A stretch of DNA of 64,000 bases from an uncultured Spartobacteria bacterium (GTDB lineage Bacteria > Verrucomicrobiota > Verrucomicrobiia > Chthoniobacterales > Chthoniobacteraceae). The stretch is taken from positions 1 to 64,000 of the forward strand of contig CAIYUV010000176.1 in the NCBI GenBank assembly GCA_903929475.1, read 5' to 3'. Of the stretch, positions 1-64,000 are shown in pieces. Under the pieces are notes generated by a model. That model was not told the origin of the DNA and made no database searches. It saw only the letters and a list, made by a program, of their open reading frames with translations. A program made the translations under genes and the position numbers. Position 1 is the stretch's first letter. Each line of letters begins with the position of its first letter.

Positions 1-381
1 AATCAACTCGGCTGCGCCGTGGCGCGGGCGAGTCTGCGTCTGCTGCACGGCGAGCACTCGATGGAGCATGTGCGCGGTCGCGCTGCTGTTTTAGAAAAAC
101 TCGCGCAGCGTTTCTGGCGGCATCCGAACGTCGGCGATGTGCGTTGCGAGGGAATGATCTGCGCCATCGAACTGGTGGCGGATTTCGTAACGCCCGCGCG
201 CTTTCCATTTACGCAGCGCATCGGCCATCGTGTGTGCGAAGCTGCGTGTGCCCACGGTCTCCTCACACGTTGCGTGGGCGATGTGCTGGTGCTCATGCCG
301 CCCTATTGCGTGACGAATGAACAACTGGCGCAGGCAGTCGAGGCTTTGTGGCTTGCGCTCGGTGAAGTGCTGCCGGTCTAA
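1..381 (+). CDS. bioA: Class III aminotransferase, C-terminal part (adenosylmethionine-8-amino-7-oxononanoate aminotransferase-like), truncated by window start
   Basis: Frame 1 open from base 1; NQLGCAVARASLRLLHGEHSMEHV...VGDVLVLMPPYCVTNEQLAQAVEAL resembles the BioA C-terminus. Confidence 0.75.
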   Translation, partial: NQLGCAVARASLRLLHGEHSMEHVRGRAAVLEKLAQRFWRHPNVGDVRCEGMICAIELVADFVTPARFPFTQRIGHRVCEAACAHGLLTRCVGDVLVLMPPYCVTNEQLAQAVEALWLALGEVLPV

Positions 382-980
382 AGCAGCAGCTTGAGGCTGG
401 CGGTGACGAGTTCCTCGGTGTTTGCGGAGGGGAGTTTGGTTTCGGCGGTGCGGACGGCTTTGAGGGCATCCACTTGTTTGTAGCCGAGGGCGATGAGGGC
501 GAGGACGGCGTCGTTCACTTTCACCTCCTCTGCGCTTGGCGCATGGCCGGCACTTGCGGCTTCCCATGCTGCGGCGATGCCGACTTTGTCCTTGAGTTCG
601 ACGACGATTCGTTCGGCAGTTTTTTTTCCGATGCCCTTGATGCGCGAAAGCGCGGCGGTGTCCCCGGCGACGACGGCGGCTTTGAATGCGGTGACGGTGG
701 TGCCGCTGAGCACGTCGAGCGCGGTCTTCGGGCCGATGCCGCTGACGTGTTGCACAAGGAGTCGGAAAAGGTCGCGCTCGGACGCGGACATGAATCCGAA
801 AAGGATGTGTGCATCCTCGCGGACGGTGAGGTGGGTGAGAATTTTGATTTGAGTGCCGGGAGGCGGCAGCTTGTCGTAGCTGGAAAGTGGGATGAGCACA
901 TGATAACCGACGCCGCCAACATCAAGGACGATCTGGGTGGGCAGGGATTCGACGAGCGTGCCGTTGAGATGGTGGATCAT
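378..980 (-). CDS. ruvA: Holliday junction branch migration protein RuvA
   Basis: MIHHLNGTLVESLPTQIVLDVGGVGYHVLIPLSSY...HVSGIGPKTALDVLSG...IKGIGKKTAERIVVELKDK; helix-hairpin-helix motifs. Stop overlaps the convergent bioA stop. Confidence 0.95.
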   Translation of the reverse strand: MIHHLNGTLVESLPTQIVLDVGGVGYHVLIPLSSYDKLPPPGTQIKILTHLTVREDAHILFGFMSASERDLFRLLVQHVSGIGPKTALDVLSGTTVTAFKAAVVAGDTAALSRIKGIGKKTAERIVVELKDKVGIAAAWEAASAGHAPSAEEVKVNDAVLALIALGYKQVDALKAVRTAETKLPSANTEELVTASLKLLL

Positions 981-1016
981 GCGGAGTGCGTTAGCAGGCG
1001 GAGGCGCGGTTGCCAA

Positions 1017-1410
1017 ATGACGAATCGTGTGGTGCGTTTTTGCGTATGGCTCGTGATGTTGTTTGTGGTCACGGCGCGCGGGGATGAATGGCTGCTTTTG
1101 CCGGAGCCGAAATTCATGGAGCACAAGGTGGCGCGTCCGATCACGGGGGCGAAGGCGACGGTGCTCGCGGTGGCGAAGCTCGGGGAGTTTGGGTCGGAGT
1201 TTTGGAAACAGTTCGAAGAAATCTTCGGCGCGAAGATGCTCGTGGTGATGGCGAATCGGAATGCGGTTTTTTCCCCACCTCAATGAAAGCCGCGACCAAC
1301 GTTCGCGGCTCGTGATCAGGGCGTGGAGTAGCGGCGATCCGAAGGTGAGCATTGAGGCGTTCGAGTTGAGCGAGCACGGAATGCGTGCGGTGGGCGCGTT
1401 TGAGGAGTAG
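1017..1410 (+). pseudogene. Small secreted hypothetical protein interrupted by an apparent frameshift near 1260
   Basis: Frame 0 gives MTNRVVRFCVWLVMLFVVTARGDEW...VVMANR then a quick stop at 1286; frame 1 from 1261 continues MRFFPHLNESRDQRSRLVIRAWSSGDPKVSIEAFELSEHGMRAVGAFEE* to 1410. Confidence 0.5.
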
Positions 1411-1464
1411 CGTTGAGTATTTTGTCCTTTCCTCCTGCCGCGTGTCTGCCTTCATCCGCGTGCC

Positions 1465-3282
1465 ATGAAACGCATCCTTCCCATCATCCTCGCGCTCGCG
1501 CTCGTCGCGGCTGCGGTCATTCATTTCCTCAAGCAACGCGACAACGGCGCGCTCGATCTGCCGAAGGGCCGCGCGGCGGAACTGGCACCGGCGGACACGC
1601 TGGTGTTCATCGAGCTGCCTGATGTTCCCAGCTCGTTGCAGCGGTGGAAGGAGACTTCGATCTACAAAATTTCCGAGGAGCCGGAGTGGCGCGAGTTCAC
1701 GGCGAAGTGGGATGATTTCACGGCGCAGAATGTCGGCGCGAAGGAATTTTTCGGAGTGATAGGCGAGATTCAGCGGGCGGATCCGGCGGGACTGTTTCTT
1801 GCGATGTCTTCGTTCGATGACAAAGGGCCGAAGTTTGTCGGGGGCTTCCCGTATCGTGGAAAAAGGAGCGATGTGCAGTTGGTGGTGGGCAAACTGCGGG
1901 AGCAACTGATCAAGTCCTCGCCGACGGTGAAGTCCGAACTGGTGAAACACGAGGGGACGGAAATCGAGACGCTGACGGACAAAAATTTCACCGCTGTTCT
2001 CGCCTATGTCGAAAACTGGTTCTTTTTCGGAAGCGATCTCGAGCTGCTGAAAGGGACCCTCTCGCGCCATGCAGGCAAGGCCCCGGCGGGGCTGAGCAAA
2101 GTGCCTCTCTTTATAGAAACGGTGAAGCAGGGTTCGCCCGAGCCGGACATGACTGTGTTCGTGAGTTGGAAGCCCATCTTTGAAAAAATCCAAGCGATGG
2201 AAGTGGCCGCGAATCCAAAGGCATCAAAGACGCCGGACCCGTATGGCACCGAAGCGATACTCTACACGGCGAAGATGGATGGGTTGCTGATGAGAGATCG
2301 CTTTTACGCACGTATGGCCACACCGCTGAAATTCACCGAGACTCCAGATCGCTCGCTGGCCTTCAGTTCCGCCGCCACTTATGCGTATGCGTTTTTGAAC
2401 ACGGGTGATTGGGAGAAGTTGATGGCGGCAATGGTCGAGGATTCGGATGTGAAGGATCTTGAGAAGAAAATTAATGCGACACTGGCTCTAAAGGGTTTCA
2501 AGTTTCTGGATATCTTCGCCGCTTTCGGCCCGGAGATCGCGATGCTCTCGGACTGGGAGCCGGGCGGGATTTCACTGCCGACTTTCTTTGCAGCCGTGGA
2601 AGTGCGCGATGCGGCGAAGGCGCGTATTTTCGCCGAACTCATCGCGGAGAAGATGAAGGACGGGGACAAACTCGTGAAGAAGGAGGATGGAGGGACGACC
2701 TTTTGGTCGCTGACGACATCGGTGCCCTTTGCCCAGCCGACTCTTGGCATCAACGACAAGCACATGATTTTCGGGCTGAGCTACAGCACAGCCGCAGCGG
2801 CGCTCAGGCAACTCAAGACCGGAGCGGGGAACCTCAATAGCTCGCTATCCTTTCAGTCTTCGCTAAAAACCGTGCCTCCACCTACTGTCGGGTTGCTTTA
2901 CGTGGATTTCAAAACGCTGTTCGAGCGGCTCTACGAAAAATTCAAACCGTCGCTTGCTTTCGCGTTGCTCGAAAATCCCGACGTTGCGAAATATTTCGAC
3001 GGCGCAAAATTGCCGAAGGCTGAAACCATCAGCCGTCATCTGTTACCGCTTGCGCTCACCTACAGCGAGGCGGAGCAGGGCTTCGTAGCCGAAGGTGCGG
3101 GATCGCTTAGTCTGATTCAAACTTACGTGCCAGTGGTTGGAGGCACTGCTGCATTATTTTTCACTTCTAGGATTGCGCGTCCTATTCCTCCACCCCCCGT
3201 GTATGTGCCGCCGCCGGTTGTGAATTCGCCAACGGAAGCCAAGGCGACAAAGGATGCCGACGCGATAAAGGCTGAGAAATAA
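1465..3282 (+). CDS. Hypothetical membrane-anchored protein, DUF3352-like
   Basis: 605-aa ORF with N-terminal signal/TM segment and ...LAPADTLVFIELPDVPSSLQRW... Confidence 0.75.
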   Translation: MKRILPIILALALVAAAVIHFLKQRDNGALDLPKGRAAELAPADTLVFIELPDVPSSLQRWKETSIYKISEEPEWREFTAKWDDFTAQNVGAKEFFGVIGEIQRADPAGLFLAMSSFDDKGPKFVGGFPYRGKRSDVQLVVGKLREQLIKSSPTVKSELVKHEGTEIETLTDKNFTAVLAYVENWFFFGSDLELLKGTLSRHAGKAPAGLSKVPLFIETVKQGSPEPDMTVFVSWKPIFEKIQAMEVAANPKASKTPDPYGTEAILYTAKMDGLLMRDRFYARMATPLKFTETPDRSLAFSSAATYAYAFLNTGDWEKLMAAMVEDSDVKDLEKKINATLALKGFKFLDIFAAFGPEIAMLSDWEPGGISLPTFFAAVEVRDAAKARIFAELIAEKMKDGDKLVKKEDGGTTFWSLTTSVPFAQPTLGINDKHMIFGLSYSTAAAALRQLKTGAGNLNSSLSFQSSLKTVPPPTVGLLYVDFKTLFERLYEKFKPSLAFALLENPDVAKYFDGAKLPKAETISRHLLPLALTYSEAEQGFVAEGAGSLSLIQTYVPVVGGTAALFFTSRIARPIPPPPVYVPPPVVNSPTEAKATKDADAIKAEK

Positions 3283-3385
3283 CCGATGTAATTTACTTTA
3301 CACCAAATGGATGCGCCATACGCAATCTCTCATGGCAAAAAAATCCCTTCGTCCTAAACGGGATGTGTGCTAGTCTGCCTGCCCT

Positions 3386-3700
3386 ATGTCTATCGCAAAA
3401 AAGCCAGCATTCAGCCGTCGTCTCCCCGATTTGGTGACAGAAGAACTCGCATCAGTCCTCTCGCAGAAGTCTGCATATGAGTTCAAAGACCTCTTCGATG
3501 TCGTCCATGAAAACCTCAAGGCTCGTAACGCCGCCAGCGGTGGCGAGGAAATGCTGCGCCTACGTGCTTACGAGAAGCTGCAAAATCTCGTCGGTCGCGG
3601 CATGGTGAAAATCACCGTCGGCAAGAACGGCAAGAAGAGCTACAAGGGCTTGGCGAAACAACTCGCCACACTCGAGACCGGCGTCACACCCGCGATCTAA
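3386..3700 (+). CDS. Small conserved hypothetical protein directly upstream of nuoA
   Basis: 104-aa ORF MSIAKKPAFSRRLPDLVTEELASVLSQKSAYEFKDLF...; its TAA directly abuts the GTG start of the next gene. Confidence 0.75.
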   Translation: MSIAKKPAFSRRLPDLVTEELASVLSQKSAYEFKDLFDVVHENLKARNAASGGEEMLRLRAYEKLQNLVGRGMVKITVGKNGKKSYKGLAKQLATLETGVTPAI

Positions 3701-4078
3701 GTGAACGATTTTCTGCCCATCCTGTTGCAGGTCGGCATCGTGCTCGGCTTCGGCGTAGTCACGCTGGCGATCAGCGTGCTCCTCGGTAAAGCTGCCAAGC
3801 GCACTCCTGCAAAAGACATGGCCTATGAGTGCGGAATGATCCCGCAGGGCGGCGCACAGCCGCGCTTCACGGTGAAATTCTACCTCATTGCGATGCTCTT
3901 CATCCTCTTCGATATCGAGGTGGTGTTCATGTATCCGTGGGCGGTGAATTTCAAAACGATGATCGCCAAGCCACATGGTTCCACGATCTTCTGGAGCATG
4001 GCGGGTTTCATCTCACTGGTGACCGTCGGCTACATCTACGCGATCAAAAAAGGTGTTCTCGACTGGAAGAAAAGTTAG
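3701..4078 (+). CDS. nuoA: NADH-quinone oxidoreductase subunit A
   Basis: GTG start; AAKRTPAKDMAYECGMIPQGGAQPRFTVKFYLIAMLFILFDIEVVFMYPWAV is a canonical NuoA signature. Confidence 0.95.
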   Translation: MNDFLPILLQVGIVLGFGVVTLAISVLLGKAAKRTPAKDMAYECGMIPQGGAQPRFTVKFYLIAMLFILFDIEVVFMYPWAVNFKTMIAKPHGSTIFWSMAGFISLVTVGYIYAIKKGVLDWKKS

Positions 4079-4100
4079 TCTTTTTCCACACCAAGCTTGC

Positions 4101-4142
4101 GGCCCGGCAGTTGCCTCGGTAACTCGCCGGGCCTTTTCTTTT
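4101..4142 (+). terminator. Rho-independent terminator after nuoA
   Basis: GGCCCGGCAGTT-GCCTCGGT-AACTcGCCGGGCC hairpin (stem arms 4101-4112 / 4121-4133) followed by TTTTCTTTT. Confidence 0.9.
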
Positions 4143-4144
4143 CC

Positions 4145-4462
4145 ATGATTCACCACATCGCCCTTTTTCAAACCCTGCCCCACGTGGATGAGGCCAAACT
4201 CGGCCAGATGATGATCGCCGCCCGCGTGAGTCTGGTGAAAATCCCCGAGGTCGCCTGCGTGCGCTGCGGCAAAAACGTGGACAAGGATTCGCAGTGGGGT
4301 TTTTTCGTCGCCATCGAAGTGGACAACATGGATCGTCTGCGAGTGGTGAAGGAGGACGCGATCTATATCAAATTCCTCGCCGATGTGATTTCGCCGAATG
4401 TCTCCGAGCAATTCGTAGCCAACTACGAAATGGAGCCCGGGAAGAGCGTGAAGTTTTCTTAG
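4145..4462 (+). CDS. Dabb (stress-responsive alpha/beta barrel) domain protein
   Basis: MIHHIALFQTLPHVDEAKLGQMM...WGFFVAIEVDNMDRLRVVKEDAIYIKFLADVISPNVSEQFVANYE. Confidence 0.8.
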   Translation: MIHHIALFQTLPHVDEAKLGQMMIAARVSLVKIPEVACVRCGKNVDKDSQWGFFVAIEVDNMDRLRVVKEDAIYIKFLADVISPNVSEQFVANYEMEPGKSVKFS

Positions 4463-4465
4463 TCA

Positions 4466-5791
4466 TTACCGCAACGCAGCGCGCAGCAACTTTGCGAGAA
4501 AAGCGATCTCCTCATCCGAGATGTCAAAGGGCGGAGTAAAACTGAGGACGTTTGCAGTTGGTGAATCGGCGAGCAGCAGCAGTCCGTCGCGCAGGGCGCG
4601 CTTGATGATTGAGGTAGCGCGTTCGCCATCCGGCTGCCCGTTTTGTTTCAGCAACTCCATGCCGAGCATGAGTCCCATCCCGCGAACCGGCTGGCCGACA
4701 TCCGTGAGAGCAGTGCGCAGTTTCTCCCCGCGCTCGCAGACCAGTCGTGACACAGCGGGGTCGGCGTGTTTTTCAAGCAATGAAAGTGCCATCGCGCAGC
4801 CGAGGGGGTTGCCGAGAAAGGTGCTGGTGTGAAGTGCCTCGCCATTCGAGAGCGGCCACGCATCCATGATGTCCGCACGCCCCACGCACGCGCTGAGCGG
4901 GAAACCGCCGGTGAGCGCTTTTCCGAGGCAGATCAAATCCGGCACCACGGCGGAGTGTTCGCACGAAAAAAGTGCGCCGGTGCGGTTGAAGCCGGTGAGG
5001 ATTTCATCGGCGATGAGTAGTGCGCCGTGCGCGTCGCATACTTCTCTCAAAAGACGGAGAAATTCGCGTGGCGGCACGACGCAACCGCCGCGACCTTGAA
5101 TCGGCTCGACGAGAATCGCGCCGACATTCTGTTCGCGAAACGCCCTTTCCAGTTCCACTCGCAACGCGGCCAGTTCTGATACCTCGGTGGGGAAGGGGAG
5201 CAGCGTCGCAAAATCCGCCAACTGCGAACGGAACGGCTCGCGGAAAAACGGGATCCCGCCCGCCGCCAGCGTGCCGAAGCCCAAGCCATGATAGCCCCCG
5301 CGAAAAGCGATCACACCACGCCTCCCCGTGTTGAGTAGCACTGTTTTCAACGCCGCCTCTACCGCCTCAAACCCCGAGTTTCCAAGAATCACTTTACCAG
5401 TCCCCGCGCCCCACCGCTCGAATGTCAGCGCGCTCAGCTTCTCGCACAGCCGCACTTTCAGCTCAGTCGGATGCACATCGCCCATCGCGTGCATGAGCAC
5501 ACCCGCCTGCGCCGTGAGCGCATCCCGCGACTCCGCACGCGTATGCCCCAGCCCGGCCACGCCGAAGGCCGCCGTGAAATCGAGAAAGCGATTTCCGTCC
5601 GCGTCCCACACATTCACGCCCTCCGCCCGCTCCCAAAAAACCGGCCAGTCGTCCGCGAGAAAAGTCACATTCCTCGACTCACACCGCCGCAGCCTCGCTG
5701 AAAGCTCGCGTGAGCGCGGGCCGGGAATTTCTGTTTTCAAAAGAGGCAGCATCCCGCCGATATGCCGTCTGGCTCCGATTCGAGAAAGCAC
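4466..5791 (-). CDS. Class III PLP-dependent aminotransferase
   Basis: AAFGVAGLGHTRAESRDAL, LVEPIQGRGGCVVPPREFLRLLREVCDAHGALLIADEILTGFNRTGALF, and the LGKALTGGFPLSACVG lysine motif. Confidence 0.9.
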   Translation of the reverse strand: MLSRIGARRHIGGMLPLLKTEIPGPRSRELSARLRRCESRNVTFLADDWPVFWERAEGVNVWDADGNRFLDFTAAFGVAGLGHTRAESRDALTAQAGVLMHAMGDVHPTELKVRLCEKLSALTFERWGAGTGKVILGNSGFEAVEAALKTVLLNTGRRGVIAFRGGYHGLGFGTLAAGGIPFFREPFRSQLADFATLLPFPTEVSELAALRVELERAFREQNVGAILVEPIQGRGGCVVPPREFLRLLREVCDAHGALLIADEILTGFNRTGALFSCEHSAVVPDLICLGKALTGGFPLSACVGRADIMDAWPLSNGEALHTSTFLGNPLGCAMALSLLEKHADPAVSRLVCERGEKLRTALTDVGQPVRGMGLMLGMELLKQNGQPDGERATSIIKRALRDGLLLLADSPTANVLSFTPPFDISDEEIAFLAKLLRAALR

Positions 5792-5878
5792 GAAACATCG
5801 GTTAAATCACGCTTGCCTCGCAGGAACAGACATCTACCTTCCAAAAACCTTTTTCACCACGGCAACAACGAACAACGA

Positions 5879-6346
5879 ATGACGCTCGGAAATCTTCTGT
5901 CGGCTCAAGCAATCCTCCCGGAAATGCAGGCCACCGAGCGGTATGCCGCCATCGCGGAGTTGGTGAACGTGCTCGTCGCCCGTGAGCAAATTTCTGCCGA
6001 GCATCGCGACTCCGTCCTCACGGCACTGCGTGATCGCGAGGAGACGATGAGCACGGGCATCGGATTCGGAATCGCCATCCCCCACGCATCCAGCGAGCAC
6101 GTCACGCAGGTCGTCGCCGCGTTCGGACGCTCCAGCGCGGGAATCGAGTTTGAGGCGCTCGACAATGCACCGGTCAAATTCGTCGTCCTCTTCGTCGTTC
6201 CAAAAGATCAATTTCAAACCCACCTGCGCACGCTCGCTGCCATCGCAAAATTTCTCAACGACCGCTCCATCCGCGAACGTCTCGCTGCCGCGGCGAGCGC
6301 CGAGGAAATTCTCGCCATCTTCGAGAAGAGCAGCCCGAAGGCGTAA
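5879..6346 (+). CDS. PTS EIIA / PtsN-like domain protein
   Basis: MTLGNLLSAQAILPEMQATERYAAIAELV...REETMSTGIGFGIAIPHASSEHV; EIIA-fru active-site His context GIAIPHA. Confidence 0.88.
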   Translation: MTLGNLLSAQAILPEMQATERYAAIAELVNVLVAREQISAEHRDSVLTALRDREETMSTGIGFGIAIPHASSEHVTQVVAAFGRSSAGIEFEALDNAPVKFVVLFVVPKDQFQTHLRTLAAIAKFLNDRSIRERLAAAASAEEILAIFEKSSPKA

Positions 6347-6417
6347 CGCGAACGGCGGTTGCCGGGGCGAATGACCAATACGCAGTGACGCCGCGATAAA
6401 CCCCACGTCCAATTTTC

Positions 6418-8169
6418 ATGCAGACCATCCAGCAAATTCTCGAAGCCAGACTCCGCGCCGCAGTCGGTGACAGCGGAGGCGTGCCCGTCACCGTGCAGTC
6501 CGCACAGGACGCGCGCTTTGGCGATTACCAATCGAACATCGCGATGCAGCTCGCAAAGCCGCGCCGGGCAAATCCGCGCGCCCTCGCGCAGGAGATCATC
6601 GCGAAGCTCGACGTGTCCGATTTGTGCGAGACGCCGGAGATTGCAGGCGCTGGCTTCATCAATTTCCGAATCAAGCCCTCTACGCTCATCACGCATTTCG
6701 CCGCGCTCGCCGCCGATGAGCGCCTTGGCGTGCCGACCGTTCCGCTGCGGCGGCTCGTCATTGATTTTTCCTCGCCGAACGTCGCGAAGCCGATGCATGT
6801 CGGCCACATTCGCAGCACCTTCCTTGGCGATGCGCTCGCGCGCATCGGGCGTTTCCTCGGCCACACGGTCGTGAGCGACAACCACATCGGCGACTGGGGC
6901 ACGCAGTTCGGAATGCTCTGCTTCGCGTGGAAAACGATCCTCAACAAAGACGCACTTGTCGTTGATCCCATCGGCGAACTGGAGCGCATTTACAAAGCAC
7001 AAAACGAAAGGTGCAAATCGGATCCGGCGCAACTCGACGCCGCTCGCGCCGAACTCGTGAAGCTTCAATCCGGGGACAAGGAAAACCTCGGCATCTGGCG
7101 GGAGATGATCCGACTTTCGCAAGTGCAGTTCGACACCATCTATGCGCGCCTCGGTATCCGCTTCGACGTCACACTAGGCGAATCTTTCTACAATCCTTGG
7201 TTGAAGGACACCGTCACCGCACTCATGGAAAAAGGCATCGCGCGCGAGAGCGATGGCGCGCTGTGCGTCTTCAGCGACGGCTCCGTGCCGGAGAAGGAAG
7301 ATTCATTTTTGATCAAAGATGAGAACGGCTGGAAGGACTCGCCCGCGCTCGTGCAGAAAGCCGATGGTGCATCCAACTACACCACCACCGACCTCGCCAC
7401 CATCGCCTACCGCGTGCGCGAATTTTCGCCAGACGAGATCATCTACGTCACCGATGGAAGACAGCAGCTCCACTTCCGGCAGTTCTTCGCCATCTGGCGG
7501 CGCTGGCAGCCCGCGAGCGCGGTGAAGCTCGCGCATGTGTGGTTCGGCAGCATCCTTGGCGAAGACGGAAAACCCTTCAAAACGCGCAGCGGCGACACCG
7601 TGAAACTCGCCGACCTCCTCGACGAAGCCGTGGAGCGCGCCTCAAAAGTCATCGCCGAAAAAAATCCCGACATGCCCGAAGCCGAGCGCAGCGAGATCGC
7701 AAAGATCATCGGCCTCGGCGCAGTGAAATACGCCGACCTTCTCCCAAACCGCCAGGGCGACTACGTTTTCTCGTGGGAGAAAATGCTCAGTTTCCAAGGC
7801 AACACCGCGCCGTATCTGCAAAACGCCTACGTCCGAATCCGCGCCATCTTCCGTAAGGCGGGTAATTCACCAGTCACGAGTCACGAGTCACCAGTCACAT
7901 TCACCGAGCCCGCCGAGTTCGCACTCGTGAAAAAGCTCGCGCAGTTCGGCGAAGTCCTGCCGTCCATCCTCGACGACTACCGGCCAAACCTCCTCTGCAA
8001 TTACCTCTTCGAACTCGCGAACGCCTACCACTCGTTCTACGAAGCCTGCCCCGTCTTAAAAGCCGAAGAGCCCGCCCGAAGTTCACGCCTCGCACTCAGC
8101 GACACCACCGCACGCGTGCTAGCAAAAGGCCTCGACCTCCTCGGCATCGGAGTCCCTGAGCGAATGTAG
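6418..8169 (+). CDS. argS: Arginine--tRNA ligase
   Basis: SSPNVAKPMHVGHIRSTFLGDALARIGRFLGHTVVSDNHIGDWGTQFGML, FKTRSGDTVKLADLLDEA, and C-terminal DALR-type region. Confidence 0.97.
   Translation: MQTIQQILEARLRAAVGDSGGVPVTVQSAQDARFGDYQSNIAMQLAKPRRANPRALAQEIIAKLDVSDLCETPEIAGAGFINFRIKPSTLITHFAALAADERLGVPTVPLRRLVIDFSSPNVAKPMHVGHIRSTFLGDALARIGRFLGHTVVSDNHIGDWGTQFGMLCFAWKTILNKDALVVDPIGELERIYKAQNERCKSDPAQLDAARAELVKLQSGDKENLGIWREMIRLSQVQFDTIYARLGIRFDVTLGESFYNPWLKDTVTALMEKGIARESDGALCVFSDGSVPEKEDSFLIKDENGWKDSPALVQKADGASNYTTTDLATIAYRVREFSPDEIIYVTDGRQQLHFRQFFAIWRRWQPASAVKLAHVWFGSILGEDGKPFKTRSGDTVKLADLLDEAVERASKVIAEKNPDMPEAERSEIAKIIGLGAVKYADLLPNRQGDYVFSWEKMLSFQGNTAPYLQNAYVRIRAIFRKAGNSPVTSHESPVTFTEPAEFALVKKLAQFGEVLPSILDDYRPNLLCNYLFELANAYHSFYEACPVLKAEEPARSSRLALSDTTARVLAKGLDLLGIGVPERM
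7865..7899 (+). repeat. Degenerate heptamer tandem repeat (aGTCACs) within argS
   Basis: attcacc/agtcacg/agtcacg/agtcacc/agtcaca: five 7-bp units, translated NSPVTSHESPVT. Confidence 0.85.
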
Positions 8170-8223
8170 CAGATGGTTTGGTAGCGCTGGCACTCGCTCG
8201 TTTCACCCCGCATACTGCTGCCG

Positions 8224-9747
8224 ATGCCCGACATCGTTCTCGCTACACTCAATGCGAAATACATCCATGCCGCGTTTGGCCTGCGCTATTTGCAGGCCAA
8301 TCTCGGCGGGCTGCGCGAGCGCGCGTGCATCGCGGAGTTCGATATCAACCAGCGTCCTCTCGAAATCGTGGAGCGCATCCTCGCGCACGAGCCGCGCATT
8401 GTCGGGCTTGGCGTTTATATTTGGAACGTCGTGCCGACCACCGAAGTCGTCGCGTTGCTAAAACGCATCCGACCTGAACTCATCATCATCCTTGGCGGGC
8501 CGGAAGTGAGCTACGAGACCAAGGGACAGGAAATCGTTAGACTCGCTGATCACGCAATCACTGGCGAGGCCGACAATGCTTTTCGCGAAACCTGCCGTGC
8601 CATTCTCGACGGCGAGTCGCCACCGAAGATTATCACCGCTGACCTTCCGAAGCTCGACACGCTCGCGTTGCCCTACGAACTCTACAGTGACGCCGACCTC
8701 GCGCATCGCGTCATCTACGTCGAGGCGTCACGCGGTTGCCCGTTCACTTGCGAGTTTTGTCTCTCATCGCTCGACATCCCCGTGCGGCAATTTCCCCTCG
8801 ATGCCTTCCTCGCTGCGCTGGAACGCCTGCTCGCGCGCGGTGCGACGCAGTTCAAGTTCGTGGATCGCACTTTCAATCTCCATCTCCCGACGAGCACCGC
8901 GATCCTCCAGTTCTTTTTGGATCGCTGGCGCGAAGGGCTCTTTGTGCATTTTGAAATGATCCCCGACCGACTCCCTGAGCAGCTCCGTGTTTTGATCGCG
9001 CAGTTTCCGCCCGGCGCTGTGCAACTCGAAGTCGGCATCCAAACCTTTGACGATGCGACTTCGCTCAACATCTCGCGTCGGCAAAACGTGGCGAAACTCG
9101 AGGACAACTTCCACTATCTCCGCGCGCACACCGGCGTTCACATTCACGCGGATCTCATCGTCGGACTACCTGGCGAGGGCATCGAGAGTTTTGGCCGAGG
9201 ATTTGATCGTCTGCTCGCACTGCGTCCGCAGGAGATTCAAGTCGGGATACTCAAGCGGCTGCGCGGCACGCCCATCGTCCGACACGATGCGGAATACGCG
9301 ATGACTTACTCCCCGCATCCGCCCTACGAAATCCTCTCCACGCGCGACATCTCTTTTCCCGATATGCAGCGGATGCGCCGATTTGCGCGCTATTGGGACA
9401 TCTCCGCCAACAGCGGCAACTTCACCACCACGCTCGTGCTCCTCTGGCAGGGTGCCGCATCGCCATTCACACAATTCCTCCGTTTCAGCGACTGGCTTTT
9501 CCACCACCTCGCACGCACCCACACCATCGCCCTCGATACGCTCGCAAAAAGTCTCTTCACCTTTCTCTCCGAGCAGATCGGATTGGAAAAAAAGACCGTC
9601 GCAGCTGCGCTCTCGGAAGATTGGCGGCGCACAGGGCGAAAGGATTTACCACCGTGGCTGGAGAAGTTCGCTATCAGTGAAATTCCGCGAAGCGCAGTGC
9701 GCGACAAGGCTCCACGCCGCCAGGCTCGTCATACGCAGGCGTCCTAA
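8224..9747 (+). CDS. B12-binding domain radical SAM protein (DUF4080 family)
   Basis: [27 protein letters not shown]; radical [16 protein letters not shown] (CxxxCxxC); [10 protein letters not shown]-terminal DUF4080-like region. Confidence 0.9.
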
Positions 9748-9783
9748 ACGGATCTTCTCGTGTCGGTGTGTGAAATCTGATGC

Positions 9784-10623
9784 TCACTTTGCAGCGGGTG
9801 GCGTAGTGCGTGCGGCGTGGAGTTGGATGCGTCTTTGCGGAAGAGCGGCACGGTAGAGAGCGACCTCGTCCACGCAGCCGGGAAATGTGTTTTCGGCTTT
9901 TGCGCCAAGGGTTGAGCCGATCCAGACTTCGTCGTTGTCCACGACGGGCGGTTCGGTGGTGGTTTGATTTTTTACCCAAGCACCAGCGGATGTCTTGCCG
10001 TCAATCCACGCGAAGATGCTGTCCGGCTTCCCAAATTTGTAGGTGATGGCGATGTGGTGCCAGTTTTCTCCAATGGCGAATGCGGATTCGCTTACCCAGC
10101 GGTGCGCGGTGCCGGTGGTGGTGTGAAAGGTGAAACTGGGGTGCGCGAGTTTACCATCGCCTAAGAGGCTGAGTGCCCAGTTTTCATTGTCGCGAGCAAA
10201 GCCCGGATTTCCGGTTCGGCCTTTGCCGACGATGGGCGCGCACTGTTGATCGCGGAGCGGGCCGCGGCATAGCACCCATGCTTCAATAGTGATGGTGTCG
10301 CCGTTGGTGAATTTGAGGACGCTGTTTTCGCCGGGGTCCTTCACGCGGAGGACGGCGTCGCTACCGGAGACTGTCATTTCAGCGGCGAGATTTTCTGCGG
10401 CGAAGGTCGGGAATTCCGGCGGGCGCGGCCCGGGCACGATGAGGGACACGCCGGTGCCGACGTGCGCGCTCAGCACGCCGACTTTGCTTTCGGCGCAGCA
10501 GTCGTGAGCGTCGTCAAATCGCCAGTAGGCGGCGGGCTTGTCTTCGGCGATAAGGTCGGGGTAGTCGGCGTGTGAGGTCGCTGCGTTTGCGATTGCGGCA
10601 AGGCAGTAAAGGACGTTGCGCAT
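9784..10623 (-). CDS. Secreted LamG/concanavalin-A-like domain protein
   Basis: MRNVLYCLAAIANAATSHADYPDLIAEDKPAAYWRFDD...TITIEAWVLCRGP...NWHHIAITYKFGKPDSIFAWIDGK...DEVALYRAALPQRRI. Confidence 0.85.
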   Translation of the reverse strand: MRNVLYCLAAIANAATSHADYPDLIAEDKPAAYWRFDDAHDCCAESKVGVLSAHVGTGVSLIVPGPRPPEFPTFAAENLAAEMTVSGSDAVLRVKDPGENSVLKFTNGDTITIEAWVLCRGPLRDQQCAPIVGKGRTGNPGFARDNENWALSLLGDGKLAHPSFTFHTTTGTAHRWVSESAFAIGENWHHIAITYKFGKPDSIFAWIDGKTSAGAWVKNQTTTEPPVVDNDEVWIGSTLGAKAENTFPGCVDEVALYRAALPQRRIQLHAARTTPPAAK

Positions 10624-10642
10624 ACGGCGTGGAATTCTGCGT

Positions 10643-12307
10643 TTATTCGGAGGCGTTTGAATAGCCTTCGTCGAGGTAGGTCTTGTCGCCGAGGATGGTG
10701 AATTCAAGCCACTGTTTCCACCGCTTGCCGCCCGGCAGAGTGCGTGCGGCCTCGATGCGCTTGGTCACGGGCACTGGCAAGTCCACTTTCATTCCAGCGA
10801 GTGCCTCGGTGAGCACGCGTCCGTCTGGCGGCAGCGGTGGAGCGATGCCGAGGCAGTGGAAAATCGTCGGCGCAACATCAATATTGCCGCTCGGTAGTTC
10901 ACTGCGGAATCCGACGCGGATGTCCGGGCCGGCTGCGATGAGCAGATTGTGAATATCGAAGCGGCTGAGCGAAGCATGAGTGCCGCTGCCGGACGGTCGT
11001 CCCTCGGCGGTGAGCGAACCGGGCACGCCCGCTTTGTTCGGGCGGTCGCTCCATGTGAAACTGAATGCGATGTCGGGCGGCGTCGGCGAGTCCATCCACA
11101 CATCGCTCAATTTGAAAGTCCCTGGCGCACCATCGCGCGTGAAGATGCCGCCGACGAAATCACTCGCCTGCAACCACTCGACGATCTCCGCGGTGATCGC
11201 CGGGTCGCTGTTCACGACGTAGATCAATGTGCTCGCACCCACGTTGACGCTGAGAACATCGCCGGGCCTTGGTGTTTGCTTGAACTGCCCTGTTGCGCGA
11301 AATGGCACCTTAGACCTCATGCCCTGCGCCCTGAGCTTGCCTGTAAAATCGAGGGCGCGCTCGACGGTGGAAAAGCCATGGTCGCTCACGAGGAAGACGT
11401 CCGTTTTTTCGTGCACGCCACGCCTTATCAGTTCGGCGAGCACCATGCCGAGGTGTGTGTCGCTGTCGTGAATCGCGTTGAGCGCAGCGGTGTGGCCTGG
11501 AAATGTGAGGTGCTGGGTGAAGTCTGGATCGCCGAGCCAGAGCACGCTGAATTTCGGCACGCCGTCCTTCCACTCGTGTTCGAGCATCGCGCGCGTGGTC
11601 CATAAATTTTGCGCGGAATTGGATGTGACGGTCTTCGGAAATTCGGGCCATTTGCCGAGGGATTTGATGAGCGTTTCTTCAAACGATTTTGGATACGCCT
11701 GCCCTTCAAAAACGACGGGTGCATCTCCGAATTTTGTGCGGTCAAACGCGCGGTCAGCCAGCAGCGCGACGGACTTTGTGCCGGCGACAGTTGCGGTGAA
11801 GCCTGCCTTTCTCACCGCCTCGGCAATGGTCGGCATGAGCAGCCACCGTCCGCCGTTGATCGCATCGCCGGTGCGCACAAACCACGGATACTGCATATCC
11901 ACGGGCCGGATCAGATTCACCTCCGGGCGGTATTCGCGGTTGGCGATGATGCCGTTGTTGCGGGGAAGCATTCCGGTCGCGAGCACGGAGCCGTTCACTT
12001 CCGTGCTGGTGATGTAGGTGGAGTGGTTGTTGGTAAAAAATGTGCCGCTCTTCGCGAGTGTAGTGGCGTTTGGCGTGAGATTATCGCTGATGAAATCGGG
12101 GCGCATCCCGTCCCAAATGACGAGAACAACGTGCTCTGCGCGCGGCTTTGCATTCTCCTGCGCAAGAGCTGGGATTGTGAGCAGGATGAAGAAGAGCTTT
12201 CCGGCGGAGATGGGATTGTTGCAAAAGAAGCGCGTGAACCGCCTGAACGCATTTCTGATCGCAGCCGCCTTGTGGGCGGGAATATTTTTGCCGGGGTTGG
12301 GCTCCAC
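10643..12307 (-). CDS. Secreted alkaline phosphatase superfamily / type I phosphodiesterase; start uncertain (GTG at 12307 is an upper-bound candidate)
   Basis: AEHVVLVIWDGMRPDFISDNLTPNATTLAKSGTFFTNNHSTYITSTEVNGSVLATGMLP...VFLVSDHGFS...DVAPTIFHCLGI. Confidence 0.85.
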   Translation of the reverse strand: MEPNPGKNIPAHKAAAIRNAFRRFTRFFCNNPISAGKLFFILLTIPALAQENAKPRAEHVVLVIWDGMRPDFISDNLTPNATTLAKSGTFFTNNHSTYITSTEVNGSVLATGMLPRNNGIIANREYRPEVNLIRPVDMQYPWFVRTGDAINGGRWLLMPTIAEAVRKAGFTATVAGTKSVALLADRAFDRTKFGDAPVVFEGQAYPKSFEETLIKSLGKWPEFPKTVTSNSAQNLWTTRAMLEHEWKDGVPKFSVLWLGDPDFTQHLTFPGHTAALNAIHDSDTHLGMVLAELIRRGVHEKTDVFLVSDHGFSTVERALDFTGKLRAQGMRSKVPFRATGQFKQTPRPGDVLSVNVGASTLIYVVNSDPAITAEIVEWLQASDFVGGIFTRDGAPGTFKLSDVWMDSPTPPDIAFSFTWSDRPNKAGVPGSLTAEGRPSGSGTHASLSRFDIHNLLIAAGPDIRVGFRSELPSGNIDVAPTIFHCLGIAPPLPPDGRVLTEALAGMKVDLPVPVTKRIEAARTLPGGKRWKQWLEFTILGDKTYLDEGYSNASE

Positions 12308-13868
12308 GGAATTGATGGGTGAGGAAGGTAGGCGGATCATGCCGGCTGTTACGATGTTGGAGGATGGAAGCTGGATGGTGCCCCATGTTGGCGGCAAACC
12401 CTTTCTCCGCAAACCTCCGCTCGTGCAGTGGTGCATTGCTGGGTCGCTGAAAATATTTGGATACAATGTCTGGGCCGCGCGACTGCCGAGTGCGCTGAGC
12501 GTGCTCGCGCTGGTCGCGGTGATTATTTTTGCCACGCGTGGCTGGCTCATCTCGGAGCAGTCGCTCGTCGCTGCCATCGTAATGATGGCGCAGATCGCCA
12601 CGATCGAAAAATGCCGGCTCGCGGAGCTGGAGGCGATTTATGTGGCGCTCAGCGGCATTGCGATTGTGCTCTGGATGAGTTGGTGGTCGCAAGGTCGTTC
12701 GCCGTGGCTGGTGTGGATTGTGCCGATGGTTTTCAATGCGCTGGCGCTGCTGGCGAAGGCTCCACTGCATTTCTTATTTTTCTATGCAGTCGTCATAGCG
12801 ACGCTCGTGGCTGCGGGGGAGATACGGACGCTGTGGAGCCGGGCACATCTTCTCGGCGTGTTGATCATGGCGAGCATCGTGGCGGCGTGGGCAGTCCGGT
12901 TTTTACACGAGGTGAATGCAGGCGAGGCAGGCGTAGTGTGGAGGCGACAGTTCTTCGAGCGTGTGACGGACGCGGAGATGAACATTTCCAAGTGGCTGAT
13001 GACCATTCCCAATGGCCTTGCAAATCATCTGCCGTGGGTGCTCTTTGCGCCGCTGCTCTGGCGAAAGGATGCGGCACTCGGCCAGCGCACGCGCCCGGCG
13101 GCGTTGCTGCGCGGGGGGCGATGGGCGGTTGCCGGGTGCTTTTTCGGGCTGCTGCTCATCCCCGGAGTGCAGCCGCGCAATGTGCAGCCGCTGGTTGCAC
13201 CATTCAGCGTATTGCTGGCGCCTGTATTATGGGCCTGTCCAAGACGCTTCCGACATTGGTGGCGCTATGCGGTTTTTGTGATGACGTTGATAATTTTCAC
13301 GGGCGCGGTTGCTGCGCCTTTTATCGTCGCAAGTGCTGTGGGAAGAGGGGCGGATGCACTGCACCCCGCCGTTGCCGGTTTAATTTTGGTGCTGATATTT
13401 TGTTCTGCCCTTTTGTTGATGTCGCTGCGCCGCCGCCTGCATCAAACGCTGCACCTGACACTATGGACCGGTTTCGTAGCAGTGATGACGATGCTGCTTT
13501 ATACGACGATTGCGGTGCCTTGGATGAGTCTGAACGAAAACATCCGTCCCTTCGCTCAGTGCATTGATGACAGGATGCCCGCGAACTCACGCCTTGTGGC
13601 ATACAGTCTCGATGATTTTGCACCGCTGCTTGGAGTGCTGTTTCATTTGAAGACGCCGTTTATCTACGTAGTGGATTCGGAACACGCGCCCGATGGCGAG
13701 GAGTTCTACCTCATGAGAGGGAAGGAGCGCGCGAAGTTTGAGACCTCGTTCACCATCTCCGGCGAGCCGCTGGTGGTGTGGTATGCGAAGGAGGGCAAGT
13801 TTCCCTCGGTGGTTGTCCGTGCAGTGCGGAAACAAGCTGTGGATTGCCCCGCAGCAACCGCTCGCTAG
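12186..13868 (+). CDS. Glycosyltransferase family 39 / ArnT-like integral membrane protein
   Basis: LPGLGSTELMGEEGRRIMPAVTMLEDGSWMVPHVGGKPFLRKPPLVQWCIAGSLKIFGYNVWAARLPSAL; multiple TM segments. Confidence 0.85.
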   Translation: MKKSFPAEMGLLQKKRVNRLNAFLIAAALWAGIFLPGLGSTELMGEEGRRIMPAVTMLEDGSWMVPHVGGKPFLRKPPLVQWCIAGSLKIFGYNVWAARLPSALSVLALVAVIIFATRGWLISEQSLVAAIVMMAQIATIEKCRLAELEAIYVALSGIAIVLWMSWWSQGRSPWLVWIVPMVFNALALLAKAPLHFLFFYAVVIATLVAAGEIRTLWSRAHLLGVLIMASIVAAWAVRFLHEVNAGEAGVVWRRQFFERVTDAEMNISKWLMTIPNGLANHLPWVLFAPLLWRKDAALGQRTRPAALLRGGRWAVAGCFFGLLLIPGVQPRNVQPLVAPFSVLLAPVLWACPRRFRHWWRYAVFVMTLIIFTGAVAAPFIVASAVGRGADALHPAVAGLILVLIFCSALLLMSLRRRLHQTLHLTLWTGFVAVMTMLLYTTIAVPWMSLNENIRPFAQCIDDRMPANSRLVAYSLDDFAPLLGVLFHLKTPFIYVVDSEHAPDGEEFYLMRGKERAKFETSFTISGEPLVVWYAKEGKFPSVVVRAVRKQAVDCPAATAR

Positions 13869-13878
13869 CATTCGCTGC

Positions 13879-15294
13879 ATGAGCACGACGAAATACACCC
13901 CGCTCCACAATCTCCCGCCGCTGGCAGGGATCGCAGATTTTGATGCGGCGCGCCGCCCCGGTCTTTCGGTTGAGGAAAGTGTCCGGCGACTGAAACGTTT
14001 TCACTACGCGCTATGCCGCCTGCATGAAATTTTCGTGGCGCGCATCACTGCGGAGCCGATCTACGAATTGAAAATGGGGTTCTCACTCCACGCGCACTAT
14101 TGTGCTGAGCACGTGTCGGCACTGCGTTCCCGTGTTGGTGAAATGCGCGAGCCTCCGCTCGGTCTGGAGGTGGTGCCGGACGAGAACCTCGCGATTTTCT
14201 TTGATGAAATTATCTCAGCACCGGAAACCCCGCTGCTCCTCGCTGGCATCTACGGGAAAGCCGTCCCGGCGATCACTGTGGCGATGGAAAACTATCGTGC
14301 GGTTGTGAACCCGCTCGCCGATGCGCCGGGTTTGCGCGTGCTCCGATTTGCACTGCTGGAACTTCAGGACATGGCGGAATACGGAGCAAAAGCATTGAAG
14401 TCATTGAAAGGCGGGGATGACGCGGCTTGGCTGGCTTTGCTGGATCGGTGTCTTGCAGCGAGCGGTGGTCTGGACGGCACCGCTCCAGCGCATATGCAAA
14501 AAATCGCGCGCAGTTTTTCAGTGCAGCCATATCGCTACGATCCTGTGCCGCAGCGTGACGAGCGATTTCCCGATCCTTACAACATGGGGGTGAATGCGGA
14601 GGTATTTCTGCATGATCCGGCGATGACTGCGCCGCCGAAATGTTTGATGATGTATTACCGCCGTATCCGCGAAATTGATGTGCCGGAAATGATGGCCAGC
14701 ATCATCACCGAGACTCGCGGCAAACCGTGGAACTACTACAGGGACATGACACGCCAGCTTTGGGACGAGGCGCGGCACGCGATGATGGGCGAGGTGGGTT
14801 TTGTGGATCTCGGCGTGGACTGGCGGAAGGTGATGATCAATTTCACATGGTCGCTCGGTCTCAACACGCAACTCACTGCGAAGGAGCGCCACGGTGTTCT
14901 TTACTTCATTGAGCAGGGACAAATGCCGAAGACTGGCAAACGATACGAATGGGAGGTGGCGCTCATGGCAGAGAATAAACTCGCAGCAACTTTTCAGGAT
15001 TTCGATTGGGCGGACGAGGTGCTGCACGCGCGAGTCGGACGCGACTGGTATGTTTCAGAATTCACGAACGCAAAAGATGCGGTCGAGTGGGGCGACCATT
15101 GCTGGTCGAAAGTGCTGATAGGCTGGAGAGAGTGGCGCGACAAAGGACTGACGACACATCGTAACTGGTGGCCGGAGGTTTACCGGGCAGCGTGCGAAAA
15201 TTGGGGAATAAAACCCGATGCCGCAGTGCTAGCTTACAAAGAAACCTATGAGACGAAGCGCGCTGATTTGAAGGTTATTGAAGCTTCGGCGTAG
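13879..15294 (+). CDS. Conserved hypothetical protein, ferritin-like/diiron candidate
   Basis: ~471 aa; ASIITETRGKPWNYYRDMTRQLWDEARHAMMGEVGF and DFDWADEVLHARVGRDWY resemble ExxH diiron ligand motifs. Confidence 0.7.
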   Translation: MSTTKYTPLHNLPPLAGIADFDAARRPGLSVEESVRRLKRFHYALCRLHEIFVARITAEPIYELKMGFSLHAHYCAEHVSALRSRVGEMREPPLGLEVVPDENLAIFFDEIISAPETPLLLAGIYGKAVPAITVAMENYRAVVNPLADAPGLRVLRFALLELQDMAEYGAKALKSLKGGDDAAWLALLDRCLAASGGLDGTAPAHMQKIARSFSVQPYRYDPVPQRDERFPDPYNMGVNAEVFLHDPAMTAPPKCLMMYYRRIREIDVPEMMASIITETRGKPWNYYRDMTRQLWDEARHAMMGEVGFVDLGVDWRKVMINFTWSLGLNTQLTAKERHGVLYFIEQGQMPKTGKRYEWEVALMAENKLAATFQDFDWADEVLHARVGRDWYVSEFTNAKDAVEWGDHCWSKVLIGWREWRDKGLTTHRNWWPEVYRAACENWGIKPDAAVLAYKETYETKRADLKVIEASA

Positions 15295-15308
15295 ATGCCG
15301 CGTTGATT

Positions 15309-18300
15309 TTACCGTGAGCCTACTTTTGGAGGGGCGATGGGGACTGGACGGACGCGGGGGAGCGAGACGCCATTTTCACGCTCGGGAAAAACGATTTCAG
15401 GCTCGAACACTTCGATGACTGGTGGCGTTGACGAGTGGGGGCGTGGTGAATGTTGAGGCTCGGAATGTGTCGCAGTTTGCGCAACGCCGGGCCCGTCAGT
15501 GATGTGTGCGAGTTGGTGTGTGAGTTCGTCGCGCTGTCGTGCGAGTTCTTCGTGCTCGGTCTGAAGACTGGCCAGTTCCTTGCGTGCATTAGCGAGTTCG
15601 TCATCCGCTTTCCTGAGTTTGTCGCTGAGGTCCGCCGCATTTCTGGCGATGGTTTCCCGCTCGTGCGCAAGAGATTCTTTATTGGCCGCGATTGCGTCGA
15701 GCTGCTGGCGGAGATCAGATTTTTCAAGTGCTGCGCGCTGTGCGAGTTCGTCGTAGTCGTGCCGGGCTGTAGCTAGTGCGACACGTAGTTTATCAAGCTC
15801 GGATGCCTGGTGTTCGGCGGTGCTGCGGGCTTCGTCGAGGGCTGCGGCAGTCGCCTGTTGTGCCTCGCGTTCCGCTGCGACGGCGGATTCGTTTTGCTGG
15901 GCAGCACGGCTGAGCTTTTCGATTTCCGCGCTGTGTTGCTCGTGAAGCGCGGCATTGGCTTTCGAAATTGCGGCGACTTCCTCGGCGTTGCGGCGCTTCA
16001 AAACGGCGGATGCCTCGTCCATTGCGGAGAGTTCCTGTCGAAGGCGTGCGATTTCCACGTCGGCTTCCTTTTGTGTCAGAGCAGACGAGTCACGCTCAGC
16101 TTCAAGCGAGGCGACGTTCCGTGCATGTTCATCGCGCGCAGTTTTCAAAGTGCCTGCAATGGATTCGCGCTCGGCTGCCAGGTCAGATTGAGTGCTGTGG
16201 TGGTCGCGCTCCATCTCGGCGAGCGTGGCGGCGAGCTGCTGTTTTTCTGATACGAGACTTTCATGCGATTTGGCGATGGCATCGTGCCGCTCGCGAAGCG
16301 TGAAAAGTTCAGATTTGGTGGAACTGAGCAGTGCGCTTATGCGTGCCGTCTTTTCACGTTCCTCGGAAAGTTGTCCCGCGAGAATTTCACTTTCTGCGGA
16401 TGCGGACGCTTCGCGGCCGGCGCGCAGGGTCGCAAGTTCGGCACGTAAAGTTTCGACATCGCGATGGAGTCGATCCTTTGCCGCTCGTTCTTCGCTGATT
16501 TCAGCGACGACCTGTTGGTGCTCGGCGGCAAGGCGGTTGAGAGTCGTCTCGCTTTCGTGCAGGGCGCTGTTCCGGGTCTTCGCGGCGTGCTGGGCTTCGT
16601 CGCGCTCTACGATGGTGGCGTCGAGCTTGTTTTGAAGCGCGTTGATTTCATTTTGAAGCGCAGGATCTCCGAGCATTGCGGCACCGGAGGTGTTATGATG
16701 TTCCCGTTCTTTTTCGATTTCGAGCAACGCCCGCTCTGTGTCAGCCAGACGACGGTTGAGTTCTTCGTTGGCACGGACGACCGATGTGTGCTCCCGATCC
16801 AGCGATGAGATGAGGTCTTCGCGCGCTTCGGCCTCGGACTTGATGCGCACTGCGAGCGCATCCTTGTCATGACGGAGTTGATCGCGCTCATGGACCAGAA
16901 TCGTGAGTTGCTGTTCGAGCGCGAGACTTTGCTCGCGAAGATTAGCAGCCGCCTGCTGGCGCTCCTGCTCGAAGCTCTCCTGCTCGCTTTTGAATGTGGC
17001 GGCCAATTCCTCGTATTTGGCGTTGAGGGTTTCCAGTTCGTTTTTCGCCTCAGCAAGGGCGGGTTCGAGGCTGGAGCGTTTTTCGGACAGCGAGCGTTGT
17101 GCGGATTCGATGGATTGCATCAAGGAGGCGACTCGCTCTTCGTGTGCCTTGTGTTCCTTTTCGGCACGTTGCTGGTCATTGGCTGCCTGCTCCTGTATCA
17201 TTTTCATCGAGGCGGCCTGCTCCTCTTGAAGTTTGCGAACTTCATTCAATTCCGCCTCCAGCTTCAATTTCTCGCTGCAAAGATTTTCCATTTCTACCAC
17301 GGATGATGGCGTGGCTTTCTCCACACTAACGAGCGCCTCGTCGCGTTCACGGATGAGGATTTTCAAACGGTCACGATAGTTTTCGATGTCGCTTTCTAGC
17401 TGGGCGACTAACTGAGCCTGCAGCGGGTCAGGCTGAGGTATTGCCGCTGGGCATGCAGCCTCGAGTTGTTTTTGGAGTTCTACATTTTGTCCGCGGACGT
17501 TTTCGAGTTCGACGGTGGCTTTGCGAGCATGGTCGGAGAGGACGGTGATTTGATCCTGAAGTTCCTTCTGGGATTTCCGTGCTTCGTTTTCGCGCTGGCG
17601 GAAGGAGGCTTCGATTTCCTTCCGCATTTCAGTCTTCGCGCTCTCCATGTGATTTGCGCTCTGCTCCTGAAGTTTTTCCGCGGCCGCGAGGAGTTTTTCC
17701 GCCTTCGCCCGCAGTTCCTTTTCACGGGAGATGATGAGCGCATTCTCGCGCTGGCTGGCTTCGAGCGTTCCGATACGGCGTTGGAGTTCTTCGACCTGGC
17801 GTTGTGCTCCCATGCCAGCGGTGCCTCCTGTTTCAGCCGCTTTTGGTGGTTGCCCGCGCTTGGTGACTTCAGCGATTTGTGTAGAGAGATAATCTTTCTG
17901 CTTGATGAGTGCATCACGCTCCGAGGTAAGTGCGGCAACTTTTGATTCGTCCTTGAGGCTGGCGATCTGACTTTGAATATCGGCAAGTTCCTTCAGCCGT
18001 GCGTTGAGTTCGTCCTGCACGAGCTGCCGTTCATGGGAGGATTTCTCCAAAAGCTCACGACTCATTGATGCCGCGCTTTTTTCGGCGGAAAGCTGGCCTT
18101 TTGCCTGATCGAGTTCGGCGCGCAGTCGTTCTGTCTCGGTTGCGTTTCGTTCACGGGCATCAATAGCGAGCCTGCTCTGTCTTTCGAGTTCTGCGATTTG
18201 GCGTTCGTAGTTGCCTTTGATGGTTGCGACGCGGCGCGCGACATCTGCAGGCAGGTCGCTGATACGGAGATCGTCTTCGTCTGTCTTTGGTGTTGGTGCT

Positions 18301-18977
18301 TCTTGCGAAACAGAGTCAACGAGTTTCAGCGATGGAGTTTCGGTCGGCGGCGATTGTGTGGATGCAGAGGGGCTCCGTGCTTTTTCGACGGGACGATCCA
18401 GCGTGGGCTTGCTGAACCACGCGGACTGGTTGCCGCCTATGCCGGGCAGAACAGATGGCCCTTGCTGGCTGGTCTGGATAGGACTCTCAACGGGCGTTGA
18501 TTTATTCAGACGCAATTTCTCGGCAAGAATATCGGCTTCGGTGGTGGAGACCATCGGCTGTTTGGAGCCCGAACGCACCGAGTTTACGAGGCGTGCGAGC
18601 TTTTGCCAGGGGAAGCGCACTTCGATATTGTCGCTGTCGAGAATCTTGTCCCGGAAAATTTGGGGGACGCGTTTGTAGATTTCCGCGAGCGAAATGGTAG
18701 TCTGGCCTTTTGCGATGCGCTCGGAGAGTTCTTTGATTTCAAAGCACAGCTCTGTCTTGAGATCATGCGGCCCGGATTGAAGAAGATGAGCTGGGATGCG
18801 GTGGAGGAAGTCGCCGAGTTCAAAACGCAATTCATCCGGATTGGGGGCCGCCTTTTTCGGTGGCAGGGGCTGCTTTATTTCCGGCGAAGAGCCGGGCGTC
18901 GCAGTCTTCGCGTCCGGCGGATTGGCCGCAGGCTGGGTCTCGGTGGTTTTGCGCCGGAAACGGTTGAGAAATTTCAT
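15309..18977 (-). CDS. Giant coiled-coil protein (1222 aa) with N-terminal basic/globular region
   Basis: Long heptad-rich E/K/A/Q/L sequence; N-terminus MKFLNRFRRKTTE... and globular block DELRFELGDFLHRIPAHLL...NIEVRFPWQKLARLV; ATGA overlap with hflX stop. Confidence 0.85.
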   Translation of the reverse strand: MKFLNRFRRKTTETQPAANPPDAKTATPGSSPEIKQPLPPKKAAPNPDELRFELGDFLHRIPAHLLQSGPHDLKTELCFEIKELSERIAKGQTTISLAEIYKRVPQIFRDKILDSDNIEVRFPWQKLARLVNSVRSGSKQPMVSTTEADILAEKLRLNKSTPVESPIQTSQQGPSVLPGIGGNQSAWFSKPTLDRPVEKARSPSASTQSPPTETPSLKLVDSVSQEAPTPKTDEDDLRISDLPADVARRVATIKGNYERQIAELERQSRLAIDARERNATETERLRAELDQAKGQLSAEKSAASMSRELLEKSSHERQLVQDELNARLKELADIQSQIASLKDESKVAALTSERDALIKQKDYLSTQIAEVTKRGQPPKAAETGGTAGMGAQRQVEELQRRIGTLEASQRENALIISREKELRAKAEKLLAAAEKLQEQSANHMESAKTEMRKEIEASFRQRENEARKSQKELQDQITVLSDHARKATVELENVRGQNVELQKQLEAACPAAIPQPDPLQAQLVAQLESDIENYRDRLKILIRERDEALVSVEKATPSSVVEMENLCSEKLKLEAELNEVRKLQEEQAASMKMIQEQAANDQQRAEKEHKAHEERVASLMQSIESAQRSLSEKRSSLEPALAEAKNELETLNAKYEELAATFKSEQESFEQERQQAAANLREQSLALEQQLTILVHERDQLRHDKDALAVRIKSEAEAREDLISSLDREHTSVVRANEELNRRLADTERALLEIEKEREHHNTSGAAMLGDPALQNEINALQNKLDATIVERDEAQHAAKTRNSALHESETTLNRLAAEHQQVVAEISEERAAKDRLHRDVETLRAELATLRAGREASASAESEILAGQLSEEREKTARISALLSSTKSELFTLRERHDAIAKSHESLVSEKQQLAATLAEMERDHHSTQSDLAAERESIAGTLKTARDEHARNVASLEAERDSSALTQKEADVEIARLRQELSAMDEASAVLKRRNAEEVAAISKANAALHEQHSAEIEKLSRAAQQNESAVAAEREAQQATAAALDEARSTAEHQASELDKLRVALATARHDYDELAQRAALEKSDLRQQLDAIAANKESLAHERETIARNAADLSDKLRKADDELANARKELASLQTEHEELARQRDELTHQLAHITDGPGVAQTATHSEPQHSPRPHSSTPPVIEVFEPEIVFPERENGVSLPRVRPVPIAPPKVGSR

Positions 18978-20332
18978 GCTTTCTTTTGTCTGAAGCCGCC
19001 TGTCTTGCGTCTGCGTGTGGCTTTGGCGTGAGCCATCGCCGACGCTGAGTCGCGCGGAGTTTCATCACTCTGCATAAAGCGTGCGCAATCGCGCGTCAAT
19101 CTGCCTGCCAACGTGGCGGTTATTAAAGTATCCGCGCCGTCGTAAGAAATTTGATGCACCCGGGCCTCGCGGTAAATCCGTGCGACCAGTCCAGCCTCGC
19201 CTGCGGGGATGCGTAGATTTCTCGTCAATGTGCCCGGGGATGCGAGTTCGCTCATTTTCTCCAGCAGCACATCCAGACCCTCACCGGTTTGGACCGAAAT
19301 GAAGAGTGCATCAGGGAAATGCGTGCGGAGTCCGTGGAGTCTTGCAATGTCGGAAACTTTGTCTGTCTTGTTGAAGACGACGATCATCGGTCGTTTATTG
19401 GCCCCTAGCTCGGCGAGCACTTTCATGGTGGTAGCGTAAAATTCCATGACCTCCGGCGCACTCGCGTCGAGCAGGTGGACGAGAAAGTCAGCCTGCGCGG
19501 CTTCTTCGAGCGTGGCTTTGAATGCCTCGACGAGGCGGTGTGGCAACTTGCGGACAAAGCCCACAGTGTCCGTGAGGAGGAGCGGTTGCTTGGATGGCAG
19601 GGAGACTTTGCGCGTTGTCGTGTCCAGTGTGGCGAAGAGTTTGTTTTCAACGAGAACGTCTGCGCCGGTGAGTCGGTGCAGGAGCGAAGATTTGCCGACG
19701 TTGGTGTAGCCGACGATGGCACAATTTGGCACCGGCGTGCGCTGTCGGTCTTTGCGCTGAGTCGCGCGTGCGCTTTTGATCTGCTCCAGCTCGCGCTTGA
19801 GTCTGTCGCTTGCCTTCCACATCCGGCGGCGATCCTGTTCGAGCTGGCTTTCGCCCTCGCCCTTGCCGCCGATGCCACCGCCCTGACCGCCGAGATGGGC
19901 CCATGCGCGGGTGAGACGGGGAAGTGAGTATTCAATTTGCGCCAGCTCGATTTGCAAACGCGCCTCCCGTGATCGTGCCCGGCCGCCAAAAATATCGAGG
20001 ATGACTTTCTGCCGATCCAGCACGGGGACGCCCGAGAGTTCCTCCCAATTGCGTTGCTGGCTGGGCGAGAGGTCGTGGTCGAAAATCAGGGCACCCAGTT
20101 CCTCGGCTTTCACCCGTTCGCAAATTTCCTCCGCCTTGCCGCTGCCGATGAGATAGCGGGCGTGGAGTTCACGATGGAAAACGAGCAACCGGCCGGCGAT
20201 GGGGACACCCAGTGTGCGCACCAGTTCATCGAGTTCTTCGAGGAGGCTGCTTGCATTGTCGCGCTCGGCGGGATCGGTGTAGTTGCCGATCAAAAGTGCG
20301 GGGCGTGAGATGCGCGGTGCGGTTTCAAACAT
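18974..20332 (-). CDS. hflX: Ribosome-associated GTPase HflX
   Basis: VLDRQKVILDIFGGRARSREARLQIELAQIEYSLPRL...GGQGGGIGGKGEGESQLEQDRR...IVGYTNVGKSSLLHRLTGADVLVENKLFATLDTTTRK...LTDTVGFVRKLPHRLVEAFKATLEE. Confidence 0.97.
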   Translation of the reverse strand: MFETAPRISRPALLIGNYTDPAERDNASSLLEELDELVRTLGVPIAGRLLVFHRELHARYLIGSGKAEEICERVKAEELGALIFDHDLSPSQQRNWEELSGVPVLDRQKVILDIFGGRARSREARLQIELAQIEYSLPRLTRAWAHLGGQGGGIGGKGEGESQLEQDRRRMWKASDRLKRELEQIKSARATQRKDRQRTPVPNCAIVGYTNVGKSSLLHRLTGADVLVENKLFATLDTTTRKVSLPSKQPLLLTDTVGFVRKLPHRLVEAFKATLEEAAQADFLVHLLDASAPEVMEFYATTMKVLAELGANKRPMIVVFNKTDKVSDIARLHGLRTHFPDALFISVQTGEGLDVLLEKMSELASPGTLTRNLRIPAGEAGLVARIYREARVHQISYDGADTLITATLAGRLTRDCARFMQSDETPRDSASAMAHAKATRRRKTGGFRQKKA

Positions 20333-20435
20333 CAGATTTGTAATAGAGCATAGTGGCCGTGCATTTCGGCGCAATCGTCGCGGTAGATAAAATTCCGCTC
20401 ATTTCTATGGCCCATCGTTTGCTATCTCACGCGTT

Positions 20436-23123
20436 GTGTCAGCTACAGCCCTGCCAAATCCGCCATCCACTCCGCCGCCGCCGCTCGAAGGCGAAAAGGT
20501 GGCAGTTGCTGAGTCCGCTTCCACTCAGATTGCATACCCGGAAAAACGCGGCGTGGCAGGGTATTTGCAAAACTGGCGTGTCTGGCAAAAGCTGCTGCTC
20601 TGTGTCATTCTCCTTTTTGTGCCGACTGCGGTGACTGTTTTTGGCGCGCTGAGCACCGTCTTCGCACTTTTGCCAGGCAAGCTGGATGCGATTTTCCTGA
20701 TTGTAGGGATCACGGGGCTTGTTGCCGGAGGATACAGGACGACGAAGATTGTTCGCGAACTGTATGAACCTTTGCGAAAACTTTTAAGGGAAGCTGTTGC
20801 GATTGCGGAAGGGCGCATGGAATCGCTCACCGTCGAGGTCCGAAAAGACGAGATAGGTGATTTGACGGAGGCGTTCCGCCGCGTGGTCGAGACGGGGCGC
20901 AGGGATCGCGATCGGATGTTGCAAAACAACAACGAACTGCAGGCGATGAACGAGCAGTTGGAAGCTGCGAACCAGCAGGTGAAGTCGTTTGCCTTCAAGG
21001 CTGGTGAGGCCAACATTGCCAAGCGCGAATTCCTCGCGGTGATGAGCCATGAAATACGCACCCCGGTGAATGGAATCATCGGCATGGCGGAACTGGCTTC
21101 GCAGACCGAACTCACAGCCGGGCAGCGCGACTACCTCGATACAATCAACTCCTGCGCCGAGTCACTGCTTGCGCTGCTTAACGACGTGCTCGACTTCTCC
21201 AAAATCGAGGCAGGCAAACTGGAGCTTGAACGCACGGAATTCAGCCTGCGCGATCTTCTCGGCGAGGCGCTCACCACGCTCGCACCTCGTGCTCACAACA
21301 AAAACCTCGAATTGCTGCTGCACATCCGCCCGGAGGTGCCGGACATTCTCGTCGGCGACCCACACCGCCTGCGCCAGGTCGTGGTGAATCTCGTCGGCAA
21401 CGCGCTCAAGTTTACTGAAAAAGGCGAGGTGCTCCTTCGTGTGGAAAACTCAAAATGGATCGAAGGCCAGGCTGAGCTGGCCTTTGCAATCGCAGACACA
21501 GGCATCGGCATTCCCGGCGAGCGGGTAGCGACGATCTTTTCGCCATTCAGCCAGGCGGACTACTCGACGACGCGGCGTTTTGGCGGCACGGGACTTGGGC
21601 TTGCGATCACGCAGCAACTCGTGGGGCTGATGCATGGCGAGATGAATGTGGAGAGTGAAGTTGGCAAGGGAAGTGTGTTCCGTTTCAGCGCGCGCTTTGG
21701 CTATCAAAAGACAGATGCCAACACGCGCGATTACACGGTGGAAAATTTCCGTGGGTTGCGTGCCCTCGTGCTTGATGCGCATCCGAACAGTCTGCGCATA
21801 ACCACCGAGTTGCTCAGTTCATGGCAGATCAAAGCCGAGCCGGTGCGGGATGTTGTTTCCGCGTTGAAGGAACTCCGCAATGCAGCCTCATCCGGGAAAC
21901 CATTCGATCTTTTCATCGCCGACGCTGTTCGCCCCGAGAGCCCCGGCGTAAAACTCGCCTCGACGATAGACAGCTACTCGGAACTGGCCTCCACGCGCGT
22001 TGTGCTCCTCGTTTCTTCGCCAAGGCGCGGCGAAATGGATCGCTACCGTCACACAGCGATCCGGGCCACGCTCATCAAACCTGTGACCACGCGCTCTCTG
22101 CGTGTGGCGCTTTCCAAGGCAACAGCTGACGTTAAAACCGACTCCGGCATGTCGGTCCCGAAAAGTCTGATGCCGACACAGCGCCCTCTCACAGTCCTTG
22201 TTGCGGAGGACAACGCGGTGAATCAGCGGCTGGCCAAACTCAATCTCGAAGGGTGGGGTCACGAAGTTGTTGTCGCGAATGACGGACAGGAGGCACTGGA
22301 ACGCTACAAGGAGCGGGAGTTCGACATCGTGCTCATGGATCTCCAGATGCCGCGACTCAGCGGATTCGAGGCGGCAGCCGCCATTCGCAACGCGGAAAAA
22401 ATTCGCGGCACGAAGCGCACGCCGATCCTCGCCCTTAGTGCAAACGTTCTTAAAGGCGTGCGCGATGAGTGCGCGAAGAACGGCATGGACGGCTATGTTT
22501 CCAAGCCCGTCCGGCAGCAGGATCTGGTGAATGCAATCTCGCAAGTTGTCCCGAACTTGTTCACCGATTCGTCTCCCTCCACTTTACTTCCCAAGCCTGA
22601 TTCCGCCAAAAAAGAGCCGCTGCCAGAATCTGCTGCTACTCCGAAAGAGAAACGCGTGGCTGAGTTTGGCGATCCTGCCAAAGCAACGGGGACATCGCAG
22701 CCGGATACGACTCCAGCGTCCGGGCTGGCAGGGGCACTGGATGAACTATCCGCAGCGGTGCCTCCCTTTGATCAAGAATTGCTCATGAGCAATGTGGGCG
22801 GTGATTTGGCCATGCTTGCCGAGGTTGTCCAACTTTGCCGCGATGGAGATGCCCCGCGTCTCCTCAAGGATATGGCAACGGCGCTTTCCAAGGGAGACTG
22901 CCCAAGCGTCGCCAAAGCTGCCCACGGTCTGAAGGGCATGGTCGGTGCATTCAATGCGACTGACGCATGGAACGCAGCAAAGCGTCTCGAAATGAGTGCG
23001 CGGGATGGGAAGGTGGAGCAATTGCTCAACGAAGCCGATGAGCTTGTGCGGGCATTGAGAAAACTTCTCGGTGAACTGGAAAAGCTCGCTGGCATTCCAC
23101 ACCAACATCTGGGCTGGATTTAA
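20436..23123 (+). CDS. Hybrid sensor histidine kinase (TM-HAMP-HisKA-HATPase-REC-REC-HPt)
   Basis: GTG start; [75 protein letters not shown]...[14 protein letters not shown], HPt [14 protein letters not shown]. Confidence 0.93.
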
Positions 23124-23174
23124 CCGCCCGCATTTTTCTCTTCAAACTCGCAGTTCACCAGCCAATCTCCGCGA

Positions 23175-24061
23175 ATGAACGACACTCCTTCCGGCCAGCT
23201 TATTCTCTGGGGTTCACGCGGCTCCTCGCCCACGCCGGGCGGGCGCTTCATCCGTCACGGTGGCCACACCTCATGCCTCTCGCTTTCGCACGACGGTGCG
23301 CAATTTGTATTCGATGCAGGCAGCGGCATCCGCGAACTGGGTCGCTCACTTATGGAGGATTCTCCGAGGCAAATTCATCTTTTCATCACACACACGCACT
23401 GGGATCACATCCAGGTTTTCCGTTTTTCACGCCCGCTTACACGCCCGGGTGGGAAATTGAAATCTACGGTGCCAGACATCTTCGCAAGCCGCTCAAGTCT
23501 ATTTTCAAAGGCCAGCTCGACCGCGATTACTTCCCCGTGCAACTCGAGGATATGCGGGCCCATCTCGAATTTCATCATCTGAATGACGAAGCCATTGTCA
23601 TTGAAGGCGTGAAAATTTCGTGGATCACAGCGAGTCATCCCGGTGTCACGCTCGGTTACAAAATCGAAGTGGAGGGAAAAAAAATCGCGTGGTTTCCGGA
23701 TAACGAATTTCTACAGGGCCATCTCGATCCGCTGGATGATTTGTGCAGCGAGAGCGACGCCGTGCGTCCATTCCTGCCTGTGGTGGATTTTGTGAGCGGA
23801 GCAGACTTGCTCATCCACGAGGCGCAATACACCGACGAGGAATATCCCAGCAAAGTTGGATGGGGTCACAGCAGTGTTGGCAATGCCTGCGCGCTTGCAC
23901 ATCTTGCCGGAGTGAAGCGGTGGATTGTCACCCATCACGATCCCACGCACGACGACGCTTTTCTCGAAACGAAACTCAACCTCACACGTCGCCTGCTCGA
24001 CCGCATGGGCAGCAGCGTTCAAGTGAGCCACGGCTACGACGGGCTGACAGAGTATTTGTAA
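23175..24061 (+). pseudogene. MBL-fold metallo-hydrolase split by a single-base frameshift near 23414
   Basis: ORF 23175-23582 reads ...[35 protein letters not shown] then derails; the ORF ending 24061 continues [23 protein letters not shown]...VGWGHSSVGNACALAHLAGVKRWIVTHHDPTHDD. Confidence 0.85.
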
Positions 24062-24076
24062 CAGCAAGGTCCACGC

Positions 24077-24952
24077 TTAAGGTTGTTGAGCGGTCTCCTC
24101 CTTGTGCAGCGCGAAATCAATCGCCTTTTCAAAATTGAGCTTTTTTATTTCAGCGGCAAAAACAGGATCTCCGGCGAGCGCGACGATTTTTTCATGCCGC
24201 AGCAGGTGAAAGTAGCTTTTGCTTTCGAGCAAGGCCAAGATTTCCCGGTCTTGGAGCAATTCCACGAGTCTTGGGTGATTCGTGAGCTGGGAAATTCCGG
24301 GATAGTTTGTGAAGCGGTTTAGAGAATCCTCGCTCGATACCATGATGCCGAGCTTGGTGAGCGTGGCAAACGCGCTCTGTGTGGGAAGCGGATCGTGTTC
24401 ACTGAAAAATTTACTGGTGCTGCTGTTTTCCAGTCCGGTGCTGAGTTTGGCGAGATTACTGACTAATGGATCCGGTGGGAGCAGGGCGGGATGAGCGGCA
24501 TTTGGCTGATCGGGGGAGTTTATGCTTGCTCTAGCAATGGTGCCGAGCATCCGGACAGCGTTATTTGCTACAAGGAAAAGCGCGCTCCCGAAGAGCAGGC
24601 CGATGAGCACGCCGAGGATCCCGTAGCTCAAACGAGCCTTGCCAGGCTTTTGCTGCGCGGTCCGTTTGCAGACGATGTGACCCACTGTGCGGATGCCGAT
24701 GAATGCGGCGAATCCAGCTACAAAACCACCGATGATTTGTGTGACTTGTGCTGGGAAATGTAAAAACCAAAAGAGAGGAGCGGCGCTTTCAGCACCAAAC
24801 CAAGCGACGAAATATGCGGAAACGACGGCGATCAATGTGACTAACTGCCGCAGCACACCCTGCTTCCAGCCGTTCCACGCGAGCCAGGCGATAATGAGGA
24901 TTGCGGCGGTGAAGTATGCGTTGACCAGCGCGCCCGCACTCCAGGCAATCAT
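24077..24952 (-). CDS. CvpA family membrane protein
   Basis: [55 protein letters not shown]...; ATGA overlap with aroC stop. Confidence 0.8.
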
Positions 24953-26037
24953 GGCTGTCCGCATTGTGCGCGATGGCGCAGGGCGTGATCGCAAAGCACG
25001 AGTGCGGCCATTGCTTCGACCATTGGCACGGCGCGCGGGAGCACGCATGGGTCGTGGCGTCCGCGTGCTTTGAGCATGGTGGCCTCGCCTGTGGTGGTTA
25101 CGGTTTCCTGTTCACGGAAAATGGTCGCCGTCGGCTTGAATGCGACGCGAAAAAAGATCGGTTCACCGTTGGTGATGCCGCCTTGCACGCCGCCGCTGCG
25201 ATTGGTGCGGGTGCGCACGTGGCCTTCGCTCATCACGAAAGCGTCGTTGTGTTCGCTTCCGCGCTGGTGAGTGCCTGCGAAGCCGCTGCCGATTTCAAAT
25301 CCCTTCGTCGCCGGCAGTGAGAGCATCGCCTTCGCAAGCTCGGCCTCGATTTTGTCAAAGACCGGCTCGCCCCAGCCTGCGGGGCAACCGCGCACGACGC
25401 ACTCGATCACGCCGCCGACGCTGTCTCCCTCGCTGCGAACGGCTTTGATGAAATCAATCATCTTCACCGCCATCGCCGCATCCGGGCAGCGAACGATATT
25501 CGCTTCGACTTGCTCAAATTTCACCGCGTCCACGTCCACCTCGGCCACATGGTTGTGGATACTTTTCACGTAGGCAACGATCTCCAGCTCCGGCGCGAAT
25601 TGCGCGAGCACCTTCTTCGCAACCGCCGCCGCCGCGACACGCCCGATGGTCTCGCGCGCCGATGCCCGCCCGCCGCCCTGCCAGTTGCGAATTCCGTATT
25701 TCGCCTGATACGTGTAGTCCGCATGCGAAGGGCGGAAAGCCGATTCCATTTCCGAGTAGGCTTCGGGGCGCGCGTCTTTATTATACACCACGACGGCGAT
25801 GGGCGTGCCGATGGTCCGGCCTTCAAAAACGCCGCTTAAAATTTTGCACTGATCCTCTTCCGCGCGCGGCGTGACGATTTCGCTCTGGCCTGGCTTGCGG
25901 CGATCTAGATCGCGCTGGATGTCCGCCTCATCGAGTTCCAAGCGTGGCGGGCAGCCGTCTATGATCACGCCGACTGCTCCGCCGTGAGATTCGCCGAAAG
26001 TGGAGATACGAAATGCGAGACCGTGGTGACTGGACAT
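24949..26037 (-). CDS. aroC: Chorismate synthase
   Basis: [55 protein letters not shown]...[24 protein letters not shown]. Confidence 0.97.
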
Positions 26038-26113
26038 CGCCGCTTTGCCTACTCCGCGGGCGCACGGCAGTCAACCGGTCACGTGAGCGACCCCGTGAAT
26101 CAACGACATTTTA

Positions 26114-27532
26114 ATGACAGGTCTTGCCACCGGAGCCTGCGTGGGCGATTTCTCTCGCCCGATTATGTGGAAAGGCCGATTCCAAGAACAAACCGCCGAG
26201 TTGCTGCAAACCTTCAGCGAAAGCATCAGCTTCGACTGGCGGCTGTGGCGGCATGACATCGAAGGGTCCATCGCCCACAGCGCCGCGCTGGAAAAGGCGG
26301 GGCTGATTTCCAAGGACGAGCGCGCACAGATCGTCGCAGGACTTCGTGAAATCGGCGCGGAAATCACAGCCGGAAAATTCGAATTCAAAATTGCGCTCGA
26401 AGACATCCACATGAACATCGAGGACGAGCTGACACGCCGTATCGGCGACGCTGGCGCGAAACTCCACACCGCCCGTTCGCGCAACGATCAAGTTGCCACC
26501 GACATCCGGCTCTACCTGCGCGACGAATGTGATGCGCTTTCCGTTTTAGTGCGGGACTTCCAGCGCGCACTCGTGGAACTCGCCGAACGCGAGAGCAACG
26601 TCATCATCCCCGGCTACACGCACCTCCAGCGTGCGCAGCCGGTTGCCTTTGCCCACCACCTTCTCGCCTACGTGGAGATGTTCGCGCGCGACGCCGCCCG
26701 CATCTCCGACGCACGCAAGCGCATGAACATTCTCCCGCTTGGCAGCGGCGCCATCGCCGGCTCCACCATCGTGCTCGACCGCGAATTCATCGCCAGCCAG
26801 CTCGGCTTCGATGGTGTCACGCAAAACTCCATGGACGCCGTCAGCGACCGCGACTTCGCCGTCGAGTTACTTGCCGCGCTCGCGCTCATCGCCACCCACC
26901 TTTCGCGCCTCAGCGAAGACGTGATCCTGTGGGCATCGAGCGAATTTCAATTCATCACCATCAGCGACGCCTACACCACGGGCAGCTCGCTCATGCCGCA
27001 GAAAAAGAATCCCGACGTCGCGGAACTCACGCGCGGAAAAACCGGGCGTGTCATCGGCAATCTCGTCTCGCTCCTCACCACGCTCAAAGGACTCCCGATG
27101 ACCTACAATCGCGACATGCAGGAAGACAAGGAGCCGGTCTTCGACAGCGTGGACACGGTGAAAAATTCCCTCGCCGTCTTCATAGGCATGATGCGCGGCA
27201 TCAAAGTCAACCGCGCCGCCTGCGCCACAGCCGTCGCCGATCCAATGCTGCTCGCAACCGACCTCGCCGACTACTTGGTGAATCACGGCGTCCCGTTCCG
27301 CAAAGCGCACGAAGTGATCGGCAAAGCAGTCGCTCTCTGCGCCCAGCGCGCCTGTGCACTCCCTGCGCTCACGCTCACCGATTACCAGCAACTTTCATCC
27401 GCGTTCGCAGCCGATGTCTTCGAGTGCTTCGATCTTGCAAAAGCAATGGCAGCTCGCAAAGCCACCGGCGCACCCTCCCCTCAAAACGTATCCGCACAGA
27501 TCGCGCGCTGGAAAGCCACGCTCGCGGGGTAA
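26114..27532 (+). CDS. argH: Argininosuccinate lyase
   Basis: MWKGRFQEQTAELLQTFSESISFDWRLW...HTARSRNDQVATDIRLYLRDE...GYTHLQRAQPVAFAHHLLAYVEMF...GSSLMPQKKNPDVAELTRGKTGRV. Confidence 0.97.
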   Translation: MTGLATGACVGDFSRPIMWKGRFQEQTAELLQTFSESISFDWRLWRHDIEGSIAHSAALEKAGLISKDERAQIVAGLREIGAEITAGKFEFKIALEDIHMNIEDELTRRIGDAGAKLHTARSRNDQVATDIRLYLRDECDALSVLVRDFQRALVELAERESNVIIPGYTHLQRAQPVAFAHHLLAYVEMFARDAARISDARKRMNILPLGSGAIAGSTIVLDREFIASQLGFDGVTQNSMDAVSDRDFAVELLAALALIATHLSRLSEDVILWASSEFQFITISDAYTTGSSLMPQKKNPDVAELTRGKTGRVIGNLVSLLTTLKGLPMTYNRDMQEDKEPVFDSVDTVKNSLAVFIGMMRGIKVNRAACATAVADPMLLATDLADYLVNHGVPFRKAHEVIGKAVALCAQRACALPALTLTDYQQLSSAFAADVFECFDLAKAMAARKATGAPSPQNVSAQIARWKATLAG

Positions 27533-27540
27533 AGCGTGGT

Positions 27541-29640
27541 CTATTTCTTCGGTTCAGTTGCTTTGGCTGGCGGGTTGTATTCGTTCAGCCAGACGGCCAT
27601 AGGGCTTTTGCCACGGTTGCCCCATGCGTAGTAGGGGATGGCTTGAACAAGGGCATTCACGACGCCGAGTTCATTGGTGACGCGGGCGCTGTATTCGATG
27701 ACGGTGACGCCGCCGAGGAGATCGGGTTTGTGCTGCGTGCGGGAAAAGGCACCGGCGGGCTCTACGTAGAGGTTGAGGGGCGTAGGGGCTTGTTGCTCGA
27801 TTGCTTCCACACAATAAACGATGGGGCCGCGCATGAGGGCGACTTTGCCTTTGTTTTCGGCGACTTTTTCGTGGGCGTGGACGCGCCGTATTTTCATGGA
27901 GATGTCGAGTTCGATGACGTCGCCAGCTTTCCATACGCGCTTGATATGGCGGTATCCGTCTAGGATGCGTTTGTCCTCCACCAAACGCTTGCCGTTAATC
28001 TTCAGATAGAATGACTGACTATCTGGGCCAGTTCCACCCCTTCCAAGCTTCGGATCGATTGTATAAAGGTCGCTCGGCACCGGGTGGCATTGCGCCCAAC
28101 TTGGGATGCGGAGATTAATGGAAAACTCGGCTGGTTTTTCCGTGGTGACGGTCAACTTCACACGGCCCTCCCACGGATATTCCGTCTCCTGCTTCAGCTT
28201 GATGGGTGTGTTGCCGTTGAGTTGGATTTTCGCCTCACTCGCTGCGTAGAGATTCACAAAGACCTCGTCTTTCCCGAGGGCATACATGAGGCCGCCGACT
28301 TGCGGGATGATACGGGTGATGTTGGTCGGGCAGCAGGAGAGGCCGATCCACGGTTTGCGCACGTTGCCCTCCGCGCTGCTGAGGGGATTTTGGTAGCAGA
28401 ACAGTTTGCCATCCAACGACACGCCGGAGAGCACGCCGTTGTAGAGGGCGAGTTCCATCACGTCGGCGTATTTGGCGTCGGCTTTGAGCAGACTCATGCG
28501 GTGCTGCCACAGGACTTGCGCGACGGCGGCGCATGTTTCGCAATAGGCGCTTTCATTGGGCAGCAGATACGGATCGCCGAATCCTTCGTCCTGATTCTGG
28601 TCGGTGCCGATGTTGCCGGTGAGATACATTTTTCGCCCGACGACATCCTGCCAGATGCTGTCGAGCGCCTTCTCGTATCCGGGCGCTTCACTGAAGCGCA
28701 CCATGTCCGCCATCGCCGAGTAGAGATACGCGGCGCGCACGGCGTGGCCGACGGCCTCTGTCTGTTCGATGATCGGCTTGTGATCCTGCATCCGGCCATT
28801 ACGGCGCATGAGCACGGCGCGGAATTGCGCGCGGTGGATTTCCTTGTCGCTGAGCGAAAGATCAATCGGCGGCTCCGGCGGGACGTTTTTCGGATCGAAA
28901 GGCTTGCGCTCGGTGCCGTGGGCGTAGCCTCGTTCATCGAGAAAAAAGCGCGCGAGATCGAGATAGCGCCGCTCGCCCGTGGCGCGGTAGAGCTTGATGA
29001 GCGCCAGTTCCACCTCCTCGTGTCCGTCCACGTCGTAGCGTTTCTTTTCGCCGAAAGTGGCGTCCACATTGTCGGCGAAACGTCTCGCGGCGGCGAGCGC
29101 GGTGCTTTTGTCGCCGACGAGACGCTGATGCGCCACCGCCGCCTCGAAGAAATGCCCTGCGTTGTAGAGCTGGTGTTCGAGGCGCATGTCCTGCCACCGC
29201 TTTTCAAAGTCCTTCACGATGAAATAGGAGATGAGAAAGCCGTCCGTCTTTTGCGCAGCGACTACCCGGGCGAGGATCGCCTCTGCACGCTCGCGCAGCG
29301 GCCCCTCGGTGAAATGCTTCAGCGAAAGAAACGCGCCCTCCAGCACCTTGTGCAGATCGGAATCAAACGCATGGTGCCCCTTCAGTGGCCCGTCGAATTT
29401 CCCCGCCGCCTTGTCGAAATTCGTCACGTGACCGTCCTTCTCCAACTCATCGAGCGCGTGCGGAATCGTCACCTCATTCGCAATCTTCACGCGCGGCCCC
29501 CAGAACCCGCCACGAAACTCCACATTCTCATGGCTCACTTCCAAAAGTCCGCGCACCGGCGCAGGGGACGCCGCAAACAGATTGGCACAGCCAGCCATCA
29601 GACCCGCGACGAGGAAGATGAAACTCAAAAGTTTTTTCAT
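27541..29640 (-). CDS. Glycoside hydrolase family 127-like (DUF1680) protein, secreted
   Basis: Signal/lipobox MKKLLSFIFLVAGLMAGCANLFA; FRGGFWGPRVKIANEVTIPHALDELEKDGHV; NESAYCETCAAVAQVLW and WIGLSCCPTNITRII match the GH127 Glu/Cys catalytic region. Confidence 0.92.
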   Translation of the reverse strand: MKKLLSFIFLVAGLMAGCANLFAASPAPVRGLLEVSHENVEFRGGFWGPRVKIANEVTIPHALDELEKDGHVTNFDKAAGKFDGPLKGHHAFDSDLHKVLEGAFLSLKHFTEGPLRERAEAILARVVAAQKTDGFLISYFIVKDFEKRWQDMRLEHQLYNAGHFFEAAVAHQRLVGDKSTALAAARRFADNVDATFGEKKRYDVDGHEEVELALIKLYRATGERRYLDLARFFLDERGYAHGTERKPFDPKNVPPEPPIDLSLSDKEIHRAQFRAVLMRRNGRMQDHKPIIEQTEAVGHAVRAAYLYSAMADMVRFSEAPGYEKALDSIWQDVVGRKMYLTGNIGTDQNQDEGFGDPYLLPNESAYCETCAAVAQVLWQHRMSLLKADAKYADVMELALYNGVLSGVSLDGKLFCYQNPLSSAEGNVRKPWIGLSCCPTNITRIIPQVGGLMYALGKDEVFVNLYAASEAKIQLNGNTPIKLKQETEYPWEGRVKLTVTTEKPAEFSINLRIPSWAQCHPVPSDLYTIDPKLGRGGTGPDSQSFYLKINGKRLVEDKRILDGYRHIKRVWKAGDVIELDISMKIRRVHAHEKVAENKGKVALMRGPIVYCVEAIEQQAPTPLNLYVEPAGAFSRTQHKPDLLGGVTVIEYSARVTNELGVVNALVQAIPYYAWGNRGKSPMAVWLNEYNPPAKATEPKK

Positions 29641-29789
29641 GCCTGTCCTTTGCCAGTTCCCAATGTTGAATCCAATCATTTCAAGCCGTGCCTCCATTTT
29701 GCATCACGGGGGGAGTTGCTTTGTTGTGATCGCTATTTTCACAGGCAATTCGGAGTCGGGGATTCATTCTCCGAAGCTTGACAGATGAA

Positions 29790-31265
29790 TTACTGCTTCT
29801 GCGTTTTATTTTCCCGGGGAGATTCGCGGACGAAAAGCATGGCTTGCGAAAGGGGTTGTTTCTTGATCCCCGGGCCTTCGATGTGGACTGACAGTTCGGC
29901 TTCACCAGGGCCTTGAAAGTAGGTGATGGTGATTGGGTGCAGGCCGACTGCGAGACGAATCATGCCAGCGCTTTCACTCGAACCGTGCAAACCGTCGTTG
30001 TCCACGACGAGACGGTCTCCGATGTATAGCCGGCTTCCATCGTCCGATTTGGTGTAGAATGTGTAGAGACCCTCGGCGGGCACTTTCACGAATCCAGTGT
30101 AGCGAATGCCGTATCCCTGACCGCCGGATGCATGCACTTCGAGCGTCGGCTTGTCGGTCTTTCCCGTGGCGGCTGGCTTGAGGGTGTTGAAATCGGGTAG
30201 GTGTTCCCACATTCCAACGTAAGTGGCGAAGTTCAACCCCGGCACCATGCCTTCGGGATCGACAGGTTTTGTCGAAGGCATCTCGGCGAGCGTGCAAGTG
30301 GCGTTGACAGTCTGATCGCCGCGGGCCAGTTGCAGGTCCAGTTTCTGAAGCGGTTTTCTTTCGATCAGGGCGATGTGAAAATCAATACCGTGGCGGATTT
30401 CCGCTTTGTTGATTGTTCGGATCACATCACCGGGACGCACGTCGGCGAGTGCAGCCGGAGATCCCGGGGCCACGCTGGTGACGACGGCTTTTTCAGCCAG
30501 CATGTTCACCTCGATGCCCAGCCAGAAGCCATAGCGCTCCTGCGCGCACAACATGCGCGGAAACACTTCCCGCACACGGTCAACGGTGATGGCAAAGCCG
30601 ATGTTCTCGGCGTCGTTCTTCTTGCCGGTGACAACGCCGATTTGTTCTCCGAGCACGTTGATCAGCGGGCCGCCGGAGTTGCCGGGATTCACGGCGGCGC
30701 TGGTCTGGACGAGCCACGGATGAAAGGCGCCCGGCATAGCGCTGGCGCGATTGAGGCCACTAATGATTCCCGTTGATACCGAATGGGCAAGCCCGCCTGG
30801 ATCGCCAATGACCACGACGGGTTCACCCAGCATCAAATCGTGGCTGCGGCCGATTGGCAGCGGCTGCAGCGGGGCGGGGGCGTCAATTTTTGCGAGCGCA
30901 AGATCCTCGAACGACCAGCCAGCGATCACGCGCATTGCGAACCAGCGATTTCCCGGAAGCAGGGCCATGGCCTCGGTGCTGCCTTCGATGACGTGGTGGT
31001 TGGTAAGGATATAACCTTCCGGGTGGATGATGGTGCCGCTGCCGGTGGTGAGAACCACGACGCCGGGCTTGTCCGTTGCCTTCGCCGTCCGGATTGCGAC
31101 TACCGAAGGCAGACATCGCTCGATGAGTTTCACCGTCTCCGTGCGTCGGGGCGATTCCTGAGGTGTAACGTCTGCGGCGCGCAAATTAGCGACTTGGAAG
31201 GCGAGGGTTATGAAGATCAGGGCCATGCCGATTGCCCGGGTATTGCGATCCGATTTTGTTTTCAT
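29790..31265 (-). CDS. Secreted S1C (HtrA/DegP-like) serine protease with PDZ and C-terminal PA14-like domain
   Basis: Catalytic triad contexts LTNHHVIEG, FEDLALAKID, NPGNSGGPLINV; PDZ APGSPAALADVRPGDVIRTINK; PA14-like YVGMWEHLPDF...RYTGFVKVPAEGLYTFYTKSDDGSRLYIGDRLVVDNDGLHG. Confidence 0.92.
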   Translation of the reverse strand: MKTKSDRNTRAIGMALIFITLAFQVANLRAADVTPQESPRRTETVKLIERCLPSVVAIRTAKATDKPGVVVLTTGSGTIIHPEGYILTNHHVIEGSTEAMALLPGNRWFAMRVIAGWSFEDLALAKIDAPAPLQPLPIGRSHDLMLGEPVVVIGDPGGLAHSVSTGIISGLNRASAMPGAFHPWLVQTSAAVNPGNSGGPLINVLGEQIGVVTGKKNDAENIGFAITVDRVREVFPRMLCAQERYGFWLGIEVNMLAEKAVVTSVAPGSPAALADVRPGDVIRTINKAEIRHGIDFHIALIERKPLQKLDLQLARGDQTVNATCTLAEMPSTKPVDPEGMVPGLNFATYVGMWEHLPDFNTLKPAATGKTDKPTLEVHASGGQGYGIRYTGFVKVPAEGLYTFYTKSDDGSRLYIGDRLVVDNDGLHGSSESAGMIRLAVGLHPITITYFQGPGEAELSVHIEGPGIKKQPLSQAMLFVRESPRENKTQKQ

Positions 31266-31413
31266 GGCACTGGTGATTTTGGAATCAGACGAGGGCGTTG
31301 TGCATGATATTTTCGTTCAAGTCGGTGAGGGAAACACGGATTGGGATCAGGTTTTTCATGGGATGGCAGTTGGATCATGTGATGAATTTCGAGCGTGGAA
31401 GCGCGTTGGCAGG

Positions 31414-32331
31414 CTATTTCAACGGCGGGGCGGGCTCTGGTTTGCCATTCGTGCTCAGGATTTGAAAGTGATGCACGCCGGCGGCAAGCGGGTGTTCGCT
31501 CGTCCACACGATTTGCTTGTCCGGCGTTACCTCAACCATCGAGATGCCCTTGTTGGCGGCGTGACTGCCGACGACGGTATTTCCATTGGCCAGCCGCTGC
31601 GCGCCGCAAGTATCTTTGAACAGCCCTTTCACGTCCTCATTGGTCACTTTCCAGACAATCTCCCCGCGCCCGTTGAACTCCACCGCTTTGAGTCCGTGGG
31701 TGAGTGTCGTGAGGGTGTTGCCGTTCTCCAGACGGATCGAGGTGAAGGGCCAGTTCTCCGCCTTGCGTCCGCCGATCTCGTCGAGGTCGGTTTTTAAGGT
31801 GTTCACGATCTTCCCATCGGGCGCGTATTCCTTGATGGCGAAGGCCAGCAGGTGCGGAGCGAGATAGTTCCCATTTTTCAACTTCCGCGCCATGCGAGTC
31901 TGCATGTGGGCATTGTCCGTCTCGGGCTGTAGCGGAAAATCCACGACGACCTCGCCCTTGCTATTGACCTCCATCAGCCGCGGCTTCGGCCCCTCCTCCG
32001 TGATGAGCGTGTTGCCGTTGGCCAGTCGCTCCGTGGTGCCGATCTCTTTGTTTTCCGCACTCCGCTTGTAAGTAAAAACGATCTGCTTGTCGCGAGTCAC
32101 CTCTTCCACGCGGTCGGTAAACGCGAGCAGCACATTGCCATTTGGGAGCACGAAGCCGTCGCGCGTCCCGCCTGCATATTCCCACTCTGCCTTACCGTCC
32201 TCGCCGATGATGGCCGTTTTGCCTCCCATAACGAGATAGGAGTGGCGGATGCCGTCTTCTGCAAATGCCGCATCAACAAAGTTGGCGAAGGCGATGAGGA
32301 CGAATGTGCGGACGATGGATTTAAGTTTCAT
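31414..32331 (-). CDS. Secreted beta-propeller/PQQ-like repeat protein
   Basis: MKLKSIVRTFVLIAFANFVDAAFAEDGIRHSYLVMGG... with repeated (R)LANGNT/LPNGNV/LENGNT motifs. Confidence 0.8.
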   Translation of the reverse strand: MKLKSIVRTFVLIAFANFVDAAFAEDGIRHSYLVMGGKTAIIGEDGKAEWEYAGGTRDGFVLPNGNVLLAFTDRVEEVTRDKQIVFTYKRSAENKEIGTTERLANGNTLITEEGPKPRLMEVNSKGEVVVDFPLQPETDNAHMQTRMARKLKNGNYLAPHLLAFAIKEYAPDGKIVNTLKTDLDEIGGRKAENWPFTSIRLENGNTLTTLTHGLKAVEFNGRGEIVWKVTNEDVKGLFKDTCGAQRLANGNTVVGSHAANKGISMVEVTPDKQIVWTSEHPLAAGVHHFQILSTNGKPEPAPPLK

Positions 32332-32362
32332 AGGTTGTTTGAAAAGTGTGCGAAGCCTTCCC

Positions 32363-33796
32363 TCAAGCGAGGATATCACGCACCACATTCCCGCGCACGT
32401 CGGTGAGGCGGATGTCGCGACCGCTGAAACGGTAGGTGAGTTTGGTGTGATCGAGGCCGAGGAGGTGGAGCATTGTTGCGTGGAGGTCGTGGATTTCGAG
32501 CGGGTTTTCCACGGCTCGATAGCCCCATTCATCGGTCGCGCCGTAGGAGATGCCGGAGCGGACGCCGCCGCCGGCCATCCACACGCTGAAGCCATATTCG
32601 TGATGGTCGCGTCCGTCGGAACCCTGTGCGAAAGGCGTGCGTCCAAATTCGCCGGCCCAGACGACAAGCGTTGTGTCGAGCAGCCCGCGCTGCTTTAAAT
32701 CGGCGAGCAGACCCGCGATCGGCTGGTCCACCGCAAGGGCGTTGTTGCCGTGGTTTTTGACGAGATTTTGATGCGCGTCCCAGCGGCTGTAGCCGTCCAC
32801 CATCGGGATGGTCAGTTCGATGAAGCGCACCCCGCGTTCGACCATGCGCCGCGCGATCAGGCATTCCCGTGCGTAGGTCTGGGTGTGCGGAAAGGCGGCG
32901 TCCATGCCGTAGAGTTTTTTCGTCGCCGCGCTTTCGCCGCTGAGGTCGAGCAACTCGGGGATCGTGGCCTGCATTCGTCCGGCCAGCTCGGCGTTGGCGA
33001 TGGCGCTTTCGAGCGCGTCACTGCCTCCGGAATCGGCGAGGCTGAGACGGTTCAGTTGTTCCGCAAAGCGACGCTTTGCGAGCTGCTGCGCCGGTGCTTT
33101 TTCGCCGGGCACGATGTTGGCCAGCGGCGTGCCGTTCGCGTTGAGCAGCGAACCCTGATAGCTGGCAGGCAGGAATCCGCTGCCAAAGCAATCGAGCCCG
33201 CCGGAGGGAATCTGGCCGCCGTTGAGCACTACAAATCCGGGGAGGTTTTCATTAAAACTGCCGAGACCGTAGGCAACCCACGCGCCCATGCTGGGCCGGC
33301 CCTGGAGTCCGAGGCCGCTGTGCAGGAAATAGTTTGCGCTCGTGTGCTCGGGAAACGACGAGGTCATTGAATTGATCACACACAGATCATCGGCCTGCTT
33401 CGCGATGTGTGGAAACAGATCGCTGATCCACAGTCCGCATTGCCCGCGCTGTTTGAACGCCCACGGCGATTTCATCACCGTGCCGATGTTTTCAAACTGC
33501 GTCTTCTCCAGCTTCCCGATGGTCTGCCGCGGATTTTTCCCGTGATGCTTTTCGAGCATCGGCTTGTAATCGAAACTGTCCACATGCGACACAGCGCCCT
33601 CCATGAAGAGGAAGATCACGCTCTTCGCCTTTGCTGGAAAATGCGGCACCCGCATGAAGCCTGCGCGCGCAGCCGCGGCGCGCGATTGCTCGCCCAGCAG
33701 AGCAGAAAGCGCCATCGCGCCAAAGCCCGTCGCCGCCTGCCGCAGCATGGTGCGGCGGGAAATGTGCGGACACGGCAGAGGATCGTGTTTGTTCAT
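32363..33796 (-). CDS. DUF1501 domain protein, Tat-type signal (copy 1)
   Basis: ISRRTMLRQAATGFGAMALSALLG; FLFMEGAVSHVDSFDYKPMLEKHHGK; TLVVWAGEFGRTPFAQGSDGRDHHEYGFSVWMAGGGVRSG; ATGA overlap with upstream gene. Confidence 0.93.
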   Translation of the reverse strand: MNKHDPLPCPHISRRTMLRQAATGFGAMALSALLGEQSRAAAARAGFMRVPHFPAKAKSVIFLFMEGAVSHVDSFDYKPMLEKHHGKNPRQTIGKLEKTQFENIGTVMKSPWAFKQRGQCGLWISDLFPHIAKQADDLCVINSMTSSFPEHTSANYFLHSGLGLQGRPSMGAWVAYGLGSFNENLPGFVVLNGGQIPSGGLDCFGSGFLPASYQGSLLNANGTPLANIVPGEKAPAQQLAKRRFAEQLNRLSLADSGGSDALESAIANAELAGRMQATIPELLDLSGESAATKKLYGMDAAFPHTQTYARECLIARRMVERGVRFIELTIPMVDGYSRWDAHQNLVKNHGNNALAVDQPIAGLLADLKQRGLLDTTLVVWAGEFGRTPFAQGSDGRDHHEYGFSVWMAGGGVRSGISYGATDEWGYRAVENPLEIHDLHATMLHLLGLDHTKLTYRFSGRDIRLTDVRGNVVRDILA

Positions 33797-36700
33797 TTCA
33801 AGTAGATGAAATCGTTGGCGTTCAAAAGTGCGTGGCAAAATTCCGACCAGACGGCGGATTCGGGTTCGCCGGGATGAAGCTGGCGCAATTCGTCCACGGA
33901 GGCGAGTGAGAGCTGCGTTTCATCCGCCGTCGGGGGGCGGGTGCAGGCGGTTTCGAAAATCCAAGTGATGCGCGCGTCGGCTGTTGCGTTCGGCGTTTCC
34001 CGCAGGAGGCGCGCGGCCCACACGGACGCCTGCTCGCGGACGAAGGGGTCATTCATCATCACGAGCGACTGTGCGGGGACGTTTGTCACGTTGCGGCGAC
34101 CCACGGTGCTGAAAGGCGTGGGAAAATCGAAGGCCAGCATCATCGTCGGGAGAAAATTGCGAAGCGTCGCTGTGTAAATGCTACGCCTCCCGCCGCCGTC
34201 GAGCGGGCCGCTCTTGTCCGGGCGTCCGCGACCAACGATAAACTCGGTGAGATGCACGGGGACGGGCGGGCCGCAGAGCTTCGGGTCGAAGCGGCCCGAG
34301 ACGACGAGCAGCGCGTCATGGATCGACTCGGCTTCGAGTCGCCGGACAGGCATGCGGTGCAGGAGCAGGTTGGAGGGATCGATTTCCTCCGCGTGCGTAT
34401 CCGCTGCCCGGCTGCTGCGCGCAAAGGCGTCGGTAAGGACAAGTCGGCGGATGAGGCGTTTGAGCGACCATGCGTCGTCGTGGACGAACTGCCACGCGAG
34501 GTGGTCGAGGAGTTCCGGGTGCGTGGGGCGCTCGCCGAGGTAGCCGAAGTTATCCACCGTCGGCACGATGCCGCGGCCAAAAAGGTGATGCCACACGCGG
34601 TTGACCATGACGCGCGCGACGAGAGGATTTGCGGTGTCGGTGAGTTGGCGGGCGAGTTCGGCACGACCACTCGTTTGCACGGTCGTGATACGCGGCAGGC
34701 CCAGTGCCTCGGGCAATCCGCGGGGAGCGACGGCTCCGGGTCGCGTGGGTTTGCCGCGGATGAGAATGTTTTCGTCCACGCCGGTGCCGTCGGCCCACGA
34801 AACGGCGGTGGGTGAATCCCAGCGGATGGTCTTCGCCAGCGCATCCTGCTCGCGGAAAAAATCGGCGGCGGCAGTGGTGACGGGCGCGGTGGAGACACCG
34901 AGCAATGTGCTGTTTTGCACGAGCCAGTCGGCCAGCGGTGCGAGACGCGAGTCCATGCCCGTCTTTCCCGTCGCCAGCATCCCGACTGCCGCTGAGCAAT
35001 CCTCCTGCAATGCTTCCGCCACGTCGCGCAGCGATGCGGTATTCTCTTTTGGCCGCCATGATTCCACTGGCAACCATGCCGGTGTCTGTGGCGCTTCCAC
35101 CACCATGAGCACGTCCAGACCCGTCGAGTCCTGCGGCGAAAATTCAAGATGCAGACGATCCCCCGCATAGGTGCTCAGATCGTGCGTCATCCAGCGCACA
35201 CGGTCGCCGGTGTCGAATTTTGTGACCAGTCGCTCGTGCAGCCCGCCTGCGATCATGATGTGCGAGTCCACGCCTGCATAAACCTGCACTTTGCCCCGGA
35301 GCAGATAGTGGAGGCGTCCCGTGCCCAGCGTGAATTTCGGTGTGAGCAGCGTCTTTCCCGCGCGGTCGGCCGCGCCGAGATTGCCCGAGTCTTTTTCCGT
35401 GCCGGGCGCGAGCGCGAGCCTGTTCCAATAGGCGTCGCTGCTCGCCGCACCGCAGGGCATCACACGGGCGACTGGGCGTTCCAGCGTCGTGCCCAAAACC
35501 ACTTCGCATGCGAGGAGTGGTCGCGTGCCGAAAGCCGGGCCGTCGCTCTTCCATGGCGTAACTCCCGGCTTGGTGAAATCGGCGATGATTTTCGTCTCTG
35601 GCGGGAGCGCGGAACGGGGAGTATTCCATTTGGCGAACAGATCAGGAAACCGCGTGGGGTTTTCCACGTAGGGCTCGTGCGCGAGCATCGTGTAGAAATG
35701 TAGCGGATGCGCAGGATCAGCGGAGGCCTTTTTCAATTGATCTACCCACGTGGCGAGCTGCTTGGCGTCTAGGCCCGAGGCCGAGGCGACAGCCTCCGTC
35801 TTCTCTCCAAACAACACCCGCCGCGCAGCCAGCAGATGCGTCGCTATCGTTTCCACACCGGGACGCACCGATGTCGCGAATGCCACCGCGATTTTCTGCG
35901 TATGTTTCGCGCGCAGGTTCGCCAGTTCGGTCGCGGCGCGCGCGTGAGACTCCATCGTTTCAAAACGCACCTGCCGGAACGGCGAGCCAAGCACGAAGCC
36001 GCAGAGCGCATAGTAATCCTTCTGAGTGATCGCATCGAATTTGTGATCGTGGCAGCGCGCGCAGGCGACAGTCAGGCCGAGGAACGCCTTCGAGAGCACG
36101 TCCACCTTGTTGTCCACGCGCTCACATTCGTCCTGCCGGATGTCCACCGGATTATGAATCTCTTCGCCAAGAAACGCCCAGCCTGTCGCGAGCACGGATT
36201 CATTCGCTCCGGTGGCCGGATTGATCCGCGGCGGCAGCACATCGCCAGCGATGTGTTCGGCGACGAAGCTGTTGTATGGCACGTCGGCATTGAGCGAGCG
36301 GATGAGGTAGTCGCGATATTGCCATGCGTTCGCGATGATGTAGTCGCCTTCGTGGCCGCGCGTTTCGGCGTAGCGCACCACGTCCATCCAGTGACGCGCC
36401 CATCGCTCGCCGAAGTGCGGAGAAGCCAGCAGTGCATCCACCACGTGCTCGCGGCGCTGCGGCGAGGTGTCGCTGACGAAAGCCTGCATTTGCTCGCGCT
36501 TTGGCGGCAGACCGGTGATTGCGAAATGCACGCGCCTCAGCCACGTAAGATCGTCTGTCAGCGGAGCGGGTGACAAATTCTTCTCGCGGAGTTTCGCCAT
36601 GATGAAACGATCCACATCGGTTGTGCCAGGAGCCTCCGGCACCTTCTGGCGCTGCGGTGTCTGCCAAATCCATGGGAGCCGTTTCTTCCGGGCCTCGATG

Positions 36701-37173
36701 TTAAATTTCTCCTTCTCAGAAATAGTCACCTTCGCAGCACCCTGCGGCCACGGAGCGCCCGCTTTGATCCACTCCGCGAGATCCGCGATGATCGCATCCG
36801 ACAGCTTCGGCCCCGCTTTTACAGGCGGCATGATCAAATCCTTGTCCACATGACGCACTGCTTTCAGCAGCAGACTTTCATCCGCTTTTCCTGGCACGAT
36901 CACATCGCCGGAATCGCCTCCTTTCATCAGCGCCTCGCGCGAATCCATCCGCAGTCCGCCCTTTTGTTTTTCCGCTCCGTGACACTCCACGCAATTGTCG
37001 TGCAGCACAGGACGGATGCGCTTTTCAAAAAAATCTCCATCACCAGCGATGGCGGCATCTGCATTGGAGGGAGAAAAAGCGAAGACCAAAAATGCCGCAA
37101 TGGCAGTGCGCATGAGGGGTAGAAAAGCTTGGCGAAATTTAACTGCCACTATTCCGCCGGAGTGATCACTCAC
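33793..37173 (-). CDS. PSCyt1-DUF1549-DUF1553 protein (copy 1, 1126 aa)
   Basis: RPVLHDNCVECHGAEKQKGGLRMDSREALMKGGDSG; CARCHDHKFDAITQKDYYAL; ANPLVARVMVNRVWHHLFGRGIVPTVDNFGYLGERPTHPELLDHLA. Confidence 0.95.
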   Translation of the reverse strand: MSDHSGGIVAVKFRQAFLPLMRTAIAAFLVFAFSPSNADAAIAGDGDFFEKRIRPVLHDNCVECHGAEKQKGGLRMDSREALMKGGDSGDVIVPGKADESLLLKAVRHVDKDLIMPPVKAGPKLSDAIIADLAEWIKAGAPWPQGAAKVTISEKEKFNIEARKKRLPWIWQTPQRQKVPEAPGTTDVDRFIMAKLREKNLSPAPLTDDLTWLRRVHFAITGLPPKREQMQAFVSDTSPQRREHVVDALLASPHFGERWARHWMDVVRYAETRGHEGDYIIANAWQYRDYLIRSLNADVPYNSFVAEHIAGDVLPPRINPATGANESVLATGWAFLGEEIHNPVDIRQDECERVDNKVDVLSKAFLGLTVACARCHDHKFDAITQKDYYALCGFVLGSPFRQVRFETMESHARAATELANLRAKHTQKIAVAFATSVRPGVETIATHLLAARRVLFGEKTEAVASASGLDAKQLATWVDQLKKASADPAHPLHFYTMLAHEPYVENPTRFPDLFAKWNTPRSALPPETKIIADFTKPGVTPWKSDGPAFGTRPLLACEVVLGTTLERPVARVMPCGAASSDAYWNRLALAPGTEKDSGNLGAADRAGKTLLTPKFTLGTGRLHYLLRGKVQVYAGVDSHIMIAGGLHERLVTKFDTGDRVRWMTHDLSTYAGDRLHLEFSPQDSTGLDVLMVVEAPQTPAWLPVESWRPKENTASLRDVAEALQEDCSAAVGMLATGKTGMDSRLAPLADWLVQNSTLLGVSTAPVTTAAADFFREQDALAKTIRWDSPTAVSWADGTGVDENILIRGKPTRPGAVAPRGLPEALGLPRITTVQTSGRAELARQLTDTANPLVARVMVNRVWHHLFGRGIVPTVDNFGYLGERPTHPELLDHLAWQFVHDDAWSLKRLIRRLVLTDAFARSSRAADTHAEEIDPSNLLLHRMPVRRLEAESIHDALLVVSGRFDPKLCGPPVPVHLTEFIVGRGRPDKSGPLDGGGRRSIYTATLRNFLPTMMLAFDFPTPFSTVGRRNVTNVPAQSLVMMNDPFVREQASVWAARLLRETPNATADARITWIFETACTRPPTADETQLSLASVDELRQLHPGEPESAVWSEFCHALLNANDFIYLK

Positions 37174-38612
37174 AGGAGAATCTCTTTGATGATTCTGCTC
37201 GGCTCTACGCCGGTGAGACGGTCGTCGAGGCCCTGGTTCTTGAAAGTGAAACGCTGGTGATCGATGCCGAGCAGATGGAGCATCGTGGCGTGCAGGTCGC
37301 GGACGTGGATAGTGCCCTCGACCACGTTGTAGCCGAAGTCGTCCGTCGCGCCGATGGTGATGCCCGGTTTGATGCCGCCGCCGGCCATCCAGATCGTGAA
37401 GCAGCGCGGGTGATGATCGCGGCCGTTCAAGTCGTCGCCTTGCGAGTAGGCGGTGCGGCCAAACTCACCGCCCCATACGACGAGCGTGTCTTCCAACATG
37501 CCGCGCATTTTCAAATCTTTGATCAGCGCGGAAGACGCCTGATCGCAGGAATCAGTCTGACGTTTCATGTCTTTGCGCAGGCCTGTGTGATGGTCCCACC
37601 CGGCGTGGAAAATTTGCACAAAGCGCACATCGCGCTCGGCGAGACGACGCGCCATGAGACACTGGTAGGCGTAGCTGCCGGGCTTCGTCACATTGGGGCC
37701 ATACATGGCGAGGACTTCCTTTGGCTCGCTCGTAAAGTCCATGAGTTGCGGCACCGAGGTCTGCATGCGGTAGGCCATTTCAAACGAATCCATGCGCGCT
37801 TCGATCTCCGGGTCGCCGCTCTGCGCGTGTTGCAGCGCGTTGAGCTGATTGATCGTTCCGATGATTTCGCCGCGGTTGTGATGATCAATGCCCGTCGGGT
37901 TTGAGAGGAAAAGCACGGGGTCGCCTGCGGATTGAAATTGCACGCCTTGAAAGCGGCTCGGGAGAAAACCGTTGTGATAGTATCGGCTGAGGATTGGCTG
38001 ATCGGTGGCGCCGCTGATCATTACGACATACGCAGGCAGATCCTTGCTGGCGTTGCCGAGTCCGTAGTGCATCCACGATCCAAAGGCCGGGCGTCCCGTG
38101 ATGGCGCGGCCCGTCTGGATGAAAGTGACGGCAGGGTCGTGGTTGATGGGTTCGGTTTGCAGCGATTTGATGAAGCACAGTTCGTCCACCACGCTTGCGG
38201 TGTGCGGCATCAACTCGCTGACCCAGGCGCGGCTTTCGCCATGCTGCGCAAATTTGTAGGGCGAGCCAAAAGCGCGGCGTCCTTTGTCGCGCGTCATCAG
38301 CGACACGCGCTGCGTTCCGAGGATGCTCGCCGGAACGTCCTTGCCGTTCTGCTCGTTCAGCACGGGCTTGTAGTCGAAAAGATCGATGTGACTCGGGCCG
38401 CCGGATTGGAAGAGGTAGATGACGCGTTTTGCCTTCGGTGCGAAATGTGGAGCGCCGAGCACGCCGTTGGTCCGACCGCCTTGCAGACCGAGTCCGGAGG
38501 CGATTGCGTCGGTGCCGAGGAGATCGGCCAGTGCCATCATGCCAAAGCCCGTGGCAGTTTGTGAAAGGAAGCGGCGGCGGGAGAGTTGGAATTGAGTTTT
38601 TGCGTCGAGCAT
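37170..38612 (-). CDS. DUF1501 domain protein, Tat-type signal (copy 2)
   Basis: [92 protein letters not shown]. Confidence 0.94.
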   Translation of the reverse strand: MLDAKTQFQLSRRRFLSQTATGFGMMALADLLGTDAIASGLGLQGGRTNGVLGAPHFAPKAKRVIYLFQSGGPSHIDLFDYKPVLNEQNGKDVPASILGTQRVSLMTRDKGRRAFGSPYKFAQHGESRAWVSELMPHTASVVDELCFIKSLQTEPINHDPAVTFIQTGRAITGRPAFGSWMHYGLGNASKDLPAYVVMISGATDQPILSRYYHNGFLPSRFQGVQFQSAGDPVLFLSNPTGIDHHNRGEIIGTINQLNALQHAQSGDPEIEARMDSFEMAYRMQTSVPQLMDFTSEPKEVLAMYGPNVTKPGSYAYQCLMARRLAERDVRFVQIFHAGWDHHTGLRKDMKRQTDSCDQASSALIKDLKMRGMLEDTLVVWGGEFGRTAYSQGDDLNGRDHHPRCFTIWMAGGGIKPGITIGATDDFGYNVVEGTIHVRDLHATMLHLLGIDHQRFTFKNQGLDDRLTGVEPSRIIKEILL

Positions 38613-38621
38613 GGGGCGGTG

Positions 38622-41039
38622 TCAGTTGCGGGTGATCGTCTCGTCGAGATTCAAAATGACATTCGCTGCGGCAGTCCATGCAGCGTGCTCTGCGGCGTCC
38701 AGCGTTTCTGGACGCGGGGCACGGCCTGCGGAACTGAGTGCATTGGCGGCGTTGGTGTCGGCGCGATAGAGCGCGAGCTGGTTGCCGATAAAGTCGCGCA
38801 TGACCTGCTGTTCGGGCGGCATCGGAGAGCGGGCCAGCGCCAGCCGGTAGGCGAGTGCGATGCGGGCATCGGTGTCCGCCTGACATTCCGTGAGCAGTCG
38901 CTGCGCAAGCACACGCGCGGCCTCGATGAACTGCGGATCATTCAGCGTCACCAGAGCCTGTAGCGGCGTGTTGGTGCGCGGACGATCTGCCGTGCATTCC
39001 GCGCGATCCGGCGCGTCGAAAATCACGAAGGTCGGATACGGCGTCGTGCGCCGCCAGAACGTGTAGAGGCCACGGCGGTAGAGATCCTCACCGCTGCTGA
39101 GCTTCCATTTCCAGCCATCGTTCTTGCCCTTGTAGAAATCCGGCGGCTGGTAGGGAAACACGGGCGGGCCGCCCATTTTGTCGGACAGCAATCCGGCAAC
39201 GGCGAGCGCATTGTCGCGCACCGCCTCCGCCTGCAAGCGCACGCGTGGCGCACGCCAGAGCAGTTTGTTTTGCGGGTCGCGTTCGGCGTAGCGGCGCGTG
39301 TCGCTCGATGCCTGGCGATACGTGCGGCTCATCATGATCAACTTCAGCGTGCGCTTCACATCCCAGCCGGAATCCATGAACTGCACGGCCAGCCAGTCGA
39401 GCAACTCCGGGTGCGTTGGAAATGTCCCCTGCATTCCGAAGTCGCCCATCGAACGCACCAGCCCCTCGCCAAAAAGCATCTGCCAGAAACGATTCACCTG
39501 CACACGTGCGACGAGCGGTTGATTCTTCTGCATGAGCCAGCGCGCGAGGCCGAGTCGGTTGCGCGGCTGGTCTGCGGGAAAAGGCGGGAGAAATTTCGGC
39601 ACGTCGCGCTGCACTGCTTCGCCGGGTGTTTGAAAATCCCCGCGCATGAGCACGAACGCGGGCTTCGGTTGCGCCATCTCCACGCTGACCATTTGCAGCG
39701 GCGCGTTTTTGTCGTTTTCGAGTCCTGCAACGTTGTCGCGGAGTTTTTTGATTTCCTGTTTCAGCAACGAAACCGCCAGCGTCTCGCCGTCCTTCGCAGG
39801 GCCGACAATCGTCGAGGGAAAAATCCCTTTTTCCAACTGCCGCTCCAGTTCACCGAGCTTCGTCTTCGCGTTCGCAATCTTCGTGCGCGTCTCTGCACTC
39901 GGCACGCTCATCACAGGCGGCACGGGCTTGTTGTGAAAACCGGTCACTGCTCCAGCGCCGACCTCCTCCAGCGAATTGAAGAACGCGGTGAGCTGGTAGA
40001 ATTCCTTGTGCGTGATCGGATCGTATTTGTGGCTGTGGCATTGCGCGCAGTTGAACGTCATCCCCAGCCACACACGGCCCATCGTGATGGCGCGGTCCGC
40101 CGCATACGCCGCGAGAAACTCCGCCGGGTCCGCGCCGCCCTCCTCATTAAAGCGCACATTGCGATTGAAGCCCGACGCTATTTTTTGCTCCACCGTCGCA
40201 TTCGGCAGCAGGTCGCCCGCGAACTGCCATGCCGTGAATTGATCGAACGGCATGTTGCTGTTGTAGGCGTTCACCACCCAGTCGCGCCAGAGCCACACCG
40301 GACGGTCGGAATCATTGTGGTAGCCGTTCGTGTCGCCATAGCGCGCGAGGTCCAGCCAGATCATCGCCATGCGCTCGCCGTAGCGCGGACTTGCCAGCAT
40401 CCGATCCACCATCTGCTCGTAGGCCTTTTCACCCGTGTCATTCGTGAACGCATCAATCTCCGCAATCGTCGGCGGAAGCCCGCGCAAATCCAGCGACACA
40501 CGGCGGATCAACGTCGCGCGATCCGCCTCCGGCGAAGGCGTCATCTGCCGTGCGGAAAGTGCCGCCGCAACAAACCGATCCACGCCATTCACCGCCCACG
40601 CCGCATCTCCCGCAGCGGGCGGTTCCGTGCGCTGCGGCCCTACGAAAGACCAGTGCTCCTTGTATTCCGCGCCCTGCGCAATCCAGCGTTTCAAAACCGC
40701 CCTTTCCTCCGCAGCGAGCGTTTTGTGCGACTTCCGCGGCGGCATCACTTCGTCCGTATCCGTTGTCTCGATGCGCTCCACGAGCGCGCTCTTTTCCGGA
40801 TGCCCCGGCACGATGGCCACATCGCCGCTCTTCGCCGGTGAAGTCGCACTGTCGCGCAAGTCAATTCGCAGTTTTCCCTCCAACGACTTCGCATCCGGCC
40901 CGTGGCAGGCGTAGCACTTGTCCGAAAGAATCGGCCGCACATCGCGGTTGAAATCCACATCCCCCGCAGCAATGACCCGCCCGCCCGCCAGCGCGAGCGC
41001 GGCGAGAAATCTCCACGTGAAAAAATTGGCGGCATTCAT
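38622..41039 (-). CDS. PSCyt1-DUF1549-DUF1553 protein (copy 2, 805 aa)
   Basis: RPILSDKCYACHGPDAKSLEGKLRIDLRDSA; CAQCHSHKYDPITHKEFYQLTAFFN; QPLVARVQVNRFWQMLFGEGLVRSMGDFGMQGTFPTHPELLDWLA. Confidence 0.95.
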   Translation of the reverse strand: MNAANFFTWRFLAALALAGGRVIAAGDVDFNRDVRPILSDKCYACHGPDAKSLEGKLRIDLRDSATSPAKSGDVAIVPGHPEKSALVERIETTDTDEVMPPRKSHKTLAAEERAVLKRWIAQGAEYKEHWSFVGPQRTEPPAAGDAAWAVNGVDRFVAAALSARQMTPSPEADRATLIRRVSLDLRGLPPTIAEIDAFTNDTGEKAYEQMVDRMLASPRYGERMAMIWLDLARYGDTNGYHNDSDRPVWLWRDWVVNAYNSNMPFDQFTAWQFAGDLLPNATVEQKIASGFNRNVRFNEEGGADPAEFLAAYAADRAITMGRVWLGMTFNCAQCHSHKYDPITHKEFYQLTAFFNSLEEVGAGAVTGFHNKPVPPVMSVPSAETRTKIANAKTKLGELERQLEKGIFPSTIVGPAKDGETLAVSLLKQEIKKLRDNVAGLENDKNAPLQMVSVEMAQPKPAFVLMRGDFQTPGEAVQRDVPKFLPPFPADQPRNRLGLARWLMQKNQPLVARVQVNRFWQMLFGEGLVRSMGDFGMQGTFPTHPELLDWLAVQFMDSGWDVKRTLKLIMMSRTYRQASSDTRRYAERDPQNKLLWRAPRVRLQAEAVRDNALAVAGLLSDKMGGPPVFPYQPPDFYKGKNDGWKWKLSSGEDLYRRGLYTFWRRTTPYPTFVIFDAPDRAECTADRPRTNTPLQALVTLNDPQFIEAARVLAQRLLTECQADTDARIALAYRLALARSPMPPEQQVMRDFIGNQLALYRADTNAANALSSAGRAPRPETLDAAEHAAWTAAANVILNLDETITRN

Positions 41040-41122
41040 GGTGTTGTCCCCGTCTTTCTATCCACAGAACGCCCTCACGCTAGAATCTCTTTTAATATCT
41101 TCTTCGCCCCGATCCCTGTGGA

Positions 41123-41173
41123 GCGAGGCGACAGCCTTTGGTCTGCGGCGGATCGACGCCGCTTTTGCCTCGC
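41123..41173 (+). repeat. Nested palindromic intergenic element
   Basis: Outer stem GCGAGGC (41123-41129)/GCCTCGC (41167-41173); inner stem GCGGCG (41145-41150)/CGCCGC (41157-41162). Confidence 0.6.
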
Positions 41174-41473
41174 ACGGAGTTCACCGAGTTCGCAAATGGG
41201 AAGCTTCCGCGCGCAGAAACCAACATTCGCGTTGCCTAATCGCGCCATTTCCGTAAAAACCCACGCCAATGAACTTCCCACCCCGCGCTATTTCAACAGA
41301 ACTATCACCCACAAAGCCGCTCACGAACACAACGCTTCTGTTTGTGATCCACTAGGCGATTGCACATCGCATCTGATGAAGACCCTCTGCACCAACTTTC
41401 TGAGTATTCCCAATGTGATTGGGGCACGCAACTCACGCATTGATGGCCTCGAACCGAGTTCGCTCGCCACTGC

Positions 41474-41716
41474 ATGAGACTCCCCGCTTTTTTCCTCGCA
41501 ACGGTATCAGTTTGCAGTTCCGGGTGCTGCACTATGAACGTTTTGGAGGACGCCAAAGGCGGGCCAGTAACAACAGATGGGAGGCACTTCACCACTGAGC
41601 GCAATCACCCGGAAATGTATCTCTTGCTACCGGTAGCTGTCCCATTGGATATTGCCACATCACCTTTCCAATTGTTTTACATGCTAACATTCAAAGATTG
41701 CCGCAATGCCTATTGA
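41474..41716 (+). CDS. Small putative lipoprotein
   Basis: MRLPAFFLATVSVCSSGCCTMNVLEDAKGG...YLLLPVAVPLDIATSPFQLFYMLTF; lipobox-like SSGC; YceK-like layout. Confidence 0.65.
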   Translation: MRLPAFFLATVSVCSSGCCTMNVLEDAKGGPVTTDGRHFTTERNHPEMYLLLPVAVPLDIATSPFQLFYMLTFKDCRNAY

Positions 41717-41720
41717 CCGT

Positions 41721-41807
41721 CGCCTCTCAAATAATATGAAAGTGGTTTTTCTCTATGGAAGTGATTGGTGAGGGCGGGGAAACGGGAACACAAAAAAACC
41801 GTTCCGG
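41721..41807 (+). repeat. Left copy of ~85-bp imperfect direct repeat flanking the TA operon
   Basis: cgcctctcaaataatatgaaagtggtttttctctatggaagtgattggtgagggcggggaaacgggaacacaaaaaaaccgttcc aligns with 42405-42487. Confidence 0.88.
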
Positions 41808-41935
41808 TCTTTTTTGAGAAAAAGTGCGGCGGTCTTTTCGCGGGGTCGGGTGGACACAAGTGCCCGCAGCTCCGACGAAGGTTGGGTAAGGGTTTCTGGG
41901 CTTGCCGTGTAATCTGCCAACGGTATCTTTCCGAC

Positions 41936-42136
41936 ATGAGCACCGTTTTTGACATTGAGAACGCCGTCCAGAAGCTCTCACGCGGCGATTTGACCACGTT
42001 CCGCGATTGGTTTCTCAGCTTCGATGCCACCGCTTGGGACAAGCAGTTCGAGGAAGATGTCGCCGCCGGTCGCCTCGACGCTCTCGCCGATGAGGCCATC
42101 CGCGACCTGCGCGAAGGGCGCTGCACGGATTTGTGA
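41936..42136 (+). CDS. Putative type II antitoxin
   Basis: MSTVFDIENAVQKLSRGDLTTFRDWFLSFDATAWDKQFEEDVAAGRLDALADEAIRDLREGRCTDL; stop overlaps toxin start (GTGA). Confidence 0.78.
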   Translation: MSTVFDIENAVQKLSRGDLTTFRDWFLSFDATAWDKQFEEDVAAGRLDALADEAIRDLREGRCTDL

Positions 42137-42396
42137 GACACCGCGCGAGCCCAAAGTTCTGGAAGTTTTATGAGCAGCTTCCCAAGGAGATTCAGGAGCT
42201 TGCCGATGCGAACTACGAACTCCTCAAGAGCGACCCACGGCATCCGTCACTGCATTTCAAAAAGGTGGGCCGGATGTGGTCTGCTCGCGTGGGCATTCAC
42301 TATCGAGCAACTGCTGTGGAGGAAGGCTCCGACATCGTCTGGTTCTGGATTGGACATCACAGTGAATACGACCGTCTCATTGGCCGTTTCCAATAG
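42133..42396 (+). CDS. RelE/ParE-superfamily toxin
   Basis: FWKFYEQLPKEIQELADANYELLKSDPRHPSLHFKKVGRMWSARVGIHYRATAVEEGSDIVWFWIGHHSEYDRLIGRF; RelE-like fold signature. Confidence 0.8.
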   Translation: MRHRASPKFWKFYEQLPKEIQELADANYELLKSDPRHPSLHFKKVGRMWSARVGIHYRATAVEEGSDIVWFWIGHHSEYDRLIGRFQ

Positions 42397-42404
42397 GAAC
42401 GAAA

Positions 42405-42487
42405 CGCCTCTCAAATAACATGAAAGTGGTGTTTCTCTGGTGAAGTGATTGGTGAGGGAAAAAAGGGAACACAAAAAGACCGCTTCC
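42405..42487 (+). repeat. Right copy of ~85-bp imperfect direct repeat flanking the TA operon
   Basis: cgcctctcaaataacatgaaagtggtgtttctctggtgaagtgattggtgagggaaaaaagggaacacaaaaagaccgcttcc. Confidence 0.88.
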
Positions 42488-42508
42488 CTCGCTCCAGACC
42501 TGGATTGA

Positions 42509-43963
42509 TTACGCCAGAATTTCTTTGATCACCTTGCTCGGTTCGACGCCGGTGAGGCGCTGGTCGAGGCCTTGGAATTTGTAGATGAAGCGTTCGTGGT
42601 CAATGCCGAGGCAGTGGAGGATGGTGGCGTTGAGATCGTTCAGGTGAACGGGCTTCTCCACGATGTTGTAGGAAAAGTCGTCGGTCTCGCCGTGGCTGAT
42701 GCCGCCTTTCACCCCGCCGCCAGCCATCCACATGCAGAAGTTTCGCGGGTGATGATCGCGACCGTAGTTGTCCTTGCTCAGCCCGCCTTGTGAATAGACG
42801 GTGCGGCCAAATTCGCCGCCCCAAACGACGAGCGTTTCATCGAGCATTCCACGATTTTTTAAATCCTGAATGAGCGCGGCGCAGCCTTGGTCGGTGTCCT
42901 TGCACTGGTTGCCGAGTTCCTTCGGCAGATTGCCGTGGGAATCCCAGCCGCGATGGAAAAGTTGCACGGTGCGCACGCCACGTTCGATAAGCCGCCGGGC
43001 GATCAGGCAACTCTGCGCGAAGGAGCCGGGCTTTTCCACATCCGGGCCGTAGAGATCGAGCGTCGCCTTGGTTTCGCCGCTGAGGTCGGCGAGTTCCGGC
43101 ACGCTGCTTTGCAGACGGAACGCCATTTCGTATTGCTCGATTCTCGTCAGCGTGTCGGGGTCGTGGTGTTGCTCGTGGCGGTGCTGGTTGAGGTCGCCGA
43201 GCGCGTTGAGCAATTTGCGGCGGTCATCGCGATCCACTCCCTGCGGGTTGGGCAGGTAAAGCACGGGATCCGCTTCGTTGCGAAATGCGACGCCGCTGTA
43301 TTTGCCCGGCAGAAATCCGGAGTTCCAAAGCCGCTGATAGATCGCCTGACCGTTGCTGCCAGCGGGCCATTTGGGCGTGAGCACGACGAAGGACGGAAGA
43401 TTTTCCGAAGTGCTCCCGAGGCCGTAGGAGATCCAAGAACCGATGCTCGCCTTGCCGGGAATTTCCGAGCCGGTGAAAAGAAATGTGCAGGCGGGGTCGT
43501 GGTTGATGGCGTTGGTGTGGACGCTCTTGATGACGGCGATTTCGTCTATGACTTTTGCGGTGTGCGGCAGAAGATCGCTTACCCAGCGACCACACTCGCC
43601 ATATTGCCGGAATGTGAATTTCGACGGAGCAACGAGGAAGTTTTTCTGACCGGAGGTCATCGTGCTGAGCCGCTGTCCGCCTTGTATCGTGGGCGGCAGG
43701 TCCTTGCCGAAAAACTCCTGCAAACGTGGCTTGTAGTCGAAGGTGTCCAGTTGCGAAGGGCCGCCGTTCATGTGCAGATAGATCAGCGCCTTCGCCCTTG
43801 GGCGAAAGTGTGGCAGGCCGGGCAGGGCCATTGGCGCGGCCTGAGTGCGTTGTGCGAGGCCCATTTGTGCGAGTGCGACGCCGCCGAGTTTCAATCCTAC
43901 GTCGCCGAAAAAATTGCGCCGCGTCATCGCGCGGTGAAATGCGGAGTTGAGGATTTCGTTCAT
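42509..43963 (-). CDS. DUF1501 domain protein, Tat-type signal (copy 3)
   Basis: [102 protein letters not shown]. Confidence 0.95.
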
Positions 43964-43976
43964 GGCTGTGAGTTGG

Positions 43977-46900
43977 TCACGGGCGGACGATGACTTCATC
44001 GAGGTTCAACAAAAGATTCGCGACCTGCGTCCATGCTGCGAGTTCCGCAGGAGGAATTGTGGGGTCGGCTTTCGACTCGCCGACTGTGATGACTTGCGAT
44101 GCGACATCCGGCTTGGCCCGGTATTTTTCGAGAAAGGCATTGAGCACGGTTTGAATCCGTCCGCTTTCCACAGCATCCGGGCCGCGGTTGAGGGCACATT
44201 GAAATGCGAACGTGATCCGGCTCGATGTCGTGTCGCCGCCCTTTGTGATGATGCGTTGTGCGAAGGCGCGCGCGGCTTCGAAAAACTGCACGTCATTGAG
44301 CAACTGTAACGCTTGTAGCGGTGTGTTGCCGCGATCCCGTTTGGTGCAATACGCCTCGCGGGAAGGTGCGTCGAAATTCACAAGAAACGGAGCCGGAGCT
44401 GTGCGTTTCAAGAAGGTGTAGATGCTGCGGCGATACAGCGCCTCGCCGCTGTCCTGTTTGTAAGAACGCGTGTTGCTGCCGACGAATCCCACAGGCTCCC
44501 AGATATTCGGCGGCTGGTAGATCCGCACGGCTTTGCCGCCGACTTTTTCAACCAGCAAGCCGGACACAAAGAGCGCCTGATCGCGGATCGCCTCCGCATT
44601 CAGGCGCAGGCGTGGCGCACGGGCGAGTAGTCGGTTTGCGGGGTCTTTGCCCAACAGAATTTCGTTGGTGTCGGACGACTGCTGATAGACCTGCGACGTC
44701 ACGATGGTCGTGATGAGCTTCTTCATATCCCATCCGTTTTCGCGGAATTCGGCGGCCAGAAAATCGAGAAGCTCCGGGTGACTTGGCGGTTCACCTTGCG
44801 CGCCGAAGTCGCTGGAACTTTTCACCAGACCAAGACCAAAGAAGTGCTGCCAAAAACGGTTCACTGCCACGCGCGCAGTGAGCGGGTTTTCCGAGCTTGC
44901 GATCCATTTTGCGAGATCGAGACGGTTCGGTTTTGCAATGCCGGCGGGCAGGGGAGGGAGGAAGCCCGGCACATTCGGTTGCACGGCTTCACCGGGTTTG
45001 TCGTAGGCTCCGCGCAGCATGATGTTCGCCTGCCGTGGAGTCGGCAAATCGGCCATGATGAATGTGGACGGGATCGTTCCATCGTGAGCTTTCACTTCTT
45101 TCTCCGAAGTCGAAATGGCGGCAGTCAGCGGCTGTAGCACGGGCTGCGTCTTGGTGCAGATATTGATGAGATAGTATTCCCTCAGCTTCGCCGTCTGCTC
45201 CGGTGTGATTTTGTCGTTTGCCGTGGTGAGGAAATTATTGATGTCCTTCGGCGCTCCCGGCAGCCCCTGCTTTTGATGCTGGCTGCGCCACACTTTGAAA
45301 GAAACGCCAGCGTCGGCAGGCGGATGACTGTCGCCGACGATGGAAAGCCGATCCCAATAGACGAGGCCGCCGGACTGCGTGAATGCAAACCCCGTGACAA
45401 AATCGCTTCCCTTCAAACCAACCTTTTCCGCAGGCACTTCGAGTTTCACCCACTCATCCGCCTTTGGCAGCGGGCCTGCGGAAAAACGCTCCGGCGAATT
45501 GATGACGCCCTGGTTGATCGCATTCACGTCGCCCCACACTGCGCGATGCTTCCAGCCATCCGTGCGAAATTGCAGCATCACCGCACTGGGTAGCTGCGCG
45601 GAATCCAGTCGCACCATCACTTGAATCACTGCGTTCTGCGGCACGTAAAGCGGACGCGCGTCGCCCTCGTAGTAATCGCGCACGATGCCGTCGTCCTGAC
45701 GTTTCAACGCCAGCTTCCCGCTCGCCGGTTTGACCTCCGGTTCTCCGACAAATTTAGCCGGCGACTTGCCGTTGCCAGTTTTCGCCACGGCCTTTTCAGG
45801 GAGTGCATCGTCCATCCAGACATCCTCGACGCGCTCGCCGTTTGCAGGCGCAGGCGCATCGAAGGGATCTTGATAGACCGTGTTTTTCAACGTCGTCTCA
45901 AATTTCTCCCGCGCCTTCTCCAGCTTGTCCTTCAGCGCATCGAGTTGCTGCCGGTTTTCCGGCGTCATGTATTTCAAGACGGGCTTCGTGAGCAGAACGT
46001 TGCCGTCATTCGCCGGGTCGGCAGCGCTGTAGAAGAAGGCATACATCTGGTAAAAATCCTTCTGCGTGATGGGATCGAATTTGTGGTCGTGACACGCAGC
46101 GCACTGCCCCGTGAGGCCAAGCCAGTTTTGCATCGTCGTCGCCGTGCGCTCGGATGCGTAGCGAAAGAGCTGCTCGGCATCAATCGAACCGCCCTCGCCC
46201 GTGGTCACGTTGCAGCGGTTGTATCCGCTCGCGATTTTCTGTTCGTCGGTGCCGTTGGGAATGAGATCGCCCGCGAGTTGCTCGATGGTGAATTGATCAA
46301 ACGGCTCATTGAGATTGAACGCGTTGACCACCCAGTCGCGATAAAGCCACATCTGCCGTTCATTGTCCAAATGCTGACCGTGCGTGTCGCCATAGCGCGC
46401 GAGGTCGAGCCACCAATGCGCCATGTGTTCGCCAAAACGCGGAGATGCCAGCAGTCGCGCGACGACCTTTTGATACGCCTCCGGCGATTCATCCGAGAGA
46501 AAAGCGGACACCTCTTCCGGCGTTGGCGGCAGGCCCGTGAGGTCGAGTGTCACGCGACGCAAGAGCGTGGCCTTGTCTGCGGGCGGGGAAAGTTTCAGCC
46601 CCTCCTGCGCCAGCCGGGCCACGATGAAAGCATCAATGGGATTTCGAATTGCAGATTGCGGATTGCGGATTTCCGGCTGAGCCGGTTTCACGAGCTGCTC
46701 GAAGGCCCAGTGCTTTTGATATTTCGCCCCCTGTGTGATCCACAGCTTCAGCGCCTCCTTTTGCACGGTCGTCAAAGTCTTGTGCGTCTTCGGCGGCGGC
46801 ATCACCTCGTCCGGATCCGTCTCGTTGATCCGCTTCCACAATTCACTGCCCGCAGGATCGCCCGATTTAATCGCGACACGCCCTTCTTCCAGCGCAGCCT

Positions 46901-47108
46901 TCGCTCCCGCCTCTGCATCCAATCTCAAATCCGCCTTCCGTTTCTTCGAGTCCGTCCCGTGACACGCAAAGCAATTCTCAGAAAGTATGGGCCGGATATC
47001 GCGATTAAAAACAAGCTCTCGCACCGGAGCAGCAGTCAACTTCGCCGCCAGCAAAAGCAGGGCAGGGAAGCAGCGATACATCAGGAGGCTTTTTGACATG
47101 GAAGCCAC
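43977..47108 (-). CDS. PSCyt1-DUF1549-DUF1553 protein (copy 3, ~1043 aa)
   Basis: [103 protein letters not shown]. Confidence 0.95.
46637..46671 (+). repeat. Degenerate heptamer tandem repeat (gcRgatt) in the linker of the copy-3 PSCyt1/DUF1549 gene
   Basis: tgggatt/tcgaatt/gcagatt/gcggatt/gcggatt; antisense translation is [14 protein letters not shown]. Confidence 0.88.
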
Positions 47109-47156
47109 GCATTATGCCCCGCACGCGCGCAGGAAAAAGAAATGATTTTCGGCCTG

Positions 47157-48077
47157 TCACTCATCGACACGTGCACCGGTGTAGATGGCGGTGTCGAGGC
47201 GGTTGAGTGGGCGTTTTGCAGTCCAGCAGATGCCGCGGTAGGCGAGGACGCGGAAGAGTGGATCGTCGTGCGTCCAAGTGAAGTGGCAGGGGATGCAGAC
47301 GAAGATACGTCCGCCGCCGCGCTCGACGGTCCAGACTTGTGGTTGTGCGGCGCCGTCGGCGTCCATCGCTGCGATGGTGGTGGTGCCTTCGCCTTCGCCG
47401 AGGAGGTTCCAATACGGCTCCTCGGGGCGGATGTCGGACTCAGGGAAACCCTTCGTGATTTCGTGCGGGCTGTATTTCAAATTCACATCGCCGCGCAGCC
47501 ATTTGTTGCCCGTCCATGCGCGACCGATGCGGTCGGCGAGCGCTTTGGGTTCGGTGTTTCCATTCATCGAGAAATGCAGAAAGACAAGCCCGCCGCCGCG
47601 CGCGAGGAAGGCATCCATGTCGGGGGCCTTGGTGGCGTCCCACACGGGGTTGTTGTGAAAGAAGGCAATGACGTCCGCGTTTTTGAACTGCTCCGCAGTC
47701 GGCCATTTGTCAGCAGGCTCGGTGGTGACGCCGGGGACTTCGGCGAGGATTTTTGTCCAGCGCGCGCGCCAGACGGGGTAGTCGTGAAAGCCGACGCCAT
47801 TGTGTCCGGCGTCTTTTTCCGCCGCGCAGAGGACGATGTGGAATGGACGTTTCTTTTCTTCGTCGCTCATCGGCTTCACGGCGGCGAGCACGGTCTCGAC
47901 TTCCTTCTTCGCGCGGGGCGCGGGCATCTTTATTCCCTGCACGTTGGTCGGGCTTGGCCACGGCTTGGTGATGTCCACAATCGGCGCCGCTGGCGGAGCG
48001 GGAGTTGCAGGCGGCTCTTGCGCCGATGCGATGGAAAACGTGACGGCGAGCGCGGCGAGGATGGCGTGTTTTTTCAT
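47157..48077 (-). CDS. Secreted ThuA-domain protein
   Basis: Signal MKKHAILAALAVTFSIASAQ; KRPFHIVLCAAEKDAGHNGVGFHDYPVW...ADVIAFFHNNPVW...GGGLVFLHFSMNG...GRIFVCIPCHFTWTHDDPLFRVLAYRGICW. Confidence 0.9.
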   Translation of the reverse strand: MKKHAILAALAVTFSIASAQEPPATPAPPAAPIVDITKPWPSPTNVQGIKMPAPRAKKEVETVLAAVKPMSDEEKKRPFHIVLCAAEKDAGHNGVGFHDYPVWRARWTKILAEVPGVTTEPADKWPTAEQFKNADVIAFFHNNPVWDATKAPDMDAFLARGGGLVFLHFSMNGNTEPKALADRIGRAWTGNKWLRGDVNLKYSPHEITKGFPESDIRPEEPYWNLLGEGEGTTTIAAMDADGAAQPQVWTVERGGGRIFVCIPCHFTWTHDDPLFRVLAYRGICWTAKRPLNRLDTAIYTGARVDE

Positions 48078-48119
48078 GGTGTGGTTGTGGTGGTTTTCGT
48101 CGTGGAGAGACAGGCAGTT

Positions 48120-50735
48120 TTACTTTTTCTGATTGTTGAAATTCACCCAGTTCAGATCGAGCGCGCCGCCCTTTTGCGGTGCTTTGGTATGAGCGATGAA
48201 GAATAGATCGTTCACGCCGCCGGGATCGGTGACGGGGATGGTGACTTCGCGGAAGTCGTTCGCCGCGCCGGGTAACTCGGTTTTTGCGACGAGCGCGCCC
48301 TGCGGTGACCCGGCGCGCACTTCGAGCGAAACGGCGGCGAGCGGTGTGAGGTGGAGCGTGAGGCTCTCGATGCCAGCGAGATTGACGGTGGAAAATTTCA
48401 ACCAGCCATCGTTCGCAAATCTCGCAACGAGGCCGTGGCCTCCCTCCATGAAGTCCACAACATCCACGCCCTGCGATGCGTCGTTCATGGCGGCCTTGCG
48501 TTTGCGCGCGTGCAGGACGTGCTCGGCGATTCCACGCAGCGGCGGCACTCCGGCTGCGCCGTTGTCGTTGTAAGATGCCGTGATGACGAACACGCCGCCG
48601 TCCTGACGCTCTCCGCCGACGGTCGTCCTGAGCGAACCGCTCAATCCCGTCACCGCCTTCGCTTCGGGCGAATGTGCGAGGTCGAGAATCCAGTCCACCA
48701 TGAGCTGCGTCTCGGCGAGCGTGTGCTGCGGGTGCGGCGGCATCGGGATTTGCTGCCCCCACACGCCCACGCCGCCGGAGATGATTTTGGCCGCGAGTTT
48801 CGCGGGTGCGGTCGCATCGCCGTCGTATTTTTTGGCGACATCCAAATACGCAGGCCCCGCAGATTTTTCCCGCACCGTGTGACACGCGAAGCATGTCGTG
48901 CGCTGCATCAGCGCAAGTCCGGGATGGACGGCATCGCCACTGCGCGTCGAGCGATACGCCCCCTGCACGACGACGCGCTTTGGATTGATCTTGCCCTCAT
49001 CGCTGGAGCCGTCCTCGGCGTCGGTGACGCGCACTTTGAAATCCACCACGTCCTTCGGGTCGAAAAATCCACCATTTTGCGGCGCGAGAATTTCCACCAC
49101 CGGCATCGCATTTCCCACGGTGATGACTGTGCGCGCCTCGCTCACCGCGCCTGCGGCATCCGTCACCTTCAGCGAAACGGTGTGTTGCCCCGGCTCGGTA
49201 AAGGTGAAGCGCGGTGTAACTTCGGAGGACGTTTTGCCAGCGCCGAAATCCCACGCAAACTTGAGCGCATCACCATCGGCATCGCGTGTGCCGATTGCGC
49301 TGAAGTGCACATCGAGCGGTTGTTTGCCCGCGAGCGGCCAGTTGCTCAGCACAGCCACGGGCGCGCGATTACCTCGGTGATAGACGATGCGCGACAATTG
49401 CCCGTCCGAGTTGCCGTGCCATTTGTCGCCATACTCCAGCAGCAGCAGCGTGTGATCCGGCGCAAACTTGATGTCGATCGGCTTGCGGAATGCGAACTGA
49501 GGCGCGAAGGATTCGATGCCCGCGAGTTTCCCTTCCGCTGTAAGCCGCACGATTTTGATCCAGTTGCGCGTCCATTCGTAAATGAACAGCGCGCCGTCGA
49601 ATTGCTCCGGCAGTTTGAGGTCGGACTTCACCGCTGCATCGAAGTGAAAAAACGGCCCGGCCATCGCCGAACGCGCGCCACTGCCAAGCTCGGGAAATTC
49701 CTTCGACGCCGTCGTGGGATACCACAGCAACGCAGGCTGCGCGGGCGGCAATTCCCTCAGCCCCGTGTTGCGCGGCGAGTTGTTGATCGGGTGCGCTGCA
49801 TCGAAAGGCTCACCCATTTTTCCGTCTGCGCCGACACTGCGATACGCCTCATTTGGCCCCGTGAACATCGGATGCCCGAAGTTGCCCGCTTTCGTCGCGA
49901 CGTTGAATTCGTCAAATCCCACCGACCCCGACTTTTGATCCGTGTTCGGCCCCACATCACCCCACACTATCCATCCTGTCTTCGGATCGACCGAAGAATG
50001 AAAACCATTGCGCACACCCATCGCAAAAATCTCCAGACGCCCTTGCTTCGGATCGGAAAAAAGATTCCCGGCGGGTATGTCGTAGCCGCCATCTTCGCGC
50101 GGATGAATGCGCAGAATCTTTCCACGCAAATCCTGCGTGTTGGCGCTTGAGCGCAACGAATCGCGCAGCAGCCCGCCCGGAGAAATGTCAATCGGCGGAT
50201 CGGGAATCGGCGGTGAGTTGTCGCCCGTGCCGAGGATCAGATTTCCCGACGCCTTGTCGAAAAACAATCCGCCGCCCATGTGAATCGCGCCGCCGTATTC
50301 GATGGGATATTCGAGCAGCACTTTTTCCGAGGTGAGATCGAGCATTCCATCCGCGCCAAACGTGAATCGCGCCAGCCGCTGCACATCGTGTTTCGCCGCC
50401 GGGCAGAAAAACAAAAACACATTTCTGCTCTTCCCAAAATCCCCAGCCGCCGCCACGCCGATCAGCCCCAGTTCCGGCCCCGACGCCACCGGCACGCGCG
50501 CTACCCTCGCCAAATTCCGTGTCGCCGCGCTCCAGCGTTGCAGCGTCCCGCGTTGCTCGGCGATGAGCACATCCCCATCCGGCAGCGCCTCCATCTGCAC
50601 CGCATCATTCAACCCCGTCGCCAACACCTCGCGTTCGAGCCGCGCGGGATCGAAGTCCTCCGCGAGCGCGGTGGCCATGAAAACCACGGGCATCGCCACT
50701 CTCGGCAGGTAAAATTTGGAGCGGAAAAGTTTCAT
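48120..50735 (-). CDS. Secreted PQQ sugar dehydrogenase-like propeller + PKD + cytochrome c + C-terminal CBM6-like region
   Basis: VLATGLNDAVQMEALPDGDVLIAEQRGTLQRW...; PKD FTEPGQHTVSLKVTDAAG; cytochrome TTCFACHTVREKSAGPAYLDVAKKY...QIPMPPHPQHTLAETQLMVDWIL. Confidence 0.92.
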   Translation of the reverse strand: MKLFRSKFYLPRVAMPVVFMATALAEDFDPARLEREVLATGLNDAVQMEALPDGDVLIAEQRGTLQRWSAATRNLARVARVPVASGPELGLIGVAAAGDFGKSRNVFLFFCPAAKHDVQRLARFTFGADGMLDLTSEKVLLEYPIEYGGAIHMGGGLFFDKASGNLILGTGDNSPPIPDPPIDISPGGLLRDSLRSSANTQDLRGKILRIHPREDGGYDIPAGNLFSDPKQGRLEIFAMGVRNGFHSSVDPKTGWIVWGDVGPNTDQKSGSVGFDEFNVATKAGNFGHPMFTGPNEAYRSVGADGKMGEPFDAAHPINNSPRNTGLRELPPAQPALLWYPTTASKEFPELGSGARSAMAGPFFHFDAAVKSDLKLPEQFDGALFIYEWTRNWIKIVRLTAEGKLAGIESFAPQFAFRKPIDIKFAPDHTLLLLEYGDKWHGNSDGQLSRIVYHRGNRAPVAVLSNWPLAGKQPLDVHFSAIGTRDADGDALKFAWDFGAGKTSSEVTPRFTFTEPGQHTVSLKVTDAAGAVSEARTVITVGNAMPVVEILAPQNGGFFDPKDVVDFKVRVTDAEDGSSDEGKINPKRVVVQGAYRSTRSGDAVHPGLALMQRTTCFACHTVREKSAGPAYLDVAKKYDGDATAPAKLAAKIISGGVGVWGQQIPMPPHPQHTLAETQLMVDWILDLAHSPEAKAVTGLSGSLRTTVGGERQDGGVFVITASYNDNGAAGVPPLRGIAEHVLHARKRKAAMNDASQGVDVVDFMEGGHGLVARFANDGWLKFSTVNLAGIESLTLHLTPLAAVSLEVRAGSPQGALVAKTELPGAANDFREVTIPVTDPGGVNDLFFIAHTKAPQKGGALDLNWVNFNNQKK

Positions 50736-50864
50736 GAATAGAACGCGCCCGTGCGACATCGCACCGGCACAGCGGTTCAACAAGTCTTTTGGATTTCATC
50801 GGCGGCTTTTGAACAGCATTCTCATTTGCTACTCGAATCCGTGTCTGCGTAATGTCGCCCAGCC

Positions 50865-53687
50865 ATGACCAGACTGGCTTCCTCCATTATCGTTTCAGTG
50901 GTGACACTCATAGCCAGTGCGGCTCCCGCATTTTCTCAGGGCGAGGATGCGAAGCTGCTGGAGACTTTTTTTGAACTCGGGCTGCCGGAGGTGAAGGGTG
51001 CGAAGTGGGTGCAGGCCTACGGTGAGGATGGGGAGCAGGCGACGCTGCTAGGCGGATACAATTCAAACTACAATGGCAACGCATGGCTCGTGAGCGAGGC
51101 CAACGGCGTGGTGGAGGTGGTCTTTGTGGATGGCCGTCGTGCGAAGGGGCGCAAGGGCGATGAGAATTCGCCTGCTGCGGACGGAGATGCCCGGATCATG
51201 ATTCAGCCGGCGAAATTGGATGCCGACATGAAGGCGCTGGGCAAGCAGTTGAAATCGCCGGAGGGATTTTCCCAACGCTCGACAGCCCGGATGGCGGGTA
51301 TGGCACTGGTTGCGCTGGCCCAGTTTCAGCGGAATGGCCACGGCGATTTTGCGAAGGAGCATTTCCCGTATGCCGTGCAGATCGCAGGTTCCCCGGCGAA
51401 GGCGCTCGATGGTGTGGTGAGCCTGATTGCGGATGCGACGATGGGGGATGTATGCACGAAGTTTTACGAAAATGGAAATGCCGCCGCGTGCGCAACGGCA
51501 GTCGAAGGACTGGCTGCGAAATTTCCGCGCGGCTGGAAGCAGCGGGATACGGCGCTGATGTTCGCAGCGCGGCTTCGCGAGCAAAAGCACTCGCCGCACG
51601 CGGATGATCCTGAGGCCAGAGCCGCCGCCGCCGTGCTGCTCGCACTTCGCGCGCAGGATGCAGGGCAAATTAATGGATTTGGAAACTGGATGCTGCCGAA
51701 ATTACTGGACGACAGCGGAGGCGAGCGCCGGGGAAGGACGTTTTTCCGGAGGCGGCATCGTTCGTTTTCCGATGATGAACCCGCAGTGAAGGACGGTCCG
51801 CTGTCCCGCTATCTGGCCAAGTCGCGGGAGGCGCTGCCGGGACTTGTGCTGTTACTGGGCGATCAGCGTTTCGTCCGCTTTTCCATGAGGGATAGATTCA
51901 GGCATTCGTATTTCAGCTCACGCATGAGCCGGGACGAAGCGATCCAGCAGCAATACGGAGCCATGTCGCGCCCTGCGGAACTCGGCGAGATCGCCCGCAG
52001 TCTCATCGGGCAGGTTGCACCAAATGATTTCGTGGAATCGGACGATGACATCCGCAAATGGGCCGCCAGTGCAGTTACAAAGACGGATGAGGAGATTGCT
52101 TGGGATTATCTCCGCAACAGTAATGGCACGAACGACGGCGCATTCAGCATGGGCCTTTCATTCCTCGTTGCAAAAGGAGGGGACGAAACTCTTCGCAAGC
52201 TCCGGGAGGTTTTCCTCGATCCGGGAGTGTGGAGTTCCGGTTCGCTCGAAAACGTGATCGAGCAGGCTGCCGCGTGGCTCAAGCGTGCCAAGCCGGAGCC
52301 GGAATTCGGCCCGAAGCTCATCGCGGTTGCAAAGTCGGGGCTGAAGCGCGAGGGCGACGAGCAAGCCAGATACTTCGAAAGAGGTGACAACGGGGAGTAT
52401 GCAAAGCAGATCGCCGCGCAGCAGAAGGCTCAGATGGCGAAATTGGACGGCCTTTTCAAACCACAGAAGCCGCTCGCTGAGCGCATCGCAGAGATCGCCG
52501 CGATGGACGAGGCGGAGGCATCGGGATTCCTGCAAACATTGCGGAAGGATTTCGAGAAAACCGCACCGGAGGAACTGTTGTCAGCCGTCTTTCCCGCAGC
52601 GGCGGCGGCGAAGTCTGCGGAGGTAAAGATAGCCCTGCTCGGCAGTCTCTACCGTGAGGCAGGCAAGGCTGCGGACCCGTCGAAATCCACACCAGCCGCC
52701 CGCGAAGCCATGCAGACGCTTCTGCGCGACACGGGCGAAGTTTCAAACCGTTGGAATCCGGGCAGCAAACAGAAAATCGCGGAGTTTGCCGCCAACATGA
52801 TTGTCCTGCTTCACTGTCAGGCCAAGGATCGCGAGACGTGGCAGATTTATGGGATGAAAATGCCGCGCCTCGCGACTAAGTGGATGCTCCACAGCGCGCA
52901 GGAGATCGCCGCTGGCAAACCCGTCCCTCCGCTTCCTGATCCAGCAAAGGCAGACGGCCCAGCGCTGGTGAAGGAACTTGGCGCGCTCACCGCCGCGGCC
53001 ATCGCTGGGGCTTTCGACAAAAAATCACCCAACGAACAAATCGCCATCGTAACTCACTTGGAAAAAAATCCCGACTGGCCCGCGTCGCTTGTTGAATTTC
53101 ATTTTACCATTGCCGAAGTGTCCGACGCGGAGGCGGGCACGCTGCCCGGCTTTGACGCTGCAAAATGGAAGGGGCGCAAACTCGATGAAGCTGCTATCCA
53201 GGAGTTGAGGGTGCTCACGGAAAAGGCAGCCCTCACGACGCCGGTGATGCTCTCAGTCGCGATCACAAGTCCTCTGGCCGGAGTCGGCATCAGCATCGGA
53301 AAGTGGGAACAGAAAATCGGAACTCGACAGATCGAGCAGATGGGTCTGCCCAAGGGTGATTCCAAACCAGAGGCCGTATGGGTTGCTGCGATACAAATTT
53401 CAAAAGACAGTTCGGATATTGAGGGAGCCTCGCGAGACGCCGCCGGTTTTGGCTACCTCGCGTGGAAGGACGAAGGGAAGACGCGCGCGTGGCGAGAAAA
53501 GTATGCGAAGACGGCACCAAAGTCCGCAAACGACGAGGATGGCCCGCCATTCGGCTCTCATAAACTCGATCCCAGCCCGGCGAAGTTTGAGCAAAAACTG
53601 AAGGACTGGCTCTCAATGAAAGCCAGCAGCCGCGGGCCCGCGCAGATCTATTTCTACTCCGCGAAAGTTTCCGAAAAAGACGAATAA
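50865..53687 (+). CDS. Large secreted hypothetical protein (940 aa), 3 nt upstream of moxR
   Basis: Signal peptide MTRLASSIIVSVVTLIASAAPAFSQ; no domain recognised. Confidence 0.8.
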   Translation: MTRLASSIIVSVVTLIASAAPAFSQGEDAKLLETFFELGLPEVKGAKWVQAYGEDGEQATLLGGYNSNYNGNAWLVSEANGVVEVVFVDGRRAKGRKGDENSPAADGDARIMIQPAKLDADMKALGKQLKSPEGFSQRSTARMAGMALVALAQFQRNGHGDFAKEHFPYAVQIAGSPAKALDGVVSLIADATMGDVCTKFYENGNAAACATAVEGLAAKFPRGWKQRDTALMFAARLREQKHSPHADDPEARAAAAVLLALRAQDAGQINGFGNWMLPKLLDDSGGERRGRTFFRRRHRSFSDDEPAVKDGPLSRYLAKSREALPGLVLLLGDQRFVRFSMRDRFRHSYFSSRMSRDEAIQQQYGAMSRPAELGEIARSLIGQVAPNDFVESDDDIRKWAASAVTKTDEEIAWDYLRNSNGTNDGAFSMGLSFLVAKGGDETLRKLREVFLDPGVWSSGSLENVIEQAAAWLKRAKPEPEFGPKLIAVAKSGLKREGDEQARYFERGDNGEYAKQIAAQQKAQMAKLDGLFKPQKPLAERIAEIAAMDEAEASGFLQTLRKDFEKTAPEELLSAVFPAAAAAKSAEVKIALLGSLYREAGKAADPSKSTPAAREAMQTLLRDTGEVSNRWNPGSKQKIAEFAANMIVLLHCQAKDRETWQIYGMKMPRLATKWMLHSAQEIAAGKPVPPLPDPAKADGPALVKELGALTAAAIAGAFDKKSPNEQIAIVTHLEKNPDWPASLVEFHFTIAEVSDAEAGTLPGFDAAKWKGRKLDEAAIQELRVLTEKAALTTPVMLSVAITSPLAGVGISIGKWEQKIGTRQIEQMGLPKGDSKPEAVWVAAIQISKDSSDIEGASRDAAGFGYLAWKDEGKTRAWREKYAKTAPKSANDEDGPPFGSHKLDPSPAKFEQKLKDWLSMKASSRGPAQIYFYSAKVSEKDE

Positions 53688-53690
53688 CCT

Positions 53691-54668
53691 ATGAACACCA
53701 AACCAGCACAACTCTGGCAAAACACCCTCAACACCATCACACGCATCCGCGAGCAAACCGCGCGCGTCATCGTCGGCCAGGATGCCGTCATTGAGCTCAT
53801 GCTCACCGCGCTGCTCTGCAAGGGCCACTGCCTCATCGTGGGCGTGCCCGGCCTCGCGAAGACGCTCCTCGTCTCCACGCTCGGAAAAATCCTCGGGTTG
53901 AAATTCCACCGCATCCAGTTCACGCCCGATCTCATGCCGACCGACATCGTCGGCTCGGAAATCCTGCAAACATCGGAATCCGGGCGCGGCTTCGAGTTCG
54001 CGCCGGGGCCGATTTTTGCAAACCTCATCCTCGCCGACGAAATCAACCGCACACCGCCAAAAACGCAGGCCGCATTGCTCGAAGCGATGCAGGAAAAACA
54101 GGTCACCGTCGCCGGAAGGACAAGACGTTTGGAAGAACCGTTCCTCGTTTTTGCCACGCAGAATCCCATCGAACACGAAGGCACCTACCCGCTCCCCGAA
54201 GCACAACTCGACCGCTTCTTTTTCAAGCTGAAAATTGACTACCCCAGCATGGACGAGGAACTCGCAGTGTTGGATCGCACCACCGGCGCGCAGCTTCCCG
54301 AGGCCGATGCCGTCCTCGACGCCGCCGCGCTCATCGCCCTTCAGGCAAGCGTCCACGACGTGCCTCTTCCCGACAACGTGAAGCGCAGCATCCTCAAGCT
54401 CACCCACAGCAGTCGCCCCGCGAGCGATCTCGGCGACGACTACGTTAAAAAATACGTCAACTGGGGAGCCGGACCACGCGCTGGGCAGACACTCGTCCGC
54501 GCCGCCAAAGCCCTCGCACTCCTGCGCGGACGCGAGAGCGCCTCGCTGGAGGAAGTCAAAGCAGTCGCGCCTGCCGTCCTTCGTCACCGCATCATTCCCA
54601 GCTACAACGCTACTGGCGAAGGAATCACCGTCGAGGACATCATCGTGCATTTGATTGGAAAACTGTGA
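53691..54668 (+). CDS. MoxR-family AAA+ ATPase
   Basis: VIVGQDAVIELMLTALLCKGHCLIVGVPGLAKTLLVSTLGKILGLKFHRIQFTPDLMPTDIVG...LADEINRTPPKTQAALLEAMQEKQVTV...ATQNPIEHEGTYPLPEAQLDRF. Confidence 0.97.
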   Translation: MNTKPAQLWQNTLNTITRIREQTARVIVGQDAVIELMLTALLCKGHCLIVGVPGLAKTLLVSTLGKILGLKFHRIQFTPDLMPTDIVGSEILQTSESGRGFEFAPGPIFANLILADEINRTPPKTQAALLEAMQEKQVTVAGRTRRLEEPFLVFATQNPIEHEGTYPLPEAQLDRFFFKLKIDYPSMDEELAVLDRTTGAQLPEADAVLDAAALIALQASVHDVPLPDNVKRSILKLTHSSRPASDLGDDYVKKYVNWGAGPRAGQTLVRAAKALALLRGRESASLEEVKAVAPAVLRHRIIPSYNATGEGITVEDIIVHLIGKL

Positions 54669-55552
54669 GCGCCTATCGCTACCTACGCCCGGATGACGTC
54701 CGGCGGCTCGAAAGCTACGAGTTCGCCGCACGCTTGCTTGCGGAGGGATGGCTGAACGGGCGGCACCGCTCGCGGCTGCGCGGGGCCTCGACGGAGTTTC
54801 ACGAATATCGCGCCTACACGCCGGGCGACGCGCCGGGGCTGGTGGACTGGCGCGTGTTTGCACGCACGGACAGGCACTACGTGAAGACCTTCGAACAGGA
54901 GACGAATCTCGAATGTCACCTCCTGCTCGACAGCAGCAGCAGCATGGCGTTTGGCGGCGGCTCCGCGACGACAAAACTCGAATTTGCCTCCTACTTCGCG
55001 GCGGCTCTCGCGTGGCTTGTTGTGCGCGGGAGCGATCAGGTGTCGCTTCAAATTTTCGACGACCGTGTGCGAGAATTTCTCCCGCCGGGCAGCACACGGC
55101 AGCATTTGCACCAGGTGCTCTCCACGCTGGAAAGCAACGAGCCGCGCGGCCCCACGTCGCTCTCCGCCGCCCTTGCGCGTGCCGCGCTTCAGATCCGCCG
55201 CCGTGGGACGGTCATCGTGTTGAGCGACTTCTACGACGAACCCGCCGCCATTTTTGCCGCGCTCAATCCATTCATCCATCGCGGATTTCGCATCCACCTT
55301 TTTCACCTACTCTCGCCGGAGGAGATGGAACTCGGTGATGGCGTTCTCTCGCGCTATGAGGACATGGAGACTCGTGATACACTCACGCTCCACCCGCGCG
55401 CCCTCGCTGAAAGCTACCGCGATGCGCTGCAAACGCACATCACACGCCTGCGCACACTCAGCGCGCAGCGGCGGATTGACTACCATGTCGCGCGCACTGA
55501 CGGGACGTTCTGGCCGCTTTTCGACCGCATCACGGGGGAGGGAGGAAAATGA
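54665..55552 (+). CDS. DUF58 domain protein (VWA-like)
   Basis: GTGA overlap with moxR; GRHRSRLRGASTEFHEYRAYTPGDAPGLVDWRVFARTDRHYVKTFEQETNLECHLLLDSSSSMAFG. Confidence 0.95.
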   Translation: MSAYRYLRPDDVRRLESYEFAARLLAEGWLNGRHRSRLRGASTEFHEYRAYTPGDAPGLVDWRVFARTDRHYVKTFEQETNLECHLLLDSSSSMAFGGGSATTKLEFASYFAAALAWLVVRGSDQVSLQIFDDRVREFLPPGSTRQHLHQVLSTLESNEPRGPTSLSAALARAALQIRRRGTVIVLSDFYDEPAAIFAALNPFIHRGFRIHLFHLLSPEEMELGDGVLSRYEDMETRDTLTLHPRALAESYRDALQTHITRLRTLSAQRRIDYHVARTDGTFWPLFDRITGEGGK

Positions 55553-55655
55553 CGGATGACGGACTCCGAATGACGAATTTTGCACGCCTGCCTGCGGGTG
55601 CGTATTCGCCAATCGTCATTCCACATTCGTCATTCGGAGTCCGTCATCCGTCATT
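55548..55655 (+). repeat. Perfect 31-bp inverted repeat made of 7-bp units, between DUF58 and BatA-like genes
   Basis: AATGACGGATGACGGACTCCGAATGACGAAT (55548-55578) is the exact reverse complement of ATTCGTCATTCGGAGTCCGTCATCCGTCATT (55625-55655); 46-nt loop. Confidence 0.95.
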
Positions 55656-55667
55656 CCGCTACACGCC

Positions 55668-57689
55668 ATGAACTTAGCCTTTGCCAATCCCGCATGGCTT
55701 CTTGCCGCGCTCGTTGCGGTGCCGCTGCTGGCGCACTTGTTTTCACGCGCCCGCCCTCGGAGGCGCGACTTCCCATCGCTCAAACTCCTACGCGAGGCGA
55801 TGCGCCGCGTGACGAGCGTCCGCAAGCCGTGTGACCGCTGGCTGCTCGTCGTGCGCACGCTCGCGATGGCGGCGCTCATCGGTGCGTTTTTGCAGCCGTT
55901 GCTGCTGTCACGTTTTGCATCGAAGGACGGCGTGGAAAAAACGACGGTGCTCGTGGTGGATGTGTCGGCCTCGATGGCCTACGCCGACGGCACTCGGACG
56001 CGGCTGGCGCAGGCGACTGCTGCTGCGGAGGACGTATTGGCCACGCTGCCGGTAAACTCGCGTGCAAATATCATCTGGTTGCGCGCACACGCCGTGGCGG
56101 AACTGCCGGAGCCGGGGATGAATCTCGGATTCCTCCGCGACGCGCTGAGAAAAACGACCGTGCGCTCCGAGGCTGGTGACATCGCCGGGGCATTCGCTCT
56201 TGCCGCGAAGCAGCTCGAATCCGCATCCGGCGAACGCGAACTCGTGGTGCTTTCCGATTTTCAAAAATCCGCATGGCGCACTGTGAACTGGGCGATGCCG
56301 TCCTCGATCCGCGTCACGCGCATCGCCGTGGGCGACTCGCAGGCGGCAAACGTCGGCCTTGCCGGGCTTGTGCTGGAGCCTGCGCGCCCTGTGGCGGGGC
56401 AGGAAGCGCGCATGGTGTGCCGGGTGCGAAATTTTTCCGCAGACGCAAGGCGGGTGACGGTCTTTGGCGAGGCGGGTGAAAGCCGTATTTCGCAGACAGT
56501 GGAACTTGCTCCGTGGAGCGAGGCGCTCGCGATGATGCCTGTGAAATTTCCCGTTGAGGGCACCGTCGCGCTGAAGGCGTCGCTCGGAGAGGATCGCTTC
56601 CCCAGCGATGATGTGCGATACGCGCTCGCGGATGTGCGTGGTGCGTTGCAAGTCGCCATCGTCGGCACGGGGCCGGTCGCGCAGACGTGGCTGCGCGCCG
56701 CGCAGTCACTTGATGCTGTGGTCGCGCGCCAGTCGTCACTTGCGGATGCGACTGCGGATGTGGTCTTCGTCGCCGGGTGGCGCGGCGAGGATGTCGCGCC
56801 ATTGCTCCAGCGAGGCTCGGCGGTCGTGGTGCAGCCCGCCGAGGGGCTGGATGCCGCGATGCTGGCGAAGTTGCTAGGACAGGAAAGCCCCGCATCGCCG
56901 CTTGCCGCGGAGACGAAGGACGCGCCGGGTTGGAATCTGCAAATCGCCGCCGAGGAGCACACGGTTTTCTCGCTCTTCGCCGGCGGGGCGTATGGCGATC
57001 CGTCCGCCGGAAAATTCCGCCGCCGTGTGGTGACGCCGCAGTTTTTGAAGGGAACGACACTGTTGAAATTTGACGACGGCAACCCGGCGCTCATGTTGAT
57101 TGACGGTCGGCGGCTCTCTTGGTGGAACCTCGATCTCGGTGCCAGCGACTGGATGACACGCACGGCGTTTCTGCCTTTTTTTGGCGAGTTCCTCCGCCAT
57201 GTCGCCGCCGGTGTTGTCGCGCCTTCGTCGCATGAATTTGATCCGGGCGAGCCGCTGCGCCTCGATGCTGCGTCGCTCGATCCCGCGACCATCAAGCTCG
57301 TGGACGAGCGTGAGCAGGCCGTGGCGCTTGCCGCAGAAAATACGCGCAAGCCCGGCGGTCTTGCGACGGCTGCCGACATCGCACCCGGCAGTTACCGATG
57401 GATGACGCAGGACGGGGTGCTGGATCGTGCGGTGGTGAATTTCCCGGAGACGGAGAGCGACCTGCGCACTCTCACGACTGCTGAACTCGAAAAGGGAGCG
57501 GGTGCCCTCATCACCGGCAGTGCGCGCGAGCGCCTCGGCGACTTACGCGAGGGCCGTCCGCTGTGGCCTTGGTTCCTTGCGGCGGCTGCGGTGCTGTTTG
57601 TGATCGAGGGCGTGTTGCTGCGCTTTTTCAAAATCACGGCCGGGCCTGCAACGAACGCGATGGAAAGAAAGGAGATGGCGGAGGTATGA
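55668..57689 (+). CDS. BatA-like membrane VWA protein
   Basis: MNLAFANPAWLLAALVAVPLLAHLFSRARPRRRDFPSLKLLREAMRRV...TTVLVVDVSASMAYADGTRTRLAQA (MIDAS DxSxS). Confidence 0.92.
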   Translation: MNLAFANPAWLLAALVAVPLLAHLFSRARPRRRDFPSLKLLREAMRRVTSVRKPCDRWLLVVRTLAMAALIGAFLQPLLLSRFASKDGVEKTTVLVVDVSASMAYADGTRTRLAQATAAAEDVLATLPVNSRANIIWLRAHAVAELPEPGMNLGFLRDALRKTTVRSEAGDIAGAFALAAKQLESASGERELVVLSDFQKSAWRTVNWAMPSSIRVTRIAVGDSQAANVGLAGLVLEPARPVAGQEARMVCRVRNFSADARRVTVFGEAGESRISQTVELAPWSEALAMMPVKFPVEGTVALKASLGEDRFPSDDVRYALADVRGALQVAIVGTGPVAQTWLRAAQSLDAVVARQSSLADATADVVFVAGWRGEDVAPLLQRGSAVVVQPAEGLDAAMLAKLLGQESPASPLAAETKDAPGWNLQIAAEEHTVFSLFAGGAYGDPSAGKFRRRVVTPQFLKGTTLLKFDDGNPALMLIDGRRLSWWNLDLGASDWMTRTAFLPFFGEFLRHVAAGVVAPSSHEFDPGEPLRLDAASLDPATIKLVDEREQAVALAAENTRKPGGLATAADIAPGSYRWMTQDGVLDRAVVNFPETESDLRTLTTAELEKGAGALITGSARERLGDLREGRPLWPWFLAAAAVLFVIEGVLLRFFKITAGPATNAMERKEMAEV

Positions 57690-59902
57690 CCGCGCTCTCA
57701 TCCATCACACTGAATCCCGCGTTCGGTCTGCCGGAGGCTTTGGCTGCAGCGTTTGTGTTCATCGGCGTTGGCGGATGGCTGGCGTTGCGTTCCAACGACG
57801 GGGCACGGAATGGAATCCGTCCGTTGCTCATTTTTCTGCGCATCGCCGGAATCAGCGCGCTCACGGTGCTCTGGCTGAACCCCGGGTGCTGGCGCGAGGA
57901 TGCCCGCGACACCAAGCGCGACTGGCTCGTGCTGCTCGACCGCAGTCGCTCAATGGAGAACGCACTCGATGAAAAGCAGACGCGCTGGCAGGCGGCGGCG
58001 AAGGCGGCGGGCAGTCTGGCGAAGGGCGCGGGCGGACACGGTGCGGTGCGCGTCCGCACTTTTTCCACGCAACTCGATGACGAGGTGGCCGACACTGCGC
58101 AGGCCGCGCCCAATGGCCCGGATACGGATATCGCCGCCGCAGTCACGGGCGCGCTGAATCAAAAATCCATGGCGCTTGCGGGCATTGTCGTCATCTCCGA
58201 CGGACGCGCCACGACGCGCGTGAAGCTGGACGAGGTCGCCCGCCGTGCGAATGGGCGCGGCATCGCCATTCACACCGTGCCTGTGGGTGATGCAGGCTGT
58301 GTGCGCGATCTTTTGCTCACGGCGCTGCCGCGACAAATCACCATATTCAAGGGCCAGCCGGTGAAAATTTCCGCCGTGCTGGAAAATCGCGGACTCGGCC
58401 CCGTGAAGCCCTCCGTTGCACTCATCGGTCCCGATGGAAGGGAGCTTGCCCGCAAGGACACCACACTCGTGGACGGGCAGCGCGCGTCGGTGATGTTCGA
58501 GCTAAACGATGTCCCTGCGGAAGGCGCGGCCTACACACTGCGCACGGCCCCGTGGCCCGGCGAACATCTGCCTGCGAACAATTCCGACGTGGTGCGCGTC
58601 AAGGTGCTCGGCTCGAAGACGCGCGTGCTGCTTCTCGAAGGTGCGCCATATTGGGACTCCAAATTTCTCGCGCAACTCCTCCGTCAGCAGGGCGCGGTGG
58701 ACATCCTTACCGTCCACCGGCTGAATGAAGAGCGATACTTCCGCGTCGAGGCAAAGGGCGCGGAGCCGCTGCTATCGCCGGACACCGTTTTTCCGCCGAA
58801 CGCGGCGGAACTTTCGCGATATGATCTGATTGTTTTTGGAAAAGGCGCGGATGGTTTTCTCGACGCTGCGCGGGTCGCCGCGTTGCAAGGCTTCGTGCGG
58901 GATCAGGGTGGCTCGGTGCTCTTCGCGCGCGGCAAGCCGTATAGCGGACGTTTTCCCGCGCTGGAAAATCTTGAGCCGGTCGAGTGGGGCGAGCCTGCGG
59001 CAGGTGCGATGAAATTCACACCCATCGCCGACGCGGGCGCGGGTCTCTTCGGTGCGGCGCTTCCCGCTGCGGACGATCTCGTGTGGCCCACGCTGCCGCC
59101 GCTGGAGGACATCAATTCGGTCACGAAGTTAAAACCATTCGCACGTGTTCTTGCCGATGCGGTGCCCGAGGGACGCGCGACGAAAACACCGCTCCTCATC
59201 GTGCGCCGCTACGGACGTGGAATGGTGGCGGCTGTGAATGCCGACGGGCTTTGGCGCTGGGATTTCCGCCCCGAGGTCCGCGAGCAGGGCGCGCTCTATC
59301 AACACTTTTGGGTGCAGCTCATGCAGTGGTGCGCGACGTATTCGGACTTCCGGCCCGGCGAGGACTACGCAGTCCGCCTCCGCGATGCCGCGACCGAGCC
59401 GGGGCAGCCGGTGCGTGCGGTCGTCGCATGGCGCGGGCCTGCAAAGCCAGAGCCGAGGCCGGTGGTAAAAATCACGCGCGACAACCAGCCATATGCCGAT
59501 GCCTTGGCGACGCCGCTCTCCGCAGCGGATGGCGGACGCGAGTGGGCCGCTGTCTTCACACCCGGCGAACCGGGCCGCTACGAACTGCGTGTGGCAGACG
59601 CTACAAACGAGAAAATTTTGCAGGGCGAGGCGACGCTCAACGTCCTCGCGCCGCCCACGGAGGCGGATGATTTGCGCCCCGATGCCGTGAGCCTCGCCAC
59701 GCTCGCGCACCTCTCCGGCGGCGAGGTGTGGAAGCTGGAGGATTTGGAAAAACTCGCAGCGAAACTCTGGCAGCGCGACGTGGCGCTCGTCCCGGAAAAG
59801 CCGCAATGGGAGCCGCTCTGGACCGCATGGTGGGCGGCCGCGCTGGTGACACTGCTCTTCGGCGCGGAGTGGTGGCTGCGAAAAAGGGAGGGGCTGCTAT
59901 GA
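57686..59902 (+). CDS. Membrane VWA protein (glutamine amidotransferase-like/VWA family)
   Basis: ATGA overlap; RDWLVLLDRSRSMENAL (DxSxS); VVISDGRATTRVKLDEVARRANGRGIAIHTVPVGD; RVLLLEGAPYWDSKFLAQLLRQQ. Confidence 0.9.
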   Translation: MTALSSITLNPAFGLPEALAAAFVFIGVGGWLALRSNDGARNGIRPLLIFLRIAGISALTVLWLNPGCWREDARDTKRDWLVLLDRSRSMENALDEKQTRWQAAAKAAGSLAKGAGGHGAVRVRTFSTQLDDEVADTAQAAPNGPDTDIAAAVTGALNQKSMALAGIVVISDGRATTRVKLDEVARRANGRGIAIHTVPVGDAGCVRDLLLTALPRQITIFKGQPVKISAVLENRGLGPVKPSVALIGPDGRELARKDTTLVDGQRASVMFELNDVPAEGAAYTLRTAPWPGEHLPANNSDVVRVKVLGSKTRVLLLEGAPYWDSKFLAQLLRQQGAVDILTVHRLNEERYFRVEAKGAEPLLSPDTVFPPNAAELSRYDLIVFGKGADGFLDAARVAALQGFVRDQGGSVLFARGKPYSGRFPALENLEPVEWGEPAAGAMKFTPIADAGAGLFGAALPAADDLVWPTLPPLEDINSVTKLKPFARVLADAVPEGRATKTPLLIVRRYGRGMVAAVNADGLWRWDFRPEVREQGALYQHFWVQLMQWCATYSDFRPGEDYAVRLRDAATEPGQPVRAVVAWRGPAKPEPRPVVKITRDNQPYADALATPLSAADGGREWAAVFTPGEPGRYELRVADATNEKILQGEATLNVLAPPTEADDLRPDAVSLATLAHLSGGEVWKLEDLEKLAAKLWQRDVALVPEKPQWEPLWTAWWAAALVTLLFGAEWWLRKREGLL

Positions 59903-59957
59903 ACGAAACGCACCTTGTCGCGCTGAGCCACTGCGACGTTATTTTCCCGCAATCACC

Positions 59958-62753
59958 ATGAACTTTCGCCCCGAGCTTCGTCGTTTTCTCCTTCGTTGGC
60001 GTCTTGGCGTGCTGCTGGCGGGCTTGTTGCGTGCGGCTTTTATCGCCGTGGTCGCGCTGCTGCTTGCCGGGGTGTTCGATTACTATGCAGGATTTGGAGA
60101 CCGTCCGCGTTTCGTGGTTTTCTATGCGCTCGCGGCGGTCGCGGGCATTGGCGCTGTGTGGGCGCTGTGGGATGCAATCACATTTATGAAGCGCGATGCG
60201 GCGCGGCAGGCAGACGCGGTCGTCGGCAGCGGGCGGCGCGATGTCCTCTCCGCGCTGGAACTCGCGGCGCCGGCAGGCACGGAGTCGCCGCTCGCAAACT
60301 GGCTGCGAGAGCGATCCGTTTCTGCTGCGGCGGAGCGGCTGCGCGCGCTTCCAGCTTCGCGCTCGGTGCCGCTGCGTGCGCTTGGGCGGAATCTAGGCTG
60401 GCTCGTGGCTGCCTCGGCAGTTGTCGGTTTGATCGCCCTTGTGTTGCCGCAGCCATTTCAGATCATCGCAGGGCGGCTGCTGGCTCCGCACGCTGACATC
60501 CCGCCTTACAGCCCGCTGCAATTTACCATAGGACCGCAACCCGCGGAGGTGCTTTACGGTGGGGGGTTCCTCGTCACGGCGGACATCGCCGGTGCAAAAC
60601 TGGATGCGCCGGTGCGCTGTCTTATCCGCGATGCCGCCACGCATCGCATCGAGGAGTCGTCGGCATTTCAGGAAACCCCAACGCGCTTCGCCCGCAAGAT
60701 GGAGAAGGTGACGGCAGCCGTGGAGGTCGCATTTGCCGTGGGGCGGGCACGGAGCACTTGGATGCCAGTGAATGTCCGCCTCCAGCCGAGGCTTCAGGAT
60801 GTCATCCTTACCGTCGAGCCGCCGACTTACTCGGGGCAGCCGAGGCGTGAATTTCCACTTGGCTCGCAGGAGCTGGCCGCGCTTCCCGGCAGCCGCATCA
60901 CAGCGCGCATCACGAGCAACCGTCCGCTAGCCGACGGGCGGCTGGAGATTAAAGGGCCGCAGTTGTTGCAGGAGACTGTCGCCGAGCGCGAGGATACGCA
61001 TCGTGTGCGCGTCTCGTGGATAGCGCGTGGCGCGGCGCGACTGACTTTTTCCGTGCGCGATGTGACCGGCACGCAGAGCGCCCCGCTCGTCGCCGAGCAA
61101 AAGCTGCTGCCCGACGAACGCCCCGAGGTCGTGTTACACCAGCCTTCGGGCGAAGTGCTGGCGACGCCGGACACGGAGTTGCCGCTGGATGCGAGCGCTG
61201 GCGACGACTTCGGCCTCACGCGCGTAGCGCTCGTGAGGAAACTCACCGGCTATCGCGAGCGTGCGCAGTTGGAGGCCGTGCAGACGGGCATCCGAAAACA
61301 TCAGGTGACAGGAAAAGTGAATCTCGCCGCGTTTGGCGTGCTGCCGGGGCAGACCATCGAACTGACGCTGGAGGCTGCGGATACGAATCCGAATTTACTC
61401 GGCGTGAGCGTGAGCGAGCCTGCAAAAATTCACATCATCACCCGCGAGGAATATGCGGCGATGCTGCGTGCGCAGACGAGCTTGCAGGAGTTTGCCGACC
61501 GCTACACTGCGCTGGCGGAAGCGATGCAGGTGGCGCGCGAGGCGCTCAAGGAGTTGGAAGCGGCGGCAAAGACCGGCGATGACAAAAAGGCGGAGGAGGC
61601 GCGCAAGAAAGCCTTCGATGCTCACGAGCGAGCCGCGAAAATTTTCGGGCAAATTGCGAAGGACTTCCCGATTTTCGACAGCGACAGCCCGCTTTCCGAG
61701 GCGGCAAAGGATGTGGCCGGGCGGCTGTTGGAAAACGGGAAGCAACTCGATGAACTTGCGAATGCGCCCGCCGCCGACATGGCCGCGGCAGTTTCCGAAT
61801 TGAAGAAACGCCTTGGCGAGGCGGAGCAGCGTGCGGAGTCGGAGATGAAGAAAGGCGAACGCATCGTCGCTGCGGCCAAGGCCGTGGAACAGATCGGGAA
61901 ATTCAAGGAACTCGTCGAGAGTCAGCGGGAGCTTGTGAAGGACTTCAATCGCGCGTCGGAGCAAATCCGGCGCGGCGAAGCGCAGGCGGGTGCCGCGCTG
62001 GCCGACCTTGCCAATCGCCAGAAGGAGAATGCCGAGAAACTTCGTGGCGTGGAAAAGGAACTCGGTGCCGCGCTTGATGCGCTGCCGGAGGAATTCGAGG
62101 CGTTCACCGTGGAGGGGCGGGAGTTTTTGAAACTGTTGAAGGAAGCCAGTGTGCCGCCGGTGATGGACGATGCAGCGAAGGCCGCCGAGGGTGCCGACAG
62201 CCGGGTCTCGACCGAGAAGGCAAACGATGCACTGCAACGGCTGGAGGAATTGCTGAAAAAGGAAAACGGCGTTTGCGAAGCCTGCCGTGGCGGCGGCCAA
62301 AAACCGAAATTCCCGTGGCCGCAGGATCTCGACAGCACGATGCAGCAACTCATGCAGCAGCTCATTCCGAAGTCCGGCGGAAAGAGCGAAGGCAAAGGTA
62401 AAAAGCCGGGCGCGGAAGGCGAGGGCGCGGGTGCGAGCGGCGACAGCGAGCATGGTTTCTCGATGGAGGGAAAAATGCCGCGCCTGCCGATGTATGGTCC
62501 GCCGCGTTCGCGTTTCGATCAGCGTGCAGGCCCGCAGCTCGGCGGCACCGGAAAGGCGGGCGACGGCAAGGGCAAGGGAACACCGGGCAGCGGTGCCGAC
62601 ATCACGGACAATGCGCTGCCTTCGCAAACGGCGCGCAAGGCCACTGGCAAGGGCGCGGCCAGCGAGGCCGTCCCGGAGGCTTATCGCAATGCGGTGAAAC
62701 GATTCTTTTCCAACGAACCCGGCGCGGGCGCGCCACAAACCAATAAGCCATGA
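59958..62753 (+). CDS. DUF4175-like large membrane/coiled-coil protein
   Basis: N-terminal TM pair (LLAGLLRAAFIAVVALLLAGVFDYY), TM near residue 150, extended coiled-coil C-terminal half, Gly/Lys-rich tail. Confidence 0.8.
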   Translation: MNFRPELRRFLLRWRLGVLLAGLLRAAFIAVVALLLAGVFDYYAGFGDRPRFVVFYALAAVAGIGAVWALWDAITFMKRDAARQADAVVGSGRRDVLSALELAAPAGTESPLANWLRERSVSAAAERLRALPASRSVPLRALGRNLGWLVAASAVVGLIALVLPQPFQIIAGRLLAPHADIPPYSPLQFTIGPQPAEVLYGGGFLVTADIAGAKLDAPVRCLIRDAATHRIEESSAFQETPTRFARKMEKVTAAVEVAFAVGRARSTWMPVNVRLQPRLQDVILTVEPPTYSGQPRREFPLGSQELAALPGSRITARITSNRPLADGRLEIKGPQLLQETVAEREDTHRVRVSWIARGAARLTFSVRDVTGTQSAPLVAEQKLLPDERPEVVLHQPSGEVLATPDTELPLDASAGDDFGLTRVALVRKLTGYRERAQLEAVQTGIRKHQVTGKVNLAAFGVLPGQTIELTLEAADTNPNLLGVSVSEPAKIHIITREEYAAMLRAQTSLQEFADRYTALAEAMQVAREALKELEAAAKTGDDKKAEEARKKAFDAHERAAKIFGQIAKDFPIFDSDSPLSEAAKDVAGRLLENGKQLDELANAPAADMAAAVSELKKRLGEAEQRAESEMKKGERIVAAAKAVEQIGKFKELVESQRELVKDFNRASEQIRRGEAQAGAALADLANRQKENAEKLRGVEKELGAALDALPEEFEAFTVEGREFLKLLKEASVPPVMDDAAKAAEGADSRVSTEKANDALQRLEELLKKENGVCEACRGGGQKPKFPWPQDLDSTMQQLMQQLIPKSGGKSEGKGKKPGAEGEGAGASGDSEHGFSMEGKMPRLPMYGPPRSRFDQRAGPQLGGTGKAGDGKGKGTPGSGADITDNALPSQTARKATGKGAASEAVPEAYRNAVKRFFSNEPGAGAPQTNKP

Positions 62754-63400
62754 AACGTCGAAAATTCCTTACCACACTCGCACTGCTGCCCGTTTTTCGC
62801 GCACTCGCTGAAAAGCAGGGCGTTGTGCAGTGCGCCAATGCCATCTACGCAGGCAACAAGACATCGAAGTGTTTTGCCGACGCGTTTCTCACGACGCTCC
62901 AGCAAAAAACCACCATCGTGACCGAGCGACGCTTCAAGCCCGTGAAGCTCGACTCGAAGGAGCTGTTTGATTTTCCGTTTGTGGTGATGACGGGCGAGGG
63001 CGACTACCGCCTGCTGAAAAAAGAGCGAGAGAACCTCGCAAAGTATCTACAGGGTGGTGGCTTCCTGCTCGCGTCGGCGGGATGCAGCAGCAAGGAATGG
63101 GACGATGCGTTCCGCCGCGAAATGAAGACGCTCATCGCGGGCGCGGAGTTGAAGGCCGTAGCGATGACTCATCCGCTTTTCCGCACTGTTTTCCAAATCG
63201 AGAAACTGGATCTCGCGAAATCCTCCGGCACCGCGACGCTGGAGGCGCTGGAGGTGAACGGGAAGCTTGTCTGCGTCTATTCGCGCCACGGCTTGAACGA
63301 CACGCACAATGCCACCGGCTGCTGCTGCTGCGGCGGAAATGAAATCCGAAACTCACTCGAGGTAAACGTGAACATCGTCGCCTATGCGCTACTGCATTAA
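62750..63400 (+). CDS. DUF4159-like protein with Cys cluster
   Basis: ATGA overlap; MKRRKFLTTLALLPVFRALA signal; VVMTGEGDYRLLKKERENLAKYLQGGGFLLASAGC...NATGCCCCGGNEIRNSLEVNVNIVAYALLH. Confidence 0.8.
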   Translation: MKRRKFLTTLALLPVFRALAEKQGVVQCANAIYAGNKTSKCFADAFLTTLQQKTTIVTERRFKPVKLDSKELFDFPFVVMTGEGDYRLLKKERENLAKYLQGGGFLLASAGCSSKEWDDAFRREMKTLIAGAELKAVAMTHPLFRTVFQIEKLDLAKSSGTATLEALEVNGKLVCVYSRHGLNDTHNATGCCCCGGNEIRNSLEVNVNIVAYALLH

Positions 63401-64000
63401 CCGGCTCCGAATAGTTTTTTTGGCACTGGCTTTTTTCAATACGCCATTGCGCGCCGCCATTCAGTCACCCGGCCCGTCGAATCTCCCTGCTGCGTTGCTG
63501 GAGGAATTCCGCACGAATGGCGTGCCGGACGATAAATGGCCTGCGTTGATGGAGACGATGGGAAATGCCGAGAACACGGCGGCGGTGCGCGAACTGGTGA
63601 AGGAAATGAAGCCGTTTCCGGCGGCTAAGTTTGTCGAGTTGCTTTCGAACAAGCGCCTCGCCGTGCGCCTCGGTGCGCTGGAACTGCTGGAGGATGCGGC
63701 GGGGGATGCATTCGGTTTTGACCCCTGGCAGGAAGACCCGGCGCTCGGCCCCAACGCCGATGCGCTTGCGAAGTGGAAGGCGTGGATGGAAAAGGGAACA
63801 GCGGGCGCGGCGAAGGCTGTGCCGCTGAGCGTGGAGACGTTCCGGGTGCTTGCGCAGGAGGTGATGTCGGACAACCGAGACCGCGTGGAGCGTGCGATGC
63901 TGCGCCTCGAGGGATTCGGTCTCGCGGCTGTCGGACACATCGAGTCGTTTCTGAAAAGCCGCGCTGATATCGAGCCCGGATCGCGCGCTGCGCTGAAGGC
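63384..64000 (+). CDS. Secreted HEAT-like/hypothetical protein, truncated by window end (absent from ORF track)
   Basis: ATG at 63384 opens a frame with no stop to 64000: MRYCINRLRIVFLALAFFNTPLRAAIQSPGPSNLPAALLEEFRTNGVPDDKWPALMETMGNAENTAAVRELVKEM... Confidence 0.75.
   Translation, partial: MRYCINRLRIVFLALAFFNTPLRAAIQSPGPSNLPAALLEEFRTNGVPDDKWPALMETMGNAENTAAVRELVKEMKPFPAAKFVELLSNKRLAVRLGALELLEDAAGDAFGFDPWQEDPALGPNADALAKWKAWMEKGTAGAAKAVPLSVETFRVLAQEVMSDNRDRVERAMLRLEGFGLAAVGHIESFLKSRADIEPGSRAALK

Follow-up and report, generated by a model that had tools for sequence, protein, structure and literature searches.

How does an array of five 7-bp units come to lie, in frame, inside the gene of an essential tRNA synthetase? 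The case is argS of an uncultured Spartobacteria bacterium, on a stretch of 64,000 nucleotides (the window; Table 1) that belongs to a 4.5-Mb assembly of 295 contigs (G000). In many bacteria heptamers rank among the most frequent long simple repeats, and dispersed heptanucleotide repeats have been described, namely TAACTGA of the Beggiatoaceae (PMC4679880) and GGGNATC of Xanthomonas and Nostoc (PMC4692102). For heptamer arrays in Verrucomicrobiota we found no report in the open-access literature. Different words at one and the same coding site make the origin of such arrays testable, because local slippage predicts that the word at the site is independent of the genome around it, while copying in trans predicts that the two agree. 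Here we compare the locus across the genus and conclude, with a probability of roughly 0.6, that the array in argS represents one copy of a heptamer element that is dispersed, copied in trans and tolerated in loops.

Results

About 2.1 Mb of DNA from the genus was examined. All genomes are drafts and apparently MAGs, and genes were identified from open frames, alignment and Pfam.

Table 1. Features of the window, with positions, strand and the evidence for each.
Feature	Position	Strand	Evidence
argS, arginyl-tRNA synthetase, 583 aa, host gene of the array	6418..8169	+	Pfam Arg_tRNA_synt_N, tRNA-synt_1d, DALR_1; PDB relatives
Five-unit heptamer array in argS: ATTCACC AGTCACG AGTCACG AGTCACC AGTCACA	7865..7899	+	sequence, TRF, congeners, AF2 coil
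ORF of a PSCyt1/PSCyt2/PSD1 (planctomycete-cytochrome type) protein; stop-to-stop frame, start codon unsettled	43980..47111	-	Pfam
AATCCGC/AAATCCG-type array, in frame between PSCyt1 and PSCyt2, encoding 12 residues	46639..46671	-	TRF, frame, ortholog
ATGACGG/AATGACG-type arrays as an inverted pair, intergenic	55547..55656	.	TRF, sequence, predicted fold

The original prediction had placed a heptamer repeat in frame within argS, and our reading of the DNA gave the same letters. TRF agrees (7867-7898, period 7, 4.6 copies, 92% match, score 50), the consensus of the approximately five units is AGTCACS, and the ArgS frame is complete, with the N-terminal, catalytic and DALR domains all found by Pfam; the best named relative is a MAG labelled Chthoniobacter flavus (67%). 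The array encodes residues 483-494 with the peptide NSPVTSHESPVT, and hence the linker between the catalytic and the anticodon-binding domain, past the catalytic model (96-453) and within the beginning of the DALR_1 model (467-583). In the AlphaFold2 model, which has a mean pLDDT of 93.6, the segment is predicted to form a coil between the helices 464-481 and 498-508, and residues 481-490 show the lowest local confidence of the chain (pLDDT 65). Solved ArgS structures align over the segment with at most a small gap.

Ten genomes of the genus, G000 included, were compared at the argS linker together with two outgroups (L025 and L026). The linker holds AGTCACC-type units in G000 and G006, four AAATCCG units in G009 (ArgS 92% identical), CTCTCAR/CCCTCAR units in G007 and G008, and GCTCAGT-type units followed by AGTCACC units in G003. 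No clear array was found there in G001, G002, G004 and G005, and none in the outgroups. G000 and G009 differ at this place over 38-44 bp, and to either side of the difference their argS flanks are 95% identical. On the ArgS tree G009 is nested with G000 and G006 with support 95/95 (the G009-G006 pairing itself has only 89/90), showing that the argS word changed inside a small clade. The alignment to relatives that had been proposed as a check gave the expected result: the SPVTSH peptide is absent from the ArgS of 38 other bacteria, whose linker varies in length and sequence, and the array residues are lineage-specific rather than conserved over the phylum.

Measured between RKA and the FTEPAE-like motif, the linker counts 13 residues in G000, G006, G007 and G008, and also in G001 and G005, where it shows no clear array; thus the argS array replaces linker sequence and adds none. 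The earlier idea of a low-complexity insertion tolerated in a loop is therefore borne out for the loop, given the coil and its low pLDDT, and is only partly right for the insertion, as the length of the argS linker hardly changes; true filled and empty sites are seen in leuS.

Indeed, leuS provides a second, independent locus. The loop preceding GGVDLYVGG carries an AGTCACC array in G000, G002, G004 and G006, a CTCTCAA array in G007 and G008, and in G005 a 100-bp stretch with inverted units of the AAACCGG/AAAGCGG type; it is empty (GGCAAGCC) in G001 and G009. Thermus LeuS also has no array residues at this loop, so that the leuS array is a true gain. Two more LeuS loops contain arrays or inverted pairs in single species, one in the editing domain (G009, G008) and one near the C-terminus (G002). 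All copies of argS and leuS that we saw have intact reading frames. Stops are avoided in the coding copies: the G008 LeuS copy has an additional G, by which TGA does not fall in frame, and in G002 LeuS the second arm has TGC at a place where the unit would yield TGA.

Other changes of LeuS were noted alongside. In G003, past the RSEGAEVRF motif (L203), an in-frame inverted-repeat stretch of about 200 bp (GGGCGGGTATTTTACCCGCC...) without a 7-bp period occupies the loop that holds heptamer arrays in other species. The LeuS of G000 (L194) has about 29 additional residues (PVHHERGDDVSKAFPLPSLSEIEGVEPCHS) between the PLSKAKDWVRYQ and ATRELNTMPQWAG motifs, which are absent from the other nine genomes where these are covered and in which no 7-bp array was detected. 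Genus-wide, LeuS is more alike between the clades than ArgS, which suggests recombination of leuS within the genus.

Further in-frame arrays were found by Pfam-based assignment in two proteins of G003 (MetH and QueG), in PSCyt/PSD1 proteins, among them the one of the window, and close to the N-terminus of a Gfo/Idh protein. The window itself holds two arrays besides that of argS, close to 46637-46671 and 55548-55655, where they had been predicted, and both proved real by TRF, the one by its frame and the other as a hairpin pair. The G009 ortholog of the PSCyt/PSD1 protein carries the same AATCCGC/AAATCCG heptamer family, and the intergenic pair is predicted to fold into a hairpin of -69.8 kcal/mol, with an open frame on either side.

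Words are also swapped at intergenic sites with conserved flanks. The array of 17 AGTCACC units that opens contig C12 of G000 corresponds in G009 to an intergenic AATGACG-type array with inverted units, and at another intergenic site an AATGACG inverted pair in G007 stands against an inverted pair of 8-bp units in G008 (GTCAGGGA; L227, approximately 18860-18970). In the DNA examined we counted 12 inverted pairs at period 7 versus 0-4 at other periods; some copies span about 80-130 bp. At the junctions a few target bases are replaced and no target duplication is evident.

How widely the units are dispersed was first judged in the source genome. An exact search of the whole 4.5-Mb genome for AGTCACSAGTCACSAGTCAC gave 24 matches, which lie at 7 places, and 0 for the reversed pattern; the AGTCACS places include the C12 run, the in-frame leuS copy and sites outside recognised genes. 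The C12 run (positions 1-121, L107) is the longest array, and its position at a contig end means that long arrays may break the assembly and be under-counted. In 565 kb of G000 with Ns masked and a score of at least 13, we found 13 arrays of period 7, compared with 0-3 at periods 5, 8, 10, 11, 13, 16 and 17 and with 7 at period 6. G009 has 11, compared with 0-1 at most other periods and with 3 at period 6. The genome-wide excess of 7-bp periods that the original prediction had called for is thus present, and with the array residues not conserved over the phylum, neither of the two outcomes that it had named against itself was seen. The arrays are short (median 31 bp, quartiles 28-35), many lying inside verified genes and others between genes.

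The excess also appears in the ArgS-fetched loci of other Verrucomicrobiota, of Planctomycetota and of cyanobacteria (18 versus 0-4). Outside the genus the words themselves are patchy: four AAATCCG units in a row occur in 9 of 188 genomes of the class, spread over several families, and among 30 genomes of the same family AGTCACC occurs in none, while MAATCCG and CYCTCAR occur in a few.

More importantly, the word at a site follows the stock of its genome. Three-unit exact matches to AGTCACC/MAATCCG/CYCTCAR in whole genomes number 19/18/0 in G000, 21/15/0 in G006, 4/52/0 in G009, 0/0/60 in G007, 0/0/26 in G008, 16/9/19 in G002, 6/11/18 in G003, 9/12/2 in G004, 0/2/0 in G005 and 0/0/0 in G001, where reversed patterns give a background of up to 7 for CYCTCAR in the genus and none for AGTCACC and MAATCCG. 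In G009 the MAATCCG matches are spread over more than 20 contigs. For all 12 scored placements in argS and leuS (12/12), the genome in question holds the site's word at other places as well; G001 lacks all three words and carries an array at neither site. Of 50000 permutations of genome identity, 112, 42 and 4 reached an agreement of 12/12 under the three thresholds used, which were picked post hoc with the counts already seen, and the concordance comprises two genes and three heptamer families. One orthologous coding site holds different words in sister species, each matching the dispersed pool of its own genome.

The array-rich genome G026 adds a further observation, on the order of units within one heptamer family. 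The unit order TTCT (T/C variants) is found there in 11 of 23 four-unit arrays, a level that 0 of 20000 within-array shuffles reach. This fixed order points to the copying of whole arrays; segmental duplication may contribute in part.

Discussion

From these data we infer that copying in trans takes the array as its unit. Recombination would need homology, which unlike words do not offer, and local drift would not bring many loci into agreement; both points favour such copying. In the process that we propose, arrays of about 4-5 units (approximately 30 bp), single or as inverted pairs, would be copied to new genomic places, where a new copy would sometimes overwrite an older array. Selection would spare those copies that keep the frame, contain no stop in their orientation and fall within a loop or linker, and the word at a given loop would be set by the species' own stock. 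Given that target DNA is replaced and that we saw no duplication of the target, the likeliest route is template switching or else break repair, with microhomology or the ends of hairpins as primers.

One alternative is an ordinary simple-sequence repeat, in which a chance 7-bp duplication grew by slippage and its units drifted in a tolerant loop, with no movement between loci. Heptamers are known to be over-represented among slippage repeats (PMC4692102, PMC4679880), and one-step variants within single arrays, such as CACCATT with CACCAGT in contig C91 and the MAATCCG mixtures, are what slippage would leave. We nevertheless consider this origin unlikely: local drift gives no reason why many loci within a genome should have an exact word in common, and those of its sister genomes a different one, nor why the word at a site tracks the genome stock, and the fixed unit order of G026 and the inverted pairs are unexpected. 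Another alternative is a REPIN-like mobile element, in which a RAYT/Y1 transposase would move heptamer arrays as hairpin doublets and the single arrays would be remnants. The twelve inverted pairs, the additional opposite-strand matches that several genomes have at distances of about 57-100 bp and the Y1_Tnp genes in most genomes of the family all fit with this. However, Y1_Tnp (PF01797) is as common in the array-free G001 (6 genes) as in array-rich genomes, and G009 has only 2, yet the highest number of MAATCCG matches in the genus. No array adjoins any of the four Y1 genes examined, the nearest lying 1.8 kb away and two having no array on their stretch, and by eye we saw no conserved core among the 12 pairs. 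We rejected Y1_Tnp as the mover, and the REPIN-like origin appears quite improbable. Separately, RVT_1 (PF00078) was rejected as a mover as it is absent from the array-carrying G000, G002, G003, G006 and G009.

The swaps could alternatively be imports, if short tracts with different loop alleles were exchanged between species of the genus. LeuS of G005, with 94% in residues 1-540 compared with 84% in ArgS, shows that leuS probably recombines. For argS, on the other hand, the flanks of G000 and G009 stay closely matched around the short difference, and the AAATCCG array fits the own stock of G009, a match that is not expected of imports. Since the origin of the array differences would still need to be explained, we regard recombination as very unlikely to be the answer. 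Least probable is a functional linker or contingency locus, where the repeat peptide or a change in unit number would alter the enzyme and the arrays would be kept for this. The recurrence of arrays at the same loops of the same enzymes is in its favour, but the peptides are unrelated (SPVTSHQ, KSEIRNP, SALNPQP), some species have none, all frames seen are intact and the segment is a low-confidence coil. To our knowledge ArgS and LeuS are not typical phase-variable genes. A conserved linker function as the cause of the argS sequence was likewise rejected on the unrelated peptides, and no function other than tolerance is needed to explain the arrays. An assembly artefact was rejected too, as independent MAGs show open frames and matching flanks.

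A stronger form of copying in trans would be a dedicated trans-acting process, which writes heptamer arrays from a changeable template or master array and, at certain sites, replaces old arrays by the word that the genome currently uses, even in essential genes. We think it doubtful that such a process exists; if it did, it would be a self-spreading sequence that conserves its period and its length, not its letters.

By unit and dispersal the arrays of the genus are a heptamer-repeat system. They share with STRR-like repeats (the cyanobacterial ones, TAACTGA and GGGNATC) the 7-bp unit, short dispersed arrays, patchy lineages and some copies in ORFs. The known heptamer systems are mostly intergenic, with one or a few words per genome and genic copies mainly at protein ends; in contrast, the genus has many words, arrays in frame within core enzymes and different words at an orthologous coding site. 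Rickettsia palindromic elements (RPEs) are short dispersed DNAs that are tolerated in frame in metabolic and essential genes (PMC10969869), as are our arrays in argS, leuS, metH, queG and PSCyt/PSD1 genes. RPE families, however, are about 150 bp long (consensus 100-150 bp) with a conserved peptide, while arrays of about 31 bp with unlike pair cores and unrelated peptides share only the 7-bp period, the short length and a species-specific word. REPINs are extragenic inverted hairpin doublets tied to a RAYT gene (PMC3116915), and the inverted doublets of the genus are likewise dispersed and predicted to fold as hairpins (12 pairs, among them the one in the window). They differ in that a RAYT/Y1 tie was not found and many copies are coding. 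Each of these two classes thus has a defining feature that the genus arrays lack.

The comparison also shows that repeats rewrite essential tRNA synthetases as fast as species diverge; this bears on protein evolution, and it matters for annotating peptides such as SPVTSHQ, SEIRNPK and SALNSQL in metagenome proteins. Some related repeats were met on the way. Units of 21 bp, three times 7, form tandem arrays of unrelated sequence at L110 10913-11173, L116 6252-6404, and L121 1-156 and 13731-13923. MAGs of the Thermoguttaceae carry ACTGCCT arrays in the ArgS frame at a different position (L069 3548-3573, L079 459-484), and additional ACTGCCT arrays directly downstream of argS.
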